Notes under the pieces: model-generated
What the model saw: only the letters and a program-made list of their open reading frames with translations
What the model was told of the DNA's origin: nothing
Database searches by the model: none
Part shown: positions 1 through 64,000 of the stretch, in pieces
Layout of the letters: each line of letters opens with the position of its first letter
Position numbering within the stretch: position 1 is the stretch's first letter
Position numbers and translations under genes: made by a program
Assembly (NCBI RefSeq): GCF_023273855.1
Contig: NZ_CP096884.1
Coordinates: 620,001-684,000, forward strand
Length of the DNA: 64,000 nucleotides
Origin: Seonamhaeicola sp. ML3
GTDB taxonomy: Bacteria; Bacteroidota; Bacteroidia; Flavobacteriales; Flavobacteriaceae
Reading direction: 5' to 3'

Positions 1-1002
1 AGATAGTGTAGTGGCATCTTCGTATATCGTATTGACACTGCTGTATAGGTCATTTGTAAAATCACTGGTTTTTTGAAAGGTATAATCTGCACCTAGAAAC
101 CAAACTCTAGGTCTTCCTATACCTAAACCAAACGACATCTTAGAAGGCATAACCAAATCTGTCTCTAAAAGCCCAGCAGATTCTAAATCCACATCGATAT
201 TTTCACTAACAAATTCTTGTCCTGTACTACCAACAGTGGTTATTGTTGCAATAGACCGTTGGTTTTTTGATGTTAAGTCGCTTTCTGGAGTATAAGTGGT
301 AGTTGCTTTAAGCTCCAAATTATCGGTAAGCATAGTGCTATAATATAAGCCTAGATTAAAATTCAATCCACTTAAATCAGAACGATTACTTTCTCTAGAC
401 TGTAATTGCAAACGAACACCGTCATCATAGACATATTCTACAATACTGTTCTGAATATTACCAAAATTATAATGTGCATCTACACCAAAACTAAGCCCTT
501 TAGCTATACGATAACCCAAACCTAAAAAAGCCTTGTTAACGCCTCCTTCTCCACGAAATCTATTCTCTATATCACCTGCTGTGTTTAACGATTCTAATTT
601 ATATCCTACTGAGGTATAAGGAAGTAATCCTAAAGCAAAACCAAACTTACCCATTGGTATAGATAAAGCCAGATAATCGAATGTTGTTGCACTTGATGTA
701 GCACTCCCAGTCTGAGTGTCTAAGTTTGTATTAACATAACTACCGCCAACGGTAAACTTTACAGGTCTACTCTCGTTATTCCAATCACTTATGTTTTCAG
801 TGGCATAAGAGGCAGGGTTACGAAGGTTTACATGAATACTATCAATGTAAACACCTATTCCTCCCATACTCCTATTTTCTACTGTTCCTTTGAACTTAAG
901 GCTACCTATACCATAAAAAGAATAAGGTGAAGCTGTCCCTTCTTGTGCATAACTTGTTACAGCTATCAACGCAATAAAAACTACTACAAGTTTTTTTATC
1001 AT
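1..1002 (-). CDS. FadL-like outer membrane beta-barrel protein (C-terminus cut by window edge)
   Basis: The reading frame runs without a stop from an ATG at 1000-1002 to base 1, giving 334 residues; the C-terminus lies outside. A signal peptide of about 19 residues ends in SYA before QEG. The mature start (SPYSFYGIG, then RSMGGIGVY and NPASYA) and the alternating strands rich in Gly, Tyr and Asn resemble the OmpP1/FadL long-chain fatty acid transporter superfamily, which forms outer membrane barrels. Its ATG overlaps the coaX stop codon (ATGA), so the two genes are translationally coupled in one minus-strand operon. The substrate cannot be told from sequence. The barrel assignment is fairly safe; the FadL label is by resemblance. 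Confidence 0.7.
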   Translation of the reverse strand, partial: MIKKLVVVFIALIAVTSYAQEGTASPYSFYGIGSLKFKGTVENRSMGGIGVYIDSIHVNLRNPASYATENISDWNNESRPVKFTVGGSYVNTNLDTQTGSATSSATTFDYLALSIPMGKFGFALGLLPYTSVGYKLESLNTAGDIENRFRGEGGVNKAFLGLGYRIAKGLSFGVDAHYNFGNIQNSIVEYVYDDGVRLQLQSRESNRSDLSGLNFNLGLYYSTMLTDNLELKATTTYTPESDLTSKNQRSIATITTVGSTGQEFVSENIDVDLESAGLLETDLVMPSKMSFGLGIGRPRVWFLGADYTFQKTSDFTNDLYSSVNTIYEDATTLS

Positions 1003-1730
1003 TCGTTTGAATTAAATTGTAATAAAAAATTCAGACCCTCTAAAAGAAAATTTGAATTGGCAAATATGCTACTTTTTAATTGTTTAGACAAGAAATTAGC
1101 ATCGCCGCCTGTTAAAATAACTGTTAAATGAGGATATTTGATTTTATACTCCGTTATTACCCCATCAATTTCTTTCACGAGTCCGTTCACTACACCAGAG
1201 TGGATTGATTCATTCGTTGAATTTCCAGTTATATTCTCAGGTAGTTTCAAATCCAACAACGGTAAATTTGCAGTTAAATTATTTAATGACCTATATCTTG
1301 TGCTTAATCCCGGTGAAATAGCACCACCAATGTACTCATTACTTGAATTGATAAAATCATAGGTAACACAGGTTCCTGCATCGATGATGAGCACATCATC
1401 ATTAGGAAATTGATTTACTGAAGCTGAAACGAGAGCTATACGATCTACCCCTAGCGTACTGGGTGTTTTGTATTTGTTTTCAAACGGTAGCTTCGTTTTG
1501 GAATTTAAAATCATCAGATTTACCAATTCGGTTATCTTAGATATCACTTTATCATCAAATCCACCTACAGAAGACATTATAGCACCTGTTATTGATTTAT
1601 AACGCTCAACTAACATACAAATCTGTTCAAATAAGTTATCCTGACTTGTGGTTAAACGTTCTTCTAGGTGGCTACCATTGTAAACAGCTAACTTCACCCT
1701 GGTGTTTCCAACATCAATAATTAGTTTCAT
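999..1730 (-). CDS. coaX: Type III pantothenate kinase
   Basis: This is a 243-residue ASKHA-fold kinase catalysing the first step of coenzyme A synthesis (pantothenate to 4'-phosphopantothenate) in the cytoplasm. The N-terminal phosphate motif DVGNTRVK, a central GVDR, the IDAGTCVTYD segment and GGAISPG are all hallmarks of CoaX. The frame stays open 12 codons further upstream, but MKLIIDVGNT is the family's usual N-terminus, so the ATG at 1728-1730 was chosen. The stop codon overlaps the start of the downstream outer membrane protein gene by 4 nt. Confidence 0.95.
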   Translation of the reverse strand: MKLIIDVGNTRVKLAVYNGSHLEERLTTSQDNLFEQICMLVERYKSITGAIMSSVGGFDDKVISKITELVNLMILNSKTKLPFENKYKTPSTLGVDRIALVSASVNQFPNDDVLIIDAGTCVTYDFINSSNEYIGGAISPGLSTRYRSLNNLTANLPLLDLKLPENITGNSTNESIHSGVVNGLVKEIDGVITEYKIKYPHLTVILTGGDANFLSKQLKSSIFANSNFLLEGLNFLLQFNSNE

Positions 1731-1856
1731 ATGTTTTGTTATGAAAGCGGTAAAAATACAAAACACTGAAAACTATACTCTTAATGAAATTATAATATTG
1801 AGTTTAAATAAACAGAAGAAATTTAAATAATTAAAAGGCATATTTTTTAGTTTTTA

Positions 1857-1888
1857 TTTTGTGAAATGTAAATTAGAACATATATTTG
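1857..1888 (+). promoter_or_regulatory. Promoter of tRNA-Phe
   Basis: TTG (1859-1861) and TATATTTG (1881-1888) are separated by 19 nt, matching the Bacteroidota primary sigma factor consensus TTTG-N19-21-TAnnTTTG. The bases after the -7 box, CATCCGC, closely match those after both rRNA promoters (CACCCGC). Confidence 0.8.
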
Positions 1889-1904
1889 CATCCGCATTTA
1901 GCGA

Positions 1905-1977
1905 GGTACCTTAGCTCAGTTGGTAGAGCAAAGGACTGAAAATCCTTGTGTCCCTGGTTCGATTCCTGGAGGTACCA
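1905..1977 (+). tRNA. tRNA-Phe (GAA)
   Basis: This is a complete 73-nt cloverleaf. The acceptor arms GGTACCT and AGGTACC pair, the D-arm TTAGCTCAGTTGGTAGAGC is present, the anticodon loop is CTGAAAA with anticodon GAA, and the T-arm contains GGTTCGATTCC. The discriminator is A, and CCA is not encoded. It is a single-gene transcription unit with its own promoter and terminator. Confidence 0.97.
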
Positions 1978-1980
1978 CAA

Positions 1981-2017
1981 AAAAATCCCGAAACTTTATT
2001 GTTTACGGGATTTTTTG
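1981..2017 (+). terminator. Intrinsic terminator of tRNA-Phe
   Basis: AAATCCCG pairs with CGGGATTT across an AT-rich loop, extended by partial AAAC/GTTT pairing, and the stem runs into TTTTTT. It begins 4 nt after the tRNA discriminator base. Confidence 0.8.
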
Positions 2018-2292
2018 TTTCTGTACGCTTTACATTTATTAATTTAACGCTTATTAAAAGCGTTATGCAACCTCTTTCCTTTCTATTACTAATATTTTGT
2101 TAAGGACTTAAAGCAGATAAATCAATTTATAAATACTGAATTTTATATGATAAAGATTATTAATGAAATACTATTCTATTAATACACAGACTTTTTAAAA
2201 ACCCTAAAACTATATTGATGAAAAATCAGGAGTATTATTCTAATTAGAAAGGCCTTTTAAGTAATACGTATCTAGACCCTCTCAATTTTGGC
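2018..2292. other. Intergenic spacer without a recognisable gene
   Basis: No coding frame or RNA gene was recognised between the two convergent terminators. One short hairpin, TAACGCTT/AAGCGTTA with a 5-nt loop, lies at 2045-2065; it lacks a T-tract and its role is unknown. Confidence 0.5.
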
Positions 2293-2329
2293 AAAAAAAA
2301 AGACCCTTCATGTAAAAATGAAGGGTCTT
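2293..2329 (-). terminator. Intrinsic terminator of the rRNA operon
   Basis: On the minus strand GACCCTTCAT pairs with ATGAAGGGTC around a 6-nt A/T loop and is followed by a run of nine T. It lies about 5 nt past the 5S 3' end. Confidence 0.9.
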
Positions 2330-2333
2330 CAAG

Positions 2334-2440
<107 letters not shown>

Positions 2441-2485
2441 AGTTTTAAGTTAGAAGTCTAAAGGGATTGGGCATTAGTAACAAGT

Positions 2486-2520
2486 GACTTTTGCCTTTTC
2501 ACTTTTGACTTTTAACTGCA
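2486..2520. repeat. Degenerate heptamer repeat, 5S-23S spacer
   Basis: Five 7-nt units lie in strict register: GACTTTT, GCCTTTT, CACTTTT, GACTTTT and AACTGCA. It belongs to a family of period-7 repeats seen in several spacers of this window. Confidence 0.75.
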
Positions 2521-2596
2521 AGCTACGCTTGCAAATATCTTAACATATTGAAAAAATTACATGAACTTGTGTTTTGTACTCTAAAAAGAACAGGCG

Positions 2597-5417
<2,821 letters not shown>

Positions 5418-5570
5418 TTTTTGTCTTTTTAATGAGTTACTAATAATTGCTCGTTACAATTATTCTAGTTTTATTAAATATTTCTATCTAATTAAATTTC
5501 ATGTATCTTTTTTCAATATGTCAATGAACGTTTCAATTAACAACTATTAATTAATAATTGTTAATCATCC

Positions 5571-5645
<75 letters not shown>

Positions 5646-5658
5646 TTGTTTGAGCCGG

Positions 5659-5717
5659 CAGTCCTCAGTCCTCAGTATTCAGCTACTGTGTACTGCTTAC
5701 TGCGTACTGCAAAACTG
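5659..5717. repeat. Degenerate heptamer repeat, tRNA-Ala to tRNA-Ile spacer
   Basis: Units CAGTCCT, CAGTCCT and CAGTATT are followed by CTACTGT, GTACTGC, TTACTGC, GTACTGC and AAAACTG. The second half reads as CAGTNNN on the other strand, so the array is partly inverted. The 7-nt step is kept within each half. Confidence 0.75.
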
Positions 5718-5777
5718 GTTGCCCAACTTCTAGAATTTCCTTTCAGTATTTAATGAACTTTTTAAAAGCTACAAGTA

Positions 5778-5798
5778 AACTTTTAACTTTTAACTCGC
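5778..5798. repeat. Short heptamer repeat
   Basis: Three 7-nt units, AACTTTT, AACTTTT and AACTCGC, lie just before the tRNA-Ile 3' end. It is short enough to be chance on its own, but it fits the pattern of the neighbouring arrays. Confidence 0.5.
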
Positions 5799-5816
5799 AA
5801 GCTCCAGCTTGCTCAG

Positions 5817-5890
5817 TAGTCTCAGGCAGACTCGAACTGCCGACCTCTACATTATCAGTGTAGCGCTCTAACCAGCTGAGCTATGAGACT
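5817..5890 (-). tRNA. tRNA-Ile (GAT)
   Basis: This is a 74-nt cloverleaf with acceptor AGTCTCA/TGAGACT, anticodon loop CTGATAA (anticodon GAT), T-arm GGCAGTTCGAGTCTGCC and discriminator A. It is the first spacer tRNA after 16S. Confidence 0.97.
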
Positions 5891-5897
5891 TTGTTTA

Positions 5898-5946
5898 GTC
5901 GTTAGCACTTAGCCGTTAGCTTTTAGCTTATGACTAACAACTAATG
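5898..5946. repeat. Degenerate heptamer repeat, 16S to tRNA-Ile spacer
   Basis: Seven 7-nt units lie in register: GTCGTTA, GCACTTA, GCCGTTA, GCTTTTA, GCTTATG, ACTAACA and ACTAATG. The consensus in the first part is GCNNTTA. Confidence 0.7.
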
Positions 5947-6035
5947 CCTTGTGACCAATATATTTTGAAAATTGACAGCAAAAGAACAGACTATCCTTTA
6001 AACTTAAAACTTTAACCTACCGTCGTCTTTCTCTA

Positions 6036-7556
<1,521 letters not shown>

Positions 7557-7737
7557 TAAATTTTTAGGTCTTTTGTTGACCTGTCTTAATTAACGAACAG
7601 TAGAATTTCAAGGTTCTCAAAATGGTCTATTCTCTTGTTCGAAACAACTCCGAAAAGTTGCTTCTTACGCTGTCAATTTCAATATGTCTATGAACTCTTT
7701 TTATCTTTACTAAACTCGCTTCCTCGTTTAGCGGGTG

Positions 7738-7768
7738 CAAATATAAAACCCTTTTTTTTACTCCACAA
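7738..7768 (-). promoter_or_regulatory. rRNA operon promoter P1 (proximal)
   Basis: On the minus strand the -7 box TATATTTG (7738-7745) and TTG (7766-7768) are 20 nt apart. It is followed by CACCCGC. Transcription should start near 7731, giving a leader of about 175 nt before 16S. Confidence 0.8.
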
Positions 7769-7875
7769 TACTTTTTGATATTTTTTTTGAAAAAAGTTTT
7801 TTTCTGCTTTTTTCCCTATACAATATCCCTGTGAACGTTCGCACTCCCGGGATAGCTACCCCGTTTTTGCGGGTG

Positions 7876-7905
7876 CAAACATACGACCCTTTTCCGTTTC
7901 CGCAA
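7876..7905 (-). promoter_or_regulatory. rRNA operon promoter P2 (distal)
   Basis: On the minus strand the -7 box TATGTTTG (7876-7883) and TTG (7903-7905) are 19 nt apart, followed by CACCCGC as in P1. P1 and P2 are also alike around the -7 box (GGGT upstream, TTTGCACCCGC downstream), suggesting a local duplication. Confidence 0.75.
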
Positions 7906-8200
7906 GAACTTTTTCAATCTTTTTTCAATCTTTTTTGAACCACCTTTTTTAGCCCCTTAGAACCAAGTGGTTACAAAACAAAAAAAATACACAAAAATAT
8001 ATACCTGGGACAAATCGGAAATTACAAGGTACGGAAAATTTCTTAAAACCAAGACTCAAGACTCAAGACTCAAGACTCAAGACTCAAGACCCAAGACCCA
8101 AGACCCAAGACCCAATGAACAATTAATGATGAACAAGGACTAACATCTTATGCCTTTTACCTTGACCAATGGAATCTGAGATTAGGGAATAGACAACTAA
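7906..8200. other. Spacer upstream of the rRNA promoters
   Basis: No gene is visible between promoter P2 and the stop codon of the putative porin, about 300 nt. It holds two direct copies of TTTTTCAATCTTTT-like sequence just upstream of P2 and the 9-unit heptamer array at 8051-8113. No clear terminator was found after the porin gene. Confidence 0.5.
8051..8113. repeat. Heptamer tandem array, nine units
   Basis: Five exact copies of AAGACTC are followed by four exact copies of AAGACCC. It is the most regular of the period-7 arrays in this window and looks recently expanded. Confidence 0.95.
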
Positions 8201-10231
8201 CTACAAAAAGAAATTCCAAACAACACCAAAACGAACTGTAAAGTCTCGGTAAGGGTTATTAGGGGCCGAAAAATAATCGTAACCTGTAAATGATGAATTG
8301 AAGTGCTCGGCTTTTAAGAATAACCTTGTCTGCCTAATTTTCGCATTAATAAAGAAATCCAACCTAGGAAACCCTCCAAACTTTTCTGTATTTTGAACAT
8401 AAAACTCTGCTAACAATGGGTTATAAGCATTCATATTATACTCAGTGAAATAATTTAAGGTTACTCCTGTTTGGAGAAACAATGCTTTCCTAAACATTTC
8501 ACTGGAAAAATAAAATGTATTTCTTGTTATGAGTTCAGGTACGTTTAAAGAATTGTTTTCGTCCTGTACGTTTTGATATAATACCGTATTATTTAGGGCA
8601 AACTTACCTAATTTTATTTCGTTCTCTAACTTAACCTTTAAATAGGTTATTGTAATACTATTTTGAAACGGCCTTATTTCTTGTGAAGATTCGGTGCCTT
8701 CAATATTCTTAAAATACACATAGTCTGTTATAGTATTTAAATCGACAGTAATATTCGCTAGGTTTTTATATTGTGCATTAAAAGACAACTCTTGGGACTC
8801 TATATTATTGAATCCATTTTGCCAATTATAGTTTTTATAATCACTTTGATACAATAGGGTATTGTAATTTGGTGCTCTTGAACTATGACGCAGTGAAGCC
8901 GATGCGGCTATGTCTTCTTTTAGATTAAAAGATACTTTACCCGCAATATAATTCCCTTCAAAATCCCCTGCAATGTTGAGCCCAAATTTACCATTCAACA
9001 GAAATCCTTTGTACTTTTTATTATATACACCTTCAACGGCATATATATTCCCTTTTAAACGGTTTGTTATGGTTGAATTATCAAGAACAACTATTTTATC
9101 GTATCCATAATTGTAATTGTTATTGGTTATACCAAAATGCAAGTCTCCTAAAACATCATTACTATAATTAAGATAGACTTTATTGTAGAAGTTTTCTAAA
9201 GTACTCCTGTCTCTTATATTAGAATTCACAAAAGATTCTCCAAAAAAACGTGTAAGACTAGAGGTTTGCTCATACTGAAAGTATTTATCCTCGAAGGACA
9301 TTACATGACCTATTTTAATTTCATTTTTATTTAGAGAGTCTTGCTTTATGATTGTATAGTCGTGTTCCAAGTGCACACGTTTTCCCAATAGTATACTCTC
9401 TGCGTTCTCAAAATTCACTTCTAAAATCGACCTATCTAAAAACTCGTCTTCGCCACCAATAAAATTAGCTACACTCACATCATCTAAACCACCATTTTCC
9501 TGATTGAGTAAATCCTGAGTTACAATATGCCCACGAGCGTTATACCTCTTATTTTTTGTCTGGTAGTTTGAAGTAAACCTAAAATTACCCGTACTCGTAA
9601 GCACATGTTGATACCTACCCAAAGACCGCAAGCCTTTATATGCTATCGAAAAGTTAAACTGAGGTGAAGTGTTTATGGTAATGAAAGAATCTACTAACTG
9701 GCCTTGCTCGAAAGCTGTTCTGTAGAATAACTCTGTTAATGGTGTTGGGACCCTGTAATAGTTTATGTCTTCTACCTCCCAGTAATTGAAATGTCTGGCC
9801 TGTGCACCAAAGTTTGGCATCAAGCTCGTATCACCAAAACTATAAGTAAGACTGTTGTAGGTCTGACCTAAATTAGCAAAAGGCAGCAATCCAAAATTGT
9901 CACGTCTTAAATAGTTAAACTTATAATCTTTTTGAATGGTTAGAGTCGTGTCTACGTAAGTGGTATCTCGCTCTGCTGTGATTATAAGATAATCCTTTAT
10001 CCCGACCACTTCCTCTTCAGGTTCAACATCAACGGGTTCTTTTTTTAGCTTACGCTTCTTGGACAGTTTTTGTAAAATGGTATCTTGATCTTTTGGGGCA
10101 ACAACCTCTTTATTTTCAACAGGCTCTTGGGCACTAAGAACACATACTCCAAATAAAAAGAAAAGCCCAATAGACATTCTCACTTTACTAACAAGAGCTT
10201 CAACATTTCTTTTAAAATGTGTATTCAACAT
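8201..10231 (-). CDS. Putative porin (Porin_10-like outer membrane protein)
   Basis: This is a 676-residue protein with an N-terminal signal segment (SIGLFFLFGVCVLSAQ), a charged linker rich in Lys, Glu and Pro (about residues 30-75), then a long run of alternating aromatic/polar strands ending in a Phe-rich C-terminus (RFGVVWNFFL), as expected for an outer membrane barrel. Flavobacteria commonly carry a 'putative porin' gene divergent from rnhB, as here. The open frame extends upstream to a TTG at 10307-10309, but a good -7 box (TACTTTTG, 10276-10283) lies inside that extension. The ATG at 10229-10231 was therefore chosen; a further ATG at 10175-10177 is possible. Its substrate is unknown. 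Confidence 0.75.
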   Translation of the reverse strand: MLNTHFKRNVEALVSKVRMSIGLFFLFGVCVLSAQEPVENKEVVAPKDQDTILQKLSKKRKLKKEPVDVEPEEEVVGIKDYLIITAERDTTYVDTTLTIQKDYKFNYLRRDNFGLLPFANLGQTYNSLTYSFGDTSLMPNFGAQARHFNYWEVEDINYYRVPTPLTELFYRTAFEQGQLVDSFITINTSPQFNFSIAYKGLRSLGRYQHVLTSTGNFRFTSNYQTKNKRYNARGHIVTQDLLNQENGGLDDVSVANFIGGEDEFLDRSILEVNFENAESILLGKRVHLEHDYTIIKQDSLNKNEIKIGHVMSFEDKYFQYEQTSSLTRFFGESFVNSNIRDRSTLENFYNKVYLNYSNDVLGDLHFGITNNNYNYGYDKIVVLDNSTITNRLKGNIYAVEGVYNKKYKGFLLNGKFGLNIAGDFEGNYIAGKVSFNLKEDIAASASLRHSSRAPNYNTLLYQSDYKNYNWQNGFNNIESQELSFNAQYKNLANITVDLNTITDYVYFKNIEGTESSQEIRPFQNSITITYLKVKLENEIKLGKFALNNTVLYQNVQDENNSLNVPELITRNTFYFSSEMFRKALFLQTGVTLNYFTEYNMNAYNPLLAEFYVQNTEKFGGFPRLDFFINAKIRQTRLFLKAEHFNSSFTGYDYFSAPNNPYRDFTVRFGVVWNFFL

Positions 10232-10275
10232 ATAATAATGAAGAAAAAAATTGATTAATTCTTTTATTTTGGCAA

Positions 10276-10283
10276 CAAAAGTA
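10276..10283 (-). promoter_or_regulatory. -7 box of the putative porin gene
   Basis: TACTTTTG on the minus strand matches TAnnTTTG. Transcription would start near 10269, which rules out the upstream TTG start. The -33 element is weak (a TTG 23 nt upstream). Confidence 0.5.
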
Positions 10284-10320
10284 GTTATTTGAACGGAAAG
10301 AGTGCTCAATTATTTTAAAT

Positions 10321-10390
10321 AAAGAAAGCCAGCGTTTACCACTGGCTTTCTTTCTAAATATTAAACAAGAATATTTACTTTGAGTTAGTC
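10321..10390 (-). ncRNA. Candidate small RNA of about 70 nt
   Basis: A strong promoter (10396-10427) points at this interval on the minus strand, and it ends in a perfect 12-bp hairpin (AAAGAAAGCCAG / CTGGCTTTCTTT, 9-nt loop, 10321-10353) with a T-rich tail. No protein gene lies between. It sits in the divergent region between the putative porin and rnhB, where a terminator would serve neither gene. It could be an sRNA or the shell of a lost tRNA unit, since its promoter resembles stable-RNA promoters here. No homology to a known family was recognised. Confidence 0.45.
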
Positions 10391-10395
10391 GAGTG

Positions 10396-10427
10396 CAAAC
10401 ATCTAATAATTAAACTGAAAAAACAAA
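10396..10427 (-). promoter_or_regulatory. Promoter of the candidate small RNA
   Basis: On the minus strand TTTG (10424-10427) lies 20 nt from GATGTTTG (10396-10403). The bases after it, CACTCGACTAAC, resemble rRNA P1 (CACCCGCTAAAC). The only departure from the -7 consensus is G for T at the first position. Confidence 0.55.
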
Positions 10428-10610
10428 AAAACAACTAAAAAACACCTTAAAACCTGCCAAAAATCAGGTTTTGAAATTATTATATCCACAACCAAACATC
10501 TATTTCTTAAAGTATTATTCAAAAAAAATCATCAAAATACTAAATTTCGTAATAATTATTAAACAAAACGTAAAAACCTATGTATGCATAATAATTCTGT
10601 CAATTAATTA

Positions 10611-10618
10611 TAGATTTG
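10611..10618 (+). promoter_or_regulatory. -7 box of rnhB
   Basis: TAGATTTG matches TAnnTTTG exactly and lies 17 nt before the rnhB ATG. The -33 element is poor. The transcript leader would be only about 10 nt. Confidence 0.5.
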
Positions 10619-10635
10619 ATAAATTTTAACATAAA

Positions 10636-11235
10636 ATGCTAAAAATAAACTTTTCTGGGTTTGAACTAGAATGTGGTACAGATGAAGCAGGAAGAGGCTG
10701 TCTTGCCGGCCCTGTAACTGCTGCTTCAGTAATACTTCCAAAAGACTTTCAAAATGATTTACTCAACGATTCTAAACAATTAAGTGAAAAGAAGAGGCTT
10801 TTATTGAAAACTGTTGTTGAGAAAGCAGCACTTAATCACAGTGTGGCTCATGTGTTTGAAAAGAAAATAGATGAAATTAATATTTTAAATGCTTCTATTT
10901 TGGCCATGCACAACGCTATAGATCTGCTACCCACTGTACCAGAATTTATTATTGTAGATGGTAACAAGTTTAAGCCTTACAAAGATATTCCGCATGAAAC
11001 TATTATAAAGGGTGATGGTAAATACTTAAGTATTGCTGCAGCATCCATTCTCGCTAAAACGCACAGGGATTTGTATATGAACAAAATCCATGAAGAATTC
11101 CCTATGTACAATTGGAAACAGAACAAAGGCTATCCTACCAAAGAACACCGAGAAGCCATCAAAAAATATGGTGTTACCAAATACCACAGAAAGTCCTTTA
11201 GATTATTACCCGAACAATTAAAATTAGATTTATAA
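10636..11235 (+). CDS. rnhB: Ribonuclease HII
   Basis: This 199-residue enzyme removes ribonucleotides from RNA/DNA hybrids in the cytoplasm. The family signature DEAGRG is at residues 16-21, and the acidic active-site set D16, E17, D108 (IIVDGN) and D145 (KTHRD) is complete. Length is normal for the family. The gene is followed after 31 nt by a conserved flavobacterial lipoprotein gene, probably cotranscribed. Confidence 0.97.
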
Positions 11236-11266
11236 GTTTTTATATTTACGGAAAATTAATCAATTA

Positions 11267-13702
11267 ATGAGACCCTACCGCTTAGCCCTCTTAATTTTAC
11301 TGTCATTTTATAGCTGTACCAATTTAAAAACCAAACGGGCCGAACTTATAGATTTTGCTCCAAAAGATTCTAAAGTTGTTGTTGTAACTTCAAATTTTGA
11401 AAATCTTAAACACACAATCTCCAACAATGATTTTTTATCACGGATTTCTAAGAGTGAATTCTACAAAAAATTAGAAAAGAGCCTGCAAAGCACATCTTTT
11501 TTAACCCCTTCTGGAGAAATACTAATCTGTTTTTCAAAGGATATTAACGATAGCCTGCAATACGCAATCATCACAAAACACCACAAAGGATTATTAAAGA
11601 CAGATTCACTAAAGAATTTCTCTAAGGAGACGTTAACATACAAGAACAAAACAATAATAAAGTCTACGTTAAACAATCAAGCGCTTTTCAGCACTGTTAT
11701 TGATAGCGTTCTTATTGCATCCTCGTCGAAAGAGACCATAGACCATATATTTTCAGAACCAAAGAAAGACGCCGAATTAACTAAAATTTACAATAGTATA
11801 AATAGCTCTAAAACCTGTTCTGTAATCTTAAAACCCGATTCTTCTTTTGTAAATGTTTTTAGTCCTGAGAAAGAATTACTGCTTAACGAATTTTCAAATT
11901 TCATAACCTTCGATATAGAAGCGAACCAAAATGAAATAGTTCTAAACGGTATAGCAAAAGCAAACGACTCTTTGAACAGTTCGGTAAATATTTTCAAAAA
12001 CACCATTGCCCAAGAAAACCAAACTCCAAACATCACACCATCAAACAGTGATGGTTTTATGAGTATAACCTTTAACGAGTATAAAACTTTTGGCGACAAT
12101 CTTAAGCGTTACAACCAAAAGGATTCTACTTTTGTTAGTCATGAATTATTCAATGATCTCGTTGAAGTTGGTGTTGTTTACCAAGGAAAAGAACAAGCTA
12201 TTATTTTAAACTATATTGATAATATAGCTACAAAAGATGCCCTAGTTGGCAATGAAAATGTACAGAGCTCATATAGAGAGATTGATATTTTTGAGTTCGA
12301 TGACCCCGAACTTTTTTCAGAAACTTTAGCACCATTCATTTCTTTCAATAAAGCCACCTTATATTGTAATATTGATAATTTCTTTGTCTTTGCAAACTCT
12401 ATAGAATTACTACAAAACATAATTGCGAATTACCAAAATAAAACAACATTATCTGAACATTACTACTACAAAAGCCTAAAGGAAAAATTAAGCGATGAGT
12501 CTTCCCTGTTAGTAGTTTACAATCCATCGGTACTAAATAAGGTCATCAACCATAATGTAAATGAGGATTTAAACTATAAACTAGACAAATACCATACATC
12601 TGCTCTTCAGTTTGTTTACGACAATAATTTTGCGCATGTTAATGGGGTTGTAAAAAAGAGCAAATCGGGCGCTTCTTTAAATTCGGTCTCAGAGGAATGG
12701 AACATTAAACTTGATACGGATATTCTAACCAATCCGCAATTTGTAACCAATCATGTAACAAGACAAAAAGAAATTGTGGTTCAAGACGTAAATAACAACC
12801 TGTACTTAATTTCCAATAGCGGTAAAATACTTTGGAAAAAGAAACTGCAAGGTCCTGTACTGGGTGAAATCAACCAAATAGATATTTACAGAAACGGCAG
12901 ACTACAATTATGTTTTGCCACACCTCACAGAATTTATGTTATAGACAGAAACGGCAGAGATGTAGCATCATTCCCAAGAAAATTTAATGATGTAATAACA
13001 CAGCCACTCTCGGTTTTTGATTATGATAAGAGGAAGAATTACAGGTTATTGGTAACACAGGGCAAAGATTTGCTGATGTTTGATGTAACATCCAAAATTG
13101 TTTCCGGTTTTACATTTAAAACAGCCAATGGCAACATACTATCTCAACCTAAACATTTTAGAATTGGAAGCAAGGATTACATAACCTTTAAGACCAGCAG
13201 CAAACTTTACATCTTGGATAGAGTTGGAAGAACAAGAGTAAAACCAAGAAGTAACAGTTCTTTTTCTGATCAATCTATTTTCCTCTATAAGAACGAATTC
13301 ACAACAACCGCTAAAGACGGCAACCTGTTTTCTGTAAAAACTAACGGCAATGTCACCTTGAAAAATTTAGGATTGCCTGAAAACCATGCCTTGACCACAA
13401 CCAGCAAAACACTTGTGGCTTTAACCGAAAATAAACTTACCATTAAAAACAAGACCACAGAACTGGATTTTGGAGCCTACACCGAGCCCAAGATTTTCTA
13501 TATCAACGATAAGATTTATGTCACGGTAACCGATAAACAATCGCACAAGGTCTATCTTTTCGATAGCTTATCTAAACCTATATCTAACTTTCCGGTTTAC
13601 GGAAATTCTTTAATGGATTTGGACAATATCGATAAAGACAGAAACCTTGAATTTGTTACTAAAGGCGAAAACAATTCTATTATACTTTACCAGATAAATT
13701 AA
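11267..13702 (+). CDS. Mosaic lipoprotein with C-terminal beta-propeller-like half
   Basis: This 811-residue protein begins with a lipoprotein signal (LLSFYSC; lipidated Cys at residue 17). The N-terminal half (about 25-470) has the feel of DUF3352-type periplasmic proteins, with repeated 'sxFxNxxxL' segments. The C-terminal half (about 480-811) has repeated blades such as NNLYLISNSGKILWKK and RIYVIDRNGRDVASFP, typical of PQQ/WD-like propellers. No catalytic motif is seen. It lies directly behind rnhB. The function is unknown; it is probably anchored to a membrane facing the periplasm. Confidence 0.75.
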   Translation: MRPYRLALLILLSFYSCTNLKTKRAELIDFAPKDSKVVVVTSNFENLKHTISNNDFLSRISKSEFYKKLEKSLQSTSFLTPSGEILICFSKDINDSLQYAIITKHHKGLLKTDSLKNFSKETLTYKNKTIIKSTLNNQALFSTVIDSVLIASSSKETIDHIFSEPKKDAELTKIYNSINSSKTCSVILKPDSSFVNVFSPEKELLLNEFSNFITFDIEANQNEIVLNGIAKANDSLNSSVNIFKNTIAQENQTPNITPSNSDGFMSITFNEYKTFGDNLKRYNQKDSTFVSHELFNDLVEVGVVYQGKEQAIILNYIDNIATKDALVGNENVQSSYREIDIFEFDDPELFSETLAPFISFNKATLYCNIDNFFVFANSIELLQNIIANYQNKTTLSEHYYYKSLKEKLSDESSLLVVYNPSVLNKVINHNVNEDLNYKLDKYHTSALQFVYDNNFAHVNGVVKKSKSGASLNSVSEEWNIKLDTDILTNPQFVTNHVTRQKEIVVQDVNNNLYLISNSGKILWKKKLQGPVLGEINQIDIYRNGRLQLCFATPHRIYVIDRNGRDVASFPRKFNDVITQPLSVFDYDKRKNYRLLVTQGKDLLMFDVTSKIVSGFTFKTANGNILSQPKHFRIGSKDYITFKTSSKLYILDRVGRTRVKPRSNSSFSDQSIFLYKNEFTTTAKDGNLFSVKTNGNVTLKNLGLPENHALTTTSKTLVALTENKLTIKNKTTELDFGAYTEPKIFYINDKIYVTVTDKQSHKVYLFDSLSKPISNFPVYGNSLMDLDNIDKDRNLEFVTKGENNSIILYQIN

Positions 13703-13740
13703 CTAGTGAATATCTTGTTAATTGAAATTGTATGAAACTA

Positions 13741-13770
13741 TTTGCAGTTAAAAAATAATCTTTATCTTTA
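13741..13770 (+). promoter_or_regulatory. Promoter of the structured RNA
   Basis: TTTG (13741-13744) and TATCTTTA (13763-13770) are 18 nt apart; the -7 box matches 7 of the 8 positions of TAnnTTTG (A for the final G). It lies 40 nt past the stop of the preceding gene and points at a non-coding interval. Confidence 0.55.
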
Positions 13771-13776
13771 GGCTGC

Positions 13777-13920
13777 ATTTAAGAGCCTTTGGCATCCTTG
13801 TTTTCACGCAAGTTTCAAGCTTTTAAACATTTAGTAAAACATAAAGAAAAGGGTATAAGTTTGGTATTACCCGAAGTCCTCAAATCTAGAACGTCAAAGT
13901 TTACTTTGGCGTTCTTTTTT
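13777..13920 (+). ncRNA. Structured non-coding RNA, candidate 6S-like RNA
   Basis: This is a non-coding unit with its own promoter and a strong terminator. The arms at 13777-13792 and 13871-13885 pair as ATTT/AAAT, GAG/CTC and CTTTGG/CCGAAG, closing a roughly 80-nt central region. That region contains a small hairpin (CTTG/CAAG, 13797-13812) and a TAAGTTTG, which is an exact copy of the bacteroidotal -7 consensus, inside GGGTA/TACCC. A long closed helix presenting promoter-like sequence is how 6S RNA works, and a 6S-Flavo class (RF01685) is known from this phylum, but I cannot confirm membership. It could also be a leader of the next gene, although that gene has its own plausible -7 box. Confidence 0.5.
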
Positions 13921-13921
13921 T
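13889..13921 (+). terminator. Intrinsic terminator of the structured RNA
   Basis: GAACGTCAAAGT pairs with ACTTTGGCGTTC (one G-T pair) and runs directly into seven T. Confidence 0.9.
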
Positions 13922-13991
13922 AAATTATTCTCAAAATACAAGAGCCAGTATTCCCAAGATTTAATACTATTGTATTCTTAAAAAACAAATT

Positions 13992-15038
13992 ATGATTTCC
14001 AGAAAAAATGCTTCCATTGCCAAGTGCATCATTCATAAAGTAGGCAACAAATTTAATGATACGAAAAATGCATTTTCTGAAAAAATAGTAGAATTCGACG
14101 AAGCCAGCTACGACCTTATGCTTCTGTTTTTGTTAAGACCTTTTAGCAGTGCCACACAGAGCTACAGGTTTAATCACCACGCCAATGTAAATCTTAACGA
14201 AATAAACAGCTATAGTGCTCAAATTTTTAATGACGATGATTTTATAGAAGTATCTAAGCATATTGTCATGCATCTTTACGAACAGTCTAATTCTGCGAAT
14301 ATTAAAACCGGTGATGTATTAATCGTATTGTTTGAAGGCATTGAGTTTAACGAGATAACCACCAATGCCTTGGGAGTTTTTAAAATTGAAAACAAGACCA
14401 ATTTCTTTCAAACGTATCTAGAAAATAATAGCTACGATGTTTTGGTTCAAAAAGGCATCAACTCTAAAAAAGTAGATAAAGGGTGCTTAATTTTAAACCA
14501 ATCTGATGCTGAAGGCAATATTATTTTCAGTGCAGATAACAATAATTACGATGCTCAATATTGGATAAACCATTTCTTGAATATTAAATTCGCCGACGAT
14601 GCCAATAGCCATACCCAACAATATCTTGAATTATGTAAAGATTTCTCCGAAGAGGTTATAAAACACAGTTATGGCCTACAAGAGCAAAACACCTTTTTAG
14701 CTAAAACTATAGACTTTTTTAAGGAAAATGAAGTCGTTAATGTAGAGCGCTTTAAAGATGAACTTTTTGAAGAAGACAAGCACAAATCTGAATTCGACAC
14801 CTATAAAAAAAGCTTTGAAGATGGTCAAAACTTGGTAATACGAAATCAGTTTGATGTGGTAGAGCGTGTTGTAAACAAAGAGAAAAAGAAAATTAAGACC
14901 GATATAAAACTCGATACCCATATTCAAATAAAACTTGATATTGATGCGCCAGATGCTTCTACCGAATATTTAGAGCGCGGTTACGACGAAGAGAAAAAGA
15001 TGCATTATTACAAAGTATTTTTTAACGCCGAAAACTAA
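13992..15038 (+). CDS. Nucleoid-associated protein, NdpA/YejK family
   Basis: This 348-residue protein resembles the 37-kDa nucleoid-associated protein family (PF04245). Recognisable features are the N-terminal IAKCIIHKVGNK segment, the LLFLLRPF motif, and the EFNEITTNALGVFKIE and KKVDKGCLILN segments. These proteins bind the chromosome, and their exact role is not settled. A weak -7 box (TACTATTG, 13965-13972) lies 19 nt before the ATG. The next gene starts 6 nt after its stop, so the two are likely one transcript. Confidence 0.85.
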   Translation: MISRKNASIAKCIIHKVGNKFNDTKNAFSEKIVEFDEASYDLMLLFLLRPFSSATQSYRFNHHANVNLNEINSYSAQIFNDDDFIEVSKHIVMHLYEQSNSANIKTGDVLIVLFEGIEFNEITTNALGVFKIENKTNFFQTYLENNSYDVLVQKGINSKKVDKGCLILNQSDAEGNIIFSADNNNYDAQYWINHFLNIKFADDANSHTQQYLELCKDFSEEVIKHSYGLQEQNTFLAKTIDFFKENEVVNVERFKDELFEEDKHKSEFDTYKKSFEDGQNLVIRNQFDVVERVVNKEKKKIKTDIKLDTHIQIKLDIDAPDASTEYLERGYDEEKKMHYYKVFFNAEN

Positions 15039-15044
15039 AACCAG

Positions 15045-15332
15045 ATGAACAATAAGGTTACCATAAAATATTGTCCAAAATGCCGTTGGTTAGTACGGTC
15101 TACTTGGATGGCTCAAGAACTACTCACCACCTTCGAGGAAGACCTACAGGAATTAGCCCTACAACCTGCTGGTTCTGGAATTTTCGAAGTCCATGCCAAC
15201 AACAAAATGGTTTGGTCTAGAAAAGAGATGCAGGGATTTCCAGACATCACCCAATTAAAACAACTGGTTAGAGATGTTATTGCGCCCAATAAAAGCCTGG
15301 GGCATGCCGATAAAAAGAAGGACACCAATTAA
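15045..15332 (+). CDS. SelT/SelW/SelH (Rdx) family thioredoxin-like protein
   Basis: This 95-residue protein contains the redox motif CPKC at residues 10-13 in the sequence KYCPKCRWLVR, where selenoprotein relatives have CxxU; here both positions are Cys. The C-terminal FPDITQLKQLVRDVI matches the family. It is a probable thiol redox protein of unknown partner. It is placed 6 nt after the nucleoid-associated protein gene. Confidence 0.85.
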   Translation: MNNKVTIKYCPKCRWLVRSTWMAQELLTTFEEDLQELALQPAGSGIFEVHANNKMVWSRKEMQGFPDITQLKQLVRDVIAPNKSLGHADKKKDTN

Positions 15333-15390
15333 CCCCTAAGCATATAGTTTTTATTCTTAAATTTGGTTGTAACCACAATTTTGAAACTAT

Positions 15391-16173
15391 ATGTCGAATA
15401 CCATCTCCACCAGAAAGTACAATACCGCATTAAAAAAGCTACATACAGAATTAGTCCACCTGCAAGAATGGGTTAAAAAAGAAGGACTAAAAGTAGTTAT
15501 TGTTTTTGAAGGTCGAGATGCTTCGGGTAAGGGAGGCACCATTAAGCGTTTTACAGAACCCTTGAATCCTAGAGTTTGCAAAGTAGTGGCTCTGGGTGTT
15601 CCTACCGAAAAAGAAAAATCGCAATGGTATTTTCAGCGGTATGTCTATCATTTACCCCATGCCGGACAAATTGTTTTATTTGACCGTAGTTGGTATAATA
15701 GAGCTGGTGTAGAAAAGGTTATGGGCTTTTGTACCAATGAAGAATACGACGAATTTTTACGCTCATGCCCAGAATTTGAACGCATGTTGGTTCGTTCCGG
15801 TATTATTCTTTTAAAATACTGGTTTTCTGTTAGCGACGAAGAACAAGAAAAGCGTTTTAAAAACCGAATAAACAACCCTTTAAAGCGTTGGAAATTTAGC
15901 CCAATGGATCTAGAATCACGCTCTAGGTGGCTGGAGTATTCTAAAGCTAAAGATGATATGTTCGCGCACACAGACACAAAACAAGTACCTTGGTATGTGG
16001 TGAACTCCGATAATAAGAAACGAGCGCGCTTAAATTGTATTAGCCACGTACTAAGTAAAATACCCTACCAAAAAATGAACATAGAACCGGTGGATTTACC
16101 AGAATTACCAAATAAAGAAGCCTATGTGAGACCACCTCTAGACTACCAAACTTTTATTCCTGAAAAGTACTAG
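15391..16173 (+). CDS. ppk2: Polyphosphate kinase 2 family protein
   Basis: This 260-residue cytoplasmic kinase uses polyphosphate to phosphorylate nucleotides (or the reverse). The Walker A motif GRDASGKGG lies at residues 41-49 and the Walker B/lid region VLFDRSWYNRAGVE at 95-108, with the conserved DMFAHTD further on. A one-domain protein of this length matches classes I/III; whether it favours NDPs or NMPs cannot be told. It is the last housekeeping gene before the mobile mystery cassette. Confidence 0.92.
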   Translation: MSNTISTRKYNTALKKLHTELVHLQEWVKKEGLKVVIVFEGRDASGKGGTIKRFTEPLNPRVCKVVALGVPTEKEKSQWYFQRYVYHLPHAGQIVLFDRSWYNRAGVEKVMGFCTNEEYDEFLRSCPEFERMLVRSGIILLKYWFSVSDEEQEKRFKNRINNPLKRWKFSPMDLESRSRWLEYSKAKDDMFAHTDTKQVPWYVVNSDNKKRARLNCISHVLSKIPYQKMNIEPVDLPELPNKEAYVRPPLDYQTFIPEKY

Positions 16174-16283
16174 TTATCGACTTGATTTTGTAAAAAATTT
16201 CAACTACCTTCGTTTAACACTGGATATAAGACATTGAAACGTCGCATATCCACAAGTTGCTATAATTTAAAGAACAACCATAA

Positions 16284-16397
16284 GTAAACATTTAAGTTTA
16301 CTTTTATTATTATTTGTAATCTTATAAGTTGACTTTTTTATATATTTGTAAATATATATGTTTACATTATTTATGTTTTGTAAACTTAAATATTTAC
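16284..16397. promoter_or_regulatory. Promoter with three spaced operators of the mobile mystery locus
   Basis: Three copies of an inverted repeat, GTAAAY-N6-RTTTAC, lie at 16284-16301, 16348-16365 and 16380-16397. Their centres are 64 and 32 bp apart, which is about six and three helical turns, so all face the same side of the DNA. A consensus -7 box TATATTTG (16341-16348) abuts the middle operator, and the third ends 5 nt before the chosen ATG. The HTH protein encoded next is the obvious candidate ligand. Confidence 0.75.
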
Positions 16398-16402
16398 AAA
16401 AA

Positions 16403-16864
16403 ATGAGAAATAAGCGAAAACTTTTAATCGAACAATTGGACCAGAAGCTACAACCATTCTCTGAAAGCAGAAAGGTCCTGGTCCCAGAACGTGGATGGAT
16501 AAATACTATTCGAACTGCACTTAATATGACCATGGCCCAACTTGGCGCCAAACTAAATATTACAAGACAAGGCGTAAAAAGAATTGAGGAAAGTGAGGCT
16601 AATGGCACGATAACACTCAATTCTTTAAAAGATGTCGCCATGGCTCTAGATTTAAAATTGGTATATGCACTGGTCCCAAAAAATGAGACCATAGACGATT
16701 TAATACAGAAAAAAGCAGATAAACTGGCCCAAAAAATAGTATTACGGACCAATCAAAACATGAAATTAGAGGACCAAGGAATTGGAGATGACAAGATAGC
16801 CAAAACCATAAAGGAACTTGCTAATGAAATAAAACGAGAAATGAGAAAGTCATTATGGGATTAG
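16403..16864 (+). CDS. Mobile mystery protein A (HTH regulator)
   Basis: This 153-residue protein has the conserved N-terminus RNKRKLLIEQLDQKL and a helix-turn-helix (MTMAQLGAKLNITRQGVKRI, about residues 48-67), as in the mobile mystery protein A family (TIGR02612), which is always paired with a Fic-domain protein B. It probably represses its own promoter and may act as an antitoxin-like partner. The frame opens at 16358, but a -7 box at 16341-16348 puts the transcript start near there, so the ATG at 16403 fits better. Its last 10 nt overlap the start of gene B. It appears intact while gene B is broken. Confidence 0.85.
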   Translation: MRNKRKLLIEQLDQKLQPFSESRKVLVPERGWINTIRTALNMTMAQLGAKLNITRQGVKRIEESEANGTITLNSLKDVAMALDLKLVYALVPKNETIDDLIQKKADKLAQKIVLRTNQNMKLEDQGIGDDKIAKTIKELANEIKREMRKSLWD

Positions 16865-17411
16865 AATTCGTTTACAAAGATGGACAAACACCTTTAGAAG
16901 AAGAAGAAAAGGATGGTCTAAAAATAAAATCAATTACGACTCAAGGAGAGTTAGACGAATTTGAGCAACTGAACATTGAAAAAGCTGTCGAATGGACTAT
17001 TCACACAAATTTGAAACCTGAAAATATTTTGACAGAAAAGTTTATTAAAGACCTACATAAAAAAATGTACGGTGATGTATGGAAATGGGCTGGTGAATTT
17101 AGAAGAACTGAAAAAAACATTGGTATTCCCTGGACAAAAATTGGATAGAAAACAAAACCTTTTCACCAGAAGAAATAGCAATTAGATTCAAACATCGAAT
17201 AGTATCTATTCATTGTTTCCCAAATGGAAATGGAAGACATTCAAGAATGATGGCGGACATAATTATGGAATCAATATTTGGAAAAGAAATATTTTCGTGG
17301 CATCAGTCTAATATGGTAAAAGCTAACGAAACTAGAAAAGAGTATATTAATGCATTGAAAGAAGCTGACAATGGAAATGTTAAACCACTAATTGAATTTG
17401 CAAAAAACTAA
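16855..17411 (+). pseudogene. Mobile mystery protein B (Fic domain), broken by internal deletion/frameshift
   Basis: The first frame gives 97 residues (MGLEFVYKDGQTPLEEEE through RRTEKNIGIPWTKIG) and stops at 17146-17148. The homologous C-terminal part continues in another frame from about 17138 (NWIENKTFSPEEIA, then IHCFPNGNGRHSRMMAD) to TAA at 17409-17411. Intact family members (TIGR02613) have roughly 15 more residues at the junction, so a small deletion removed them and shifted the frame. The Fic motif is HCFPNGNGR, with catalytic His and GNGR kept and Pro changed to Cys. Fic enzymes AMPylate target proteins; this copy should be inactive unless reading is restored. Confidence 0.85.
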
Positions 17412-17412
17412 A

Positions 17413-17545
17413 GCCAACAATGGCTACAAGTAATTGCTTGAGGTTGGTAAGTGCCAATCGGAATATTCTCCGAATATTCCTCACTCTGTGCTTGTTTGCC
17501 GAGGATAGTTCCTTTAAGCAACTACCCATAGCCTAACCGTTAAAC
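17413..17545. repeat. attC-like imperfect palindrome, copy 1
   Basis: Arms at 17422-17443 and 17511-17533 pair over about 22 nt with few mismatches, enclosing a perfect hairpin GGAATATTC-TCC-GAATATTCC (17460-17480). The left flank carries CCAAC and the right flank GTTAAAC (17539-17545), which fits the integron core GTTRRRY. It begins 1 nt after the broken Fic gene. The segment ATGGCTACAAGTAATTGC is nearly identical in copy 2 near 63.06 kb. It could instead be a REP/MITE-like element. Confidence 0.55.
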
Positions 17546-17553
17546 GAACACTA

Positions 17554-18249
17554 CTAAACTTCAGCTTCAAAAAGTGCGCTAAAATGCTTTAATAGTTTTG
17601 CTTTAACCTCGGCTTCGTCAACTGTTTTCTTGCCAAGTTCTACATTTAAACTAGTCACTGCTTTTCCACGAATACCACAGGGAATAATATTATCAAAATA
17701 GCCCAAATCGGCATTTACATTTAGGGCAAAGCCATGCATGGTCACCCAACGGCTGGCGCGTACACCCATAGCACAAATTTTACGTGCAAAAGGGGTGCCT
17801 ACATCTAACCAAACACCGGTTTCGCCATCACTGCGTTCGGCCTTTAAACCATATTCTGCAAGAGTTAAAATAATCATTTCCTCCAGCAACCTCAGGTACT
17901 TATGTATATCTGTAAAAAAGTTTTCTAAATCTAAAATGGGGTATCCAACAATTTGCCCAGGTCCATGATAGGTAATATCGCCACCACGGTTAATCTTATA
18001 AAATGATGCCCCCTTTTCGGCAAGTTGGGTTTCGTTTAATAAAAGGTTAGACAAATCGCCACTCTTACCCAAAGTATATACATGCGGGTGTTCTACAAAA
18101 AGAAAATAGTTATTGGTTTCTAAACCGGCTTCCTCGCGCCTGTTCTTAACCTTGGTTTCTACAATAGCCTTAAACAATTCTTCTTGGTAATCCCAAGTGG
18201 CTTTGTAATCTTTAAGTCCTAAATCTTGTATGTTAACCGTTTTATTCAT
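17554..18249 (-). CDS. lipB: Lipoyl(octanoyl) transferase
   Basis: This 231-residue enzyme moves octanoyl groups from acyl carrier protein to lipoyl domains in the cytoplasm. The signature RGGDITYHGPGQ is at residues 88-99, and the catalytic Lys/Cys pair is K157 (ARKICAMGVR) and C191 (IIPCGIRGKAVTSL). The frame extends 6 codons upstream, but the ATG at 18247-18249 gives the usual N-terminus. It overlaps the stop of the upstream lipoprotein gene by 8 nt (ATGAATAA), which indicates coupling. Confidence 0.96.
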   Translation of the reverse strand: MNKTVNIQDLGLKDYKATWDYQEELFKAIVETKVKNRREEAGLETNNYFLFVEHPHVYTLGKSGDLSNLLLNETQLAEKGASFYKINRGGDITYHGPGQIVGYPILDLENFFTDIHKYLRLLEEMIILTLAEYGLKAERSDGETGVWLDVGTPFARKICAMGVRASRWVTMHGFALNVNADLGYFDNIIPCGIRGKAVTSLNVELGKKTVDEAEVKAKLLKHFSALFEAEV

Positions 18250-19033
18250 TGGCAAACGTAATATCAACGTCTAGGAGTTTTGGGTCTTTAAGAAAATCTA
18301 ACCAACTCACTTTGTAAGTTATGGTTTTATCATTGTTAGAGAGTTCGGCATTTTCAACCGAAAAACCACTAATCATTTTAGGAAAAGTATACTCAACAAC
18401 ATAATAAGCATTAGAAAAATAAGACATGAGTTCGCTTTCGGTTTCATCCGCTTCATCAAATGCTGCTTCATCAGGATTCCAATCTTCAGGAAGGGTTGTG
18501 TTTCTGGTAAAACCTGTATCGGTTAAATCGTAAGCCGTGTTGCTCTTTTCATAATCCATAAATTTACCAAGTGGCGACCCCTTCATGGCATCAACTTGAT
18601 CACTCTTGGCATTTAAACTTTTAGCTTTCTGTATTTTTTCACCTATGTTGGTTAACTCACCTATGGTCTTAAAGTCGAGTCCTATACCAAAATCGAAAAC
18701 ACCCTTATCTTCATCCATTGTCATTTCCATATACATATCTTTCACCACCTCTAGAGCTAATTTCTTCTCTTCGGGAAGGGCTGCTATGCTATCCTTGTAA
18801 GACTCCATAAGGTCTTTAAAAACAATGGTCGTGTCCATGACCTTTCCAGCTTCATCACCTTCGGAAGCGCCAGCACCCATTTGAGTCTTCATTTGTTTCA
18901 TAAACTCCCCCATATCGTAGCTCACCAAAAAATTCCCACCACCGTCTTCGTTAAAGACAATACGTTCCTTTATAGTACAATTAGTAAAAGATAACGTTAA
19001 AATAACTAGGGCTAGAACTTTGATATATTTCAT
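18242..19033 (-). CDS. Conserved lipoprotein of unknown function
   Basis: This 263-residue protein has a lipoprotein signal peptide (LSFTNC, lipidated Cys at residue 19) and then a mostly acidic, helix-rich body (FLVSYDMGEFMKQMK near the start). No catalytic motif or named domain was recognised. It is translationally coupled to lipB and preceded by a small Pmp3-type gene, probably one operon. It is probably exported and anchored in a membrane. Confidence 0.75.
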   Translation of the reverse strand: MKYIKVLALVILTLSFTNCTIKERIVFNEDGGGNFLVSYDMGEFMKQMKTQMGAGASEGDEAGKVMDTTIVFKDLMESYKDSIAALPEEKKLALEVVKDMYMEMTMDEDKGVFDFGIGLDFKTIGELTNIGEKIQKAKSLNAKSDQVDAMKGSPLGKFMDYEKSNTAYDLTDTGFTRNTTLPEDWNPDEAAFDEADETESELMSYFSNAYYVVEYTFPKMISGFSVENAELSNNDKTITYKVSWLDFLKDPKLLDVDITFANE

Positions 19034-19072
19034 GATGCTCAGGGTTTAAATTTAAGCCCCAAATATACGTTA

Positions 19073-19231
19073 TTATCTATTAGGATTATTGATTATTACC
19101 AAAGCGGCGATTACACCCGGAACCCAACCGCATAAGCATAAAAGAAAAACAATTAGAATGGAGCCGCAGCCTTTATCAAGAACAGCTAGCGGCGGACAAA
19201 TTATAGACAGTATAACTCTCCAAATACTCAT
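19073..19231 (-). CDS. YqaE/Pmp3 family small membrane protein
   Basis: This 52-residue open frame reads MSIWRVILSIICPPLAVLD at its start and contains GCGSILIVFLLCLCGWVPG. The CPPLAV and GxxPGxIxA motifs and two hydrophobic helices are the signature of the Pmp3/YqaE family (PF01679), linked in other organisms to salt and cold stress and membrane potential. It lies 39 nt upstream of the lipoprotein-lipB pair on the same strand. Confidence 0.92.
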   Translation of the reverse strand: MSIWRVILSIICPPLAVLDKGCGSILIVFLLCLCGWVPGVIAALVIINNPNR

Positions 19232-19413
19232 ATAAATTTTAATTTGACACCGAAATAAATTCGGTATTGATTGATGATTAATTATGAGACGCCACCTTTA
19301 TGCTTTTGTTACACATCTGCACATAACTAAGATAATCTTCGAACTCCACAACACACATTACACTGTATTACAGCACAATACAAACCACTATCGAATCTTT
19401 AAAGCAGCAAAAA

Positions 19414-19448
19414 AATCGTAAATCATTAATCGCAAATCGTAAATCAAA
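19414..19448. repeat. Degenerate heptamer repeat upstream of lysS
   Basis: Five 7-nt units lie in register: AATCGTA, AATCATT, AATCGCA, AATCGTA and AATCAAA. The array ends 4 nt before the lysS -7 box, so it occupies the -33 region and upstream DNA. Confidence 0.75.
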
Positions 19449-19452
19449 TGTT

Positions 19453-19460
19453 TATCTTTG
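19453..19460 (+). promoter_or_regulatory. -7 box of lysS
   Basis: TATCTTTG matches TAnnTTTG exactly. Transcription would begin near 19467, downstream of the first in-frame ATG (19448) but upstream of the chosen lysS start at 19490. This decides the start codon. Confidence 0.65.
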
Positions 19461-19489
19461 TGCTCTTAAAATTTACACACGGTATTAAG

Positions 19490-21181
19490 ATGTCGCAATT
19501 ATCAGAGCAAGAGCTAGTAAGACGAGAAAAACTCGGAAAATTAAGAGATTTAGGTATTAACCCTTATCCTGCAGATTTGTATCCTGTAGACCACACCTCA
19601 AAACAGATAAAAGACAGTTTCGAGGACGGAAAAGAAGTGGTTATTGCCGGAAGATTAATGATGATTAAAGTACAAGGGAAAGCGAGTTTTGCTCAATTAC
19701 AAGATGGCGAAGGAAAAATACAAGTGTATTTTAATAGAGATGAAATTTGCCCGGGTGAGGACAAAACCAAATACAACGATGTGTTTAAAAAACTAATTGA
19801 TTTTGGTGATTTTGTTGGAATTGAAGGCGAACTATTTACAACTCAGGTTGGTGAAAAAACGGTTAAGGTTAAAGACTTTACACTTTTAAGCAAAGCCTTG
19901 AAACCATTACCACTACCAAAAGAAAAAGACGGCGTGGTGTACGATGCCTTTACCGACCCTGAACAACGCTACAGACAACGCTATGCCGATTTGGCCGTAA
20001 ACCCACATGTAAAAGAAGTTTTTGTAAAGCGTACAAAATTATTCAATGCCATGCGTCAGTTTTTTAATGATGCTGGTTATTTTGAAGTAGAAACCCCTGT
20101 TTTACAACCCATTCCGGGAGGTGCTGCAGCTAGGCCTTTTATAACACACCACAACTCTTTAGACATTCCGTTGTACATGCGTATTGCAAATGAGCTTTAC
20201 TTAAAAAGGCTCATAGTTGGTGGGTTTGATGGTGTTTACGAGTTTTCTAAAAACTTTAGAAACGAAGGGATGGATAGAACGCACAACCCTGAGTTTACCG
20301 CAATGGAAATTTATGTTTCCTATAAAGATTACAACTGGATGATGGATTTCTGCGAACAGCTATTAGAGCATTGTGCACTAGCGGTTAACGGCACTACAAA
20401 AGCTACTTTTGGAGAGCACGAGGTCGATTTTAAAGCACCTTATGCCCGTGTAACCATGGCAGATTCCATTAAGCACTTTACCGGTTTTGATATTACAGGA
20501 AAATCTGAAGAAGAAATTAGACAAGCCGCTATAGATTTAGGTATTGAAGTCGATGCAACTATGGGTAAAGGAAAGTTAATCGATGAAATTTTTGGCGAAA
20601 AATGTGAAGGCAATTACATTCAGCCAACTTTTATCACAGACTATCCTAAAGAGATGAGCCCGTTATGTAAGGAACACCGAGATAATCCTGAGCTTACTGA
20701 ACGTTTTGAACTTATGGTTTGTGGTAAGGAAATAGCTAATGCTTATTCTGAATTAAACGACCCTATCGACCAACGCGAACGTTTTGAACACCAATTAAAA
20801 CTGGCTGAAAAGGGCGATGACGAGGCTACTGAGTTTATCGACTTCGACTTTTTAAGAGCTTTAGAATACGGTATGCCTCCAACGTCTGGTATGGGAATAG
20901 GTATGGACCGTTTGATTATGTTCTTAACGAACAACCAATCTATACAAGAAGTGTTGTTCTTCCCACAAATGAAACCAGAGAAAAAAGCAGTGGCCTTAAG
21001 CGACGATGCCAAAGCGGTTTTTGAGACCTTAAGGAAAGCTGAAAAACTACAACTGAACGATTTAAAAACCCAATCGGGTCTGTCTAATAAAAAATGGGAT
21101 AAATCGATTAAAGAACTTACTAAAAACAGCCTTGCCAAAGTTGAAAAAACCGACGAAGGCCTTTTTGTTGAAGTGCTATAA
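19490..21181 (+). CDS. lysS: Lysyl-tRNA synthetase (class II)
   Basis: This 563-residue enzyme charges tRNA-Lys. It has an N-terminal OB-fold anticodon-binding domain (about residues 45-140; VVIAGRLMMIKVQGKASFA) and a class II catalytic core with motif 2 (FRNEGMDRTHNPEFTAME) and motif 3 (GMGIGMDRLIMFL). After the core there is a C-terminal extension of about 60 residues (from VALSDDAKAVFETLRK) absent from the E. coli enzyme, which looks like a small winged-helix domain. The first in-frame ATG (19448) lies before the predicted transcript start, so the ATG at 19490 is preferred. Confidence 0.97.
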   Translation: MSQLSEQELVRREKLGKLRDLGINPYPADLYPVDHTSKQIKDSFEDGKEVVIAGRLMMIKVQGKASFAQLQDGEGKIQVYFNRDEICPGEDKTKYNDVFKKLIDFGDFVGIEGELFTTQVGEKTVKVKDFTLLSKALKPLPLPKEKDGVVYDAFTDPEQRYRQRYADLAVNPHVKEVFVKRTKLFNAMRQFFNDAGYFEVETPVLQPIPGGAAARPFITHHNSLDIPLYMRIANELYLKRLIVGGFDGVYEFSKNFRNEGMDRTHNPEFTAMEIYVSYKDYNWMMDFCEQLLEHCALAVNGTTKATFGEHEVDFKAPYARVTMADSIKHFTGFDITGKSEEEIRQAAIDLGIEVDATMGKGKLIDEIFGEKCEGNYIQPTFITDYPKEMSPLCKEHRDNPELTERFELMVCGKEIANAYSELNDPIDQRERFEHQLKLAEKGDDEATEFIDFDFLRALEYGMPPTSGMGIGMDRLIMFLTNNQSIQEVLFFPQMKPEKKAVALSDDAKAVFETLRKAEKLQLNDLKTQSGLSNKKWDKSIKELTKNSLAKVEKTDEGLFVEVL

Positions 21182-21201
21182 CAATACCTTATTAACCACA
21201 T

Positions 21202-21236
21202 AAAAAAAGCCCAATAATTAACATTATTGGGCTTTC
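21202..21236 (+). terminator. Intrinsic terminator of lysS
   Basis: AAAGCCCAATAAT pairs perfectly with ATTATTGGGCTTT around a TAAC loop, 25 nt after the stop codon. Confidence 0.85.
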
Positions 21237-21539
21237 TAAAACTAACTAACAACTTAAACTCAAATATAATCTAAAAAATTTTTCTCTTTTAGTAGAATTT
21301 ATATTCTCATACAAATTGACAATAAATAAACCACTCCACAAAGCATGTTTAGAAAGGTTTAACAGGTTGATTTGAATTTTATAACTTCATTAAGAAAAAC
21401 CCCTTAAAAATTGTTAAAATTTTTAAGATATAAATTAACCTCACAGAACATCAAGTAAAGAACTAAAGACTATTTATTTGTAGTTGTAAAATACTGTAGT
21501 CAGCCATTTTTAAATAAAAAAATCATTTACTTTTGCCAC
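21237..21539. other. Intergenic region with a promoter close to the next ATG
   Basis: No gene is seen in about 300 nt. At its right end TACTTTTG (21528-21535), an exact -7 consensus, lies only 4 nt before the ATG at 21540, so the next mRNA would be leaderless or nearly so. The -33 region is not convincing. Confidence 0.5.
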
Positions 21540-22766
21540 ATGTTAAAAAGAGCAACTCTACTTTTTATATTAACATGCCCCTTATTTTTGCTTGCCCAAA
21601 AACAAGACAGCTTATCAATTAAAAATGGTATTGACAACCCATCCCTACTTACCACCCACCATTTTGGTATTTTCAACTCAAGGCTAAATACTAATTTTAA
21701 ATTAACCCCCGAGCAAACCAAAACGCTTTCCATAAATTATACTAGCGGAAATAGTTTTCATCCTTTTGTAGAATCCTACTTTCCCAGAGACCCAGAGGTG
21801 AGACAACAACTAAGTGAGGTTATTTGGTATTTAAGACCATTTCAATTTATAGACCATGAAACGACTCCGGCAGATTACTTGAATATTGTAATAGATGCTG
21901 TTATAAAAGAATTTAGGACCAGTTTAAATATTCCTTTAAACGACAACAACGAACTCCATATATCTGCACGTTCTTACTGGATTACTAAAGGCAAATACCC
22001 CTTTTCTATATTTACTAGCGATGAATCTATTGAATGGTTTCATAGTAATATAGCTGGTGGCGAGGACCCTTTCGGCCGACGTTTTTATGGTCTAAACCAG
22101 GTTAACTTTGAGTATTTAGACCGAAACGGAAATACGTTAAAGTTAAACCATAACGATGTGTTTGTTGGTGGTGTAGAGCTATCACATTACTATTACCCCA
22201 AACTGAGAATTAACACATCTAAACATATTTATATAAATTTTGGTTCTCATTTGGGAATCAACCTATCGAAGTTCAATCCTTCAGTTGATATAGGCCTATC
22301 TGCCAACGTCGTAAAACATAAACCTCTTAAAAATGATTACGAAATCAACTTTGGACTAGGTCTAAACCTACTTAGAAAAAACATACTTAAACTAAATAAT
22401 GATGCCATAGACTTGGGCAATAATCCGTATTTGGGAACAATAGAAGGTAATTTTGAAATTTCTAAATTCACTAAAAGAAGAAATTATCATGCCCTTGGTA
22501 TAAATTATCAAGCACAGACCCGATACAACAAAAAAGACGAGGCAGACTACTACAGTTTAAGGGGGAAATGGCAGGAAATTAATGCTGGCTGGCATAACGG
22601 TGTAAGCACACTATACGATGTGTTATCTAACTGGTCATTCATTTACACTTACGGCAGACCAAATTACAAAATCGCTCTTTTTGTAAAACAAGATTTAGAT
22701 GTTAATAACGCCCCCGATTTCCAAACCGGATTCAACCTTAAAGTCCCATTAAAAAAGGGATTATAA
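21540..22766 (+). CDS. Exported protein, probable outer membrane barrel, unknown family
   Basis: This 408-residue protein has a clear signal peptide (MLKRATLLFILTCPLFLLAQ). The body is rich in Tyr, Asn and alternating strands (for example YYPKLRINTSKHIYINFGSH and KLNHNDVFVGGVELSHYYY) and resembles outer membrane beta-barrel proteins. The mid-region WYLRPFQFIDHETTPADYLN recalls lipid A/phospholipid-handling barrels, but I do not recognise the family. The signal peptide fixes the start at 21540, just 4 nt after a consensus -7 box. Confidence 0.7.
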   Translation: MLKRATLLFILTCPLFLLAQKQDSLSIKNGIDNPSLLTTHHFGIFNSRLNTNFKLTPEQTKTLSINYTSGNSFHPFVESYFPRDPEVRQQLSEVIWYLRPFQFIDHETTPADYLNIVIDAVIKEFRTSLNIPLNDNNELHISARSYWITKGKYPFSIFTSDESIEWFHSNIAGGEDPFGRRFYGLNQVNFEYLDRNGNTLKLNHNDVFVGGVELSHYYYPKLRINTSKHIYINFGSHLGINLSKFNPSVDIGLSANVVKHKPLKNDYEINFGLGLNLLRKNILKLNNDAIDLGNNPYLGTIEGNFEISKFTKRRNYHALGINYQAQTRYNKKDEADYYSLRGKWQEINAGWHNGVSTLYDVLSNWSFIYTYGRPNYKIALFVKQDLDVNNAPDFQTGFNLKVPLKKGL

Positions 22767-22890
22767 GAACTCCTACCTTAATTTTATCAAAAAATCACTT
22801 CTGTTAATTTCAAGTTAAAATCCAACTTAAATTAAACCTTTTTCAAGCGTTCTAGTCAAAAAGCCAAATAAACTTTTAAACCTAGATAAA

Positions 22891-23361
22891 ATGAAAAAAT
22901 TAATATTAATCGCCTTAGCTTTTGTTTCAATCCAAGCTTTTGCACAACCAAATGAAGGCCAAAACAAAAAAAAGAGAATGCATAAAATGCATAATCTTAC
23001 ACCAGAACAAGCTGCTACAATGCAGACTAAAAAAATGACTTTGCATTTAGATTTGAACGAAAAACAGCAAAAAGAAATCTATGCTATTATGCTGGCCAAT
23101 GCAGAGGCTAGAAAAGCTAAAATGGAAGAATTTAAAGCTAAACGTGAAAGTGGTGAAATGAAAAGACCTACAGAAGAAGAACGCTTTAAAATGGCAGAAG
23201 CCAGATTAGACCAGCAAATTGCGATGAAGGCGAAAATGAAAGACATATTAAATGAAGAACAATTTGCCAAATGGGAAAAAGCCAAAGCAAGAATGGCTCA
23301 CAAGGCAAAACAAAAAAAGGGAGAAATGAAAAAAAGGGGCAATAAAAAAAGACCCGAGTAA
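22891..23361 (+). CDS. Exported Lys/Met-rich DUF4890-like (Spy/LTXXQ-type) protein
   Basis: This 156-residue protein has a signal peptide (KLILIALAFVSIQAFAQ) followed by a basic helical body with two LTPEQ/LNEEQ-like motifs (LTPEQAATMQTKKM; DILNEEQFAKWEKAK), the pattern of small periplasmic Spy/CpxP-like or DUF4890 proteins. The C-terminus is almost only Lys, Arg, Gly and Met. It probably acts in the periplasm, as a chaperone or in envelope stress, by analogy only. It converges with hemL on a shared terminator. Confidence 0.75.
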   Translation: MKKLILIALAFVSIQAFAQPNEGQNKKKRMHKMHNLTPEQAATMQTKKMTLHLDLNEKQQKEIYAIMLANAEARKAKMEEFKAKRESGEMKRPTEEERFKMAEARLDQQIAMKAKMKDILNEEQFAKWEKAKARMAHKAKQKKGEMKKRGNKKRPE

Positions 23362-23390
23362 GATTTTAGTTGATTGATTATAGTTTGAAA

Positions 23391-23428
23391 AGAAAAAGGC
23401 AATTCTGAATTTTGAATTGCCTTTTTCT
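23391..23428. terminator. Bidirectional terminator between the DUF4890-like gene and hemL
   Basis: AGAAAAAGGCAATTC pairs with GAATTGCCTTTTTCT around an 8-nt loop; A and T tracts let it work on both strands. Confidence 0.85.
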
Positions 23429-23431
23429 CTG

Positions 23432-24718
23432 TTATAATGTTTTTGCAACTTCAGCAATAACCTTAATGGTAAAATCTAGGTCTTCATAACTCAAGGCATC
23501 TGTAATAAACCACGTTTCAAAAGCACTTGGCGCAATATATACGCCTTTACTTAACAAACCATGGAAAAACTTTTTAAACGTTTCGTTATTTCCTTTGGCT
23601 GCCGTATCGAAGTCTACCACCTCGGCGTCATCAAAATGTACCGAAATCATAGACCCTACTCTGTTAATGGTATGAACAACATTATTTTCACTCAACACCT
23701 TAGCAATGCCTGTGTGCAGATACTTTGTTTTAGCTTCTAAGCGCTCAAAAACCTCTACATCGCTGTTCAGCTCACTCAACATAGCCAATCCAGCAGCCAT
23801 AGCTAACGGATTTCCACTCAAGGTTCCAGCTTGGTATACTGGCCCCAAAGGTGCTAAATAATTCATTATTTCATTTCTAGCTGCAAATGCTCCAACGGGC
23901 AAACCGCCGCCAATAACTTTTCCAAAACAAACAATATCTGCCTTAATACCAAACAATTCCTGTGCACCACCTTTAGACAGCCTGAAACCCGTCATTACCT
24001 CATCGAATATAAGCAAGATATCGTTGTCATCGCATATCTCTCTTAAAGCCTGCAAAAACCCTTCTTTTGGTGGAATACACCCCATGTTTCCGGCTACAGG
24101 TTCAATTATTACACACGCTATTTCACCTTTATTGGCACTAATAAGTTGGCTTACATTATCTATGTCGTTGTACTTAGCCAATAACGTGTCTTTAGCCGTA
24201 CCTTGAGTCACTCCCGGACTATTTGGGGTTCCGAAGGTACTAGCACCACTACCGGCCTGAATTAAAAACGAATCGCTATGCCCATGATAACACCCAGCAA
24301 ATTTTATAACCTTATCCTTACCGGTAAACCCTCTTGCCAACCTAACGGCACTCATACATGCCTCGGTTCCGGAATTTACAAACCTAATTTTATCAATATT
24401 TGGAACCATCGAAACGGCCAACTCTGCAATTTGAGTCTCGATTTCGGTAGGCATTCCAAACGATGTTCCTTTTTTTGCTTTGTTTACAACGGCATCAACT
24501 ACCGGTTTATGGGCATGACCTAAAATCATTGGCCCCCAAGAGTTGATATAATCTATTAAACGATTTCCGTCTTCATCGAATAAATAGGCGCCCTTGGCTT
24601 CTTTTACGAAAATAGGCGTTCCCCCCACACCTTTAAAGGCTCTTACTGGAGAGTTTACACCACCTGGGATAACTTTTTCAGCTTCGGCAAATAATGCACT
24701 GCTTCTCTTATAAATCAT
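23432..24718 (-). CDS. hemL: Glutamate-1-semialdehyde 2,1-aminomutase
   Basis: This 428-residue PLP enzyme makes 5-aminolevulinate for haem and other tetrapyrroles by the C5 pathway. The N-terminus has [13 protein letters not shown], the cofactor Lys is K267 in [15 protein letters not shown], and DEVMTGFR follows the PLP-binding Asp (239). It is the last gene of a three-gene minus-strand operon, 6 nt behind the glucosaminidase gene. Confidence 0.97.
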
Positions 24719-24724
24719 AAATTC

Positions 24725-25501
24725 TTAATTATCTTTTGAAACCTCAACCATCAACTCTTGCCCAATACTAAGGCTGGTATCAGACAACCCATTAATACGC
24801 TGAAGCTCTTCTACTGTAATATTATATTTTTTTGAAATGGAATAAAGCGTATCGCCTTTTACAACCACATAGGTGAGCTGGCTTTTTTTCGGGGTATCAA
24901 TAGTCCAATAAGTACTTCCCAAAACTTCTTTATCATACTCATAAAGTCTATAGCGCTCTATGAGCGAAATAAGTTTTTGGGGATACTTTTTGTCGGTTGC
25001 ATATCCGGCTGCCTTTAAGCCCTTAGCCCAAGCTTTATAATTACTTTGCTTGAGCTCGAAAAGCCCAGCATAGCGTTTTCTGTCTTTTAAGAACAAAGAA
25101 TGATCCCTGAAGGAGTACTTCGGGTCTTTATACTTCCTGAAACATTCCTGCCGCTTATCATCATCGTGATAAATTTTAGCACCAGTCCATTCATGGCACT
25201 TAATCCCGAAATGATTGTTGGCCTTAACAGACAATCTCCCATTACCAGATCCAGACTCCAAAATACCTTGAGCCAAGGTTATACTTGCGGGAATATTGTA
25301 CAGTTTCATTTCATTTTGAGCTATCGTTTTATAAATATCAATATAGCGCTCTGTGTCATTAGCATATACTTTTTGGGGTTGTTCCTTATTAACAACCACT
25401 GCTTCGGTTTTTGGTTTTGTTGGCTTAGAAACGACTTTCTTTCTAGTTTTACAACTGAATAAAAATCCGCCTAATAATATTATTACTATTACTTTTTTCA
25501 T
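24725..25501 (-). CDS. Glucosaminidase lipoprotein with LysM domain
   Basis: This 258-residue protein carries a lipobox (GGFLFSC, Cys17), a Lys/Pro linker, a family 73-type glucosaminidase domain (about 50-190; ITLAQGILESGSGNGRLS with catalytic Glu82, and NNHFGIKC), and a C-terminal LysM peptidoglycan-binding motif (about 210-254; VVKGDTLYSISKKYN). It should cut peptidoglycan glycan strands from the outer-membrane side of the periplasm. Its ATG directly abuts the stop of the upstream PLP gene (TAGATG). Confidence 0.93.
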   Translation of the reverse strand: MKKVIVIILLGGFLFSCKTRKKVVSKPTKPKTEAVVVNKEQPQKVYANDTERYIDIYKTIAQNEMKLYNIPASITLAQGILESGSGNGRLSVKANNHFGIKCHEWTGAKIYHDDDKRQECFRKYKDPKYSFRDHSLFLKDRKRYAGLFELKQSNYKAWAKGLKAAGYATDKKYPQKLISLIERYRLYEYDKEVLGSTYWTIDTPKKSQLTYVVVKGDTLYSISKKYNITVEELQRINGLSDTSLSIGQELMVEVSKDN

Positions 25502-26413
25502 CTAACTTATGATGGGTATATTTTTCTTCTTTAAAATTGAATTCATACCCTGAATACCTTGAAGGCCTCCGGTATGAATCGCTAATATTCTTGTTCCTTT
25601 TTTAAAAAAACCTGTTTTTATCAAGTCTAAAACCCCAAACATCATTTTTCCTGTATAAACTGGGTCTAAAGGAATTTTATTATCGGCCTTGAACGTATTG
25701 ATGAACGCAATTAAATCACGGTTCATTTTTGCGTAGCCTCCAAAATGGTAATCGGATATTAAATCCCAATTGGTTTTAGATACGAATTTAGTAATTTCTG
25801 TTCTCAAAAAATCACCTTTCAAAGCAGGAAAACCCAATATTTGTTGTGTGTTTCCTGAACCATTTATTAAACCTGAGATTGTCCCTCCTGTTCCAACAGG
25901 GCAGCAAACAACATCAAAACTCTTATCTTCCTCGGTTAATATTTCCTCACAGCCTTTTACAGCTAACTCGTTGGTTCCTCCTTCTGGGATTAAGTAAAAC
26001 TTTCCGAAGAATGCTTTTAAATGATCAATCAATGTTTGACTTCCCTTCTCGCGATATACTTCTCTCGTTACAAATTCGAACTTCATACCGTTTGATTTGG
26101 CAAAGCTCAAGGTTTCGTTCTCTTCAATTTTACTTTTTAGTTCTTCTCCCCGAATGACACCAATGGTTTTAAAACCGTACATTTTACCTGCATAAGCTAC
26201 TGCAGCAATATGATTAGAATAAGCTCCACCAAAGGTTAACAAAGTATCATGTCCTGAAATCTTGGCTTCCAAAAGATTAAACTTAAGTTTCCTGTATTTG
26301 TTCCCCGAAACAAAAGAATGGATTTCATCTTCTCGCTTTATGAACAACTCAACACCACATTCAGAAGGCACTTTCACCACTTGGTTGATGCTATTTTCAA
26401 CTTTAAAATCCAT
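25502..26413 (-). CDS. ACC deaminase / D-cysteine desulfhydrase family PLP enzyme
   Basis: This 303-residue cytoplasmic enzyme has the cofactor Lys at K39 in SGNKYRKLKFN and the SNH motif in FGGAYSNHIAAVA. In classical ACC deaminases that motif is GGxQSNH; here Gln is replaced by Tyr, so substrate use may differ from both named enzymes. The glycine loop GTGGTISGLINGSG binds the phosphate. It is the first gene of the operon with the glucosaminidase and hemL. Confidence 0.88.
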   Translation of the reverse strand: MDFKVENSINQVVKVPSECGVELFIKREDEIHSFVSGNKYRKLKFNLLEAKISGHDTLLTFGGAYSNHIAAVAYAGKMYGFKTIGVIRGEELKSKIEENETLSFAKSNGMKFEFVTREVYREKGSQTLIDHLKAFFGKFYLIPEGGTNELAVKGCEEILTEEDKSFDVVCCPVGTGGTISGLINGSGNTQQILGFPALKGDFLRTEITKFVSKTNWDLISDYHFGGYAKMNRDLIAFINTFKADNKIPLDPVYTGKMMFGVLDLIKTGFFKKGTRILAIHTGGLQGIQGMNSILKKKNIPIIS

Positions 26414-26495
26414 TGTTGCGAAGATACTTTTTACTATTCAATTTAAGAACTGATTTTCACTTTTTCAATCGTTTAAAAATCTCAAAATGAGTTAG

Positions 26496-26503
26496 TATCT
26501 TTG
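26496..26503 (+). promoter_or_regulatory. -7 box 6 nt before the DUF5522 ATG
   Basis: TATCTTTG matches the consensus. The ATG at 26510 coincides with the expected transcription start, so the mRNA is probably leaderless. Confidence 0.6.
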
Positions 26504-26509
26504 TATTCT

Positions 26510-26683
26510 ATGAAAAAGATTATCCCCATCGAAGAAGGAGACTTCTACTGGACTCCTGAAGGCTATCGTTGCTTTACAGAACAATACCATTTAAAAAGAG
26601 GATACTGTTGTGAAAGCGGTTGTAGACACTGCCCTTATGGCTACAATGCTTCAACATCGCTTAAAACAGGCAAAAAAGACTAA
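26510..26683 (+). CDS. DUF5522 small cysteine-rich protein
   Basis: This 57-residue protein contains YRVFTE-like YRCFTEQYHLKRGYCC and ESGCRHCPYGYN, the pattern of DUF5522. Four Cys in CC...C..C spacing suggest a metal site. Homologues in Bacteroidota are short, as here; the function is unknown. An in-frame TTG at 26501 overlaps the -7 box and was rejected as the start. Confidence 0.9.
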   Translation: MKKIIPIEEGDFYWTPEGYRCFTEQYHLKRGYCCESGCRHCPYGYNASTSLKTGKKD

Positions 26684-26838
26684 CAACTTGAAAAATACCT
26701 TCAAAAAACCTTCATTATAGTTGGTACGGTTATTGATGCTTTACAAGTACCGAAAAGCAAATAAAAAACTGATCTTAAACTAACCTAACACATTTAAAAT
26801 TAGTTTATTAAATTTACTATAATTAAAAAAAATGCGTT

Positions 26839-27408
26839 ATGAAGACATTATTAAAAAGCCTACCACTGTTTGCCCTATTGTTGATTTTTGGCTCCTGTAG
26901 TTCCATAAGAGTTGCTGCAGATTACGATAAAGATGCCCCTTTTAAAGAATACAAAACGTTTGCTTTTTTCAAGACCGGCATAGATAAAGCAGAAATTAGC
27001 GATTTAGACAAACGTAGAATACTGCGCGCCATTGAAGCTGAGTTACTCGCTAAAGGCTATACAAAATCTCAAAAACCCGATTTACTCGTTAGTATTTTCA
27101 CCAAATCCAACCAACGTGTTGATGTTTACAACAATGCTTGGGGCGCAGGCGCCTGGGGATGGGGTGGTTTTTGGGGACCTGGATGGGGTTTAGGCCCAGG
27201 ATGGGGCTGGGGATGGAATCAACCCACTGTATCTACAACTACGCAAGGCACATTGTTTGTTGACCTTATCGATGCCAAGAAAAAAGAACTGATTTGGCAA
27301 GGTATGGGAACAGGACACCTTTCCAGAGATATGGATAAAAAAGAAGAACGCATTAAAGAGTTTGTTTCAAAAGTATTTGAGAAGTATCCTCCTGAAGCTT
27401 TACAATAA
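26839..27408 (+). CDS. DUF4136 lipoprotein with Gly/Trp-rich insert
   Basis: This 189-residue protein has a lipobox (LLIFGSCSS) and the DUF4136 pattern: DYDKDAPFKEYKTFAF near the start, and GTLFVDLIDAKKKELIWQG near the end. Between them (about residues 100-135) is a run of Gly, Trp and Pro (WGAGAWGWGGFWGPGW and similar), common in this family. It is probably a periplasm-facing outer membrane lipoprotein of unknown function. Confidence 0.9.
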   Translation: MKTLLKSLPLFALLLIFGSCSSIRVAADYDKDAPFKEYKTFAFFKTGIDKAEISDLDKRRILRAIEAELLAKGYTKSQKPDLLVSIFTKSNQRVDVYNNAWGAGAWGWGGFWGPGWGLGPGWGWGWNQPTVSTTTQGTLFVDLIDAKKKELIWQGMGTGHLSRDMDKKEERIKEFVSKVFEKYPPEALQ

Positions 27409-27411
27409 TAT

Positions 27412-27445
27412 AAAAAAGAGCAATTATTCTAGTTGCTCTTTTTTT
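27412..27445. terminator. Bidirectional terminator between the DUF4136 and bestrophin genes
   Basis: AAAAAAGAGCAA pairs with TTGCTCTTTTTT around a 9-nt loop. Both convergent genes end within 5 nt of it. Confidence 0.85.
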
Positions 27446-27446
27446 A

Positions 27447-28550
27447 TTACATCACGATATCATTTTTCCAAACGTAGGGTTCAGGAATATCGGTATCGTC
27501 AATAAGTTGCCTAATATCAATTTCTATACCTCTACTTAAATCTGTTATGGGTACATCATTAGGCCCGCCCTCAAAGGGGTTTTCTGTATTCTCGCCAATC
27601 GCTTCCATAGTATGAAAAACCCATGAAAGCATAGCACTAAAAGGAATTGAAAACCAAACAAAATGGTTCGCAATGAACTCTTGGATTCTATGCCCCAGAG
27701 ACGTGCGGGATTCGTGTGTAGCTAAGTCTTCTATAATATGATTACCAATAGCTTCGAACCCTTCCATAATACCAAATGGCAGCATTAATATAAACATCCA
27801 GACGAAAAGGTAATTTAAGGTTGCAAACTGTCTGGGGTATGGAAAATTCTTTATACGTTCACTTTTACCTTGAAGTGTGTAAAACTCTACCAACATATTT
27901 GCCATTTCCATGTGTCGAAAATCCTCGATAAAACCGTCAGACCTCAATTCTTTTAAACGTTCGGATTGTATTCCTAATAATTGGGACGCTTGATTTCCTT
28001 TGGCAAGTAGTACTTTGTATTCCTCATTGGAAATATAAGGCTTAACCGCTTCTTCATAAGGAATTTCGTCCTCACAAACACGATACTGGCTAGCTCGGAA
28101 CTCTTTGTTGGATTTAGCTGATTTTAAATGCATTTCCCAAGGTTTATCTTTCCTAAGTTGGTAACGCAATGCCGTGAGCCAAGCTATATGTCTATGAACC
28201 AGCTCTCGCTTCATATCTTGAATCTCACTTACACTTGCCTTCTCAACAGCATGCGAGTTGGTTATAAAATCCTTGACCATTATGGTCCATGACCTTGAGG
28301 CATTTACAATACCACCCCATATTTTTCTCGCCTCCCATAACCTATCGTAGGATGCATTATTCTTAAAACTCACTATAAATGCTACAGCTGTACCAAGTAC
28401 GCCCAACGGTAACCAGGGCACGTGCAACCACTTTAGTCCAAAAATATCGAACAGTATTACTGGAATAAGCGCAAGAAAAAGAAATAGGACAATATGGCGG
28501 CGTGTCCATTTAATCACACCCTTAACAGGAAATATTCGTCTTGTATACAT
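27447..28550 (-). CDS. Bestrophin family membrane protein
   Basis: This 367-residue protein matches bacterial bestrophin homologues (PF01062). It has N-terminal basic residues, two hydrophobic helices (about 20-60) followed by FKNNASYDRLWEARKIWGG, a cytoplasmic helical region, a second pair of helices (about 240-310), and the late segment ENPFEGGPNDVPI, the family's conserved region. Bestrophins form pentameric ion channels; the ion is not predictable. Confidence 0.93.
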   Translation of the reverse strand: MYTRRIFPVKGVIKWTRRHIVLFLFLALIPVILFDIFGLKWLHVPWLPLGVLGTAVAFIVSFKNNASYDRLWEARKIWGGIVNASRSWTIMVKDFITNSHAVEKASVSEIQDMKRELVHRHIAWLTALRYQLRKDKPWEMHLKSAKSNKEFRASQYRVCEDEIPYEEAVKPYISNEEYKVLLAKGNQASQLLGIQSERLKELRSDGFIEDFRHMEMANMLVEFYTLQGKSERIKNFPYPRQFATLNYLFVWMFILMLPFGIMEGFEAIGNHIIEDLATHESRTSLGHRIQEFIANHFVWFSIPFSAMLSWVFHTMEAIGENTENPFEGGPNDVPITDLSRGIEIDIRQLIDDTDIPEPYVWKNDIVM

Positions 28551-28698
28551 AGTATATTATTTGGTTTTTATAAATATAACAAAACTTAACCTTAAACCTT
28601 ATAGTCTTTGATTATCAAACCTTTAAACAAAAATAAAGTTTAGAACCACCTTAAAATTTCGTATTTTTAAGAAAGTTTGAACACCCAATAACAAGCGC

Positions 28699-30453
28699 AT
28701 GCAAATTGAGTTAAATCCAATTTTAAGGAAGCTACCTGAACATTTAAAACAGTTTATCAAACCTCAAAACTACAAGGGCTACTCTCCTGTAGATCAAGCT
28801 GTTTGGAGGTACGTTATGCGTAAAAATGTTTATTTCCTAGGCAATGTAGCACACAAATCGTATTTACAGGGCTTAAAGCAAACCGGGATTTCTACAGAAC
28901 ATATTCCTAACATGTATGGTATGAATCGTATACTGAAGGAAATTGGCTGGGCCGCTGTAGCTGTAGATGGTTTCATTCCTCCTAATGCTTTTATGGAATT
29001 TCAAGCATATAATGTTTTAGTGATAGCCAGCGACATAAGACAATTAGAACACATAGAATACACTCCTGCCCCAGATATTATTCATGAAGCAGCAGGTCAC
29101 GCACCCATTATTGCAAATCCTGAATATGCAGAATACCTAAGACGTTTTGGGGAGTTGGGCTGCAAGGCAATCTCATCGGCCAAAGATTACGAATTGTATG
29201 AAGCCGTTAGGCATTTGTCGATTATAAAAGAAGCACCAAACACCGCTGAAAAAGACATTAAACGTGCAGAGCACAACATTGATGAGTTACAAAAAAATAT
29301 GGGAACTCCCAGTGAAATGGCGCTTCTAAGAAATTTACATTGGTGGACTGTTGAATATGGGTTAATTGGTTCCTTAAGTAACCCCAAAATATATGGTGCA
29401 GGGTTGTTATCTTCTATTGGCGAAAGTGAATGGTGCTTAACCAATGCCGTTACAAAACTACCATATACTATGGAGGCTATCTTTAAGGATTTCGATATTA
29501 CCAAACCACAACCCCAGCTTTACGTTACTCCAGATTTTGCTCATCTAAGTTTAATCCTTGAAGAATTTGCCAACACTATGGCATTAAGAACCGGAGGACT
29601 TGGCGGCGTTCTCAAGTTAATACATTCAAGAGCACTAGGCACCATAGAACTGAGTACAGGTCTTCAAATCTCTGGTATATTCACTAAAGTATTGGAGCAT
29701 AATGACGCGCCTATTTACATTCAAACTTTTGGAAAAAGCGCTTTATCATATAGAGAAAAAGAACTTGTAGGCCATGACACAAATACACACTCCAGAGGCT
29801 TTGGCTGCCCTATAGGAAAGTTAAAAGGTATTAATATCGCTATTGAAGACATGAGTCCGCGTGATTTGGCAGCTTATAATATTTATGAAGAGCAAACCGT
29901 TACTCTTGAATTTGAAGGTGGCATAAAAGTTTCTGGTGAAATCATAACAGGAAAACGCAATCTACAAGGAAAAATCATTTTAATTAGTTTCAAAAACTGT
30001 ACGGTTACACATCAAGACACTATACTTTTTAAACGGGAATGGGGTATTTATGATATGGCGGTTGGCAAAGAAATCGTTTCGGCGTTTTCCGGTCCGGCAG
30101 ATTTAAATAGTTTCAACCTTATTACTCACATACCTTCAGAAAAAACCATTCAAGTTAAAAAAACTGAAGAACGTTTACGATTAGAATCTTTATACCAACA
30201 AATACGGGATTACAGAACTAAAAAAAATCAAACTATTTCTAGAACAAAAGTTTTAGAAGAACTTATTGAAAATCATGCAAACGACTGGTTGTTACCCGTA
30301 GAAATTTTTGAGTTAACTTTCATTGACAATAAAACCGAATTGAGAGAAAAAGTCCTGAAACATCTTGAAACGGTGAAACAAAACAGACCCGAAGTTGGCA
30401 AACTGATTGATGATGGTTTAGAAATTATTCGAGAAGCAAAAGTTCCTAATTAG
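28699..30453 (+). CDS. Aromatic amino acid hydroxylase (phenylalanine 4-monooxygenase-like) with long C-terminal extension
   Basis: In this 584-residue protein the iron triad is H129 and H134 (IIHEAAGHAP) plus E219 (HWWTVEYGLIG), as in biopterin-dependent aromatic amino acid hydroxylases, and IYGAGLLSSIGE matches the pterin side. The catalytic part ends near residue 310. The remaining 270 residues (from about ELSTGLQISGIFTKV) are not part of the usual enzyme and are known to me only from the Bacteroidota form, with function unknown. The gene's 3' end overlaps the convergent enoyl-CoA hydratase gene by 4 nt. Confidence 0.92.
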   Translation: MQIELNPILRKLPEHLKQFIKPQNYKGYSPVDQAVWRYVMRKNVYFLGNVAHKSYLQGLKQTGISTEHIPNMYGMNRILKEIGWAAVAVDGFIPPNAFMEFQAYNVLVIASDIRQLEHIEYTPAPDIIHEAAGHAPIIANPEYAEYLRRFGELGCKAISSAKDYELYEAVRHLSIIKEAPNTAEKDIKRAEHNIDELQKNMGTPSEMALLRNLHWWTVEYGLIGSLSNPKIYGAGLLSSIGESEWCLTNAVTKLPYTMEAIFKDFDITKPQPQLYVTPDFAHLSLILEEFANTMALRTGGLGGVLKLIHSRALGTIELSTGLQISGIFTKVLEHNDAPIYIQTFGKSALSYREKELVGHDTNTHSRGFGCPIGKLKGINIAIEDMSPRDLAAYNIYEEQTVTLEFEGGIKVSGEIITGKRNLQGKIILISFKNCTVTHQDTILFKREWGIYDMAVGKEIVSAFSGPADLNSFNLITHIPSEKTIQVKKTEERLRLESLYQQIRDYRTKKNQTISRTKVLEELIENHANDWLLPVEIFELTFIDNKTELREKVLKHLETVKQNRPEVGKLIDDGLEIIREAKVPN

Positions 30454-31205
30454 TCCTTTCTAAAGCGCTTCAAAGTCTTTTTGGTAAACTTGCTAAGCAC
30501 CAATTTTCCACTAATACCTGCACGTTCAGATAAAAGTGTATTCCAGTGAGAGGTGCCTTCCCAAAAAACATGTTTCATTTCGGTTAAAGCTTCTGGGTTA
30601 TAACTACTCAGTTTTTTAGCTAAAGTAGTTACTGCTAAATCCAGCTCCTCCAAAGTTTCAAATACTTCGGCGTATAATCCTTTTTCTTTTGCCCATTGAG
30701 CAGAATAAAATGTTTCCGCATCAATAGTCATCTGAGACATGGCCATTTTCCCTATCTTTCTAGATACGGCAGGCTCAATCACAAAAGGCCCTATACCAAT
30801 ACTCAACTCACTTAATTTAATTGAGGCATATTGTGTTGCCAAGCAATAATCTGTTGCTGCTGCTAAACCAACACCGCCACCAACAGTTTTTCCCTGTACC
30901 CTTCCAATTATTGGTTTAGGGCATTCACGCATGGCATTAATAACGTTGGCAAATCCAGAAAAGAACCTCATACCAGTTTCGGCATCTTTAATAGTCATTA
31001 ATTCATTAAAGCTGGCTCCAGCACAAAACGTTCTATCACCTGAACTTTGGAGTATAATCACCTTAACATTATCATTTTTACCTGCTTCAACAATGGTTTG
31101 CTCCAGATTTTGCAACACATCGCTGGGCATAGCATTCTTGTTAGGGTGAAAAAATTCTATTTGACCAACCTGGTCTAAAACGGTAAGTTTAACGTAAGAT
31201 TCCAT
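30450..31205 (-). CDS. Enoyl-CoA hydratase/isomerase family protein
   Basis: This is a 251-residue crotonase-fold enzyme. The oxyanion-hole regions are CAGASFNEL (about 61-69) and VGGGVGLAAATDYC (about 108-121). The usual catalytic Glu after GGG is replaced by Val-Gly here, while Glu133 (in KLSELSIGIGP) is retained, so hydratase versus isomerase or lyase activity is uncertain. The ATG at 31203-31205 replaces an upstream TTG start. Confidence 0.88.
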   Translation of the reverse strand: MESYVKLTVLDQVGQIEFFHPNKNAMPSDVLQNLEQTIVEAGKNDNVKVIILQSSGDRTFCAGASFNELMTIKDAETGMRFFSGFANVINAMRECPKPIIGRVQGKTVGGGVGLAAATDYCLATQYASIKLSELSIGIGPFVIEPAVSRKIGKMAMSQMTIDAETFYSAQWAKEKGLYAEVFETLEELDLAVTTLAKKLSSYNPEALTEMKHVFWEGTSHWNTLLSERAGISGKLVLSKFTKKTLKRFRKD

Positions 31206-31273
31206 AGTCACTTTTACTGGGTTGAAGATACTCAAAATTTACATGAAAACAGACTGAACCGTTTTGTACACTC

Positions 31274-31888
31274 TTAAAATTTTAAATTTTGAAACTCTTC
31301 CATGGAGGTCAAAGAAGATTCATTGTATTTTAGGGTCCAACCAAAAGAATTAGTAAGGATATAAAATTTAGAAAGCTCACTTATCAATCTATTTTTTGCA
31401 TTCTTCTTTAAATCTGATGCTTCAATCTTTTTCGTCAAAGATGTTTTTACAGCCTTTTTTATTTCATTATAATCTTTTGCTTCGAACGGATTAAAAAAAT
31501 CGGCCTGCATATCGTAATACTCCATATCGGGATTAATATTGATTTCAGCTTCAGGAATTTTTAAAATGTGAAGCGTTTTATTGGCCTCATCTACTTTAAA
31601 TTCAACCTTACTTAAATCATAACCAATAGAAACACTAGCATTAACAACCACCAATGCTTTCTTTTCTGAAGTTACATAGTCTCCAAAAATCTCTTTAGAA
31701 TTTTTGTAATTGAACACCTCACTAAAATGACCTTCGGTTACGATTAATTTTCCAACATTCTTTATTTGTTCCTGAATAAGCATAGAACTTTCTTGAAGCA
31801 CCATTTTATCAGCTCGTTTATCATCACAATATTTGAATGAAAAAAGGATAATAAGGGTAATAATGACTCCGAATAGAATTTTTCGCAT
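31274..31888 (-). CDS. DUF4230 membrane-anchored protein
   Basis: This 204-residue protein has an N-terminal membrane anchor (LFGVIITLIILFSFKYC) followed by a soluble domain with VVVNASVSIGYDLSKVEF and ILKIPEAEI, the DUF4230 pattern. It is probably periplasmic. The family has no assigned function. It lies 68 nt upstream of the enoyl-CoA hydratase gene in the same direction. Confidence 0.88.
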   Translation of the reverse strand: MRKILFGVIITLIILFSFKYCDDKRADKMVLQESSMLIQEQIKNVGKLIVTEGHFSEVFNYKNSKEIFGDYVTSEKKALVVVNASVSIGYDLSKVEFKVDEANKTLHILKIPEAEININPDMEYYDMQADFFNPFEAKDYNEIKKAVKTSLTKKIEASDLKKNAKNRLISELSKFYILTNSFGWTLKYNESSLTSMEEFQNLKF

Positions 31889-31962
31889 GTTCTAATTTAG
31901 AAATATTTTGTGAAAATGAGGTGTTATCGCGAACTACAAAATAAAACCTGTATAAATAAAAG

Positions 31963-31982
31963 ATTCCCGCCTCCGCGGGAAT
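31963..31982. repeat. REP-like hairpin
   Basis: ATTCCCGC and GCGGGAAT pair around a CTCC loop. It is very GC-rich in an AT-rich spacer. Words like this followed by GACA are scattered between genes in many flavobacterial genomes, so it is probably one copy of a dispersed repeat. Confidence 0.7.
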
Positions 31983-31989
31983 GACAAAA

Positions 31990-32039
31990 AATAAAAAAAA
32001 CATTAGTTTCCTTCGACATAAGAAGCCTAACTAATGTAA
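31990..32039 (-). terminator. Minus-strand terminator (response regulator or a small RNA)
   Basis: On the minus strand ACATTAGTT pairs with AACTAATGT, with an inner CTTC/GAAG pair, followed by eight T. It can end the response regulator transcript. A consensus -7 box TATCTTTG (32064-32071) only 25 nt upstream of the stem also leaves room for a very short RNA. Confidence 0.65.
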
Positions 32040-32186
32040 TTATGGTGATTAAAATTAACACCACAAAGATATGTTTGTTTTAGATAAGCTACTTTACCAT
32101 AAGGTTAAAGAATGATTAATTAAAACCTTTCGACGGACCCACATTACAAAAACATGAAACTAGTTCAGGCTAACAAAAACCGACCA

Positions 32187-32837
32187 CTAAATAAGATTAT
32201 TTTTTTTCGCTTTTTGTACTGCTTCCAACTTATTGTGGACCTGTAACTTTCTGTATATATTCTCAATATGCTTTCTGATGGTTCCAACCGATAAAATCAA
32301 ATTATCGGCAATAGCACTATAACTCAACCCCCTGCTTAATTGTTCTAAAACCTCAACTTCTCTGTTGGTAAGAAGGATTTCCTCTTTTTCCTCTACATTT
32401 TCAAGACTAGCTGGGTTCCTTAAAAGTTTTAAGGTCTTTAGGGCTATTGAAGGTGTCATTGCCGCCCCTCCATTTAAGGTGTCTTTTATACCATCATATA
32501 AATCTTTTGGATTTACCTCTTTAAGCAAATACCCATCTGCCCCAGCTTTTATGGCGTTGAAAATATTTTCATCATCATCAAACACCGTAAGCATGATTAT
32601 TTTAATATGCGGATATTTTTGTTTTACTATTTCTGTAGCTTCTATGCCATTCTTAACAGGCATTTCAATATCCATTAAAATTAAATCCAGATTATGATTT
32701 TCTGCTAACTTCTCCAGTAAATTGCCACCATGAATAGCTGTAAAACTAACTTTTATATCTTCAAAGAATGACAGTTTTTCTTTAACGGCTTTTATTAAAA
32801 AGCTATTGTCGTCTGTTATGGCAACCTTAATGGTCAT
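32187..32837 (-). CDS. LuxR/NarL-family response regulator
   Basis: This 216-residue protein has a receiver domain with the acidic pair D9/D10 and phosphoacceptor D56 (LILMDIEMP), K108-type ending LLKEVNP, and a C-terminal LuxR-type HTH (LTNREVEVLEQLSRGLSYSA to KHIENIYRKL). Its start overlaps the histidine kinase stop (4 nt), so they form one two-component system. Confidence 0.95.
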   Translation of the reverse strand: MTIKVAITDDNSFLIKAVKEKLSFFEDIKVSFTAIHGGNLLEKLAENHNLDLILMDIEMPVKNGIEATEIVKQKYPHIKIIMLTVFDDDENIFNAIKAGADGYLLKEVNPKDLYDGIKDTLNGGAAMTPSIALKTLKLLRNPASLENVEEKEEILLTNREVEVLEQLSRGLSYSAIADNLILSVGTIRKHIENIYRKLQVHNKLEAVQKAKKNNLI

Positions 32838-34780
32838 AGGCTTAAAATAATCTCAGTTTCTTTATCTATTTTACTGTTAAATGTAATATCCGCATTAATA
32901 TCGGCAGCACGTTTTTTCATGTTATTTAGTCCATTGCCTTCCTCCACAGTTTGTAAATCAAATCCTTTGCCATTATCTTTAATCGAAAAAATAACATCTT
33001 CATTCTTCTTTTGTATATTGACTTCAACCTCAGAGGCTTCGGCATATTTAATGGCATTATTTATCGCTTCTTGAACGATTCTATAAATATTCATACCCTT
33101 AACAGAGCTAAACTCCAATTCATCTGAAAGCTTTTCATCTATATTAACAGTAAACTGTATACCACTTGCAGACGTGCCGGCTTTATCTATAAAGTTAGAA
33201 ATTCTAGCCCTTAAATCTTCTAAAGTAATTTCATTTTTATTCATCGCCCAAATGGTATCCCGCAACTCGTAGATGGTTTCTTTTGTAAAAGAACTGATGT
33301 TGGTAAGTTTCCCCTTTAGTTTATCGTTGGTTATTTTAAACCCATATTGTAAATTTTCTATAGACGAAATTATAAATGTTAACTGGGCCCCAATGTTATC
33401 GTGTAAATCCCTAGAGATTCTTAAGCGCTGCTCTTGAAGTTTATTGTGAGTCTCAATCTCGATTAAGGCTTGTTTAAGTTCGTTTTCTTTTTGAAGCTGT
33501 TTGTTTTTAAGTTTCTGCTGTTTGTAGAGTAAATACCCCAATACAATAAGAACTAGAGTCAAAATTACGAGACCTAAAATCTGTGTGTTCTTTCTATTTA
33601 GATTAAGCTCCTTTTCTGCGATTTCGGCTCTTTGTGTTTGAATTTCTTTTTCTCTTTCAGCTGCATCATACTTCTCTTGTATCTCTGCAATCTCCTTTGT
33701 TATCCTGCTATTGTAAATCGTATCATTTAAAGACTTGTAGAGCGCCTTGTAATACATAACACTATCTGGAATTCTCTTATATGCATAATAGGATGCCAAC
33801 TTATCATAAGCATCCATTTTTAGCTCATTAATATTATACCTTTTAGATAAATTAAGACCGGTATACAAGCAGTTTTTAGCTTTGTTGTAATTTTTTAAAT
33901 CTATATACAGTCCTGCCAAACGCAAAGTAGAACTGGTTATTCCATAATTATCTTTTAATTCTTCCCTTAACTTTAGCGATTTGGTATTATACTCAACAGC
34001 CTTAGTATATTTTTTCATATCATGTAAGATCCCACCATAGTTATTGTATAAGCCTGCTAATTCTTTTTTGTAGTTATGTTTTACGGCTAAATCAATACTC
34101 TTTAGATAATACTCCTCACTCTGCACCGTATCTTTTAAAAACAGGTAGGCATTCGCAATATTATTGTAGGTTCTTGTTAGCCCTAAATTATCATTAATGC
34201 TTTTATTAACTTCGGCTATTTCTAAATGTGTATCAAGCGCCCGTTGATATTGCTTTAATCCTCTGTAAATATTAGCAATATTTGTTTTTATGTAAGCTAC
34301 ATAACGTCTGTGGTTTTTCTTCTCGTAGATTTTTAAAGCTTTGGTGGCGTAGAAAATTGCTGAATCTAATTTGAAGGTGTTTTGATGAATGAGTCCTATT
34401 TTATTGTAAAGTGCTGCAACTCCCATGGAATCATTCAACGCAGTCCGGATTTTCATTGAGGCATTGTACTGGTTTAGCGCTTCACCATAATCGGCCAAAT
34501 CATAATGTAATATTCCAATATCATTATAGGCTTGCGCTTCTCCAACTACATTGTTTGTTTCTTTAGAAATTTTTAGAGCGAGATTCCCATACTTAAAGGC
34601 AGAATCTTTTGATACAGCTCTGTAATACCAACATAAATCCCCATAGGTTTTTATCCTAGTTGAGTCTGAAGGTTTATTCAGCAATACCGCCTTGAGACTA
34701 TCAATTAGGATAGAATTATCCTGAGAAAAACCAATACATATAAAAAATGAGAAAACAATTGACAGTATTCTTTTCTTCAT
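32834..34780 (-). CDS. TPR-containing sensor histidine kinase
   Basis: This 648-residue protein has a signal peptide (about 1-19), seven or more tetratricopeptide repeats in the periplasm (about 45-345), a coiled coil (about 365-398), one membrane helix (about 400-419), a HisKA_3 dimerisation domain with phosphoacceptor H460 (ISRDLHDNIGAQLTF), and a HATPase_c domain (about 555-645; QEAINNAIKYAEA, DNGKGFD, GNGLNNMKKRA). It is translationally coupled to the response regulator. The signal is unknown; the TPRs suggest a protein partner. Confidence 0.93.
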   Translation of the reverse strand: MKKRILSIVFSFFICIGFSQDNSILIDSLKAVLLNKPSDSTRIKTYGDLCWYYRAVSKDSAFKYGNLALKISKETNNVVGEAQAYNDIGILHYDLADYGEALNQYNASMKIRTALNDSMGVAALYNKIGLIHQNTFKLDSAIFYATKALKIYEKKNHRRYVAYIKTNIANIYRGLKQYQRALDTHLEIAEVNKSINDNLGLTRTYNNIANAYLFLKDTVQSEEYYLKSIDLAVKHNYKKELAGLYNNYGGILHDMKKYTKAVEYNTKSLKLREELKDNYGITSSTLRLAGLYIDLKNYNKAKNCLYTGLNLSKRYNINELKMDAYDKLASYYAYKRIPDSVMYYKALYKSLNDTIYNSRITKEIAEIQEKYDAAEREKEIQTQRAEIAEKELNLNRKNTQILGLVILTLVLIVLGYLLYKQQKLKNKQLQKENELKQALIEIETHNKLQEQRLRISRDLHDNIGAQLTFIISSIENLQYGFKITNDKLKGKLTNISSFTKETIYELRDTIWAMNKNEITLEDLRARISNFIDKAGTSASGIQFTVNIDEKLSDELEFSSVKGMNIYRIVQEAINNAIKYAEASEVEVNIQKKNEDVIFSIKDNGKGFDLQTVEEGNGLNNMKKRAADINADITFNSKIDKETEIILSL

Positions 34781-34795
34781 GGATAAGAATTATAA

Positions 34796-35074
34796 TTACT
34801 TCTGTATTAAGAACTTTTGAAGGGAAAGAAGGCGATTGATAACCGTAAACATATTTGGTAACAGCGTTGTATTAATATTTCTTGATAGTACTTCTTTTTG
34901 AGACAATACTTCTTTTTTTTGTTTAGCCAATTTCAACCTAATCTTTAAATTATTTGAACCTAAATTGAACGTATTCTTTAGTTCAAGAATATTTCTTTGA
35001 ACAATTACAACCACAACAATTGTAATAAGAATACCTGAAGCTATTAATATTTCTAACACTAAATTAAAGTCCAT
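34796..35074 (-). CDS. Small membrane-anchored protein of unknown function
   Basis: This 92-residue open frame lies 15 nt upstream of the kinase start in the same direction. It has one hydrophobic segment (about 6-25, LEILIASGILITIVVVVIV) and a basic helical tail. No family was recognised. The spacing to the two-component genes supports it being real and cotranscribed. Confidence 0.55.
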   Translation of the reverse strand: MDFNLVLEILIASGILITIVVVVIVQRNILELKNTFNLGSNNLKIRLKLAKQKKEVLSQKEVLSRNINTTLLPNMFTVINRLLSLQKFLIQK

Positions 35075-35116
35075 AACCGCGTTAAATTAAATTAAACCAC
35101 TTTAGGACAAGCCCAT

Positions 35117-35170
35117 AAAAAAACACCAATTGCTTTCTTTTTAAAAAAGATTTAGGCAATTGATGTTTTT
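35117..35170. terminator. Long-loop hairpin, possible terminator
   Basis: AAAAACACCAATTGC and GCAATTGATGTTTTT pair with a 22-nt loop. It lies between the small membrane protein gene and the propeller gene, and may be a second terminator for the latter. Confidence 0.5.
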
Positions 35171-35245
35171 GATACGAACTGATTAATAGCATCTTAAATC
35201 TACAATTATAAGTTTTACATCGATTATAATTTCGACAAACTGTTA

Positions 35246-35289
35246 TTAAAAAAGATTAAGCGCAGTAAAATAATTTACCACGCCTAATC
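35246..35289 (-). terminator. Terminator of the beta-propeller gene
   Basis: On the minus strand GATTAGGCGTGGTAAA pairs with TTTACTGCGCTTAATC (a few mismatches) and is followed by six T. It begins 22 nt after the stop codon. Confidence 0.8.
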
Positions 35290-35311
35290 GAACAAATCTC
35301 AACAACAAGAT

Positions 35312-37153
35312 TTACTTTACAAGGTTGTAAGCATACACTGTAGTGCCATTTGCCAGGTAGTATAAGTACCCTCCAAAATCGTCTACTTCGTATGTTGGTT
35401 TTTTATCTTTTAGTAAAATATTTTTTCCAACCTCTCCACTATCTTTATTTACCTTAACTAAGCTTACACCATCGTCTAACTTCGTTAAGATGAACTGATC
35501 ATTTTCTGTAGCAGCAGTGGCTTTAAAGCGCTTTGCCATTTCATTAAAAGAGGCAGTACCGATAGCTGAGAACATATCAGCTGTACGCTGCATTTGAGCA
35601 CCATATTGGTTATATTGCCCTAAATAATTTCTATTGGCACCAGCCCTGAAACTTGCGTCCGCGGCCATAGCTGTTGAGGCCACAGCTAGTGCACCAAGCG
35701 CAATTTTAGCAAAAGTGCTTTGACCCGGTGATTTAAAATAGGCGTGAAATAATTCTTTACCTTCAAAATCTAGCATCATTAAATTCTGGCTAGACGAAAG
35801 TAGCAGTCCATTTTCTCTAATTTCAAAAGATGATGGATTTTCCTTTTCATTAAACTTATATGTTGCTAGTGTACTTATGTCACCATTGTTTTCATCTATA
35901 GAAATCAATTCCTCTCCAGTACTTATCAGGTATCTGGCATGAGCTTCATCGTATGTACTTGTAACAGATTTAGCTTTTTTGTATTTAATGGGCTTGTTCC
36001 AGATGGATTCTCCTGTATCTAAATTGATGATATTGGCATCACTATCGGTTATATAAATCATACCCTGCTTTGTAAGCGCCATAGTGTGAATGTTTTCACC
36101 TGTTTTTAATGGTTTTTTAAACAACGGTGTGCCTTCGTAAGAAATTTTATTGATTCCACCTTCACCAATGCCAAACAAAATACCATCTTCCATGATATAA
36201 AAGTGCTGAACATAGCCTTTTGTTTTTGGGGCTTTCTCCCATAAATCTTCACCTGTAGCTGCCGATAAGAAAGAAATGTTACTTTGTGCTTTCGCCGCGG
36301 CTAACTTTGCTAGACCACCCTTTCCTGTGTCTGCAACATCACTAACAATAGCCAATCCTTTTGGTGTCACTTCAAAGTTAGATACCACTCCTTTTAACTT
36401 GGCGCCTTCTCCCCATAAAAGACTACCACTGCCATTAATTTTGTGAATGACATGGTTTTTTCCTTTTCCTTGAACGGCAAACATAGATTTACCATCATCA
36501 TCAGGAATAACATAGGCTACGTTTTTTAAATCTACCACCCAACTTTCGGCACCTGTATTCATATCGATTCGGTATATACCTTTGTATGTTGGCAAAATAA
36601 CGCCCCCATCAATAATACTTGGTTTACCAGTTAAGGAATTAGACCCCTTGAGTTTGAATAGCTTAATTTCATTCCCATTGGCCATATCGTAAATCCCAAC
36701 GGCTTGTGTATACTTTTCCTTTGCTGTTCTTTGTCCTGATACAATTAACCTATTCTCGGGCATTATTAATGTTGGTCTACCAGCTGCTTTCCAACCATTG
36801 GCTTTAGTATCGAAAAGTCTTTTCCCGGTAACAACATCTATAACACTTTGTTTACCGGCAATACCGCCAAACCCAGCTTGCCCCACCATAACGTATGGTG
36901 TATTAGGGACAATAAAAATTTCTTCTTCTTTAACTTTTCCGTAGTCATCAAAATTAAACACCAGTTGATCCTGACCAGGCTTAATGCCTGCAAGACCTTT
37001 ACCGTGCATAATTAACATAACTCCAGAACTGGTTAAGGTCATCTTTTCTACTTTACCTCCTAAATCGTAAGTAAAGTCTGGAGCTTCTGCTTTTTGAGCG
37101 TTTAACACTAGCGTACTCGCTAATAGAAAAACTAAAATTTTTAAATTTCTCAT
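35312..37153 (-). CDS. Secreted PQQ-like beta-propeller protein
   Basis: This 613-residue protein has a signal peptide (ILVFLLASTLVLNAQ) and a chain of propeller blades with the aromatic-Gly pattern (GTEYWVVDL-like AESWVVDLKN, ATGEDLWEKAP, DTGESIWNKPIKY). A helical insert with Ala, Gln and Tyr (about 485-545) breaks the repeats. There is no catalytic motif. It is exported, and probably a scaffold or binding protein; the function is unknown. Confidence 0.8.
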   Translation of the reverse strand: MRNLKILVFLLASTLVLNAQKAEAPDFTYDLGGKVEKMTLTSSGVMLIMHGKGLAGIKPGQDQLVFNFDDYGKVKEEEIFIVPNTPYVMVGQAGFGGIAGKQSVIDVVTGKRLFDTKANGWKAAGRPTLIMPENRLIVSGQRTAKEKYTQAVGIYDMANGNEIKLFKLKGSNSLTGKPSIIDGGVILPTYKGIYRIDMNTGAESWVVDLKNVAYVIPDDDGKSMFAVQGKGKNHVIHKINGSGSLLWGEGAKLKGVVSNFEVTPKGLAIVSDVADTGKGGLAKLAAAKAQSNISFLSAATGEDLWEKAPKTKGYVQHFYIMEDGILFGIGEGGINKISYEGTPLFKKPLKTGENIHTMALTKQGMIYITDSDANIINLDTGESIWNKPIKYKKAKSVTSTYDEAHARYLISTGEELISIDENNGDISTLATYKFNEKENPSSFEIRENGLLLSSSQNLMMLDFEGKELFHAYFKSPGQSTFAKIALGALAVASTAMAADASFRAGANRNYLGQYNQYGAQMQRTADMFSAIGTASFNEMAKRFKATAATENDQFILTKLDDGVSLVKVNKDSGEVGKNILLKDKKPTYEVDDFGGYLYYLANGTTVYAYNLVK

Positions 37154-37264
37154 TGTTGAATTTTGTTTATAATTAATAGCATCTCAAAATTGCAACTATG
37201 AGCTAATGAAATCAATACGATGAATTACGTATTTTACGAATACGAAGAAGGAAATAAATACATT

Positions 37265-37711
37265 CTAATCAAAAAAGACAAGTTTAACAACGACTGCTAG
37301 AAAAGACACGCCCAAAAATATAGCTACATTAATAAAAAACTTAAGCCCTCGCTTTGATATGGCTTCCTGTTCTTGAGCAGATTTGGATTTAAACTCATTT
37401 ATCGTCTTATTATAACTTCGTTCTGTTCCTAAAGTATACCTCACTATAGGAAAGGCCAAGGCTACAATTATCAAGCCAATGAATTTACCCACAGCTCGAC
37501 CAGAACGTCTGCCAAAAGCAGATTTAAACATTTTATTTAAAGCCCTATCAAAATCAGGAATAAAAACAACCAGTAAAAAGAAAATACTTAGCAATATTAA
37601 CATTATGGCCACCGCATTAAGTATTGTCCCCATTTTTTTTGCAGTATCGGCTTTACCTTTTGTTTCTAACTCATAATACTGATTGCAATAAAGCGCTTTA
37701 AAAACATTCAT
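37265..37711 (-). CDS. Three-helix membrane protein of unknown function
   Basis: This 148-residue protein has hydrophobic helices at about 28-52, 75-93 and 125-147, with a basic stretch (FKSAFGRRSGRAVGKF) between the first two. No family was recognised. It lies 15 nt downstream of the DUF6498-like gene in the same direction. Confidence 0.65.
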   Translation of the reverse strand: MNVFKALYCNQYYELETKGKADTAKKMGTILNAVAIMLILLSIFFLLVVFIPDFDRALNKMFKSAFGRRSGRAVGKFIGLIIVALAFPIVRYTLGTERSYNKTINEFKSKSAQEQEAISKRGLKFFINVAIFLGVSFLAVVVKLVFFD

Positions 37712-37726
37712 AATTTCTATTCTTTA

Positions 37727-38437
37727 TTATTCTGAAAAAAGTATCAATTGTTTTCTTAGTTCATCCTTAGGCGTTTTTCCGTCATACATTTTATCTACCA
37801 TTCTATCCAATAAAGCGTCATTTTCCCTTATGGCTACCAAAAAGAAATCAACGACAGCCCTGATTAAAATCAATAGAATAGCAGCTACAACATCAGCATT
37901 AGAAAACATTGTGAAAAACATAGCCAAAATCACTGCAAACTGTTGAATTAATATCCTAACATAGGGTTTAAACATAATCTCTTCTGGAGTATAGTTCAAA
38001 TACTTTTTTGGCTGTATATAATCAAAAATATATTTGGCAAGTTGCGTAATGCAAAGCAAACCAAGTATATATTCCATACCTGCTAATTTAAAAACAGCGC
38101 TATAGTTCGCAATTAAATGAAAAGGCTCTTTAATGGGAATTACATCGCTTTGCCCCATGAGCACAAAAACGAAAATGGATTGTACAGCTATAAAAAAGCC
38201 ATAATGAACAATAAAAAAAGGAATTAAAAAAGCTATGGATTTTTCCGACTTATGGTGTTTGGACGACACAAACATCTTTAAAGCGTTAAAAAAACCAATA
38301 ATAATGGTCTCAAGAAAATATCCAAACAATACAGCATAGGCATCTATTTTACCTACATAGAGCAGTAACAAGAGTGCTACTATATTCATCCATGCAAATG
38401 AATTGTAGCGATTAGGTTTAAATATTATAGCGTACAT
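37727..38437 (-). CDS. DUF6498-like membrane protein
   Basis: This 236-residue protein has about six hydrophobic helices and the early motif FGYFLETIIIGFFNALKM, which I associate with DUF6498, a family of unknown function. It is an inner membrane protein. It forms a small cluster with the three-helix membrane protein gene. Confidence 0.65.
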   Translation of the reverse strand: MYAIIFKPNRYNSFAWMNIVALLLLLYVGKIDAYAVLFGYFLETIIIGFFNALKMFVSSKHHKSEKSIAFLIPFFIVHYGFFIAVQSIFVFVLMGQSDVIPIKEPFHLIANYSAVFKLAGMEYILGLLCITQLAKYIFDYIQPKKYLNYTPEEIMFKPYVRILIQQFAVILAMFFTMFSNADVVAAILLILIRAVVDFFLVAIRENDALLDRMVDKMYDGKTPKDELRKQLILFSE

Positions 38438-38502
38438 ATATTGTTTAAAGTATGCAACTTAACAAATCCCTTAGTTTATAAACATACGCAAAAAGTCGTA
38501 TT

Positions 38503-39462
38503 TTAAAAACTAATATGCTGAAATTGAGCTTTCAAATCCTTTTGCTTTTGCTTTAAATTCCGCAAAAACTTTTGGTGGGCTTCAGAGTTAGGATTGAAAG
38601 GCTTATGAAGTAATCCTTTTTGAACGGCACAAACATCATCCATAGTTTTTTGAGCAACGGAAGCTATCCAAACCTCTTTGAATTTTCCCCAAATATAATC
38701 AATAGCGGTTTGATTGGGATGAATCATATCCTCGGTATAAAATCGATAATCTCGAAGTTCGTCCATCATGATTTCATAGGATGGGAAATAATGAAGACCT
38801 CCCGACTCCACGCTTGTCGACAAAAGCTTGTGTATTGCCGTTATTAAATGTGCTTTACTTTGTGTGTTCTCGACAAATCCGTCTTTTAAATGTCTAACCG
38901 GCGAAACTGTAAAAATGATACTCACATCAGGGTTTACTTCTCGAATTGAATCAACCATTGCTTTTAAAGAAACTAAAACTTCATCAACCGAAAGCAGTTC
39001 TTTCGAAAAAACGTTCTGGGACATTTTATGGCAGTTGGCAACAACATTGTTGGATTCTTTATTCCTGTAAACCCATGCTGTCCCCAAAGTGATGATGACG
39101 TGAGAAGCATTTTTGAGCTGATTGGCGGTTAAAGTGACTTGTTCATTTAAGTCATTCAGCAACCCAGGCTTTGAGGAATTGCTCAACTTAGAATGTGCAT
39201 CAAAACAATGCCATTGTTCATTATTTTGAAATATATCTACCTCGGAATAAACTTTTCCTTGAACAGAGTTTCTAACCAAAGCCTCAATAGCCTTGGGATT
39301 GAATAACACCCCAAACGGATTTATGAGATTTTTAAATTTAAAATAATCTAATTTCTCTCCAATATTTTCAACAAAGCAAGAGCCTAGGAGCAGAATATTA
39401 GATTCATAGCCTATTAGATTGTTAGGCCGTTTAGGTAATGGTATTTTGGTTTGAAGATTCAT
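38503..39462 (-). CDS. GSCFA domain protein
   Basis: In this 319-residue protein the name-giving motif GSCF is at residues 27-30 (ILLLGSCFVENIGEKL), and the late IHPNQTAIDYIW supplies the catalytic Asp/His type region of SGNH-like hydrolases. GSCFA proteins (PF08885) are found mainly in Bacteroidota and Alphaproteobacteria; the substrate is unknown. It stands alone upstream of the membrane protein pair. Confidence 0.93.
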   Translation of the reverse strand: MNLQTKIPLPKRPNNLIGYESNILLLGSCFVENIGEKLDYFKFKNLINPFGVLFNPKAIEALVRNSVQGKVYSEVDIFQNNEQWHCFDAHSKLSNSSKPGLLNDLNEQVTLTANQLKNASHVIITLGTAWVYRNKESNNVVANCHKMSQNVFSKELLSVDEVLVSLKAMVDSIREVNPDVSIIFTVSPVRHLKDGFVENTQSKAHLITAIHKLLSTSVESGGLHYFPSYEIMMDELRDYRFYTEDMIHPNQTAIDYIWGKFKEVWIASVAQKTMDDVCAVQKGLLHKPFNPNSEAHQKFLRNLKQKQKDLKAQFQHISF

Positions 39463-39525
39463 AAAAACAAATCCAATTGTAACATTTTAAATATTTGCTT
39501 GTCTAACACATCAAATAAATGAATT

Positions 39526-39624
39526 ATGAAAAACAACAAAAAAATGGCAGCCCTAAAAAGTAAACTTATGAAGTTTTACAGATGCGAAGTAAGAACCTTC
39601 AATAAAATGTTAGGGATTAATTAA
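39526..39624 (+). CDS. Possible 32-residue basic small protein
   Basis: ATG at 39526 opens a 32-codon frame (starting MKNNKKMAALKSKLMKFYRC) ending at 39624, 3 nt from the convergent alaS stop. It is Lys-rich with one Cys and fills the otherwise empty gap between two minus-strand genes. A near-consensus -7 box (AATATTTG, 39490-39497) lies upstream. I recognise no family, and a frame this short may be chance. Confidence 0.35.
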   Translation: MKNNKKMAALKSKLMKFYRCEVRTFNKMLGIN

Positions 39625-39627
39625 GCC

Positions 39628-42240
39628 CTATTTCACGAACTCCTTAGCTGCTAATAAAGCCTCTTCAATACCTGCTGGATTTTTTCCTCCCGCCGTAGCG
39701 AAGAAAGGCTGTCCGCCTCCGCCTCCTTGAATATGCTTACCAAGTTCGCGAACTACCTGTCCAGCATTTAACTCCTTGCTTGCCACCAACTCCTTAGAGA
39801 TATAGCAAGACAATAAAGCTTTTCCGTTTTGTTCGGCACCGAGTAATAAAAACAAATTATCAAATTGACCTCCTAATTCGAAAGCAACATCCTTAATTCC
39901 AGCGGCATCTAAATCTACTTTTTTAGCTAAAAACTGAATACCGTTTACATCGGTCAATTCACTTTTTAATTCCCCTTTAATATTTTTAGCTTTATCCTTC
40001 AACAAGGCTTCAATCTGCTTTCTAAGGTTAGCATTTTCGCCTTGTAAACTTTGAAGCGCCTTAACAGGTTCTTTGGCATTGTTAAGTAGATCTTTCATTT
40101 CAAAATAAGCACGGTTATTTTCATGATAAAAATCCTTAACAGCATCGTTAGTAATCGCTTCTATTCTGCGAATTCCTGCTGCTACTGCACCTTCAGATAC
40201 TATTTTAAAATGCCAAATATCGGCAGTATTACTAACATGTGTTCCTCCACAAAGTTCAACAGACTGACCAAAACGAATTGCTCTAACAGTATCACCGTAT
40301 TTCTCACCGAATAAAGCCATAGCACCTTCGGCAATAGCTTCATGCATTGGTATATTTCGCTTTTCTTCTAATGGTAACTTGCCATCAATCCTGGCATTTA
40401 CAAAGTTTTCTACATCTCTTAACTCATCAATCGTCATTTTTGAAAAATGAGAAAAATCGAAACGTAAATATTTAGAGTGAACCGCACTACCTTTTTGTTC
40501 TACATGAGTTCCCAACACTTCTCTTAATGCTTGGTGTAATAAATGTGTTGCTGTGTGGTTACATTCGGTTCTATGGCGTTGCTTAGAATCTACAACCGCC
40601 TTAAAAGAAGCCTTTACATCCTTTGGTAGGTTTTTAGCGAAATGAATAATAACATTGTTTTCCTTTTTTGTGTCTAAAATGTAAACTACATCGCCATGGG
40701 CATCTTCTAAATACCCTTTATCACCAACTTGGCCACCGCCTTCGGCATAAAATGGTGTTAAATTAAAAACCAACTGATACATATCGCCTTCTTTTTTAGA
40801 AGTTACCTTTCTGTATCGTGTAATCTTGACATTAGCTTCTAGGGCATCATATCCAATAAATTCTTGTTCGGCATCGTCAACTAAAATGGTCCAGTCGTCT
40901 GTAGACATCTCACTTGCCGCCCTAGATCTATCCTTTTGTTTTTGTAACTCCTTATTGAAGCCAGCTTCATCAAGTTTATAACCTTTTTCACCTAATATTA
41001 AAGATGTTAAATCTATTGGAAAACCATAGGTATCATAAAGTTCGAATGCTTTCTCTCCAGAAATAGTATCGCCCTTGGTTTCATCGACAATTCTATTTAA
41101 TAACACCAAACCTTGTTCTAGTGTTCTTAAAAAAGAATTTTCCTCTTCTTTAATCACATTCTCAATAAGCTGTTTTTGTGATTTTAATTCTGGAAATGCT
41201 TTTCCCATTTTCTCACTTAACACATCTACCAATCGGTAAATAAATGGCTCTTTCTTATCTAAAAATGTAAAGCCATAACGAACGGCTCTTCTTAAAATCC
41301 TTCTAATCACATAACCCGCTCCATTGTTGCTTGGTAATTGTCCATCGGCAATAGAAAATGCCACAGCGCGAACATGATCTGAAATCACCCTAATGGCAAT
41401 ATCAACCTTTTCGTCTTTACCATAATCTTTACGACTTATCGCTTCAATCTCCCTAATGATTGGGGTAAATACATCGGTATCGTAATTACTTTGAACACCT
41501 TGTAATACCATGCATAAACGCTCAAACCCCATTCCGGTGTCTATATGCTTATTTGGCAATGGCTCCAGAGACCCATTGGCTTTTCTATTATATTGCATAA
41601 AAACCAGGTTCCAAATCTCCACCACCTGTGGATGATCCATATTCACAAGGTCTTTTCCATCAACTTTTGCTTTTTCTTCGGCAGAACGAATATCAACATG
41701 TATTTCACTACAAGGACCACAAGGTCCTTGGTCGCCCATTTCCCAAAAGTTATCTTTTTTGTTTCCTTTTAGGATACGGTCTTCAGAAATATGTTTTTTC
41801 CAAAAATCGTAGGCCTCGGTATCCATTGGTAGCTTATCGCCTTCATCACCTTCAAAAACAGTTACGTAAAGAATATCTTTATCGATACCGTAAACTTCAG
41901 TCAATAGTTCCCAAGCCCAAGCTATAGCTTCTCTCTTAAAATAATCACCAAAACTCCAGTTACCTAGCATTTCGAAAAGTGTATGGTGATAGGTATCATA
42001 ACCAACTTCTTCTAAGTCGTTATGTTTTCCCGAAACCCGTAAGCATTTTTGAGTATCTGCTATTCTATTGCTTTTCGGTTCGGCATTCCCTAAAAAGTAC
42101 TCCTTAAAAGGGGCCATACCAGAATTCACAAACATTAAGGTGGGGTCATCTTTTAAAACCATTGGTGCAGAGGGCACTATAGCATGTTTCTTATCTTCAA
42201 AAAAACTTAAAAACTTAGATCGAATCTCTTGTGACTTCAT
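39628..42240 (-). CDS. alaS: Alanyl-tRNA synthetase
   Basis: This 870-residue enzyme has the class II aminoacylation core ([14 protein letters not shown] to about 450), the editing domain with [11 protein letters not shown] and the metal-binding CGGTHVSNT, and the C-terminal C-Ala domain ending in [14 protein letters not shown]. Length and motif order are normal. It charges tRNA-Ala. It is divergent from the M23 peptidase gene. Confidence 0.98.
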
Positions 42241-42463
42241 GTATTCTGGGAATATCCTGATTTCGTTAAATTATATTAATTGTAAAACAATTTTTATCTT
42301 TACTCACCAAATTTCAATTCTAGTTTCGATTTAACTAAAGTTGTTTCATTTTAAAACGAACTTCTAACATCGAAAAATAAATGAACAGGTTTGGTCGTTA
42401 GCTTAAATAATTCAAGTTCTAAGGCTCGAATTTATTTCATGCAAAAATAGTATAAAATAAGTA

Positions 42464-43435
42464 ATGAGTAAGGTAAAATATTACTACGATCCAGAATCAC
42501 TTTCTTATCGCAAAATTGAGCGAAAAAAAAGACGAACCTTTAAATATGCCATGGTATTTTTATTGGCTTCGGCTTTGTTTGGATTTATGTTTGTTTTTGT
42601 TGGCAGCTACTACTTTGAATCTCCCAAAGAAAAGGCTCTAAAACGAGAGCTTCAAAACATGGAGTTTCAATTTGAGCTATTAAACAAAAAAATGGATCAT
42701 GCCGAGAAAGTACTCGCCAATGTTGCCGACAGGGACAATAATATTTACCGCGTTTACTTTGAAGCCAACCCAATTCCCGAATCCCAAAGGCAAGCTGGTT
42801 TTGGCGGAATTAACAGATATAAAAAGTTTGAAGGTTATGATAATTCCAAACTAATTATGGAAAGCAACAAACGGCTTGATGTTTTACAAAAGCAGATTGT
42901 CGTTCAATCGAAATCCTTAGACGAAATAAAGGCCTTAGCCGAGGAAAAGGAAAAACTTTTAGCTGCTATCCCCGCTATACAACCTGTTAGCAACGAAGAT
43001 TTAACACGTATGGCTTCTGGTTACGGTATGCGCACAGACCCATTTACCAAAGCACGAAAAATGCATAAAGGCATGGATTTTACAGCACCTAGGGGTACCC
43101 CAATTTACGCCAGTGGAGATGGAAAAGTCATAAGGGCAGATTCTAGATCCAGTGGCTATGGTAAGCACATACGCATTGATCATGGCTTTGGCTATGTTAG
43201 TCTCTATGCGCACTTATACAAATACAATGTTAGAAAAAACCAAAAAGTGAAACGTGGGGACTTAATAGGTTTTGTTGGTAGTACAGGACGCTCACAAGCG
43301 CCACATTTACATTATGAAATTAGAAAAGATGGCAAAAATATAAACCCCGTTAACTTTTATTACGGTAGTTTAACCGCCGAAGAATTTAGTAAAATGCTGG
43401 AGCATGCCTCATTAGAAAATCAATCTCTCGATTAA
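42464..43435 (+). CDS. M23 family metallopeptidase, membrane-anchored
   Basis: This 323-residue protein has one membrane helix (about 28-49), a coiled coil (about 55-165) and a LytM/M23 domain (about 180-300). The zinc ligands are H201 and D205 (HKGMDF) and H283 (HLH), with catalytic H250. All active-site residues are present, so it should cut peptidoglycan cross-bridges or act on cell-wall peptides. The MerR gene starts 1 nt after its stop. Confidence 0.93.
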   Translation: MSKVKYYYDPESLSYRKIERKKRRTFKYAMVFLLASALFGFMFVFVGSYYFESPKEKALKRELQNMEFQFELLNKKMDHAEKVLANVADRDNNIYRVYFEANPIPESQRQAGFGGINRYKKFEGYDNSKLIMESNKRLDVLQKQIVVQSKSLDEIKALAEEKEKLLAAIPAIQPVSNEDLTRMASGYGMRTDPFTKARKMHKGMDFTAPRGTPIYASGDGKVIRADSRSSGYGKHIRIDHGFGYVSLYAHLYKYNVRKNQKVKRGDLIGFVGSTGRSQAPHLHYEIRKDGKNINPVNFYYGSLTAEEFSKMLEHASLENQSLD

Positions 43436-43436
43436 T

Positions 43437-43766
43437 ATGCAAATAGATTTACCAGAACGACGTTATTACGGCATTGGCGAAGTGGCAAAGGCTTTTGGCG
43501 TAAACACATCTTTAATTCGCTTTTGGGAAAAGGAGTTTGATATTCTAAAACCAAAGAAAAATGCCAAGGGCAATCGTAAGTTTACTCCAGAAGATGTTAA
43601 AAACCTAAAGTTTATTTATCATTTAGTAAAAGAACGTGGGTTTACTTTAGAAGGCGCCAAGATTCACTTAAAAGAGGAAAAGAAAGCCGCTTTAAGTAAC
43701 TTTGAGATTGTGAGCAAACTGGAAGACATTAAAGAGCAGCTCATTAAAATAAAAGAACACCTTTAA
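43437..43766 (+). CDS. MerR-type transcriptional regulator (short form)
   Basis: This 109-residue protein has a MerR HTH (YYGIGEVAKAFGVNTSLIRF, RFWEKEFDIL), a wing (GNRKFTPEDV) and a coiled-coil dimerisation tail. There is no effector domain. It is coupled to the M23 peptidase gene, an arrangement conserved in flavobacteria as far as I recall. Confidence 0.9.
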   Translation: MQIDLPERRYYGIGEVAKAFGVNTSLIRFWEKEFDILKPKKNAKGNRKFTPEDVKNLKFIYHLVKERGFTLEGAKIHLKEEKKAALSNFEIVSKLEDIKEQLIKIKEHL

Positions 43767-43851
43767 AAAGTTAGACCAATATTATGTAACTTTTTAGTCT
43801 CTTTTGTGTCACATAATTAACCAATAACACATTTAATAAACTATTTACATC

Positions 43852-44427
43852 ATGAAGAAAAAGGGATTATACATATTCTTGGGACTACTTGTTCTAATCG
43901 TTATTTTTATGTTTAACAAAATGACTTCAAAAGAAGTCAGTGCAGAAACTCAATGGGCTGATGTTGAAAGCGCATATCAAAGGAGAGCAGACCTAATACC
44001 TAATTTAGTGGCTACAGTAAAAGGGTATGCAGCTCACGAAAAAGAAACTTTGGAAGGCGTTATAAAAGCAAGAGCAGAAGCTACAAAACCAGAAATAAAA
44101 GTTGATGAGTTGACTCCCGAAAAAATAGCTCAATTTGAACAAGCTCAACAAGGTTTAAGTGGTGCACTTTCTAGACTTCTTTTAACTGTTGAACGTTATC
44201 CTGACTTAAAAGCTAATCAGAATTTTTTAGAACTACAATCACAATTGGAAGGCACTGAAAACAGAATTAATGTTGAAAGAAATAGATTCAATGATTTAAC
44301 TCGTGAGTACAATACCTATGTTAGAAAGTTTCCCATGAACTTATTGGCAGGAATTTTTGGATTTGACCAGATGCCGGCGTTTAAATCTAGCCCAGGTAGC
44401 GAAAAAGCTCCAAAAGTTGAATTTTAA
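43852..44427 (+). CDS. lemA: LemA family protein
   Basis: This 191-residue protein has an N-terminal membrane helix (about 5-22) and a helical LemA body (QWADVESAYQRRADLIPNLV; NVERNRFNDLTREYN). It is of unknown biochemical role; the family occurs with TPM-domain proteins as here. Its stop codon overlaps the next start by 1 nt (TAATG), so the two are coupled. Confidence 0.95.
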   Translation: MKKKGLYIFLGLLVLIVIFMFNKMTSKEVSAETQWADVESAYQRRADLIPNLVATVKGYAAHEKETLEGVIKARAEATKPEIKVDELTPEKIAQFEQAQQGLSGALSRLLLTVERYPDLKANQNFLELQSQLEGTENRINVERNRFNDLTREYNTYVRKFPMNLLAGIFGFDQMPAFKSSPGSEKAPKVEF

Positions 44428-44864
44428 TGTCTAAAATCGAAGACTTTCTTTCGGCTTCTGAAGAACAAGATATCGTTGAAGCCATTCGCAAAGCAGAATT
44501 AAACACCTCAGGTGAAATACGGGTTCATATAGAAAAAACCTCCAACGGTGATGCTTCAGAGCGGGCTTTGGAAGTGTTCTACACCCTTAAAATGGAAAAT
44601 ACCAAAGCGCAAAATGGGGTACTCATTTATGTTGCTGTTGAAGATAGAAACTTCGTGATTTATGGTGACAAAGGGATTAACGACGTTGTGCCCAAAGATT
44701 TTTGGAATAGCACCAAAGATGTTATCCAGTCGCATTTTAAGAATGGAAATTTTAAACAAGGTTTGGTAGAAGGCATTTTGATGTCTGGCGAACAGCTCAA
44801 GACTCATTTTCCATATACAGACACAGATACTAACGAACTTCCAGACGAAATTTCAAAAGGCTAA
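44427..44864 (+). CDS. TPM domain protein (cytosolic form)
   Basis: This 145-residue protein has the TPM domain (PF04536): AIRKAELNTSGEIRVHIE, YVAVEDRNFVIYGDKGIN and a C-terminal helix. It lacks a signal peptide, so it is cytoplasmic, unlike the next gene. Some TPM proteins are phosphatases. It is the second gene of the lemA operon. Confidence 0.9.
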   Translation: MSKIEDFLSASEEQDIVEAIRKAELNTSGEIRVHIEKTSNGDASERALEVFYTLKMENTKAQNGVLIYVAVEDRNFVIYGDKGINDVVPKDFWNSTKDVIQSHFKNGNFKQGLVEGILMSGEQLKTHFPYTDTDTNELPDEISKG

Positions 44865-44867
44865 TTC

Positions 44868-44923
44868 CAGTATGCAGTATTTATTAAGCAGTTTGCAGTT
44901 GCCAGTAGGCAGTAAACAGTATA
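44868..44923. repeat. Heptamer repeat overlapping the second TPM gene start
   Basis: Eight 7-nt units lie in strict register: CAGTATG, CAGTATT, TATTAAG, CAGTTTG, CAGTTGC, CAGTAGG, CAGTAAA and CAGTATA. It covers the start codon and first 17 codons of the next gene. Confidence 0.85.
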
Positions 44924-45729
44924 CCAAGAGAAAAATCATTTCTTTTGCATCCATACTGTGGCTCCTTGTTTTTTCATTTAATATTTCCCATGCGCAGTAT
45001 GACATACCTGAAAAGCCTAGTTTCATTCCTCCGGTAATAGATAGCACTGAAACCTTAAGCAAACAGGAATTCAAGTTTCTATATGACAAACTGAAAAATT
45101 ATAACGATACAACATCAACCGAAGTTGCCCTTATTATCATCCCCACCACCAAAGGTGAAAATATTAATTTCTTAGGTGCACAATGGGGAGAAAAATGGCA
45201 AATTGGTCAAGAAGGAAAAGATAATGGAATATTGATTCTACTTGCAAAAGACGATAGAAAAATAGCTATAAGCACAGGTTACGGTATTGAATACCTGCTA
45301 ACAGACGCCCTTTCCAAAAGAATTATAGAACGAGACATTATTCCTTTCTTTAAGAGAAACGATTATTATGGTGGACTTAATAGAGGCACAGATGCTATTT
45401 TTGAAGTTCTTCAAGGTGAATACAAAGGCTCAAGAAAATCAAATAACGATTTCCCAGTTGGCGCCCTATTGATTTTCCTTTTTATCTTCTTTATAATCCT
45501 TATTTCCATTTCTAAAAATAAACGCGGTGGCGGACGAGGTGGTAATCGAGGGAACCGCACTAACGGCACGAGTATTCTAGACGCCATTATTTTGAGCAAC
45601 ATGGGGCGTTCATCCAGCAGTGGCTGGGGTGGCAGCTCTTCTGGTGGCGGATGGTCATCTGGCGGAGGTTTTGGCGGTTTTGGTGGCGGTGGTAGCTTTG
45701 GCGGAGGCGGTGCCTCTGGAGGCTGGTAA
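44872..45729 (+). CDS. Exported/membrane TPM domain protein with Gly/Ser-rich tail
   Basis: This 285-residue protein has a signal or anchor segment (about 22-41), a TPM domain (about 55-175; NGILILLAKDDRKIAIST), a second membrane helix (about 196-216), and a C-terminal tail of nearly pure Gly and Ser with Trp and Phe. Family members are YgcG-like membrane proteins. The only ATG is at 44872, inside a heptamer repeat, so the first 17 residues are repeat-derived; the in-frame TTG codons at 44893 and 44899 are alternative starts. Confidence 0.85.
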   Translation: MQYLLSSLQLPVGSKQYTKRKIISFASILWLLVFSFNISHAQYDIPEKPSFIPPVIDSTETLSKQEFKFLYDKLKNYNDTTSTEVALIIIPTTKGENINFLGAQWGEKWQIGQEGKDNGILILLAKDDRKIAISTGYGIEYLLTDALSKRIIERDIIPFFKRNDYYGGLNRGTDAIFEVLQGEYKGSRKSNNDFPVGALLIFLFIFFIILISISKNKRGGGRGGNRGNRTNGTSILDAIILSNMGRSSSSGWGGSSSGGGWSSGGGFGGFGGGGSFGGGGASGGW

Positions 45730-46053
45730 CCCAAAATACTATTTAACGTGAGTTTGGTATAAATCCTTACCAAGAAACAGCTAAAAGTTTAACAAAACAA
45801 TAGTTCATCACCTTGAGCATTACTGAAATGAAATATATTTTCATTGAAAGCACCGTGCTAAGCTAATCTAAAGGCATCTAAATAGCGTTATTTTAACTAA
45901 GTTTCGACTGCACTCAACCTGTCAATAGGATATAGTTTCTTCATAAAATAAAAGTAAGATTGTGTTACGCCAACGTTTATCAATATGTGACATAAAAAAG
46001 AGGTTAATCTTATCGATTAACCTCTTTTTTATTGAAGGGGTGTTCTATTTAAT
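45730..46053. other. Intergenic region with a dispersed repeat and a terminator
   Basis: No gene is visible in about 325 nt. It holds TTTCGACTGCACTCAACCTG (45902-45921), a word frequent between flavobacterial genes, and the terminator at 45994-46030. Confidence 0.5.
45994..46030. terminator. Bidirectional terminator between the TPM and TlpA genes
   Basis: AAAAAAGAGGTTAATC pairs perfectly with GATTAACCTCTTTTTT around a TTATC loop. Confidence 0.9.
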
Positions 46054-48624
46054 CTATTTAGACAATTCAGCTTTAAAAATGCGTTTTAAACCTGAGTTCG
46101 ACAAATACGCCATTTTAGGTTTTACAATTTCACCTTTTTTATTTACGAGTACATAATGTGGAATTCCAGAAATTTTAAATTTTTCTTTTAAGTAGTTCCA
46201 CTCATCTGCAGAAACCCTATAGTGTTCGCCTTTAATATTGGCTATAGAATTTCTCCATGTCCCTTCTGGCGAAGTTTGGTTGGTAACATATAAGAACACC
46301 ACATCTTCATCTACCAGCTCTTCTTTTAAAGGTGCAATTCGCTTTATCCCCGATTTACATGGTCCGCACCACGTGGCCCAAAAATCTACATACACTACTT
46401 TACCCTTAAACTTTTTTATCATGGCTTCAAAAAGCTCGTCGCCTTCACTTTTTTCGATATTGTGTACCGTGTAACCTCCTTTGGTTTTGTTTAATTCTAT
46501 CTTCGCTTTTGTCTCTTCGTTAGTAAATGCTAAATAATCCTTTAAAAACGTAATATTCAACTTAGCCTGAGCAACTTCCAGAGCCCTATTATCAAAAACC
46601 TTATAATCTTCAAATGTCTTATAAAATGCTTGCATCATCATGACATCTTGCATAAACGAATCCTTTCTTCCAAAAAAGGCTTCTATTTTTTTATCTTTTT
46701 CCAATGCCCTTCTTTCTCTAGAAATTTCAGAGGCGTGTTCGATGTATTTGTTATTAAACGTAATGTTTGCCTTGGCAAATTGCTCATAAAATTGACGTTG
46801 TTGCTCAATTTCTATGGGTGTTTTTAATGCTTCTAAAGCACTTACCATTTTAGCTTCCTCTTCTGTAATTTCAATGTTTTTAGTTTTTAAATAATCTACA
46901 ACACTAAGAATAAAGTCGTGCGTGGGTTGGTCCAGACTCTTAATGTACTTAGATATTTCTTCAAAATGCGGGTTATATTTTTTATAGAACGCCTGTCTAG
47001 TATCACCATAAACCTTTTCGAATTCCTCTTTCTTGGCAATCATTTCTGGTGTTTCAATCTGTTTACTAAATTCTACCATGTTAAGTTCATCGGTAGTTAG
47101 TTCCACACCTTTGTTCTTTAGCCATAAAGCCCTGTCTACAGTATTTAAATTGGGTAGTCTGTTGACTCTAAAAATATCGGCATACACTATATAATTCGTG
47201 AGGAAGTAATAGCTGCCGGATAAGGCTAATAATTCATTATCTAAAATATCTTTTGGTAGAAAATTGTAATAATCGTTACTAACCTCAAATGCCTTAAACG
47301 GTAATTTATCTTTCTCTTCTTTGGCTTTTTTATTTCTATATTCTAAAGAGCCCCTATACATACTGTAAGCTAAAAGGCCTTGATAGAACTCTAATTCAAT
47401 TTCTGTATTTTTTAACTGCAACGCTTTTTTACTTATAAAATTATGCTTCTGGAACTCAAGGATTTTATTTACTACATTTTCCTTTTTCTGAATGCACAAG
47501 ATTTTATAATCTTCGGGAGAAGTTATCCCTATCTCATTTCTTTCTTTCCTGCTCAATATAAAATTCACATCCTTCAAGGCTTCTAGGCCTGCATTAATTT
47601 GAGCGTTGTCACCCATAAAGAAAGACTCCTTATTATATAAGTAATGAAATGTTTCTTTATTCGGTTCTACGAATACATAGAAGCCTCCTGATTGCATACG
47701 TACAAAAACCGTTTGTGGGTGCGTAATTGGAAACTTAACCTTAAAACTACCATCATTATTGATTTTAATTAAGTGAGATTCCTGATCTCCTTTAAACGGA
47801 TTATTAACATGAACCATAGCGGTTTTTTGCTTCACCTTTTCAGAAAACCCTTTTATAACTCCCGAGTAGGTTGTAGAGTCCAAGGCAAATGTTATAGCCT
47901 CAAACGCTTTATCGTCCTTCATCTTAAAATCAGGATTATAAACCTTTTTTAAACTATACTCTTTAAGTGATTTTGGTGAATCACCAAAAGCCACTATACC
48001 ATTTTTTCCCAATTTGGCAGTTATGGTTTTAACATTACCATCACGCTCTAGAGTTATGGTGTATTTCTTTCCTTTATTTTCTATAGACTTGTAAGTCCAA
48101 ATCTTTTCTTCTACGATGGCGTTCTTTGAGTTGAAACCATAATCCCAACGGTTACTGCCATCGGCCAGAAGCCAGTTTCCTCTTAATGCTATAGGAAATT
48201 GTGTTGCGTTTTCGCCCTCTTGAATAACGATATCATATACAAACCAATTGCCACCATTATTAGCTTCTCCAAACTCTATGGTTTTTACGTTTTTATTTAA
48301 AGCAGGAAAGTATAATTGATAAAGGATCTCTCCAGAATCTGGAACAATATTCCTACCTAGTTTCACACCTTTAGCATTAGTTACAAAAAGTTTTTCTGAA
48401 CTTGATAAATCCTGAATGTAAGTCTCTGTGGGAATTCCAAAACGGCCTCCAGCTATGTATTTAAGGTGAAAATGCAATACAGTTGTGGTGTCTAAAAGTT
48501 CTACTTTAGTTATTTCTCCAGGAACTGTTGAATATCCATATTCAGGATTTTCAATAACTTTTTGAGCAAAGGTGTAGGATGATGCCAACAAGCAGAGGCA
48601 AAAGAATAGAATGTTTTTTTTCAT
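46054..48624 (-). CDS. Large TlpA-type thiol-disulfide protein
   Basis: This 856-residue protein has a signal peptide (about 1-20), a long region without recognised domains (about 20-730; includes Ig-like strands and helices), and a C-terminal thioredoxin/TlpA domain. The active site is WCGPC at 752-756 and the cis-Pro is GIPHYVL. It should act in the periplasm on cysteines of exported proteins. Many flavobacteria carry such long TlpA proteins; the role of the N-terminal 700 residues is unknown. Confidence 0.9.
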   Translation of the reverse strand: MKKNILFFCLCLLASSYTFAQKVIENPEYGYSTVPGEITKVELLDTTTVLHFHLKYIAGGRFGIPTETYIQDLSSSEKLFVTNAKGVKLGRNIVPDSGEILYQLYFPALNKNVKTIEFGEANNGGNWFVYDIVIQEGENATQFPIALRGNWLLADGSNRWDYGFNSKNAIVEEKIWTYKSIENKGKKYTITLERDGNVKTITAKLGKNGIVAFGDSPKSLKEYSLKKVYNPDFKMKDDKAFEAITFALDSTTYSGVIKGFSEKVKQKTAMVHVNNPFKGDQESHLIKINNDGSFKVKFPITHPQTVFVRMQSGGFYVFVEPNKETFHYLYNKESFFMGDNAQINAGLEALKDVNFILSRKERNEIGITSPEDYKILCIQKKENVVNKILEFQKHNFISKKALQLKNTEIELEFYQGLLAYSMYRGSLEYRNKKAKEEKDKLPFKAFEVSNDYYNFLPKDILDNELLALSGSYYFLTNYIVYADIFRVNRLPNLNTVDRALWLKNKGVELTTDELNMVEFSKQIETPEMIAKKEEFEKVYGDTRQAFYKKYNPHFEEISKYIKSLDQPTHDFILSVVDYLKTKNIEITEEEAKMVSALEALKTPIEIEQQRQFYEQFAKANITFNNKYIEHASEISRERRALEKDKKIEAFFGRKDSFMQDVMMMQAFYKTFEDYKVFDNRALEVAQAKLNITFLKDYLAFTNEETKAKIELNKTKGGYTVHNIEKSEGDELFEAMIKKFKGKVVYVDFWATWCGPCKSGIKRIAPLKEELVDEDVVFLYVTNQTSPEGTWRNSIANIKGEHYRVSADEWNYLKEKFKISGIPHYVLVNKKGEIVKPKMAYLSNSGLKRIFKAELSK

Positions 48625-48916
48625 GATGTTTATTTAATTGATGATTAATAGTTTGTTTGAGAAGATATATGGAAACGGTAAACACCACATGAGTAGTCTG
48701 AACCCGCTTTTTTAAATATTCGTTTGTTGGATTGATGTTGATGAGTTGTTATTTTAGATAACTATTGGTTTGGCTAATGATTTTTTCTCAATTAAAATCT
48801 GATATCCATTGAAGTCTAAAACATCAAAAATTATACCGAAAAATATTACTATTTGTTTAATTAGAAAACGAATATAGCCTTAATTTAATATGTTCTTTCT
48901 TAAATAAATTATAAAG

Positions 48917-49441
48917 TTATTTTACATTCCTTCGAAGTTTTATCGTTTCTCCAGCATCGTTTTTGTATTCTACATACTTAATACCATTAATAGAATCTAA
49001 CTTTTTAACATTATCAAAATATTGATTGGCATCTTCATGTAAACCCAAATTTTCTAAAACCTCGCCGTATACAAGATTAACTTGTCTGTCTTTTGGATTT
49101 AACTCGTAGGCTTTATGAATCCATTTCTTGGCCGGCACCAAATTAGAAGTGTCTTTAAACATTTTAAATTGGTTATTTAGTATACTTGCAGCACTAAAAA
49201 AATCATAATGATATTTATTGTAATACTTAAAGTATTCTTTAGCCTTTTCTGTAAACTCTGCTTGCCTGTCTGGGCTGTCATTATTTTTTTCTAACAAAGT
49301 CCTAGCTCTATAAAACTCCATTCGGGCTTTTCGCTTTTTATCATATTCTTCTTCATAAATTTTTGAATCTATGTGCCAGCCTAAAAGTGAAAATGCCACA
49401 AATGTTAAAAATCCTATTAATATGTAATTACTTGTTTTCAT
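48917..49441 (-). CDS. Membrane-anchored TPR-like protein
   Basis: This 174-residue protein has an N-terminal hydrophobic segment (YILIGFLTFVAFSLLGW) and then helical hairpins resembling tetratricopeptide repeats (KKWIHKAYELNPKDRQVNLV and NLGLHEDANQYFDNV). No named family was recognised. It lies downstream of the GntR gene with a 92-nt gap, so it may be a separate unit. Confidence 0.6.
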   Translation of the reverse strand: MKTSNYILIGFLTFVAFSLLGWHIDSKIYEEEYDKKRKARMEFYRARTLLEKNNDSPDRQAEFTEKAKEYFKYYNKYHYDFFSAASILNNQFKMFKDTSNLVPAKKWIHKAYELNPKDRQVNLVYGEVLENLGLHEDANQYFDNVKKLDSINGIKYVEYKNDAGETIKLRRNVK

Positions 49442-49533
49442 GTGTTAATATTTATATTCTTTAAATGCTCACATGCAACACCCAAATTATCATTTTAGCT
49501 TTACGGTTAAAAGTTAAAAATGGGTGTTTCATT

Positions 49534-49899
49534 TTAATCGTTTAGTTTTAAAGCCTCAATAATCTGCTTGAAATCTTTAGTTGTTAGTTTTAACAACTTT
49601 ATTTTTTCTAAAAGCACCGGAAATTCGTTTTTAAAAAATGCATTCTTATCTCTGTCTTTTATAAGTGCTATAGCGTTGCTCGCCACAAAAAAGCCTACTC
49701 CTCTTTTGTTCTCGAAAATTTCTTCTGCTTGCAAATAGCTGTAAGTCCGCATTACTGTATTTCTATTTACTTCTAGTTCTGTAGCCAAATCACGAACCGA
49801 AGGCACCCTCTCATCGGGTTTTAGTTTGCCTTCTAAAATCTGGTTACAAATATTTTCGGCTATTTGTAAGTATATGCCCTTTGTTGCTTTAAAGTCCAT
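49534..49899 (-). CDS. GntR family regulator, YtrA type
   Basis: This 121-residue protein has a GntR winged HTH (VPSVRDLATELEVNRNTVMR, SYLQAEEIFENKRGVGFFV) and only a short C-terminal tail, as in YtrA-type regulators that control linked ABC transporters. It starts 1 nt after the permease gene. A strong Shine-Dalgarno match (AAGGAGG, minus strand, 49906-49912) lies before its ATG, which is uncommon here; it is formed by the last codons of the permease gene. Confidence 0.92.
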   Translation of the reverse strand: MDFKATKGIYLQIAENICNQILEGKLKPDERVPSVRDLATELEVNRNTVMRTYSYLQAEEIFENKRGVGFFVASNAIALIKDRDKNAFFKNEFPVLLEKIKLLKLTTKDFKQIIEALKLND

Positions 49900-49900
49900 T

Positions 49901-50716
49901 TTAAACCTCCTTTTCTTTTAACTTAAAGTAAGTAAACGGTAATAAAAACAGACAAGAAAACATTGAAATAATACTCATTGTAATTAAAGTAGTAGAATAA
50001 CCATTGTCCATCTTTCTATCGAATACTCTAACTTTAAGATAATTAACTTTTGTAGGCATTAGTATACCGTAAAAAATCAAAGTAACAACATAAGCAAATA
50101 GAAGAAGCCCTCCAAAAGCCAGTATAGTCTTGAATATGGCATATCTACCAAAGTAACTCGCTCCTGCGAACATAAATGTAGCCAAAGAAAACAAAGAACA
50201 TAGAATTGCATATCTTTCGAATATTTCTTTGTTATGGGTTATTGGATGGAGTATTGAAAAATTAGGTATCTCGGTAAACATATTGCTCTCATAAGACATT
50301 TTAAAAACGTGTGCCGCGATTTTAAAATCTATCCAAAAAAACACGAAATACAATATATTGAAGACGATAAACCTCATTAAAAACTCAACACAAAACTTCT
50401 CAAAGACCGAGGCCGGTAATGTTATAAAACTTATCGTTTCCGATTTATTTCTTAAATATGCAAAAGATGTTCCAGCCACTAAAACTGATAAAATAAGATA
50501 ATAGTTTATAAACCAATTTTGGTATAAACGAAGTTTTAATTTATAGGGAAATCTATCAGTTTTTAAAACTCTGTATCTATTATCCAAATGATAATAGCTA
50601 ACTAAAAAAAGTACAATAAACATACCTAAAGCAAATAGAATATACTTCTTCTTGTTAAGTTCAAAATCGTACTTTAACAATGCTATAAAGCGCTTTAATT
50701 GAAAATATTTTTTCAC
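49901..50716 (-). CDS. ABC transporter permease-like membrane protein
   Basis: This 271-residue protein has about six hydrophobic helices. It lies between the ATPase gene and the GntR regulator, so it is the likely membrane component of this ABC system. The family could not be named from sequence; substrate unknown. Confidence 0.75.
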   Translation of the reverse strand: MKKYFQLKRFIALLKYDFELNKKKYILFALGMFIVLFLVSYYHLDNRYRVLKTDRFPYKLKLRLYQNWFINYYLILSVLVAGTSFAYLRNKSETISFITLPASVFEKFCVEFLMRFIVFNILYFVFFWIDFKIAAHVFKMSYESNMFTEIPNFSILHPITHNKEIFERYAILCSLFSLATFMFAGASYFGRYAIFKTILAFGGLLLFAYVVTLIFYGILMPTKVNYLKVRVFDRKMDNGYSTTLITMSIISMFSCLFLLPFTYFKLKEKEV

Positions 50717-50726
50717 GTTTTTTAAT

Positions 50727-51545
50727 TTATAGTTTAATTTCTGCGTTGTTCAATACGGCCTTAAAAAGCAGCTCTATATCAATTTCGGTTTCCTCTTCGT
50801 TGATTACTGGAAGAATGGCATCATAGCCACCTACACTTTTTTCTGAGTATAAAACTGTTTTATCCTCTAACGAGACCACTCTTTTAAATTGTAATTTTTC
50901 AAGAATAGTTATCATATCCTCTTCGAAAACAATATTACCGTTATCGATAATAACAATCTTATCAATAACGGCTTCTATATCTTTAACTTGATGTGTAGAG
51001 ATTAAAACCAATTGGTCGTCTCCAACAGCATTGACCAAAACTTTACGAAATACACTTTTAGAATGTATATCTAAACCATTGGTAGGTTCGTCTAACAATA
51101 GTAGCTTACAATTTGTTGCCAGGGCGAAAGCTATTGTAAACTTCTTTTGTTGGCCATGGGACAGTTTTTGTAATTTGTGAGATGGCTTTAACTCAAAATC
51201 CGATAGAATTTGATTCATTTTTTCATGATCAAAATTCTTATAAAACGTACTGTATACTTTAACGTAAGATGCAATGCTTAAAGCGGGATAAAATGGTGCC
51301 TCTGTCACCAAAAAAATATCACTTAAGAAATTAGGGTTTCTATTGGAGGGTTTAAAACCATTTACTTCTACCCCATTACTTTTAACATGGACCAACCCAG
51401 AAATAATTTTAAACAGCGTAGACTTTCCTGCTCCATTCTTACCCAATAGGCCTACGATATTCCCTGTATCCTGTTTAAAATTCAAATCTTTAAACAGCGT
51501 TTCTTTCTTAGAATAATTATAAGAAAGGTTTTCAATTGAAATCAT
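50727..51545 (-). CDS. ABC transporter ATP-binding protein
   Basis: This 272-residue protein has Walker A GLLGKNGAGKST, the signature motif LSHGQQKKF, Walker B LLLLDEPTNGLD and the H-loop STHQ. It is the first gene of the operon with the permease-like and GntR genes. GntR/YtrA-linked ABC systems often respond to antimicrobials, but this is only by analogy. Confidence 0.94.
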   Translation of the reverse strand: MISIENLSYNYSKKETLFKDLNFKQDTGNIVGLLGKNGAGKSTLFKIISGLVHVKSNGVEVNGFKPSNRNPNFLSDIFLVTEAPFYPALSIASYVKVYSTFYKNFDHEKMNQILSDFELKPSHKLQKLSHGQQKKFTIAFALATNCKLLLLDEPTNGLDIHSKSVFRKVLVNAVGDDQLVLISTHQVKDIEAVIDKIVIIDNGNIVFEEDMITILEKLQFKRVVSLEDKTVLYSEKSVGGYDAILPVINEEETEIDIELLFKAVLNNAEIKL

Positions 51546-51666
51546 ATCTAATGTATTAGTGTACTATTTAAGTATGACACAAATATACATTTATAATCTT
51601 TGTAGGCAAAAGATTATTTAAAAAAGTTGTTTTGAATACCAGAAATCAATCATATGGTTTATTGTC

Positions 51667-51687
51667 AACCTGAACTTGTTTCAGGTT
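51667..51687. repeat. REP-like hairpin
   Basis: AACCTGAA and TTCAGGTT pair around a 5-nt loop, in a word (GTCAACCTGAACTTGTTTCAGG) of the type dispersed between flavobacterial genes. It lies in the 240-nt gap between the ABC ATPase gene and der. Confidence 0.65.
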
Positions 51688-51788
51688 CTCAACATAAAAC
51701 ATCAAATATTTACAGGTGTTATGAGATAGTGAATCGAGTTCAGCATGGCAAAATAACATTATGACTCAAAAAGGTCAATTAGTGAAAG

Positions 51789-53093
51789 TTACTTTTTACG
51801 CATATAAACGCTAATAGGCACGCCTGTAAAACCAAAGTTATCGCGAAGTTTGTTCTCCAAAAAACGTTTGTATGGATCCTTTACATACTGTGGCAAGTTA
51901 CAAAAAAAAGCAAATTGCGGTTGCGGCGTAGGCAACTGCATAACATACTTAATCTTTACAAATTTGCCTTTATATGCTGGGGGTGGATAATGCTCTATAA
52001 TTGGCAAAAACACATCGTTAAGCTCGCTGGTTTTAATACGTTTGCTTCTATTCTTATAGACCTCAACGGCTGTTTCTATGGCTTTGTAAATACGCTGTTT
52101 GGTCAATGCCGAAATAAAAACAATTGGCACATCTATAAAAGGCTCCATTTGTTTACGAATTGCTTTTTCGTATTCTTTAACAGATTTATGGTCTTTCTCC
52201 ACTAAATCCCATTTATTGACAAGAACAACAATCCCTTTTCTATTTCTTTCAGCTAGCCAAAAAATATTTTGCACTTGTCCGTCGAAACCTCGATTAGCAT
52301 CTAAGACCAAAAGGCACACATCGGCGTGTTCAATCGCTCTAATACTTCGCATTACGGAGTAAAACTCTAAATCTTCTTTTACTTTGGATTTTCTTCTTAT
52401 TCCTGCTGTATCGACCAAGTTAAACTCAAAACCAAAACGATTGTATTTCGTATCGATAGCATCTCGTGTTGTTCCAGCTATATCGGTAACAATGTACCTA
52501 TCCTCACCTATTAAAGCATTAATAAACGAAGACTTCCCGGCATTAGGTCGGCCTACAACAGCAAAACGAGGCAAGTCTTCTACTTCTACCTCTTCCTTTT
52601 CTGGTAAGGCTTCTACAAGAGCATCCAACAACTCTCCCGTTCCACTTCCGTTTATACTAGCTACCGTATAATATTCACCTAAACCTAATGAATAGAATTC
52701 TACAGCATCTTCAGCACGTTTGGAATTATCTACCTTGTTGACCGCCAAAAACACAGGTTTATTTACTTTTCTAAGTAAACTGGCAACATCTTCATCCATA
52801 CCTGTAACCCCTGATTCTACATCAACCATAAAAATTATGGCATCGGCCTCGTCTATGGCTAACTCTACTTGTTTATCGATTTCGGTTTCAAAAATATCAT
52901 CGCTACCAACAACATAACCTCCCGTATCAATTAACGAAAACTCTTTACCGTTCCAGTCACTTTTTCCATAATGACGATCTCTAGTAACCCCACTAACAGA
53001 ATCAACAATGGCTTCACGCCTCTGAATAAGACGATTAAAAAACGTTGATTTCCCAACATTAGGCCTTCCAACTATAGCTACTATATTACTCAT
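51789..53093 (-). CDS. der: Ribosome biogenesis GTPase Der
   Basis: This 434-residue protein has two GTPase domains in tandem (G1 motifs GRPNVGKS near residue 9 and GRPNAGKS near 181) and a C-terminal KH-like domain. Der helps 50S assembly. A consensus -7 box (TACTTTTG, minus strand, 53132-53139) lies upstream; the in-frame TTG at 53117 was rejected in favour of the ATG at 53093, which gives the usual [12 protein letters not shown] start. Confidence 0.97.
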
Positions 53094-53211
53094 ATCACTT
53101 AAAGGTTTCGTTTTCAATTTGAAACATTTTGCAAAAGTATAAAATATACTATCATAAGCACCCCTTTTTGGGAACTATTAAACGACTGAAAATTTTCAGT
53201 TCAAAATTCTA

Positions 53212-53790
53212 ATGCACAAATTGGATTTAAATAAAAAACTGTACATTGAAGTTCAGAAAAACATCAACCAAATGCCAGGTGCCAACGACATTGTTTTAAG
53301 ACCCAGATTTAAAAAAGAACTCAATAAAAACAACGAGGTTCTACTCAAGGCTTTTGAAGATTCTAAAACAGAACAATCTGACTTTATCGTAACGCGCATA
53401 GACAACCATGTTTTTATTAAATTCCCTAAAAAAGAACAACAATTCTGGACACCCCAGCTACATTTAGAAATTGATGAAGTAGATGAAAAAACGAGTATCC
53501 TTCATGGTTTATTTGGTCCCAACCCCACTGTTTGGACAATGTTTATGTTTCTACACTTTATAGTCGCTTGTCTTTTTATAGGTTTTGGTATTTGGGCTTA
53601 TACCAATTGGAAACTAGGAGAAGATTTTATCATTCAGATTAGTATTATGGTTTTAATGGTAATTATCTGGTTTACACTTTATTTTGCTGGAAGTATAGGT
53701 AAATCTTCTAGTAAAAATGAAATGCACAAGCTCAACGATTTCATGAATGGCGTATTAGAAAAAACTGGAATAGACCTAACTCAAAAATAG
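53212..53790 (+). CDS. Conserved flavobacterial membrane protein between der and era
   Basis: This 192-residue protein has an N-terminal soluble part (about 1-95) and two membrane helices (about 110-130 and 143-160) with WTMFMFLHFIVACLFIGFG. It has no GTPase motif despite its position between two GTPase genes. The family has no assigned function to my knowledge. Confidence 0.75.
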   Translation: MHKLDLNKKLYIEVQKNINQMPGANDIVLRPRFKKELNKNNEVLLKAFEDSKTEQSDFIVTRIDNHVFIKFPKKEQQFWTPQLHLEIDEVDEKTSILHGLFGPNPTVWTMFMFLHFIVACLFIGFGIWAYTNWKLGEDFIIQISIMVLMVIIWFTLYFAGSIGKSSSKNEMHKLNDFMNGVLEKTGIDLTQK

Positions 53791-54005
53791 GGTTATTTCA
53801 ACTTACAGTTTTGAGTGTGCCTTCTAGGTTTCTCAAAACTAAGTTTCACTAAAAAAAGGAAAAAGTCTCAATTTAGGGCATAATCAAGACTTTTATTAAC
53901 TAAACTAACTAACTCAAATATTTAACAAATTTGATATAGCAAATGTATTCTAGTTATGTAAAGTAATGGTTACGAGAAGATAAAGAAACCGTTTTGATTT
54001 CAATT

Positions 54006-54890
54006 TTACTTTTGATTATAACCGAAACGCCTTAATTGGTTTTGATTACTTCGCCAATTCTTATTGACCTTTACGTAAATTTCTAAATGGATTTGTTTTC
54101 CGAAGAATTTCTCCAAATCCTTTCTAGCCTCGGTCCCAACGCGCTTTAAAGCACTTCCTTTATGCCCAATAATAATTCCTTTTTGGGTTTCGCGTTCCAC
54201 CATAATCACCGAACGTATACGGATAATCTTTTCCTCTTCGTGAAATTCTTCCGTTTCAACCTCAACGGCATAAGGGATTTCTTTTTTGTAATGTAGAAGT
54301 ATTTTCTCCCTTATACTCTCATTTATAAAAAACCGTTCTGGTTTATCGGTTAATTGGTCCTTTGGATAGAATGGCGGAGACTGCGGTAACAATTCTATAA
54401 TTCTATTAAACACCTCTTTTACATTAAACCCCTGTAAAGCAGAAATTGGATAAATCTCGGCGTTAGGTACTTTCTCGGCCCAAAGCTGAACTTGTTCTTC
54501 CAATTGTTCTTGGTTAGATGTATCAATCTTATTTAGCAATAATAAAACCGGTATTTTAGAGTTGGTTATCTTGTTGAAAAACGCTTCGTCTTTAAGTGCT
54601 TTTTCACCAATTTCAACAATATAAATAAGCACATCGGCATCTTCGAAAGCAGACTTAACAAAATCCATCATAGATTGCTGGAGCTCGTATGCGGGTTTTA
54701 TAATTCCTGGTGTATCACTAAACAGCACCTGAAAATCATCGCCGTTTACAATGCCTAAAATACGGTGCCTTGTAGTTTGCGCCTTAGACGTTATAATGGA
54801 TAACTTCTCCCCAACGAAAGCATTCATTAGAGTAGACTTACCCACGTTTGGGTTACCAATAATATTTACAAAGCCTGCTTTATGTCCCAT
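54006..54890 (-). CDS. era: GTPase Era
   Basis: This 294-residue protein has a GTPase domain with G1 GNPNVGKS (12-19), SDTPG and NKID, and a C-terminal KH domain with GHKGSALKRVG. Era binds 16S rRNA and helps 30S assembly. A consensus -7 box (TAACTTTG, minus strand, 54913-54920) lies 23 nt before the start. Confidence 0.97.
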   Translation of the reverse strand: MGHKAGFVNIIGNPNVGKSTLMNAFVGEKLSIITSKAQTTRHRILGIVNGDDFQVLFSDTPGIIKPAYELQQSMMDFVKSAFEDADVLIYIVEIGEKALKDEAFFNKITNSKIPVLLLLNKIDTSNQEQLEEQVQLWAEKVPNAEIYPISALQGFNVKEVFNRIIELLPQSPPFYPKDQLTDKPERFFINESIREKILLHYKKEIPYAVEVETEEFHEEEKIIRIRSVIMVERETQKGIIIGHKGSALKRVGTEARKDLEKFFGKQIHLEIYVKVNKNWRSNQNQLRRFGYNQK

Positions 54891-54957
54891 TATTCTATTA
54901 AATTCTTCTGTGCAAAGTTACAACCTTGATTGGTTTCTGAAACTAATTTTACTAAAC

Positions 54958-54991
54958 AAAAAAAGCAGGAAGACATCTTCCTGCTTTTTTT
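54958..54991. terminator. Hairpin with A/T tracts between era and the FKBP gene
   Basis: AAAAAAAGCAGGAAG and CTTCCTGCTTTTTTT pair perfectly around ACAT. It ends the FKBP gene (minus strand); era lies downstream of it in the same direction. Confidence 0.9.
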
Positions 54992-55009
54992 GTATGTTTT
55001 AGATATTAG

Positions 55010-55738
55010 TTACTTAACTATTTCTAATAATTCTACTTCGAACACTAAAGGTGTAAAAGGCCCTATTTTTTGACCTGAGCCTCTGTACCCATAAGCCAGC
55101 TCTTGTGGTATGAAGAATTTGTACTTAGAACCAACAGACATTAATTGTAGCCCTTCAACCCAACCAGGAATCACTTGAGTAACACCAAAAGTAGCAGGTT
55201 CATCTCTTTCTACAGAACTATCAAAAACTGTCCCGTCGAACAAAGTACCATGATAATGTACCTTAACTCTATCACTAGCAGTTGGCTTATCGCCTTCACC
55301 TTCCTTCATTACAATATATTGCAAACCACTCTCGGTAGTTTGTACTCCTTCTTTAGAAATATTGTCTGCCATTAATTGTTCTCCGGCAGCCTTTTCTTTA
55401 GCATACTGTTCTTCAGCTTTCTTTTTAGCCTCAGCTTGTTGCTTCTCCATTTCTTCTTCTTGTCTCTTTCTCATGTAATTCTGGATTACAAACTGTACTT
55501 CAGATGGGTCTATTTTTAAATCAACAGAATCGATAGCACTCTTATACCCTTGATAAAATAAATCGATATCGAATTCTTTACCAAACGTAGACTGTAAACC
55601 TCTTGCTGCATCAACACCAATAGCATAACTTACCGAGTCTATTCCTGTTTCTAAAGACTTACTTTGAGCACCATTTTTGTTACACGATACCACCATAACA
55701 ACAGCGGCAACAACACTTAAAATTTTTCCTATTTTCAT
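55010..55738 (-). CDS. FKBP-type peptidyl-prolyl isomerase lipoprotein
   Basis: This 242-residue protein has a lipobox (MVVSCNK, Cys19), an N-terminal helical dimerisation region (about 25-125, with a Lys/Glu/Ala-rich helix) and a C-terminal FKBP domain ([38 protein letters not shown]). The architecture is that of FkpA/Mip. It folds exported proteins in the periplasm. Confidence 0.95.
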
Positions 55739-55798
55739 TTTAATCTTATTAATTGTTTAATGTGTTGCGAATTAACGAATTTCTAATCAGAATAAAAA

Positions 55799-55827
55799 AA
55801 AGAGCCGCAATTAAATTGCAGCTCTTT
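55799..55827 (-). terminator. Terminator of the kdgK-eda operon
   Basis: On the minus strand AAAGAGCTGCAAT pairs with ATTGCGGCTCTTT (one mismatch) and is followed by a T-rich tract. It lies 24 nt after the eda stop. Confidence 0.8.
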
Positions 55828-55850
55828 AACACTAATGATCTTTACTTTAT

Positions 55851-56516
55851 TTACCTAACGGCCTTTACTATGGCTAACGCATTTCTAACGTCTTGCTCTA
55901 GCTTAGCATAATCCTTATTGGCAATGATATCTTTAGAGATTAATTTAGACCCCATACCAACACAAGTAACACCTGCATCGAACCAACCTTTTAGGTTTTC
56001 TTCGGTTGGTGAAACACCTCCTGTTGGCATGATGCTCGTCCATGGTTGTGGCCCCTTAATTCCTTTTACAAATTGTGGCCCATAAATATCACCAGGGAAT
56101 AGCTTTACTATTTCGCAACCTAATTCCTCAGCTCTGGTAATTTCAGTTAACGTACCACATCCTGGAGACCAAAGTACTTTTTTTCGGTTACATGCAATTG
56201 CAATATCTTCTCTTAATACAGGAGTTACTACAAAGTTAGCTCCTAAAGACATATACAATGAAGCCTGTCCCGCATCTGTTACAGAACCAACGCCCATGAT
56301 CATTCCTGGTAATTCTGCTACAGCATATTTAGTTAATTCACCAAAAACTTCGTGAGCAAAATCGCCACGAGCAGTAAATTCCATTAAACGCGCACCACCA
56401 TCGTAGCAAGCCTTTAATACCTTCTTACTTAATTCTATATCGTTGTTAAAAAACAAAGGAATCATCCCTGTTTCTTTCATTGCCTGTGCAACTTCTAATC
56501 TTGAAAACTGTGCCAT
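55851..56516 (-). CDS. eda: KDPG/KHG aldolase
   Basis: This 221-residue enzyme cleaves 2-keto-3-deoxy-6-phosphogluconate to pyruvate and glyceraldehyde 3-phosphate. E46 (RLMEFTARG) and Schiff-base K138 (IVKLFPGDIYGP) are in place. It lies 87 nt downstream of kdgK in the same operon and completes the conversion of KDG. Confidence 0.95.
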   Translation of the reverse strand: MAQFSRLEVAQAMKETGMIPLFFNNDIELSKKVLKACYDGGARLMEFTARGDFAHEVFGELTKYAVAELPGMIMGVGSVTDAGQASLYMSLGANFVVTPVLREDIAIACNRKKVLWSPGCGTLTEITRAEELGCEIVKLFPGDIYGPQFVKGIKGPQPWTSIMPTGGVSPTEENLKGWFDAGVTCVGMGSKLISKDIIANKDYAKLEQDVRNALAIVKAVR

Positions 56517-56603
56517 TTTTTTTAATGTTTAATTGTTGATTTGTGTACTTGTTGAACTGCTAAACCGAATAAACGATTCAACAGATAAACAATTAAACAC
56601 TTT

Positions 56604-57650
56604 TTATCTAGCTACACGTCCAGAGGCATCACCTCCCATTAGTTTTTCAACTTCATCAACCGTTACCAAGTTGGCATCACCTTTAACAGTGTGTTTTAAA
56701 CATGAAGCAGCTACAGCAAAATCTAGTGCGTTTTGGTCGTCTTCTGGGTACTTTAACAAACCATAGATTAAACCTCCCATGAACGAATCACCACCACCAA
56801 CTCTATCAACGATATCGGTAATTTGGTATTGACGGGTTTGATACATAGTTTCGCCATCGTATAACACGCCTGCCCAAGTATTATGAGAAGCAGAGATTGA
56901 ACCTCTTAAGGTAGTTATTACCTTTTTAGCTCTTGGGAATTTTTTCAACATTTGATCACATACAGATAAAAATGCTTCAGCCTTAACATCATGACCATGT
57001 TTATGTACATCTAAACCTTCTGGATGAATACCAAAATGTTTTTCAGCATCTTCCTCATTTCCTAAGATAATATCACAGTACGAAGTTAATTCAGTCATTA
57101 CTTTTTCTCTATGAGCTGTATCACAATAACTCCAAAGTTTTTGACGGTAATTTAAATCTGTAGATATTGTTAAACCTAATTTGCTAGCTGCTTTTACAGC
57201 TTCTAAACAAACATCAGCAGAGCTTTGAGAAATCGCAGGAGTAATCCCTGTCCAGTGGAACCAATCTGCTCCATCGAATACTTCTTCCCAATTAACCATC
57301 CCAGATTGGATTTCAGCCATAGCTGAATTGGCTCTGTCGTAAACCACTTTACTTCCTCTAGACACAGCTCCTGTCTCTAAGAAATAGATTCCTAAACGAT
57401 CTCCACCCCAAACAATCTTATCTACACCAACACCTCTTTTACGCATTTCCATCATGGCACATTCGCCAATGTCGTTCTTTGGTAAGCGCGTTACAAAATC
57501 TACATCTACACCGTAATTTGCTAACGAAACTGCTACGTTAGACTCTCCACCACCATAAACAACATCAAAATTGTTGGCCTGTGAAAATCTTAAAAATCCT
57601 TGTGGAGACAATCTTAACATAATCTCTCCAAATGTGACTACTTTACCCAT
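56604..57650 (-). CDS. kdgK: 2-keto-3-deoxygluconate kinase (PfkB family)
   Basis: This 348-residue kinase has the N-terminal GEIMLRLSP and YGGGESNVAVSLANYG, and the C-terminal PfkB signature DIVDRVGGGDSFMGG with catalytic Asp. Together with eda it converts KDG to central metabolites, the last steps of alginate/pectin/ulvan breakdown. It is divergent from the LacI regulator, with operators between them. Confidence 0.92.
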   Translation of the reverse strand: MGKVVTFGEIMLRLSPQGFLRFSQANNFDVVYGGGESNVAVSLANYGVDVDFVTRLPKNDIGECAMMEMRKRGVGVDKIVWGGDRLGIYFLETGAVSRGSKVVYDRANSAMAEIQSGMVNWEEVFDGADWFHWTGITPAISQSSADVCLEAVKAASKLGLTISTDLNYRQKLWSYCDTAHREKVMTELTSYCDIILGNEEDAEKHFGIHPEGLDVHKHGHDVKAEAFLSVCDQMLKKFPRAKKVITTLRGSISASHNTWAGVLYDGETMYQTRQYQITDIVDRVGGGDSFMGGLIYGLLKYPEDDQNALDFAVAASCLKHTVKGDANLVTVDEVEKLMGGDASGRVAR

Positions 57651-57685
57651 TTTTTTAATTCTTATATTTAATATTAATTAGTTTT

Positions 57686-57801
57686 GCTTAAACGTTTAAC
57701 CATTTTGCAAAAAATAAATCAAAACCCTTTTTATTAGACCAAGATGTTTTGATTTTTTCTATTAAAGCAATATATTTGCTTAAACGTTTAAGCAAATATA
57801 T
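57686..57801. promoter_or_regulatory. Divergent control region with two LacI-type operators
   Basis: Operator 1 has the 12-bp palindrome TTAAACGTTTAA at 57688-57699. Operator 2 shares its core and is the centre of a perfect 32-bp palindrome at 57770-57801 (core GCTTAAACGTTTAAGC at 57778-57793). A -7 box TATATTTG (57771-57778) overlaps its left arm and, by symmetry, one lies on the minus strand in the right arm. Both kdgK-eda and the regulator are likely repressed here. Confidence 0.8.
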
Positions 57802-57808
57802 AACAAAA

Positions 57809-58843
57809 TTGGGTAATAAAAAAAAAGCGACCATAAAAGATATTGCAAACGTGCTAAACATTTCTCCTGCTGCCGTTTCTAAAGCCCTTCATGATGACTC
57901 CCGTATAAGCGAGAAAACAAAAAAAGCTGTTAGGCAAGTTGCCAAAAACTTAAATTATCAACCCAATCACCTAGCAAGTGCTCTAAGAAAAGGAAAGAGC
58001 AACTTAGTTGGTGTTGTTGTTCCAAAAACTAATAGCAATTTCTTTTCATCGGTTATTCATAATATTGAAGAAGTTCTAAACAAGGAAGGTTACAACATAA
58101 TCATTACTCAGTCTAACGAATCTTATAAAAAGGAATGTGATAATATCGACGCGCTTTTATTTACTCAAGTTGATGGTATCATTGCTTCCATGGCCAACGA
58201 AACGGTTGAACTAGACTACTATGAAAAAATAAAATCTAAAGGCATTCCCTTAATATTATTTGATCGTGGTGAAAACGACCTTAATGTAGATTATATTGGT
58301 ATAAACGACTACGAGAGTAGCCACAAAATTGTAGAGCACCTGATAAACCAGGGATGCAAAAGAATTGCACACATTGGAGGTTTTAAGCGTACAAGAATTT
58401 ACAATAACCGTATTAGGGGTTATATGGATGCTTTAAAAAAATATGATTTGCCATTAGATGATGAGTTACTAATTGAAAGTAATCTATCTACAGAAGACGG
58501 TAGGTTAAGAATGCAAGAACTTATAAATCTAAAAAATAGGCCAGATGCTGTTTATGTTGCTGGAGATTATGCCGCTTTAGGTGCGCTACAAGTACTTAAA
58601 GAAAATAATATTAACGTTCCTGGTGATATTGCACTAGTTGGTTTTGGCGACGAACCTTTTACAGCTATGGTCACGCCTCCTATTTCCAGTATAAATCAGC
58701 ATAGCAAACAGATTGGTAGACTTGCAGCTTTAAAGTTCTTAGAATATGTAGAGCAAGACTCTTTTAAACAATCTCTTAACAAACAAATTTTGGATGCCAA
58801 ATTAGTAGTTAGGGCATCGTCAAATAAAAACCCCACAACTTAA
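57809..58843 (+). CDS. LacI family transcriptional regulator (KDG pathway)
   Basis: This 344-residue protein has an N-terminal HTH (ATIKDIANVLNISPAAVSKA) and a periplasmic-binding-protein-like effector domain (from about 65; NLVGVVVPKTNSNFFSSV). There is no in-frame ATG before the HTH; the frame opens further up, but the upstream TTG codons lie in the -7 box or before the transcript start, so the TTG at 57809-57811 was chosen. The effector is probably KDG or KDPG by position. Confidence 0.9.
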   Translation: MGNKKKATIKDIANVLNISPAAVSKALHDDSRISEKTKKAVRQVAKNLNYQPNHLASALRKGKSNLVGVVVPKTNSNFFSSVIHNIEEVLNKEGYNIIITQSNESYKKECDNIDALLFTQVDGIIASMANETVELDYYEKIKSKGIPLILFDRGENDLNVDYIGINDYESSHKIVEHLINQGCKRIAHIGGFKRTRIYNNRIRGYMDALKKYDLPLDDELLIESNLSTEDGRLRMQELINLKNRPDAVYVAGDYAALGALQVLKENNINVPGDIALVGFGDEPFTAMVTPPISSINQHSKQIGRLAALKFLEYVEQDSFKQSLNKQILDAKLVVRASSNKNPTT

Positions 58844-59083
58844 TTAGCTAAGGGTTTTACTCTCTAGTTGTAACTAGACTCAAACCAGTGACTTTCGAGT
58901 TTTAAACTGAAACAAACCTCTTATCCATAAATTAAAAAAAAGAGAGTTCTACAAAGAGCCGTATGCTATAGAGGGTACAATTGAGGAATTTCCTTTTCAG
59001 GGTAAACAGTTCTAGCTTAAAGTCAAAACTAGTTGATAGTCCAGTAAAACAAAACAGAAGTTGTCAAAGAGATTGGGTTTTTG
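58844..59083. other. Spacer containing a decayed tRNA 3' fragment
   Basis: No gene is visible. Bases 58872-58906 match the minus-strand tRNA-Met 3' fragment at 61158-61192 in 28 of 35 positions by eye, including CTCAAACCAGTGAC against CTCGAACCAGTGAC (T-arm). It looks like an old, eroded attachment site. Confidence 0.55.
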
Positions 59084-59539
59084 TTATGTTAGCTTTACGT
59101 TAACAGCATTCATTCCTTTTTGACCTTTCTCAAGCTCAAATGAAACCTTATTATTTTCAGAGATTTCATCAATAAGACCGCTAATGTGAGTAAAGTATTT
59201 TTCTTGGGTTTCCGAATCTATAATAAACCCATAACCTTTAGATTGATTAAAAAATGAAACTGTACCTTTTCTTATTGGGTCAAAATCTTCAGTTTCATCT
59301 TCCTTTTTAGGAATGGCAACCTCTATATTTTTAGCTTTTATTTTAACTTTCTTAGAAGGATCAGGTGGGGTGTCGGTAAGTTGACCATTATGGTCTACAT
59401 AGGCAAATTCAATCCCTTTTTTTCCACTTTCCTTTGCTTCAATTTTTCGAGCTTCCATTTTCTTTCTTTTTTCTTCACGTTTTTTAAGACGTTTTTTTTC
59501 TCTTTCGCTCTTACTAAAGGATTGTTGTGATTTGCCCAT
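59084..59539 (-). CDS. Cold-shock-domain protein with basic N-terminal extension
   Basis: This 151-residue protein has a very basic Lys/Arg/Glu-rich N-terminus (about 1-40), a linker, and a C-terminal cold-shock domain (about 88-151; GTVSFFNQSKGYGFII with RNP1-type KGYGFI and RNP2-type YFTHI). Probably an RNA-binding protein. It is downstream of the short csp gene on the same strand. Confidence 0.9.
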   Translation of the reverse strand: MGKSQQSFSKSEREKKRLKKREEKRKKMEARKIEAKESGKKGIEFAYVDHNGQLTDTPPDPSKKVKIKAKNIEVAIPKKEDETEDFDPIRKGTVSFFNQSKGYGFIIDSETQEKYFTHISGLIDEISENNKVSFELEKGQKGMNAVNVKLT

Positions 59540-59640
59540 AAATTATTTGATGTAATTCAATATACTATTATTAATTTAATTATGATGGAAAAAGCCTATT
59601 ATTTTGAAATAATAGGCTCTTAAATGAAAAATATATTTTA

Positions 59641-59832
59641 TTAAATAACTGCTACATTTACAGCATTCAACCCTTTTTTTCCTTGTTGGGTATTAAACTC
59701 TACTTTGTCATCTTCTCTAATGTCATCAATCAACCCTGAACTATGTACAAAAATGTCTTCTCCTGATTCTGATGATGTAATGAACCCAAATCCTTTTGAG
59801 TTGTTAAAAAATTTTACTGTGCCTTCTTGCAT
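59641..59832 (-). CDS. Cold-shock protein, CspA family
   Basis: This 63-residue protein is a bare cold-shock domain (GTVKFFNNSKGFGFITS, DIFVHSSGL) with RNP1 KGFGFI and RNP2 IFVH. The frame opens 22 codons earlier, but MQEGTVKFF is the standard start. A promoter about 205 nt upstream implies a long leader, as in many cold-induced csp mRNAs. Confidence 0.95.
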   Translation of the reverse strand: MQEGTVKFFNNSKGFGFITSSESGEDIFVHSSGLIDDIREDDKVEFNTQQGKKGLNAVNVAVI

Positions 59833-60165
59833 CTTTACTAAATTATAAATTATTAAATATTTTTTTGTTGAATTAACTCCTAAATAAGTACACAACAATT
59901 CATAAACATTAAACTGCTTTAAAATACTTAAACAACTAATAAAGTAATGATGAAATAGAGAAGGTAAGAAGAGAAAAACTCGAAAAAACTAATTACTAAA
60001 TACTACCTTGAAAACTGAAAAGGTGTCCTATTCGAACATTGCAAACATAGGCTTTTATTCTCACAAAACAACTATGTTTCTATGAAAACAAATATAAACT
60101 TGCTTTTAAACTTAATCACCAACACAACTTAAAGATTAGATAACGAAACCTTTAAGTAATATACT
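59833..60165. other. Long leader of the csp gene and its promoter
   Basis: No gene lies in this 333-nt gap. On the minus strand the -7 box TATGTTTG (60042-60049) with TTG 19 nt upstream (60069-60071) predicts transcription from about 60035, giving a leader of about 200 nt before the csp ATG. Confidence 0.6.
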
Positions 60166-60924
60166 TTAATTCTTTTTAGTATTAGTGTTATTCTTATACT
60201 TTATCTTAACATAAATTAATTTATTCCTGCTTTTAGGATTTTCTCTTTGCTCTATTTCAAACTTATCTATTGATTTTATTAAGGGGGTCAGTTTATCGAA
60301 ACCATAATTTCTTGAATCAAAATTTGGTTGTTTTTTCTGCAATAAACTTCCAACGTCTCCTAGAAACGCCCAACCATCATCATCCGAAATATCTCTAATT
60401 GTAGTTGAAATAAAGTTTATTTCTTTTCTTGTTATCTTATCAATTGCAGGTTTGGTAGATTCTTTGGTTTCGTCTTTTTCTCCAGCTTGTGATTTAAGAA
60501 TCTCAATGTAAATAAACTTATCACAAGCTACTATGAATGGGTTAGGTGTCTTTTTTTCTCCAATTCCAATCACCTGCATTCCTGCCTCCCTTAATCTTGT
60601 AGCTAGCCTCGTAAAATCACTATCACTAGAAACCAGACAAAAGCCACCGACCTTACCGCTATAAAGTATATCCATGGCATCAATTATCATTGCCGAATCG
60701 GTAGCGTTTTTACCCGTAGTATAACCATACTGTTGAATTGGTGTTATGGCGTTTTCTAGGAGTAGTTTTTTCCACTTTGCTAAACCTGGTCTTGTCCAGT
60801 CACCATAAATCCTTTTAATTGTTGGGCTGCCGTATTTGGCAATCTCTTCCATCATTTCTTTAACATTTGCTGAAGGAATATTGTCTCCATCAATTAAGAC
60901 AGCTAGATTAACATTTTGAGTCAT
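60166..60924 (-). CDS. NYN domain protein with LOTUS/OST-HTH domain
   Basis: This 252-residue protein has an N-terminal NYN (LabA/DUF88) ribonuclease-like domain with acidic motifs LIDGDNIP, TDSAMIIDAMDIL and SSDSDFTRLATRL, then a linker and a C-terminal LOTUS/OST-HTH domain (about 165-245; DDGWAFLGDVGSLLQKKQPN). Such proteins are thought to bind and cut RNA. It lies between the tRNA remnants, in the same orientation as the csp genes. Confidence 0.9.
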   Translation of the reverse strand: MTQNVNLAVLIDGDNIPSANVKEMMEEIAKYGSPTIKRIYGDWTRPGLAKWKKLLLENAITPIQQYGYTTGKNATDSAMIIDAMDILYSGKVGGFCLVSSDSDFTRLATRLREAGMQVIGIGEKKTPNPFIVACDKFIYIEILKSQAGEKDETKESTKPAIDKITRKEINFISTTIRDISDDDGWAFLGDVGSLLQKKQPNFDSRNYGFDKLTPLIKSIDKFEIEQRENPKSRNKLIYVKIKYKNNTNTKKN

Positions 60925-61105
60925 TTGGTTCTTTTAGATGTTATAAATAAGACAATTAACGAATAATATATCTTTTACCATAACTAAACTACTTTTAATA
61001 ATTACTTAACCTTTAAATTCATGTGACAAATCTAATTTGAGTTGTTATTGTTGAGCAAAGTAAACAACGATGGCTAAAAAATGTTATACAAGTGTTGTGT
61101 GGAAA

Positions 61106-61139
61106 AATAAAAAAAGGGCTTCAATCTCTTGAAACCCTT
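61106..61139 (-). terminator. Terminator of the disrupted tRNA locus
   Basis: On the minus strand AAGGGTTTCAA pairs with TTGAAGCCCTT (one mismatch) and is followed by TTTTTTT. It lies just after the tRNA 3' fragment and probably belonged to the original tRNA. Confidence 0.75.
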
Positions 61140-61150
61140 GTCTTTGCTAG

Positions 61151-61192
61151 TAGCGGGAACTGGACTCGAACCAGTGACCTTCGGGTTATGAG
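61151..61192 (-). other. tRNA-Met 3' fragment, probable integration site (att)
   Basis: The minus strand reads CTCATAACCCGAAGGTCACTGGTTCGAGTCCAGTTCCCGCTA over two overlapping pieces: the anticodon loop CTCATAA (anticodon CAT), the variable loop, T-arm and acceptor 3' strand with discriminator A. The 5' half of the tRNA is missing; the homology stops in the anticodon loop. That pattern is produced when an element integrates into a tRNA and displaces its 3' end. The intact tRNA would then lie beyond the window's right edge. Confidence 0.75.
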
Positions 61193-61498
61193 TTCTCAGA
61201 ACATGCTGATTTAAACGCATTTACTGAGCTCACAAGCCGCCATTTTATAAAATCGTATGCAAAAACGTATGCAGTTTTTGGCTTTCCGGTTATTGAAAAT
61301 ATTTACTGCAATTTAAGGAAAGCTGGCGATTTCTGGTAAAATCTTGTTGAATAAATTCATGGGCAAATAAAAATCTATAATTACGGGAAACCATATTGCT
61401 TTTGTATGAAAAACATTTATTTTTATTTAACTAAAACTTTATGAAAATAAACACAATTGTGTTTAACCAACTATTGTAGCGTAATACAAAACAAACCT
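61193..61498. other. Left-end sequence of the putative island, upstream of rmuC
   Basis: No gene is visible. It holds an 8-bp direct repeat CGTATGCA at 61254-61261 and 61266-61273 (12 bp apart), like integrase arm-type sites, and the perfect 18-bp palindrome TAAACACAATTGTGTTTA at 61448-61465, a possible operator 34 nt before rmuC. Confidence 0.55.
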
Positions 61499-63034
61499 AT
61501 GAATACGGATATTATACTTTTGATTGTGTTGATTGTTTTATTAGTAATTAATATAATTGTTACGCTTTCGAAAAAGATAAAATTAGACTTTGATATTGAA
61601 GATAGTTTTGACCAAACAAAAAATTCTCTAATAAAATTTGATGGTACTCTCGAAAAAACGGATAAAACCATTAAAGACGAGTTTCAAAGAAATCGAGAAG
61701 AAACAAATAGCTCTTCAAAAACACAAAGAGAAGAACTAACAAAATCCTTGGATAACTTTAAAGAAGGTTTTGACACCAATACTAAAGCACTAAATGAACT
61801 TTTAAAAGATAGGTTTGACTCATTTAGTAAACAGCAAAATGAAATAAACCAGAAAAATCGTGAGGAAAATAACACTGCATCAAAAAACCAAAGAGAAGAA
61901 CTAACTAAGTCATTAGATAATTTCAAAGATAGTTTTGATAATAATACTAAGAGGTTAAACGATTTATTGAAAGACAGATTTGATTCATTTAGTAAAAAGC
62001 AAAATGAGATTAATCAAGAATCAGAAAAAAGGATTAAAGAAGTTAAAGAATCGGTTGAAAAACAGCTTTCAGATATAAGAAAAGACAATACTGAACAACT
62101 CAATGAAATGAGAAAAACTGTTGACGAAAAACTTCAAAAAACAATAAATGACAGATTAAGTCAATCATTTGAAACGGTCGGAAAACAGTTGAAATCTGTT
62201 CAAGAAGGCTTGGGTGAAATGAAAAATTTGGCATCAGATGTTGGTGGTCTAAAAAAAGTATTGAGTAACGTAAAAATGCGTGGCGGAATTGGAGAAGTTC
62301 AATTAGCTATGTTATTGGAACAAATACTTGCACCTGACCAATACGAAGCGAATGTAAAAACAAAAAAAGGAAGTTCATCTACAGTAGAATTTGCAATTAA
62401 ACTTCCAGGAAAAGACGATTCAAGTAGCGTTGTTTGGTTACCAATCGATGCAAAATTCCCAAAAGATATTTACGAAAAACTTCAAGATGCATACGAAGAT
62501 GGCGACCCAAGTCAAATTCTTTCAGCCCAAAAAGAACTTGACGGTACAATTAAGAAAATGGCCAAAGATATTAGCGAAAAATATCTTGACCCACCAAACA
62601 CTACTGACTTTGGTGTAATGTTTTTGCCATTTGAAGGGATTTACGCAGAAGTTGTCAGAAAATCAGCTTTGCTTGAGACGTTACAGAGAGATTATAAAAT
62701 TATAGTTACTGGACCTACTACATTGGCCGCTATTTTAAACAGTTTACAAATGGGCTTTAAAACCTTGGCAATTCAAAAAAGAAGTAGTGAAGTTTGGACT
62801 GTATTGAGCGATGTAAAAAAGGAGTTTAAGAATTTTGGCGGAATGATGCAAAAGGCTCAAAAGAATATTCAAACTGGTTTAAATCAGTTGGACGATGTTA
62901 TGGGAGTTAGAACAAGAGCAATCCAAAGAAAATTGAAAAATGTAACATTGCTCGAAGAAAAAACAGAAAATATCATCCCAGAATTAAACGACAGAATTTT
63001 AGATTTCGATGATGACGAAAAAGAAAATGAATAA
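61499..63034 (+). CDS. rmuC: DNA recombination protein RmuC family, with internal duplication
   Basis: This 511-residue protein has an N-terminal membrane helix (about 4-24), a long coiled coil (about 40-260), and the RmuC core (about 265-480; KMRGGIGEVQLAMLLEQIL, LPIDAKFPKDIYEKLQDA, VMFLPFEGIYAEV). The coiled coil contains two consecutive 55-residue units (residues 65-119 and 120-174) that are nearly identical. RmuC proteins limit certain rearrangements. The frame opens at a TTG (61457), but the ATG at 61499 is preferred. It lies within the putative island. Confidence 0.93.
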   Translation: MNTDIILLIVLIVLLVINIIVTLSKKIKLDFDIEDSFDQTKNSLIKFDGTLEKTDKTIKDEFQRNREETNSSSKTQREELTKSLDNFKEGFDTNTKALNELLKDRFDSFSKQQNEINQKNREENNTASKNQREELTKSLDNFKDSFDNNTKRLNDLLKDRFDSFSKKQNEINQESEKRIKEVKESVEKQLSDIRKDNTEQLNEMRKTVDEKLQKTINDRLSQSFETVGKQLKSVQEGLGEMKNLASDVGGLKKVLSNVKMRGGIGEVQLAMLLEQILAPDQYEANVKTKKGSSSTVEFAIKLPGKDDSSSVVWLPIDAKFPKDIYEKLQDAYEDGDPSQILSAQKELDGTIKKMAKDISEKYLDPPNTTDFGVMFLPFEGIYAEVVRKSALLETLQRDYKIIVTGPTTLAAILNSLQMGFKTLAIQKRSSEVWTVLSDVKKEFKNFGGMMQKAQKNIQTGLNQLDDVMGVRTRAIQRKLKNVTLLEEKTENIIPELNDRILDFDDDEKENE

Positions 63035-63048
63035 TAGAGTACTGCTCA

Positions 63049-63176
63049 CAACAAAGATGGCTATAAGTAATTGCTTGTTCTCGATTACTTCTGAAAATCC
63101 TCGTGGATTTTCAGTTTGGTTTGTACTTGCAAAATTAAATGCTAACCCATTTAACTATTCATATCCTATACCACTA
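63049..63176. repeat. attC-like imperfect palindrome, copy 2
   Basis: It begins with ATGGCTATAAGTAATTGC (63057-63074), which differs from copy 1 at one position. A perfect hairpin CTGAAAATCC-TCGT-GGATTTTCAG lies at 63091-63114, and the right flank AACTATTCATATCC partly pairs with the left. It starts 14 nt after the rmuC stop. The GTT core seen in copy 1 is not clear here, so this copy may be decayed. Confidence 0.5.
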
Positions 63177-63198
63177 GCACCAATACAACCAAACAACA

Positions 63199-64000
63199 AT
63201 GGGATTAAAATTTAGAAGAAGACAAAAATTATTTCCGGGTTTCTATGTAAACTTTAGTGCGAGTGGAATTAGCACTACTTTAGGTATTAAAGGATTTAAT
63301 GTTAGTCTCAATAAGAACGGAGCTTATTTAAACACTGGAATTCCAGGAACTGGAATCTATGACAGAAAAAAAATTACTGACTGGGAATCTAAAAAACAAA
63401 AATCTGAAGACTTTGTACCAGAGCTACAACAAACCGAAAACTATTTCCTTCCAGAAAATTTAAGAGGCGAAATAAAAAGTAAAAATGCTTCAGAAGTTAC
63501 TACACATGGTTTAGTAGAGTTAAAAGAGACATTAGTTGCGGCAAATAAAGAAATGGTTGCGATTAAAAAAGAAATTTCGCAACTTGAAAGAAAGGTTAAA
63601 AATTCAAATACTTTAAAAATAATCTCAAAAGTATTTTTAATTGGATTTTTAATTAAATGGTTCGATAACGATTATATCGAGAAAAAGGAATATTTAGTCA
63701 ATTTAAAAAAACAAGTTACGGAATGCCATATTGATATAGAAATCGATATGGATAGAGTTCTAGATGAAAAATATTTGAAACTAAAACTTGCTTTTGATAA
63801 TTTACTAGAATCGTCTTTAACTTGGGATATTACAAATGCAATTCCAAATGAAGATAATCGCTCTTCAGCCTACAGAGATATTGAAAGAATACGAACAAAA
63901 ATCAGATATGAAAAAATTCCATTTTTAAATTCTGTTTACGAAGCAATGTGTTTCCAAAATCAAAATGGAAGTAATATTTACATTTATCCTGGGTTTGCGG
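63199..64000 (+). CDS. DUF4236 domain protein (C-terminus cut by window edge)
   Basis: The open frame from ATG at 63199 to the window edge gives 267 residues so far. The N-terminal 55 residues (MGLKFRRRQKLFPGFYVNF, SASGISTTLGIKGFNVSLN, LNTGIPGTGIYD) match DUF4236. The rest, with a coiled-coil stretch and a possible membrane segment, was not recognised. It is likely part of the same island as rmuC; the two genes are separated by the attC-like palindrome. Confidence 0.8.
   Translation, partial: MGLKFRRRQKLFPGFYVNFSASGISTTLGIKGFNVSLNKNGAYLNTGIPGTGIYDRKKITDWESKKQKSEDFVPELQQTENYFLPENLRGEIKSKNASEVTTHGLVELKETLVAANKEMVAIKKEISQLERKVKNSNTLKIISKVFLIGFLIKWFDNDYIEKKEYLVNLKKQVTECHIDIEIDMDRVLDEKYLKLKLAFDNLLESSLTWDITNAIPNEDNRSSAYRDIERIRTKIRYEKIPFLNSVYEAMCFQNQNGSNIYIYPGFA

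Follow-up and report, generated by a model that had tools for sequence, protein, structure and literature searches.

Between the divergent porin and rnhB genes of Seonamhaeicola sp. ML3, a minus-strand promoter is followed by a terminator hairpin with no gene between them. What does this unit produce, and what could the product do? We examined the locus in the window (the whole stretch of DNA analysed, 64,000 nucleotides) and in related genomes. The unit is very probably a stand-alone small-RNA gene, previously undescribed and conserved in one clade of Flavobacteriaceae (Table 1).

A predicted small-RNA gene between porin and rnhB

Table 1. Positions of the predicted small RNA, its parts and its neighbours in the window.
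Feature	Positions	Strand	Basis
-33 element (TTTG)	10424..10427	-	positions -36 to -34 94-100% conserved, 17 aligned loci
-7 element (GATGTTTG)	10396..10403	-	positions -13 to -6 88-100% conserved, 17 aligned loci
Predicted transcript start and seed GACTAACTCAAA	10379..10390	-	+1 to +12 94-100% conserved (17 loci)
Predicted small RNA, ~70 nt, ends approximate	10318..10390	-	fold, covariance models, rnhB synteny
Terminator hairpin	10321..10353	-	paired changes in stem, 22 sequences
TAnnTTTG box of the porin gene (TACTTTTG)	10276..10283	-	read from sequence; 3' of hairpin
Putative porin, PF14121 (Porin_10)	8201..10231	-	Pfam E 3e-160
TAnnTTTG box of rnhB (TAGATTTG)	10611..10618	+	read from sequence
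rnhB, divergent neighbour	10636..11235	+	ORF; homologue adjoins RNA in 30/32 loci

The unit is unnecessary to the flanking genes, because each of them has its own TAnnTTTG box. The box of the porin gene (ATG at 10231) is retained in most congeners in our alignments, and that of rnhB (ATG at 10636) lies outside the promoter–hairpin unit. The separateness of the unit, as claimed in the preliminary description of this DNA, was thus upheld, and sequence evidence gives the small RNA a promoter of its own, apart from those of its neighbours. A role as leader or attenuator of the porin gene was rejected, since the porin box lies below the hairpin and, in genome G006, the gap between the RNA and the porin gene is a susCD operon of ~7 kb.

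Both elements of the proposed minus-strand promoter were confirmed by their conservation in 17 loci. Downstream of them, the near-invariant GACUAACUCAAA follows five variable bases in the 17 aligned copies. These five bases are only 41–65% conserved, versus 94–100% for +1 to +12, in a profile that was anchored on the seed and comprises the 17 of 24 extracted loci that contain it. Since the sigma-A box of Flavobacterium psychrophilum is placed at -12 to -5 in PMC9723704, the onset of conservation falls where transcription would be expected to start. From this promoter, which is of the Bacteroidetes vegetative type, an RNA of ~70 nt that begins with GACUAACUCAAA and ends at the hairpin is expected.

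The 12-bp hairpin is as first described: its arms, AAAGAAAGCCAG and CTGGCTTTCTTT (10321–10332 and 10342–10353), pair perfectly, ~70 nt from the predicted start at 10390. Across 22 sequences, 24 cells of the stem are altered on both sides, and none of 500 shuffles reached 24. The RNA therefore has at its 3' end an intrinsic terminator with a covarying stem and an interrupted T-run (TTTCTTTATTTAAAA). A generic terminator scan did not list the hairpin, and the generic promoter scan is a sigma-70 scan, with Bacteroidetes promoters outside its coverage; we judged the unit real despite the unlisted terminator because of its conservation.

The 78-nt RNA folded at −24.2 kcal/mol, versus a shuffle mean of −9.1 (SD 2.4; z = −6.39), and none of 200 shuffles equalled it. 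For 15 homologues outside Seonamhaeicola, z against mononucleotide shuffles ranged from −1.6 to −3.4 (mean −2.4). Their single folds, judged by eye, allow a middle hairpin of changing sequence (CATCT/AGATG, CATTCC/GGGATG, CAGCT/AGGTTG and others), which the Seonamhaeicola RNA has in shortened form.

A DNA search of 59 genomes, including that of the window, gave strong matches in all six other congeners and in G025, of another genus (E = 1e-49 to 4e-19); some match at E ≤ 0.1 occurred in 54 of the 59, mostly short and weak. In covariance-model scans with strict filters, which may miss divergent copies, model R1 reached E ≤ 0.01 in 55 of 299 genomes. Among the 30 R1 loci listed, 17 adjoin rnhB, two adjoin the porin gene only and 11 adjoin neither; we discarded the last group as look-alikes of the terminator. 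Model R2, built from 22 sequences, reached E ≤ 0.001 in 56 of 397 family genomes and scored at least 74.8 bits in 22 of them, the next score being 62.7 bits. Of 196 genomes sampled from the order, 19 reached E ≤ 0.001; above 50 bits were only G154 and G000, both Flavobacteriaceae, and nothing beyond that family. A pattern scan of named genomes returned 26 stretches, every one from Flavobacteriaceae (Seonamhaeicola, Algibacter, Flavivirga, Aestuariibaculum, Aestuariivivens, Mariniflexile, Hyunsoonleella, Gaetbulibacter and uncultured relatives).

The neighborhood is conserved as well. rnhB adjoins the RNA, nearly always divergently, in 30 of 32 loci, some of which come from the same genomes; the exceptions are L180, whose sequence stops 155 bases from the RNA, and L150 (G350), in which the two are parted by a susCD operon. 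The window genome holds no second copy beyond short matches, and R1 gave one weak second match there (E = 0.005). The Rfam search suggested in the preliminary description yielded no family at gathering scores, either at the unit or at 20 further loci, and only chance-level matches at the unit at E ≤ 10. In listings of the open-licence literature, we found no account of this RNA or of the leuB element described below. The suggested comparison with relatives was more rewarding, since the promoter–hairpin pair is kept in congeners and related Flavobacteriaceae and its stem covaries. Conservation, promoter anatomy and covariation thus lend good support to the original reading of the unit as a small RNA of ~70 nt.

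Further features were seen nearby. Just 5' of the promoter, at 10449–10472, lies another hairpin with a T-run (AAAACCTG..CAGGTTTT); recognisable in several Seonamhaeicola, it is perhaps the terminator of a different transcript. Heptamer repeats (TCTTGGG / TCTTGAG) occupy ~8049–8114, between the porin gene and the rRNA operon, and two promoter-like sites TTTGCACCCGC lie on the minus strand at ~7731–7741 and ~7869–7879, 5' of the 16S rRNA gene.

susC-type operons at the same place in relatives

Some relatives have a susC-type gene where the window has the unit, and its promoter and leader match the promoter and 5' end of the predicted RNA. We inspected the region 5' of rnhB in 30 further, hand-chosen genomes of the family, searching 800 bases in each. 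A strong model hit was found only in G350, elsewhere in the interval. Ten of the 30 (G011, G015, G019, G030, G035, G238, G268, G350, G356 and G419) have a susC-type gene that points away from rnhB, preceded by a promoter and leader resembling those of the RNA (G011, for instance, has TATTAAGATGTTTGCGCTAGACTAACTCAAATAATTGTTTTATG); the seed is altered in the leaders of G350 and G356. Weaker leader variants occur in G013, G032 and G140, and the other 17 genomes have no such leader within the 800 bases searched. The genes of G268 were identified by Pfam as SusC (PF07715, PF13715) and SusD (PF14322, PF07980), and the susC-type genes of the remaining genomes were judged by sequence.

The other end of the operon also resembles the RNA gene: in G238, G268, G419 and G356, the terminator of the RNA stands at the far end of the susCD operon, just 5' of the porin promoter. 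Elsewhere RNA and operon occur together. The RNA is followed by a susCD operon that has a leader of its own in G002, G006 and G174, and by a sigma-factor gene (PF08281 in G025) and a susCD-like pair in G025 and G276; in G350 it comes after the susCD operon. The rnhB–porin interval is a hotspot: its susCD operons differ from genus to genus, and some of them are accompanied by a sigma-factor gene (L310–L314, L319, L324).

In a FastTree analysis of RnhB and LeuB (55 genomes, 10 of them without LeuB; midpoint root; supports mostly uninspected), every one of the 26 RNA-bearing genomes fell into a single group, which also includes G012, G238, G268, G356, G374 and G419. susC at rnhB was found outside this group too.

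The RNA has the look of a susCD operon that collapsed. The susC gene would be the older state; the RNA may have arisen when an operon collapsed to its promoter–leader and terminator, and operons would have re-entered later. The genome states (operon; leader plus terminator; RNA beside operon) suggest a route by which the loss of an operon might give rise to a small-RNA gene. The preliminary description had considered the leftover of a lost gene, namely a tRNA gene; the idea of a leftover survives, with the susC-type gene and its matching promoter–leader in place of the tRNA. Likewise, the likeness to rRNA P1 that it noted comes down to a common TTTG box and a few bases, and the susC promoter–leader is closer.

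A complementary element behind leuB

The reverse complement of the predicted RNA 5' end is conserved in the 3' UTR of leuB. The element, TTATTT(T)GAGTTAGTC, directly follows the leuB stop codon, with a terminator within ~50 bases. The complement UUUGAGUUAGUC was present 3' of the leuB stop in all 25 RNA-bearing genomes examined, exactly in 23 and as variants in G247 and G350; 21 of these elements were met via the word itself, and the four met via protein search comprise two exact and two variant ones. None of 16 family genomes outside the clade has the element. Among clade genomes without the RNA, it is exact in G238, carries a change in G268 and G356, and is missing from G012. The survey left out G339, G008, G016 and G026, and G011, G013 and G033 gave no leuB match. 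At L069 (G000:C1:1830000-1832000; 929–958, minus strand), a conserved TTATTTGAGTTAGTC stands right after the leuB stop and is followed by a terminator, a layout that makes it a candidate 3'-UTR-derived small RNA.

The RNA and the leuB element, itself a candidate small RNA, are complementary over 12–16 bp in most of 19 genomes. Predicted duplexes in the 19 ranged from −16.5 to −21.6 kcal/mol, with 0 of 300 mononucleotide shuffles as strong in each case. One compensatory change was found, in G350, where C is replaced by U in the RNA and G by A in leuB; the sister genome G162 has the U–G intermediate. Two genomes, G006 and G023, have a seed mismatch to leuB, and in G247 the seed and leuB both vary; we counted these cases against the proposal, set out below, that the RNA acts as a sponge.

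The leuB element can also be paired with susC leaders. Six leaders from six genomes gave −15.1 to −24.0 with the leuB element of the window genome. The window genome itself has 19 SusC/TonB-type genes, nine of them over the family cut-off; with the first ATG taken as start, strong pairing was predicted for one of these nine (−22.7) and for two of the ten below the cut-off (−20.4, −18.4), and the other 16 gave −11.3 or weaker. With one susC leader of the window genome, the element forms 18 consecutive pairs. Since only one of nine full-length SusC genes pairs strongly, a general SusC regulator is not indicated.

The word GACTAACTCAAA is frequent in RNA-bearing genomes. It occurs 157 times in 25 of them (135 besides the RNA), versus 13 for the reversed word, and 18 versus 19 times in 27 other family genomes. 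The word is also enriched in G238, G268 and G419, which keep the leader on susC but have no RNA (5, 13 and 14 versus 1, 1 and 0); therefore, the enrichment tracks the clade and not strictly the RNA. Clade versus non-clade amounts to one contrast, which again was counted against a sponge.

We classified 78 sites at 77 loci in 14 genomes (13 RNA-bearing and G238; G162, G191, G247 and G339 were left out). Complementary 3'-UTR sites ahead of a terminator made up 29 of the 78, versus 9.8% of 1540 random intergenic positions from the same loci, although 14 of the 29 are leuB orthologues and not independent, and removal of leuB leaves 15 of 64. There were 12 sense 3'-UTR sites (control 10.3%), which a sponge scheme does not need, 10 sense 5'-UTR sites (control 9.0%), three coding sites and 24 others. 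A pooled set, which adds the first eight genomes and G030, requires no terminator and assigns the complementary class first, holds 129 unique sites from 23 genomes: 75 complementary 3'-UTR, 15 sense 3'-UTR, 12 sense 5'-UTR, nine coding and 18 other. The biggest group is leuB (22 genomes); with 12 genomes, an ankyrin-repeat-like gene comes next. Ends that look susD-like precede several sites, and both of these names were given by eye. Targets at start codons were rejected, as the complementary sites lie mostly in 3' UTRs.

Two arrangements of the word were seen in passing. TTTGAGTTAGTC stands after susD-like genes (L081, L205, L254, L260), where an operon end could pair with susC leaders. GACTAAYTCAAA, in the sense orientation, lies between an acyl-CoA-dehydrogenase-like gene and a terminator at L052/L074 (G000:C1:556110) and in orthologues, a layout resembling that of the RNA.

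Possible role of the RNA and comparison with known systems

By analogy with FopS and CrfA, we cast the leuB element as a repressor and the RNA as its sponge. The leuB element, UUAUUU(U)GAGUUAGUC with its terminator, perhaps joined by further 3'-UTR elements of its kind, would act in the manner of FopS, repressing certain susC genes by pairing with their leaders 10–25 nt 5' of the start codon. The RNA would offer leader sequence and titrate the leuB element, and susC repression would be relieved. That the RNA is such a leader-mimicking sponge or decoy in a FopS-like network is the reading we favor, with a confidence slightly short of even. We are more doubtful of the full account, in which a regulator born by susCD collapse was kept as a sponge of a repressive leuB 3'-UTR-derived RNA and its siblings on particular susC leaders, linking expression of leucine biosynthesis to nutrient uptake at the outer membrane in marine Flavobacteriaceae. 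The sequences support the RNA gene and the complementarity; that the unit is transcribed, that leuB gives rise to an RNA of its own, and which partner regulates which, we infer. If true, the scheme would offer a testable RNA circuit at a SusC transporter in marine bacteria, with leuB as a possible metabolic input, in a phylum whose small RNAs are little charted beyond Bacteroides.

The same data can be read otherwise. The RNA could be an ordinary trans-acting small RNA whose 5' seed binds mRNA 3' UTRs with UUUGAGUUAGUC, above all that of leuB but also those of the ankyrin-repeat-like gene and others, and alters mRNA stability, its likeness to susC reflecting common descent only. The excess of complementary 3'-UTR sites ahead of terminators and the retention of the leuB site in every RNA-bearing genome examined agree with this. 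However, about half of that excess class consists of leuB orthologues, and the 18-pair complementarity between the leuB element and a susC leader is left unexplained; we consider this explanation unlikely, if worth keeping in mind. Less probable still is that the word acts at the DNA level, or binds a protein recognising GACTAACTCAAA, and that the leuB–RNA complementarity is a by-product. Such a role would suit a word that occurs in either orientation close to terminators and within 5' UTRs, but the change in G350 with the U–G step in G162, albeit a single event, suits RNA pairing, and conservation begins exactly at the predicted transcript start.

A transcribed but functionless susCD remnant, retained by chance, would account for a promoter–leader and a terminator that match operon parts. 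It is a poor candidate, however, since the seed is near-invariant across many genera while the flanks differ, and the terminator stem has compensatory changes. We give next to no weight to the idea that the promoter and hairpin arose by chance or are left over from a tRNA gene: A+T-rich intergenic DNA does yield many promoter-like matches, but conservation with synteny contradicts an accident, and neither ARAGORN nor Rfam finds a tRNA at the site, so that the lost tRNA gene of the preliminary description was dismissed.

Among known systems, the Rfp RNAs of F. psychrophilum resemble the RNA in that they are stand-alone, belong to the same family and use the sigma-A box TAnnTTTG, as given in PMC9723704. 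Identity with Rfp18, whose third stem-loop is predicted there to pair with metalloprotease mRNAs, was rejected on its description, since architecture and targets differ. The other Rfp RNAs were likewise compared by their descriptions there, and the RNA might conceivably be one of them. CrfA of Caulobacter crescentus is, according to PMC12559287, an experimentally shown sponge of SisA–D. Our RNA is similarly proposed to neutralise a small-RNA family in nutrient adaptation; unlike CrfA, it belongs to an unrelated organism, and its sponge role is deduced from sequence.

The FopS RNAs of Bacteroides, according to PMC11697453, repress SusC mRNAs near the start codon. FopS/GibS of Bacteroides thetaiotaomicron and our predicted RNA share the phylum Bacteroidota, a length of 65–70 nt, a canonical promoter, a conserved 5' seed and, on the reading proposed here, a network at SusC translation initiation, and the one FopS member described there as 3'-UTR-derived resembles the leuB element. 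GibS (RF04182) matched in Rfam only at E = 2.8 and on the opposite strand, and FopS was compared by description. The two differ in orientation: FopS has an antisense seed and represses SusC, whereas the seed of our RNA reads in the same direction as the susC leader and is not complementary to SusC start regions. The FopS-like partner would thus be the leuB element and not the RNA of the window. In Bacteroides, the same source reports, FopS repression is relieved by RbpB; here, an RNA might do so.
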